10,223 bases of DNA, from NCBI GenBank assembly GCA_019509685.1, contig JAEKLU010000247.1, forward strand, positions 1 to 10,223. Reading direction: 5' to 3'. Made by a program: the position numbers and the translations under genes. This stretch comes from Mesorhizobium sp. GTDB lineage: Bacteria > Pseudomonadota > Alphaproteobacteria > Rhizobiales > Rhizobiaceae. The notes beneath the pieces are model-generated. The model was not told the DNA's origin, did not search any database, and worked only from the letters and a program-made list of their open reading frames with translations. Positions 1 through 10,223 of this stretch are shown here, one piece after another; the stretch's first letter is position 1, and the number at the start of each line of letters is the position of its first letter.

Positions 1-347
1 GCGGCGAGCGGCAGGCGGTGGCGATCGCGCGCGCCATGCATTTCGACAGCGACCTCATCATCCTCGACGAGCCGACCAACAATCTCGGCGTCGCAGAAAC
101 GCAAGGCGTGCTGAGCTTCGTGCGCAGCGCGCGCGATTCCGGCCATTCCTGCATCTTCATCGCCCACAACATCCACCATGTCTTCCAGGTGGTCGACCGC
201 ATCGTGGTGATGCGCCGCGGCAAGGTGGTGGCCGACGATATCGATCCGAAAAAGACCACGGTCGCCGAGGTCGAGCGCGTCATCACCGGCATGTCGGACA
301 AGGAAATCCGCGACGCGATTACCGAAGGCCCGCCATCGCATGGCTGA
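1..347 (+). CDS. Sugar ABC transporter ATP-binding protein, C-terminal part (5' end outside window)
   Basis: This is the energy-coupling ATPase of a carbohydrate ABC importer, acting on the cytoplasmic face of the inner membrane. The window opens inside the signature motif: the first codons read GERQAVAIARAM, and the two leading bases fit a preceding Gly, giving the usual (S)GGERQ. The Walker B and D-loop follow (LIILDEPTNNLGV), then the H-loop histidine in FIAHNIHHV, and a C-terminal stretch (RIVVMRRGKVVADD) typical of single-domain sugar ATPases that pair with Rbs/Frc-type permeases. The Walker A half lies outside the window. The gene ends 31 bases before the LacI-family gene on the same strand, so the two may be co-transcribed and the regulator may sense the same sugar. 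The substrate cannot be read from this fragment. The family assignment is secure. Confidence 0.93.
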   Translation, partial: GERQAVAIARAMHFDSDLIILDEPTNNLGVAETQGVLSFVRSARDSGHSCIFIAHNIHHVFQVVDRIVVMRRGKVVADDIDPKKTTVAEVERVITGMSDKEIRDAITEGPPSHG

Positions 348-378
348 TTTCGGCTGACACGGGCTCGTATCCGATCCT

Positions 379-1413
379 ATGACTGGACCCATGAAAGCCA
401 CCGTAGCCGACATCGCCAGAAGCTGCGGCCTGTCGACCGCGACTGTCGACCGGGTGCTGAACAACCGTCCGGGCGCAAGTGCGGCCAACCGCCAGCGCGT
501 GATGGAGGCGGCCAAGCAGCTCGGCTATCTGCCGACGCTCGACCAGGTGGTGTTGCCGTCGAAGCCGGCGCATCTCGAATTCTTCCTGCCGATCGGCAGC
601 AACGCCTTCATGGCCGACCTTGCCGGCCATATCGAGGACTACGCCCAGCGCCTGCCGCTTGTCGCCTCCTGCCGCATCCATAACCTTACCGGCATCTCGC
701 CGGGCGCTCTGCAGGCGGCGGTCGAAAACCTATCGCTCAAGGCCAATGGCGTCGGCGTCATCGCCGTCGATCACCCGCGCACGCGCAACATCCTGCGCGA
801 GCTGGTCGAGGCCGGGATCAGGCTGGTCACCCTGGTCTCCGACGTGCCGGCAGCGCCGCGCTCGGCCTATGTCGGCATCGACAATCGCGTGGCGGGCCGC
901 ACGGCGGCGCTGCTGATGGGTCGCTTCCTCGATGGCCGTACAGGGCATCTGGCGATGGTGGTCGGTTCGCGCTCCTATCGCGGCCATGAGGAGCGCGAAA
1001 TGGGCTTCCGCTCGGTGCTCAGCGAAGAGTTCCCAAACCTCACCGTCTCCAGTGCCGCTGAGAGCAATGACGAGCCGGACGCCTGCTACCGCGCGACGAT
1101 CAAGGCGCTGCACAACGAACCGGAACTGCTCGGCATCTATTGCGTCGGCGGCGGGCGCTCGGGCGTGGCCAAGGCGCTGCTCGAGGCCAAGCCGCGCAAG
1201 AAGCCGGTCTTCATCTGTCACGACCTGACCAAGGAGACGCGGCGCTATCTCGTCGACGACCTTGCCGATGTCGTCCTCGACCAGAATGCGCGGCTGATCG
1301 CCGAGCAATCGGTGATCCGCCTGCTCGGCTCGATCGCCTCATCGGCGCCCTATCTGACCAAGAAATTCATCGAGCCGCAGCTGATCTTCAAGGAGAATGT
1401 CCCCGTACAATAG
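379..1413 (+). CDS. LacI-family transcriptional regulator with periplasmic-binding-type sensor domain
   Basis: This is a DNA-binding regulator, 344 aa, the normal length for the family. The N-terminal helix-turn-helix and hinge are at about residues 8-60: TVADIARSCGLSTATVDRVL is a textbook LacI reading head, followed by a hinge-like LGYLP. The rest is a type-1 periplasmic-binding fold of the ribose/galactose-binding kind, with a segment around GVGVIAVDHP, a YVGIDN strand, GHLAMVVGSRSYRGHEERE and LGIYCVGGGRSGVAKAL. It follows a sugar ABC ATPase gene directly, so it probably controls that importer in response to its sugar; this is inferred from position only. The first ATG (379) is used here. 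An ATG four codons later (391) would give the more usual MKATVADIA start, and neither has a convincing ribosome binding site. No T-rich terminator follows the stop at once; a palindromic repeat lies just behind it. Confidence 0.93.
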   Translation: MTGPMKATVADIARSCGLSTATVDRVLNNRPGASAANRQRVMEAAKQLGYLPTLDQVVLPSKPAHLEFFLPIGSNAFMADLAGHIEDYAQRLPLVASCRIHNLTGISPGALQAAVENLSLKANGVGVIAVDHPRTRNILRELVEAGIRLVTLVSDVPAAPRSAYVGIDNRVAGRTAALLMGRFLDGRTGHLAMVVGSRSYRGHEEREMGFRSVLSEEFPNLTVSSAAESNDEPDACYRATIKALHNEPELLGIYCVGGGRSGVAKALLEAKPRKKPVFICHDLTKETRRYLVDDLADVVLDQNARLIAEQSVIRLLGSIASSAPYLTKKFIEPQLIFKENVPVQ

Positions 1414-1426
1414 GGGTCAGTGTCAA

Positions 1427-1477
1427 AGAGCATGATGCCTTGCGAAACCCGCTTCACACTTTTCGGCATCATTCTCT
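1427..1477. repeat. Short palindromic intergenic repeat (REP-like)
   Basis: The arms at 1427-1439 and 1465-1477 pair in 12 of 13 positions (around GCATGATGCC and GGCATCATTC) with a 25-base loop that includes CCCGCTTCACACTTTTC. From memory, near-identical 'GCATGATGCCGAAAAGTG' palindromes are scattered between genes in Mesorhizobium and relatives, so this is probably one copy of a dispersed element. It begins 13 bases after the LacI-family stop codon and could end or stabilise that transcript, but it has no T-tract. Confidence 0.6.
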
Positions 1478-1559
1478 AGCCGGGCGCCAAACGCGGTTCC
1501 TCGTATTTGTCAGACGATTGATCCCGCAATTCTGCACAGCAGCTATGCATGTTTCGCAA

Positions 1560-1588
1560 TTGCCGAATCGTTAGGCACCCCGTATTTA
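1560..1588 (+). promoter_or_regulatory. Possible promoter of the small RNA
   Basis: TTGCCG (1560-1565) and TATTTA (1583-1588) are separated by 17 bases. They would place the transcription start near 1594-1596, exactly at the foot of the first hairpin of the small RNA. The -10 match is weak, so the call rests mainly on spacing and on the position of the RNA. Confidence 0.35.
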
Positions 1589-1593
1589 CCTGG

Positions 1594-1710
1594 GTGTCGG
1601 CCGTCTCCTCCTCCCAGATGTGATGCCGACGATGAGTGCGGTACACCTCCTCCCGTGCCGCATTCGAAATCAAGCCCGCTGCCACCTCCTCCCGGCAGCG
1701 GGCTTTTTCT
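1594..1710 (+). ncRNA. Trans-acting small RNA with three anti-Shine-Dalgarno hairpin loops (alpha-r14 / NfeR1 / 'cuckoo' type)
   Basis: Three consecutive hairpins each carry CCTCCTCCC in the loop. Hairpin 1 has an outer stem 1596-1601/1625-1630 (GTCGGC/GCCGAC), a 4-base bulge at 1621-1624, an inner stem 1602-1606/1616-1620 and the exact loop CCTCCTCCC at 1607-1615. Hairpin 2 is an 11-bp stem, 1634-1644/1655-1665, with two G-U pairs and loop ACCTCCTCCC at 1645-1654. Hairpin 3 is a perfect 11-bp stem, 1673-1683/1694-1704, with loop ACCTCCTCCC at 1684-1693, running into TTTTTCTTT. Length (about 117 nt) and architecture match what I recall of the alphaproteobacterial alpha-r14 family (NfeR1 of Sinorhizobium meliloti) and the 'cuckoo' RNAs, which base-pair with ribosome binding sites of many mRNAs, often ABC-transporter genes. 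The 5' end is inferred from the possible promoter and the hairpin foot. The structural evidence is strong; expression is not shown. Confidence 0.85.
1673..1710 (+). terminator. Rho-independent terminator of the small RNA
   Basis: A perfect 11-bp GC-rich stem (AGCCCGCTGCC / GGCAGCGGGCT) with a 10-base loop is followed by TTTTT then CTTTG. It doubles as the third hairpin of the small RNA and carries its third CCTCCTCCC loop. Confidence 0.88.
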
Positions 1711-1734
1711 TTGCGCGCTTGGATGTGGCGCCAG

Positions 1735-1875
1735 CCCCCTCACCCGGATTGCCGAGTCGAATTGCTTTGCAATTCGGGCAATCCGACCTCTCCCCGAGGG
1801 GAGAGGAGCGGGTTAGCGCAGGCTTCCTCTTCTCCCTCGGGGAGAAGGTGGCCGCGAAGCGGCCGGATGAGGGGG
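1735..1875. repeat. Multi-stem inverted-repeat intergenic element (RIME-like mosaic)
   Basis: The outer arms CCCCCTCACCCGG (1735-1747) and CCGGATGAGGGGG (1863-1875) are inverted copies with one mismatch. Inside are four further hairpins: CGGATTGCC/GGCAATCCG with CGAATTGC/GCAATTCG (1745-1785, 3-base loop, 4-base bulge); CCTCTCCCC/GGGGAGAGG (1787-1806, perfect, 2-base loop); CTTCTCCC/GGGAGAAG (1829-1847); and GGCCGC/GCGGCC (1850-1864). Together they form a large cruciform-like structure. Elements of this look ('ccctcatccgg... cttctccc') are common between genes in rhizobia, and I take it for a dispersed repeat related to RIME mosaic elements, by recollection rather than by search. It lies 31 bases past the tetR-type stop, between convergent transcripts, where it could block read-through from either side. 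Confidence 0.7.
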
Positions 1876-1906
1876 TGTCGCGCGCTCGAAGCCGCGCTCA
1901 GCGTGC

Positions 1907-2488
1907 TCAGCGTGCTCTAAATGAGGCGATCAGGCCCTCGGCCATACGCACGAACTGCGTGCTGGGCCCTTCGGTTCCCACGGTCTGCACGCTGACGCGC
2001 GCGCCCTCGAACAGAAGCGATAGCGTATCGGCGAGCAGTTCGGCCTGGCCGATGCCGGCATCCCGGCACAATGTCACAAGGCGGTGGCGCTGGGCTTCCT
2101 TGAGCTCCTTGATTACAAGCCTCGCCGGATGGTCCGGCTCGGTCAGCTCAGCGGCGGCATTGGCCATGTCGCAGCCGCGGCCATCGGCATTGAGCATGGC
2201 AGCCGCCTTGCGAACCCAGGCATGAAGCTGCGCGAGCTTGTCGCCGGGAAATTCAACTTCGAAAGCCTCCCACATCGCACCGGCCTTGGCCGCGTTGGCG
2301 CGCAGGCATTCGACGATCAGTTCGTCCTTGGATTCGAAGTGACGATAGAGCGTCATCTTGTTCGTGCCGGCAGCTTCGGTGATGGCATCGACGCCAACGC
2401 CCTTGATGCCGTGCTTGTGGAACATGTCACGCGCCGTCTCGAGGATTCGATCCCGGGGACGTGAGCGTTCCACGACGCCGTCGGTCAT
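1907..2488 (-). CDS. TetR/AcrR-family transcriptional repressor, probably of the adjacent RND efflux genes
   Basis: This is a ligand-responsive DNA-binding repressor, 193 aa from the chosen start. The N-terminal TetR reading head is clear at about residues 8-55: RDRILETARDMFHKHGIKG, then VDAITEAAGTNKMTLYRHF and a following ESKDELI. The C-terminal helical domain is the variable ligand and dimer part. Start choice: AAAGGAG (AGGAG complementing 2495-2499) lies 6 bases before the ATG at 2488 but only 3 before the adjacent ATG at 2491, so 2488 is preferred. A longer reading to 2524 would put the ribosome binding site inside the gene. The gene is divergent from an RND pump operon, and the gap holds two GTTAC-N6-GTAAC sites, the expected layout for an efflux repressor. 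The last codons GCA CGC TGA are tandemly duplicated across the stop. The ligand is unknown. Confidence 0.93.
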   Translation of the reverse strand: MTDGVVERSRPRDRILETARDMFHKHGIKGVGVDAITEAAGTNKMTLYRHFESKDELIVECLRANAAKAGAMWEAFEVEFPGDKLAQLHAWVRKAAAMLNADGRGCDMANAAAELTEPDHPARLVIKELKEAQRHRLVTLCRDAGIGQAELLADTLSLLFEGARVSVQTVGTEGPSTQFVRMAEGLIASFRAR

Positions 2489-2527
2489 CATGATCTCCTT
2501 TCGTTTCCTAAAAACCACGGCCACCTC

Positions 2528-2556
2528 TTGACTAGGGTGTTACCGGTCTGTAACTA
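2528..2556 (+). promoter_or_regulatory. Probable promoter of the efflux operon
   Basis: CTTGACT contains a good -35 (TTGACT, 2528-2533). Seventeen bases later TAACTA (2551-2556) can serve as -10, with transcription starting near 2563. The spacer is covered by the first GTTAC-N6-GTAAC operator, so a bound repressor would exclude RNA polymerase. The leader to the first coding start (2733) would be about 170 bases. Confidence 0.5.
2539..2554. promoter_or_regulatory. Putative TetR-type operator, copy 1
   Basis: The palindrome GTTAC-CGGTCT-GTAAC is 16 bp with 5-bp half-sites. It overlaps the spacer and -10 of the proposed efflux promoter, and lies 50 bases upstream of the divergent repressor start. 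The same half-sites and spacing recur 25 bp away. Confidence 0.65.
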
Positions 2557-2563
2557 TGCAAAT

Positions 2564-2579
2564 GTTACTTACTGGTAAC
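2564..2579. promoter_or_regulatory. Putative TetR-type operator, copy 2
   Basis: The palindrome GTTAC-TTACTG-GTAAC is identical in half-sites and spacing to copy 1 and lies 25 bp from it, at the proposed transcription start of the efflux operon. The outer arms of both copies together form a 12-bp inverted repeat with one mismatch (2536-2547 and 2571-2582), so the whole region is one symmetrical block. Confidence 0.65.
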
Positions 2580-2732
2580 ACCTATGTCGCCCTCCGTCAA
2601 TAACAAGGCCGTGAACTGGTCCTGCCAGATCGGAATGAGCGAAAAACTGCAATTCATGCGGCTCCGGCCGGTGAAGAGATGAAAAACGGTTCGCGAGCAT
2701 GGGCTGCGAATCGACAGACAAGGAGCCGGCCA

Positions 2733-2984
2733 ATGCCACAGCGCCGCGATCTTACCATAGATGAGGCCGTCCGGGATCCGATGATCCGGCTGGTCATGAA
2801 AGCAGATGGGGTCGACCCCCGCGCCTTCGAGAAGATGCTTCGCTCGCTTGCCGATGGGCAGCGTCATGGGGTGCCGTTGCTGCGTTCACGGCAAGAAAGC
2901 CGTGACGGGGGCGGCCAGTTGTCCATGGTTGCCAGCGCCTTCGGGCGGGCGAGAGCAGCCGGCGAGGCATGTGTGTCATGGTAA
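2733..2984 (+). CDS. Small unknown protein in front of, and overlapping, the RND pump gene
   Basis: This reading frame codes for 83 aa of unknown function. AAGGAG at 2720-2725 stands 7 bases before the ATG, a better ribosome binding site than that of the RND gene itself. The N-terminal half (MPQRRDLTIDEAVRDPMIRL, then VMKADGVDPRAFEKMLRSLA) reads like a genuine soluble, helical, charged protein and recalls small hypothetical proteins of Rhizobiales. The C-terminal half (from about residue 47) is Arg/Gly/Ser-rich and less convincing. Its TAA lies inside the start region of the RND gene (ATGGTAA), so the two frames overlap by 7 bases and translation is probably coupled. It has no membrane segment or signal peptide. 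It may be a regulator or accessory of the pump, or a leader whose translation opens the RND start; neither is shown. Confidence 0.6.
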   Translation: MPQRRDLTIDEAVRDPMIRLVMKADGVDPRAFEKMLRSLADGQRHGVPLLRSRQESRDGGGQLSMVASAFGRARAAGEACVSW

Positions 2985-5900
2985 ATTTCTTCATCCACCG
3001 TCCGATCTTCGCCTCGGCGATCGCCATCATCATGGTGCTCGCCGGGACGATTTGTTATTTCCTTTTGCCGGTTTCGCAGTTTCCCGACATCACGCCGCCG
3101 CAGGTCGTGGTCAGCGCGCACTATCCGGGCGCCAGCGCGCAGGTGGTCGCCGATACGGTGACGACGCCGCTGGAGCAGCAGATCAACGGCGTGCAAGGCA
3201 TGACCTACATGTCGTCGACGAGCTCGAATGACGGCTCCTCGACCATCACCATCACCTTCGACGTCGGCTATTCGCTCAGCACCGCAGCTGTCGACGTGCA
3301 GAACCGCGTCTCGCAAGCCGCCTCGTCGCTGCCGGCCATCGTCAACCAGGGTGGCGTGACGATCAAGAAGCAGAACCCGAATTTCGTCCTCATCGTCAAC
3401 CTGACCTCGCCCGACAGTTCGGTCGATCCGGTGGCGCTGTCGAACCTTGCCTATCTGCAGATCGTCGACCCGTTGAAGCGATTGCAAGGCGTCGGCGACG
3501 TGCAGATTTTCGGCGAGCGCCGCTATTCGATGCGCGTCTGGCTCGATCCCGACAAACTGGCCAATCTGGGCATCACCGCCGTCGACGTCCAGAACGCCAT
3601 CTCGGAACAGAACGTCCAGGTGGCGGCCGGCAAGATCGGCCAGTCGCCGGCGCCGGCCGGCACCGCTTTCGAGATGCAGGTCAACGCCGTCGGCCGCCTG
3701 AGCGACCCGAAGGAGTTCGGCGACATCGTCGTGCGCGCCAACACCGACACCGGCTCGCTGGTGCGGTTGCGCGACGTCGCGCGCATCGAGCTCGGCGCGC
3801 TGCAATATTCGTCGTCGGCCTTCTTCGGCAAGGACCCGACCGTCGTGCTCGCCGTCTATCAGATGCCCGGTTCCAACGCGCTCGATCTGCAGCAACGCGT
3901 CAAGGACAAGATGCAGGAGCTGTCCGCCCGTTTCCCCAAGGGCGTCGCCTATGGCATGCACTACGACACGACGCGCTTCGTCTCGGCCTCGATGCATGAC
4001 GTGCTGATCACGCTCGGCGAAGCGCTTGTACTTGTCGTCGCCGTGGTGTTCGTCTTCCTGCAGAGCTGGCGCACAACGATCATCCCGACCATCGCCATTC
4101 CGGTGTCGCTGATAGCGACGATGGTCGTCATGGAGATGCTCGGCTTCTCGCTCAACATGCTGTCCCTGCTCGGCATGGTGCTGGCCATCGGCCTCGTCGT
4201 CGACGACGCCATCGTCGTGGTCGAAAATGTCGAACGACAATTGGAGGCGGGCCTCAAACCGCTGGCGGCGACAAAGGCCGCGATGGCTGAAGTCACCGGC
4301 CCGATCATCGCTACCACGGCGGTGCTGATGGCGGTCTTCGTGCCCGTCGCCTTCATTCCAGGCGTCTCCGGCAAGCTCTACAACCAGTTCGCGCTGACGG
4401 TAGCGATTTCGGTCGGCATCTCGGCCTTCAACTCGCTGACGCTCAGCCCGGCGCTGAGTGCGGCCTTCCTGCGCCATGGCGGCCCGACGCAATTCGCGCC
4501 GTTCCGCTGGTTCAATGCGGGCTTCGACAAACTGTCGCATGCCTATGCGCATGGCGTGCGCATCCTCATCCGGCTGCGCTGGATCATGCTTGGCCTGTTC
4601 GCGGCCGGCCTGGTCGCCACCTACTTCGTCTGGCAGAAGCTGCCGTCGACCTTCCTTCCGGTCGAGGACCAGGGCTACTTCTTCGTCGTCATCCAGTTGC
4701 CTGACGGCGCTTCGCTGGAGCGCACCGACGCGGTCGCTCAGAAGGCGCGCGACATCTTGCAGGCGACGCCCGGCGTCGACATTGTCGGCTCGATCAGCGG
4801 CCTGAACTTCCTGACCAGCGCGGCGCAGTCGAATTCGGCGGTCGAGTTCGCTATCCTGAAGCCATGGGAGCAGCGCGGCCCCGACCAGAGCGCATCGAAG
4901 CTCGTCGCCGACGTGCGCGGCAAGCTGATGCAGATTCCGGAAGCCTTCGCGCTGTCCTTCGATCCGCCTTCCATCCCGGGTATCGGCACCACGGGCGGCT
5001 TCGAATTCGTCGTCGAGGATCTGACCGGCCGCGGCAGCGTGGCTCTCAACGACGCGACGCAGGCTGTGATCGCCGAGGCACGCAAGCAGCCGGAGATCAA
5101 TCCGCAGCAGCTGTTCTCGCCGTTCTCGACCTCGACGCCGCAGCTCAACTACAACCTCGACCGCAGCAAGGCCAAACTGCTCGGCCTCAACCTGCCCGAC
5201 GTCTTCAACACGCTGCAGATCTATCTCGGCTCGCTCTACGTGAACGACTTCAACCTGTTCGGCCGCACCTTCCGGGTGACCATCCAGGCCGACAAGGATG
5301 CACGTGCGGGCGTGGCCGACATTTCGCGGCTCTATGTGCGCAACGCGTCTGGCGGCATGGTGCCGCTTAGCACGCTGGGCAAGCTGGTGCCGTTCGTCGG
5401 TCCGGAAACCGTGCCGCACTACAACAACAACGCATCGGCCTCGATCAATGGCGGTGCCGCACCCGGCTTCTCTTCGGGCCAGGCGGTCGCTGCCATGGAA
5501 CGCGCCGCTGCCACCGCGCTGCCCAGGGATTTCGGTTTCGAATGGACCGGCATCACCTTCCAGGAGCTCAAGGCGGGATCGATCGCCTCGGTCGTCTTCG
5601 GCCTCGCCATCGTCTTCGTCTTCCTGATCCTGGCGATGCAGTATGAGAGCTGGGCGATGCCGTTCATGGTGCTCTTGGCGGTGCCGCTCGCTTTGTTCGG
5701 CGCCTTCGTGGCCCTGCTGCTGCGCGGCATGCAGATCGACGTCTACTCACAGATCGGCTTCGTCATGCTGATCGGCCTGGCGGCGAAGAACGCGATCCTG
5801 ATCGTCGAGTTCGCAAGACGGCGGCGCGAGGAAGGCCTGACCATCGTCGAAGCGGCGATGGAAGCGGCACGGCTGAGGCTGCGGCCGATCCTGATGACGG

Positions 5901-6178
5901 CCTTCGCCTTCATCCTCGGCGTGCTGCCGCTGATGTTTGCGACAGGTGCTGGTGCTGCCAGCCGCCAGTCGATCGGCACCACCGTCTTTGGCGGCATGGT
6001 GGCGGCGACGGTGCTGTCGCTGGTTTTCGTGCCGGTCTTCTACGCGGTCATCGAACAGCTGCGCGAACGGCGCGGCGAAAAGGAACCAGCCAAGGGGCAC
6101 CACGACGCCCCTGGCGAAGAAGAAATTGAACCGACCGCCGAGCCGGCGCTTCAGCCGCTCGCCCAGGCGGCCGAATAG
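2978..6178 (+). CDS. RND-family multidrug efflux permease (HAE1/AcrB type)
   Basis: This is an inner-membrane proton-driven pump, the trimeric core of a tripartite efflux complex, 1066 aa (AcrB is about 1050). It starts with the typical FFIHRPIFASAIAIIMVLAG first membrane helix. The periplasmic porter loops follow, then helices 2-6 (about 335-500), a second porter loop, and helices 8-12 (about 870-1030). The proton-relay residues are all present: D409-D410 in GLVVDDAIVVVENVER (helix 4) and K937 in GLAAKNAILIVEF (helix 10), so the pump should be active. The tail after about 1030 is charged and Glu/Pro-rich. Start: the ATG at 2978 has GGCGAGG 10 bases upstream; an ATG at 2969 would add three residues. 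The permease precedes the adaptor gene, the reverse of the usual acrAB order, and no outer-membrane channel gene is present. The substrate is unknown. Confidence 0.97.
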   Translation: MVNFFIHRPIFASAIAIIMVLAGTICYFLLPVSQFPDITPPQVVVSAHYPGASAQVVADTVTTPLEQQINGVQGMTYMSSTSSNDGSSTITITFDVGYSLSTAAVDVQNRVSQAASSLPAIVNQGGVTIKKQNPNFVLIVNLTSPDSSVDPVALSNLAYLQIVDPLKRLQGVGDVQIFGERRYSMRVWLDPDKLANLGITAVDVQNAISEQNVQVAAGKIGQSPAPAGTAFEMQVNAVGRLSDPKEFGDIVVRANTDTGSLVRLRDVARIELGALQYSSSAFFGKDPTVVLAVYQMPGSNALDLQQRVKDKMQELSARFPKGVAYGMHYDTTRFVSASMHDVLITLGEALVLVVAVVFVFLQSWRTTIIPTIAIPVSLIATMVVMEMLGFSLNMLSLLGMVLAIGLVVDDAIVVVENVERQLEAGLKPLAATKAAMAEVTGPIIATTAVLMAVFVPVAFIPGVSGKLYNQFALTVAISVGISAFNSLTLSPALSAAFLRHGGPTQFAPFRWFNAGFDKLSHAYAHGVRILIRLRWIMLGLFAAGLVATYFVWQKLPSTFLPVEDQGYFFVVIQLPDGASLERTDAVAQKARDILQATPGVDIVGSISGLNFLTSAAQSNSAVEFAILKPWEQRGPDQSASKLVADVRGKLMQIPEAFALSFDPPSIPGIGTTGGFEFVVEDLTGRGSVALNDATQAVIAEARKQPEINPQQLFSPFSTSTPQLNYNLDRSKAKLLGLNLPDVFNTLQIYLGSLYVNDFNLFGRTFRVTIQADKDARAGVADISRLYVRNASGGMVPLSTLGKLVPFVGPETVPHYNNNASASINGGAAPGFSSGQAVAAMERAAATALPRDFGFEWTGITFQELKAGSIASVVFGLAIVFVFLILAMQYESWAMPFMVLLAVPLALFGAFVALLLRGMQIDVYSQIGFVMLIGLAAKNAILIVEFARRRREEGLTIVEAAMEAARLRLRPILMTAFAFILGVLPLMFATGAGAASRQSIGTTVFGGMVAATVLSLVFVPVFYAVIEQLRERRGEKEPAKGHHDAPGEEEIEPTAEPALQPLAQAAE

Positions 6179-6193
6179 GATTGGAGAACGATC

Positions 6194-7342
6194 ATGCGTA
6201 GATGGAAAATCGCTTTAGGAGCCGCCGTCGCGATCGGCGCGGTCTCGGTGGCAAGCGTTCACCTGCTGAACCCGGGCTACCTCGGTGGCGGCACCGCGGG
6301 CGCCGCGCCCGCCCCGGCGGCCTTCGTCATGCCGGTGCCGGTGGTCAATGTCGTCAAGAAGACCTTGCCGATCTATCTCGACTACGCTGCGCGCGTCGAA
6401 GCGATCCGCAGCATCACGCTGCAGGCGCGCGTGCCGGGCTATCTGCAGGAGCAGACCGCCGCCGACGGCAGCGACGTGAGCCAGGGCGCCCTGCTCTACC
6501 GGATCGCGCCGCAGGATTATCAGGCAGCGCTGGACCAGGCGCAGGCGCAGGTGCAGCGCGATAACGCGACGCTTGACTACGCCCGCTCCAATCTCGGCCG
6601 CGGCACCGACCTTGCCAAGGCCGGCTACCTCGACAAGGACAGCTTCGACCAACGCACCAGCACCTTGCGCACGGCGCAAGCCGCCCTTGCCGTCGACCAG
6701 GCTGCGGTGCGGACGGCCGAGCTCAATCTCGGCTATGCCGAAATCAAGGCGCCGTTCAACGGCCGCATTGGCCGCAACCAGGCCTCGGTCGGCACGCTGG
6801 TCAGCGTCGCCGGCACGGTGCTCAACACGCTGGTGCAGCTCGACCCGATCTACGTGACCTTCAACCCGAGCGAGACCGATCTCATCCAGATCGCTCAGGC
6901 AAAGGCCGCCGGTCCGATCGCCGTCGATGTGCTGTTGCCCGGCGAGACGGTGCCCAGCCAGAAGGGCGAGCTCACCTTCATCGACAACACGATCGACCAT
7001 TCGACCGGCACCATCACGGCGCGCGCCACCATCGGCAACGCCAAGTTCACGCTGCTGCCGGGACAATATGTGCGCGTGCGCCTGCATGTGAAGGAGCAGC
7101 CCAACACGCTGATGGTGCCGCAGGTGGCGCTCGGCTCCAGCCAGCTCGGCAAGTATCTCTACGTGCTGGGCAAGGGCAACACTGTCGACCAGAAGCTGGT
7201 GTCGCTTGGGCCGACCGACGGCGACCTCGTTTCCGTGACCTCCGGCATTTCCGAGACCGACCAGGTGATCACGGGCAATTTGCAGAAGATCGGACCAGGA
7301 ATGCCGGTTTCTCCCTTGCCGCAACCGAAACCGGCCAGCTGA
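6194..7342 (+). CDS. RND efflux periplasmic adaptor subunit (membrane fusion protein)
   Basis: This protein, 382 aa, links the inner-membrane RND pump to an outer-membrane channel. The N-terminal hydrophobic segment (about residues 4-25, WKIALGAAVAIGAVSVASVH) is a signal anchor. It has no lipobox cysteine, so it is not a lipoprotein like AcrA. It then shows a half lipoyl motif (ITLQARVPGYLQ), an Ala/Gln-rich coiled-coil hairpin (about 110-180, DQAQAQVQRDNATLDYARSN), the second lipoyl half (YAEIKAPFNGRIGRNQASVG, about 181-200), the beta-barrel (LDPIYVTFNPSETDL) and a membrane-proximal domain (LLPGQYVRVRLHV). The gene begins 15 bases after the permease stop, with GGAG seven bases before the ATG, so it is the last gene of the efflux operon. 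A strong terminator follows. Confidence 0.96.
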   Translation: MRRWKIALGAAVAIGAVSVASVHLLNPGYLGGGTAGAAPAPAAFVMPVPVVNVVKKTLPIYLDYAARVEAIRSITLQARVPGYLQEQTAADGSDVSQGALLYRIAPQDYQAALDQAQAQVQRDNATLDYARSNLGRGTDLAKAGYLDKDSFDQRTSTLRTAQAALAVDQAAVRTAELNLGYAEIKAPFNGRIGRNQASVGTLVSVAGTVLNTLVQLDPIYVTFNPSETDLIQIAQAKAAGPIAVDVLLPGETVPSQKGELTFIDNTIDHSTGTITARATIGNAKFTLLPGQYVRVRLHVKEQPNTLMVPQVALGSSQLGKYLYVLGKGNTVDQKLVSLGPTDGDLVSVTSGISETDQVITGNLQKIGPGMPVSPLPQPKPAS

Positions 7343-7366
7343 TAACCCCCATCAGTTTCCGGTCCG

Positions 7367-7409
7367 ACGGCGCCCTCGACACCCACGTCGAGGGCGCCGT
7401 TTCTTTTTC
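7367..7409 (+). terminator. Rho-independent terminator of the efflux operon
   Basis: A perfect 14-bp stem (7367-7380 with 7387-7400, core GGCGCCCTCGAC / GTCGAGGGCGCC) with a 6-base loop ACCCAC is followed by TTCTTTTTC. It begins 24 bases after the adaptor stop and faces the 3' end of the lysR remnant on the other strand. Confidence 0.92.
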
Positions 7410-7416
7410 ACGCAAG

Positions 7417-7638
7417 TCATGGAATTGCTCCGAGCAACTCGACCAGCCCGACGATATCCGCACGCTCAGACTTCGCCGGCAGCATGAAAGCGCAATAGGG
7501 TTGACCTAGGCGCACAGAAACGGATGACAGCGCGATCAACCGGCCTGCTTCAAGGTCGGCGCCGGCCATGATCCTCTGGCCAAGCGCTATCCCCAACCCC
7601 AGCCGTGCCACGCCGATCGCCAGGCTGGAAAGCCCGAC
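7417..7638 (-). pseudogene. LysR-family regulator, 3' remnant (about 73 codons)
   Basis: The last 73 codons of a LysR-type regulator are left. The readable part is SSLAIGVARLGLGIALGQ, then DLEAGRLIALS and a closing PYCAFMLPAKSERAD stretch to the TGA at 7417. This is the C-terminal end of the substrate-binding domain, closest in style to GcvA-like regulators. The helix-turn-helix and about three quarters of the protein are missing. The minus-strand frame stays open up to 8718, but upstream of about 7638 it no longer reads like LysR and only mirrors genes on the plus strand. The breakpoint is at about 7630-7640, where an oxygenase remnant starts on the opposite strand. The fragment cannot bind DNA and is certainly non-functional as a regulator. 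Confidence 0.8.
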
Positions 7639-7926
7639 GCGCCGGAGCGCGGCAGCGACTTCGAATACCGCACCGACCTGCGGTCGGACAGCGATCCGAA
7701 TTATGACGGCGTGGCAAAGCTGCTCGAGGGCCGCGACCCAGAGGCGAAAATCCTGCGCATCACGGCCGGCACGCTGAACGTCTTCCGCGGCAAGAACACC
7801 GCGCACCGGGTCACCACCGTCGAGGGCAATCGCGAACGCATGATCGCGGTGTTTTCCTATTATGAGCGCCCGGGCGTCATGTTCAGCGAGGAGGACCGGA
7901 TCGGCTTCTACGGCCGAGCGGCCTAA
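7639..7926 (+). pseudogene. 2-oxoglutarate/Fe(II)-dependent oxygenase, 3' remnant (about 95 codons)
   Basis: The plus frame from about 7639 reads APERGSDFEYRTDLRSDS, then a NYDGVAKLLEGRDP segment, AGTLNVFRGKNTAHRVT and IAVFSYYERPGVMFSEEDR, ending GFYGRAA-stop. This is the C-terminal half of a jelly-roll 2-oxoglutarate oxygenase of the ArpA/HalD-like kind, as I recall the family. The distal iron-binding histidine (in TAHRVT) and a following arginine that would hold 2-oxoglutarate are present. The first part of the fold, with the HxD iron ligands, is missing, so it cannot be catalytic. There is no start codon with a ribosome binding site; a GTG at 7711 lies mid-domain. The 5' break abuts the lysR remnant on the other strand. 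It is probably the remains of a divergent lysR-oxygenase pair. Confidence 0.78.
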
Positions 7927-7965
7927 GGCGCGGCCATAAAAATCCTGCAGCACCCACTTGTTAGA

Positions 7966-7994
7966 TTGTCGACAAACTGATTGTCTTGCATAAT
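7966..7994 (+). promoter_or_regulatory. Promoter of the GntR-type gene with overlapping operator palindrome
   Basis: TTGTCG (7966-7971) and CATAAT (7989-7994) are spaced by exactly 17 bases, a good sigma-70-type promoter, with transcription starting near 8001. The -35 lies within TTGTCGACAA (7966-7975), a perfect 10-bp palindrome of the TTGT-N2-ACAA form common for FadR/FCD-type GntR regulators. Autoregulation by the downstream gene product is likely but inferred. Confidence 0.6.
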
Positions 7995-8010
7995 CTTCCG
8001 GGAGTGATGC

Positions 8011-8703
8011 ATGGCAAAGCTGGATTTCAGTCCGATCGCGGACACGACCCGCAGGGCGGAGATCGTCGCCCTGCTGCGGCGAGCGATCCTCACCGGACAG
8101 CTGGAGCCGGGCCAGAAGCTGAACGAGCTGCGCATCTCCGAGCAGATGCGCGTGAGCCGCGCGCCGCTGCGCGAGGCGATGCGGGAGCTGGTGCAGGAAG
8201 GCATCCTGACCAGCATCCCCTATGCCGGAACCTTCGTCATCGACGTCACCGCCAAGGACATCGTCGACGCTTATTCGCTGAACAAGGTGCTCGACGAGTT
8301 CGCCATCGAGCTCGCCTGGCCGCAGCGCGACCGGCGCTTCTTCGACGAGCTCGACCATCGCCATGATGCGGTCAAGCAGGCGACACGGGCGCTGGACACC
8401 ACGCGTCAGATCGAGACGGCGCTGCAATTGCATGGGCTGATCTACGAATGGGCGGACAATTCGGTGCTTCTGGAAACCTGGCAGCGGCTGACCAGCCGGC
8501 TGCAGATGTATTTCGCCCTGCATCAGCGGGCGCGCAACGAGGCGGTGCCGGCGCTCGACGTGCACGAGACCTATGTGGCGCTGCTCAAAGGCAGCCACAT
8601 GAAGGCCGCGCAACGCCATGCGCGCGAACATATCGATCTCGATTTCGAAGAGCTTCTTGCCTATGCGCGCAGCCTCGAAAAACGGTTGCCGAAAGGCGCC
8701 TGA
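8011..8703 (+). CDS. GntR-family transcriptional regulator, FadR/FCD subfamily
   Basis: This is a ligand-sensing transcription factor, 230 aa, typical for the subfamily. The winged helix is at about residues 14-78: AEIVALLRRAILTGQLEPGQ, KLNELRISEQMRVSRAPLRE and AMRELVQEGILTSIPYAGTF. The FCD effector domain fills the rest, with the three expected metal-binding histidines in LQLHGLIYEWADN, LDVHETYVALLKG and RHAREHIDLDFEE. GGGAG stands 6 bases before the ATG. It leads a cluster with two enolase-superfamily enzymes: the next start is 27 bases after its stop on the same strand, so it is probably part of that operon. FCD regulators commonly bind the sugar acid or amino-acid-derived acid that the neighbouring enzymes degrade. 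A TTGTCGACAA palindrome at its own promoter suggests self-control. Confidence 0.94.
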   Translation: MAKLDFSPIADTTRRAEIVALLRRAILTGQLEPGQKLNELRISEQMRVSRAPLREAMRELVQEGILTSIPYAGTFVIDVTAKDIVDAYSLNKVLDEFAIELAWPQRDRRFFDELDHRHDAVKQATRALDTTRQIETALQLHGLIYEWADNSVLLETWQRLTSRLQMYFALHQRARNEAVPALDVHETYVALLKGSHMKAAQRHAREHIDLDFEELLAYARSLEKRLPKGA

Positions 8704-8729
8704 CCAACATCCTGACAACGGACGGCAAA

Positions 8730-9833
8730 GTGAAGATCAAGAGCATCAAGGCCTATCATGTCGTGCAGCCCTTCGTGGACGGGCCTTACCGCATGTCCAA
8801 GGGACGGGTCGCCGACTGTTTCGACGCGGTGATCGTCGCCATCACCTCCGACAGCGGCGTCACCGGCTGGGGCGAAATGGCGCCGCTCGGCAATTTCTAC
8901 TCGGCCGCGTTTCCGGCGGGAGCGCGCGCGGGCGTGCCGGAGATCGCGCCGCATCTGATCGACCAGGACCCACGCGGCCTTGCCGGCATCGGCCGTCTGA
9001 TGGACACGGTGTTCAAGGGCCATCCCTACATCAAGTCGGCGCTCGACATGGCGTGCTGGGATCTGGCCGCCCGCGCGGCCGAGGTGCCGCTGGTGACCAT
9101 GCTCGGCGGTCGCGAGAGCGATATGGCCGAGACCTACCGGGTCGTCACCCACGGCACGCTCGATCAGATGGCCGCGTTGGCCAAGAGGATCATCGCCGAG
9201 GGCTGCAGCCGTCTGCAGATCAAGGTCGGCGGTACTGTCCGCGACGACATCGAGCGGGTGAGCGCGGTCGCTTCGGCAGTGCCGAAAGGCACAGTGATCT
9301 TCTGCGACGCCAATGCCGGCTGGACGCCTTACCAGGCGCGCCAGTTCGCCGACGCCACGCGCGGCATCGACTACACGTTCGAGCAGCCGTGCACGACGAT
9401 CGAGGAGAACATGTCGGTGCGCCGCATGCTCGACAAGCCGATGGTGCTGGACGAGAGCGTCACCTCGCTTGGCGAGATGCTGGAAATCCACCGCCGGGGT
9501 GCTGCCGACGGGCTGACGCTGAAGATCTCGCGGCTGGGCGGCGTGACGCAGACGCGGCTGATCCGCGACGTGGCCGTCGACCTCGGCTTCATGATCACGG
9601 TCGAGGACACCGGCGGCGCCGAGATCGACACAGCGGCGATGGCGCATCTGTCGCTGTCGACACCGCAGGAGCGCCGGCTGCATGCCATCGCCTTCCACGA
9701 ATGGGTCACGGTGCGCACGGCCAGGAACGCGCCGCCGGTGACCGGCAGCCATATGGGCGTTCCCGACGGCCCCGGCCTCGGCATCGACGTGGACCCGAAT
9801 CTGCTCGGCGATCCCTTCTTCGAGATCGGCTGA
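8730..9833 (+). CDS. Mandelate racemase/muconate lactonizing family enzyme, cis-3-hydroxyproline dehydratase-like
   Basis: This is a cytoplasmic Mg2+-dependent enzyme of the enolase superfamily, 367 aa. It abstracts the proton next to a carboxylate and then eliminates water or epimerises. The N-terminal capping domain covers about 1-130 (GWGEMAPLGNFY; KGHPYIKSALDMACWDLAAR), and the barrel follows. Visible active-site residues, counted from the GTG start, are K165 in LQIKVGG, metal ligands D193 (FCDANAGW), E218 (FEQPC) and D241 (VLDES), K265 in LKISRLGG, and the later VEDTGG loop. The first Lys of the usual K-x-K is Gln163. That and the QxKVGG style recall bacterial cis-3-hydroxy-L-proline dehydratases, a tentative specificity. 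Start: no ATG is available after the regulator stop. GTG at 8730 gives (M)KIKSIKAYHV, parallel to the next gene's MKITRIKATPI; reading further upstream would run into the regulator gene. Confidence 0.9.
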   Translation: MKIKSIKAYHVVQPFVDGPYRMSKGRVADCFDAVIVAITSDSGVTGWGEMAPLGNFYSAAFPAGARAGVPEIAPHLIDQDPRGLAGIGRLMDTVFKGHPYIKSALDMACWDLAARAAEVPLVTMLGGRESDMAETYRVVTHGTLDQMAALAKRIIAEGCSRLQIKVGGTVRDDIERVSAVASAVPKGTVIFCDANAGWTPYQARQFADATRGIDYTFEQPCTTIEENMSVRRMLDKPMVLDESVTSLGEMLEIHRRGAADGLTLKISRLGGVTQTRLIRDVAVDLGFMITVEDTGGAEIDTAAMAHLSLSTPQERRLHAIAFHEWVTVRTARNAPPVTGSHMGVPDGPGLGIDVDPNLLGDPFFEIG

Positions 9834-9834
9834 G

Positions 9835-10223
9835 ATGAAGATCACGCGTATCAAGGCAACGCCGATCAACTACCGGCTCGAAGCGCCTTACGTCTGGGTG
9901 TTCGGCGAACTCGACGGTTTCTCGCCGACCATCGTCGAGGTGGAGACCGAGGATGGGCTGGTCGGCATCGGCGAGGCGCCGACGCCGGGCGCGGCGGCCG
10001 TCATCAACGATGTGCTGGCGCCGCGGCTTATTGGCCGCGACGCCTTCGACATCGCCGGCGCCGAGGAATGCTGCCTGCCCTTCTGGAGCGGCGTGCAATC
10101 GATCAACGACCGCACCCGTATCATGGCCTTCGGCGCCATCGAGATGGCGCTGTGGGACCTGCGCGGCAAGGCGTGGAAGCAGCCGCTTTACCAATTGCTC
10201 GGCGGCGCGGTGCGCAAGGACAT
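9835..10223 (+). CDS. Second enolase-superfamily enzyme (mandelate racemase/muconate lactonizing type), N-terminal part, runs off window
   Basis: The first 129 residues are present. MKITRIKATPINYRLEAPYV begins the capping domain, TIVEVETEDGLVGIGEAPTP is the typical 20s-loop strand region, and FGAIEMALWDLRGKAWKQPL followed by YQLLGG is the conserved helix leading into the barrel. The catalytic barrel lies beyond the window, so the reaction cannot be assigned. The ATG comes one base after the TGA of the preceding enolase-family gene (TGAGATG), so translation is almost certainly coupled. The two N-termini resemble each other (KIKSIKA versus KITRIKA), but the 20s-loop and helix sequences differ enough to suggest different substrates rather than a recent duplication. 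It may act on the same or the next intermediate of one pathway. Confidence 0.92.
   Translation, partial: MKITRIKATPINYRLEAPYVWVFGELDGFSPTIVEVETEDGLVGIGEAPTPGAAAVINDVLAPRLIGRDAFDIAGAEECCLPFWSGVQSINDRTRIMAFGAIEMALWDLRGKAWKQPLYQLLGGAVRKD

What the first reader, a model, noticed from the sequence alone, without database searches (positions are those of the whole stretch)
1594..1710. Small RNA with three CCUCCUCCC loops between lacI- and tetR-type genes
Three hairpins in a row each present the anti-Shine-Dalgarno sequence CCTCCTCCC in an otherwise unpaired loop, and the last is a perfect terminator. Stems differ in sequence while the loops are the same, which is what selection on loop-mediated mRNA binding produces. 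It fits the alpha-r14 (NfeR1) or 'cuckoo' type of RNAs, which in rhizobia affect osmoadaptation and symbiosis. Protein-only annotation would leave this stretch blank.
Basis: partly seen in the sequence, partly recalled or inferred. Interest (0 to 1): 0.75.

Follow-up and report, generated by a model that had tools for sequence, protein, structure and literature searches.

The report
Anti-ribosome-site small RNA in Mesorhizobium
This stretch is a copy of a known small regulatory RNA of nitrogen-fixing soil bacteria, built to stick to the ribosome-landing sites of messenger RNAs, and relatives keep it at the same place with its own conserved switch region.

Summary
Window 1592-1710 (+) matches Rfam ar14 (RF02344) at 78.6 bits against a cut-off of 58.8. 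It is therefore a new genomic copy of a known family (alpha-r14, founder NfeR1), not a new kind of RNA. The window comes from a Mesorhizobium. The order lacI-like, sRNA, tetR-like, RND pump is kept in 74 of 80 relatives. Three loops share the core UCCUCCC in 81 of 81 bodies, but the full nine letters occur three times in only 30 of 81. Two-sided pair changes support hairpin 2. The RNA has its own conserved promoter region. A 17-bp dyad at 1533-1549 fits, on the other strand, the LsrB/VtlR-type pattern TGCAT-N3-TG-N3-TGCA seen before AbcR1-type sRNAs of the genus. A second, unassigned dyad at 1561-1577 overlaps the presumed -35. The most likely mechanism is trans-silencing of many mRNAs by masking Shine-Dalgarno sequences. 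Two links to NfeR1 did not carry over: no NtrC pattern at the NfeR1 position, and none of 25 Mesorhizobium ntrB start regions offers the published eight pairs. Expression was not tested.

The parts
1592..1710 (+). ar14-family small RNA gene, 5' end estimated at 1592-1595, 3' end in the T run 1704-1708
   Evidence: Rfam RF02344, 78.6 bits, cut-off 58.8, full length; ends inferred
1596..1630 (+). hairpin 1: stem 1596-1606 with 1616-1620 and 1625-1630, loop CCTCCTCCC 1607-1615, 4-nt bulge 1621-1624
   Evidence: all cells paired in 47 distinct orthologous bodies, no two-sided change; loop partly paired in the minimum-energy fold
1634..1665 (+). hairpin 2: 11 pairs, loop with CCTCCTCCC 1646-1654
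   Evidence: 5 pairs with changes on both sides, 95.7% of cells paired; one pair is unpaired in 16 of 47 rows and its neighbour in 6
1672..1705 (+). hairpin 3 and intrinsic terminator: 12 pairs, loop with CCTCCTCCC 1685-1693, followed by T run 1704-1708
   Evidence: perfect 12-nt inverted repeat; nearly invariant in orthologues
1533..1549 (-). conserved 17-bp dyad TGCACAGCAGCTATGCA; reverse strand TGCATAGCTGCTGTGCA fits the LsrB/VtlR-type pattern TGCAT-N3-TG-N3-TGCA
   Evidence: TGC-N11-GCA kept in 79 of 80 aligned rows; full pattern in 49 of 81 sources; highest LsrB-type matrix score in the window, but below the lowest training site; consensus from PMC8844928 (passages)
1561..1577 (.). second conserved 17-bp dyad TGCCGAATCGTTAGGCA, overlapping the presumed -35; regulator unknown
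   Evidence: TGC-N11-GCA kept in 80 of 80 aligned rows, 11 bp from the first dyad in 79
1560..1588 (+). presumed core promoter TTGCCG (1560-1565), 17 bp, TATTTA (1583-1588)
   Evidence: inferred by eye from conservation and spacing; the consensus scan found no sigma-70 match
379..1413 (+). upstream neighbour: LacI-type regulator gene (context, not part of the RNA gene)
   Evidence: Pfam LacI and Peripla_BP_4
1907..2524 (-). downstream neighbour: TetR-type regulator gene (context)
   Evidence: Pfam TetR_N

Best explanation
It is an independently transcribed, trans-acting small RNA of the ar14 family, about 115 nt long. Three hairpin loops each offer an anti-Shine-Dalgarno seed (core UCCUCCC). 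Each loop can pair with a G-rich ribosome-binding site and so block translation of many mRNAs, while the third hairpin ends transcription. Shown here by computation: family membership, structure, terminator shape, conservation of the seeds, a conserved upstream region, one stable genomic place. Inferred: that it is made, that it silences mRNAs (reported for NfeR1 of S. meliloti), and that a LysR-type activator of the LsrB/VtlR kind binds the dyad 1533-1549.
For: RF02344 match over the full model. Hairpins: 98.6% of cells paired, 5 pairs with two-sided changes (reached by 4 of 500 shuffles), covariation score reached by 0 of 500, slid controls pair 31-47%. In 18 of 80 loci hairpin 1 is built with another stem, with 34-35 instead of 39 nt between loops 1 and 2, yet keeps the seed in its loop. 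The seed core occurs three times in 81 of 81 bodies. Two upstream elements are about as conserved as the RNA while the flanks are not: mean column identity 0.93 for 1533-1549 and for 1560-1577, 0.40 and 0.34 for the outer flanks. In 4 of 80 loci, which share one related insert, about 2.7 kb of other genes separate lacI from the sRNA, but the promoter elements stay with the sRNA; this argues against a lacI 3'-UTR product. Silencing through redundant aSD loops is reported for NfeR1 in PMC10746234 (introduction and results sections read).
Against: No expression data for this copy. The -10/-35 do not fit the sigma-70 consensus scan, and the presumed -10 is only moderately conserved (0.68). Hairpin 1 folds another way by energy alone. 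The number of further pair types is not above shuffles, 292 of 500. S. [quoted passage not shown] No own target could be named.
Confidence: 0.88

Rival explanations
1. It is the 3' end of the lacI-type mRNA: an ordinary terminator whose loops are decoration, with any sRNA released by processing.
For: Same strand, 154-207 nt from lacI end to loop 2 in 76 of 80 loci; terminator shape present.
Against: Promoter-like dyads conserved just upstream of the RNA and kept with it when other genes separate it from lacI, in 4 of 80 loci that share one related insert. Two further hairpins with invariant seed cores are not needed for termination.
Confidence: 0.08
2. A silent, redundant family copy kept by chance or by gene conversion with other ar14 copies.
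For: 4-9 ar14 matches at E up to 0.1, sub-threshold ones included, in 30 of 31 genus genomes searched, 2 in the other; a second copy type has almost the same body and another promoter; only one of six S. meliloti copies was reliably detected (PMC7143759, passages).
Against: A promoter-plus-RNA match in 129 of 146 genus genomes by my reading of the list; promoter dyads and their spacing nearly fixed.
Confidence: 0.08
3. It encodes a small repeat protein; the 39-nt spacing of the motifs is 13 codons and an open frame crosses it (1620-2225).
For: Frame open in the window.
Against: Orthologues carry 1-nt and 5-nt length changes between the loops, which break any frame; pairing, not codons, is preserved.
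Confidence: 0.01

Closest known systems
alpha-r14 family (Rfam RF02344 ar14), founder NfeR1 / Smr14C2 of Sinorhizobium meliloti
   Same: Three hairpins, CCUCCUCCC in each loop, terminator as third hairpin, about 115-123 nt, an LsrB-type (LysR-type) pattern upstream.
   Different: This copy has its LsrB-type pattern in the opposite orientation and about ten bases nearer to the estimated start, no TGC-N11-GCA at the NfeR1 NtrC position, a second dyad over the presumed -35, and a lacI/tetR neighbourhood. Orthology to NfeR1 is not shown; the neighbourhood of nfeR1 was not compared.
CcsR / 'cuckoo' RNAs and the CIN1 locus (DUF1127 gene followed by CCUCCUCCC RNAs)
   Same: Same loop motif. Loci with a DUF1127-like sequence and tandem ar14 copies exist in the same genus.
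   Different: The window copy stands alone behind a lacI gene; the CcsR1 model is matched only in part and below its cut-off.
AbcR1 / alpha-r15 (RF02345)
   Same: Anti-Shine-Dalgarno sRNA with an LsrB/VtlR-type site at a similar distance from its start.
   Different: Different RNA family and structure; two aSD motifs, Hfq-bound (PMC7143759 and PMC8844928, passages).

Membership tests
alpha-r14 (RF02344) | covariance-model score above the curated cut-off, full length | tested here: met
   78.6 bits, cut-off 58.8, positions 1-123 of 123; also met in 10 of 10 relatives given, of which L205 is the second copy type and L228 lies outside the genus
alpha-r14 (RF02344) | three hairpins, each with CCUCCUCCC unpaired | tested here: met
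   three exact motifs; loops 2 and 3 fully unpaired, loop 1 by comparison but not by minimum energy
alpha-r14 (RF02344) | third hairpin is an intrinsic terminator | tested here: met
alpha-r14 (RF02344) | own sigma-70 promoter CTTAGAC-N17-CTATAT with a conserved upstream stretch | tested here: inconclusive
   upstream stretch conserved, but hexamers diverge from consensus
alpha-r14 (RF02344) | silences mRNAs through the aSD loops | not testable with these tools
   published for NfeR1 (PMC10746234, sections read)
NfeR1 orthologue | LsrB site upstream of the core promoter | tested here: inconclusive
   pattern present: TGCATAGCTGCTGTGCA on the - strand, about -62 to -46 if the start is 1595; NfeR1 site is given as -72 to -60 or -57. 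Matrix score 15.0 is the best in the window but below the lowest training site, 18.9. Binding not testable here
NfeR1 orthologue | NtrC site TGC-N11-GCA at about -116 to -100 | tested here: not met
   in the window the pattern occurs only at 1533, 1561 and 4546; the dyad at 1561 scores below all nine presumed NtrC training sites
NfeR1 orthologue | eight-nucleotide pairing with the start region of ntrB | tested here: not met
   25 Mesorhizobium ntrB start regions, longest Watson-Crick run: 6 in one, 5 in one, 4 in 22, 3 in one; -3.3 to -10.8 kcal/mol against -20.6 for a perfect site. The window's own ntrB was not available
CcsR / CIN1 locus | DUF1127 gene co-transcribed upstream | tested here: not met
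   the upstream neighbour is a LacI-type gene; a DUF1127-like sequence precedes the tandem copies instead
CcsR / CIN1 locus | CcsR Rfam model above cut-off | tested here: not met
   CcsR1 18.5 bits against 65.3, 27 of 83 positions

The most novel reading that the evidence does not exclude
Mesorhizobium runs one almost unchanged anti-Shine-Dalgarno RNA body from several differently wired genes. The copy in the window would be co-activated with AbcR1 by LsrB/VtlR through an inverted box and switched off by a second regulator on a dyad over the -35. Paralogue number and promoter, not the seed, would then set the regulation, with the NfeR1-NtrBC loop of S. meliloti rewired or lost in this genus.
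Probability: 0.33. Interest if true: 0.5.

Novelty: new member of a known kind. Interest (0 to 1): 0.3.

Why it matters
The RNA adds a well-supported locus to a family whose founder affects nodulation and salt tolerance in S. meliloti. The conserved promoter region gives a concrete prediction (LsrB-type control shared with AbcR1) in Mesorhizobium. It also warns against carrying the NfeR1-ntrBC loop over to this genus unchecked.

Tried and rejected
NtrC as regulator of the second dyad: the published signature TGC-N11-GCA is so loose that the LsrB-type site fits it too. Against a matrix from nine presumed NtrC sites (upstream of glnK-amtB and dusB; presumed by position, not shown) the dyad 2 variants score 9.5-15.4 and dyad 1 scores 10.4, the lowest training site 18.4. 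Left open.

ntrB as a conserved target: none of 25 Mesorhizobium loci reaches eight contiguous pairs; one reaches six.

Neighbouring genes as targets: hybrid energies for five window genes with Pfam support and one alternative start range from -5.5 to -11.9 kcal/mol, the best the GntR-type gene at 8011. No shuffled control was run and nothing stands out. Near matches to GGGAGGAGG in the window, the three sRNA sites included, are reached by 20 of 200 shuffles.

Sub-threshold Rfam matches to 6C, whalefall-1, tfoR and anti-hemB were taken as chance. The 7332-7405 stretch shows, by eye, a terminator-like hairpin after the membrane-fusion gene.

Matching this locus to one of the M. huakuii 7653R candidates (MH_s11, MH_s16 or MH_s22 have fitting flanks in Table 1 of PMC5596092, section read) could not be settled, because that genome was not available to me by name.

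The paper that defines the cuckoo family (PMC4615179) is not held, so what I say of it comes from passages of other papers. I do not claim that this exact copy is unpublished.

Errors corrected on the way: and 35 loci of minus-strand matches were read unreversed (redone). In one search four dusB loci (L193, L194, L200, L202) show no site, possibly because the script picked the wrong strand; 21 of 25 show one. The alignment has 80 rows, the window and 79 of 80 loci, since L117 was dropped by a filter; it is included from then on. Alignment A1 holds only the 47 distinct bodies with the 39-nt type of hairpin 1; the 13 distinct bodies of the other type were folded separately.

Full report
What is there. 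On the + strand, between a LacI-type gene (379-1413) and a convergent TetR-type gene (1907-2524, followed by an RND pump gene and a membrane-fusion gene), window 1592-1710 matches the Rfam family ar14 over its full length at 78.6 bits, cut-off 58.8, E 2.7e-13. The motif CCTCCTCCC is present three times and is not expected by chance. The fold is far more stable than shuffles (z = -6.2). Hairpin 3 has the shape of a terminator.

Relatives. The window's own assembly is not held. Its LacI protein finds named relatives at up to 96% identity; 77 of the 80 kept are labelled Mesorhizobium (537 stretches matched in all), so the window is from that genus. In 76 of 80 such loci the RNA lies 154-207 nt (lacI end to loop 2) behind lacI; in 4 of 80 it lies about 2.9 kb away, behind one related insert (82-98% alike among the four). 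TetR and the RND gene follow in 74 of 80; in two of the other six the stretch held ends just behind the RNA, and in four the insert uses up the flank. In 146 genomes of the genus, 134 match the query 1400-1730. By my reading of the list, 129 have a match that runs from the promoter (query base 132 or earlier) to the terminator (base 309 or later). Rfam ar14 over the cut-off is found in 137 of 151 genomes of the GTDB family and 30 of 31 of the genus, mostly with several copies.

Selection on the structure. In 47 distinct orthologous bodies 98.6% of cells form the proposed pairs. Five pairs change on both sides, all in hairpin 2 (4 of 500 shuffles reach five), and the covariation score is not reached by any of 500 shuffles. 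The number of further pair types is not above the shuffles, 292 of 500. One pair of hairpin 2 is unpaired in 16 of 47 rows and its neighbour in 6. Hairpin 1 never breaks but shows one-sided changes only. Hairpin 3 hardly varies. A second architecture of hairpin 1, with 34-35 nt instead of 39 between loops 1 and 2, is found in 18 of 80 loci and makes the stem with other letters around the same seed. The seed core TCCTCCC is in all three loops of 81 of 81 bodies. CTCCTCCC occurs three times in 80 of 81, the full nine-mer three times in only 30 of 81. So the fixed part is seven to eight letters, and loop 1 is the variable one.

Promoter region. Just upstream lie two 17-bp dyads, 1533-1549 and 1561-1577. 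Mean column identity is 0.93 for 1533-1549 and for 1560-1577, against 0.40 and 0.34 in the outer flanks and 0.68 at the presumed -10. Their TGC-N11-GCA frame is kept in 79 of 80 and 80 of 80 rows and their 11-bp gap in 79 of 80. The first dyad, read on the - strand, is TGCATAGCTGCTGTGCA. The LsrB consensus GCAT-N3-TG-N3-T lies at -61 to -49 of PabcR1 (PMC8844928, passages). Of 30 ar15 (AbcR-type) loci of Mesorhizobium that I read, the 11 of the 113-115-nt class carry TGCAT-N3-TG-N3-TGCA at -62 or -63, two further copies carry TGCATAGCTGCACTGCA at the same distance, and the other 17 (about 90-98 nt) have no such site apart from two loose matches to the short consensus. In one locus (L269) a gene with a LysR substrate-binding domain lies nearby. 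In the window the short consensus by itself is not rarer than chance (3 matches; 37 of 200 shuffles reach that). The longer 17-bp form, which I chose after seeing these sites, is found at this promoter in 49 of 81 sources and nowhere else in their 561,111 bases; the looser TGCA-N9-TGCA is at the promoter in 79 of 81 and nowhere else. These loci are related, so the counts are not independent. In a matrix test trained on six sites the dyad scores 15.0, the best of 20,414 places in the window and matched or beaten by 4 of 86,558 places in a wider set that holds a training site, but below the lowest training site, 18.9. This is a lead, not a proof. Of 30 ar14 loci from the GTDB family, 6 have GCATTGCTGC at -56 or -57, and 8 have it with one letter free, in the forward direction; the window has the similar GCATAGCTGC on the other strand. 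The second dyad overlaps the presumed -35 and would suit a repressor; its protein is unknown.

Other copies. The genus also has tandem ar14 copies behind a DUF1127-like sequence (CIN1-type locus) and a second lone copy type with nearly the same RNA body but another promoter. This makes the picture of one RNA body under several promoters likely.

How it works. Published work on NfeR1 reports that the three aSD loops act redundantly in silencing mRNAs at their start regions, and that LsrB activates and NtrC represses its promoter (PMC10746234; abstract, introduction, three further sections and passages read). By analogy this RNA should do the same with its own target set. I could not confirm the ntrB target: in 25 Mesorhizobium loci the start region of ntrB offers six contiguous pairs in one, five in one and four or three in 23, against eight in print. 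The NtrC pattern is not at the NfeR1 position. Expression, targets and phenotype remain untested.

Verdict.

Noticed in passing
window 1731-1885: A repeat with a 12-nt inverted pair (TCTCCCCGAGGG / CCCTCGGGGAGA) sits just behind the terminator; similar sequence (E up to 1e-5) is found in 14 of 80 relatives, all 18 matches within 300 nt behind loop 3, so it may be a mobile palindromic element that favours this spot.
   Followed up: partly
L155 4054-6687 (related inserts in L145, L158, L166): An insert of about 2.7 kb between lacI and the sRNA in 4 of 80 loci; in L155 it holds a nucleotidyltransferase-like gene (Pfam NTP_transf_5), a gene with a PqqD match just below its cut-off, and a third without a Pfam match, perhaps a small peptide-modification cluster.
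   Followed up: partly
L205-L224: A second lone ar14 copy type with nearly the same RNA body and a different conserved promoter (TTCGCA...TGTGCATTGCAATAT); a similar promoter accompanies some copies in other genera of the family (by eye).
   Followed up: partly
L180-L204, 52-61 bases before the start of the dusB profile match: Conserved TGCTTGGTTTTTGTGCA (or close variants) upstream of dusB-ntrB in 21 of 25 loci, possibly an NtrC operator of Mesorhizobium.
   Followed up: partly
L245, L246: Two ar15 (AbcR-type) copies with far higher scores (108.8 and 105.1 bits) than the others listed (61.6 or less), with an LsrB-type box TGCATAGCTGCACTGCA.
   Followed up: no
genus of G001, genomes of 3.3-4.8 Mb such as G162, G180, G211, G223, G280: Of the 12 of 146 genus genomes without any match to window 1400-1730, 9 are small (3.3-4.8 Mb), suggesting loss or absence in a separate lineage.
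   Followed up: no
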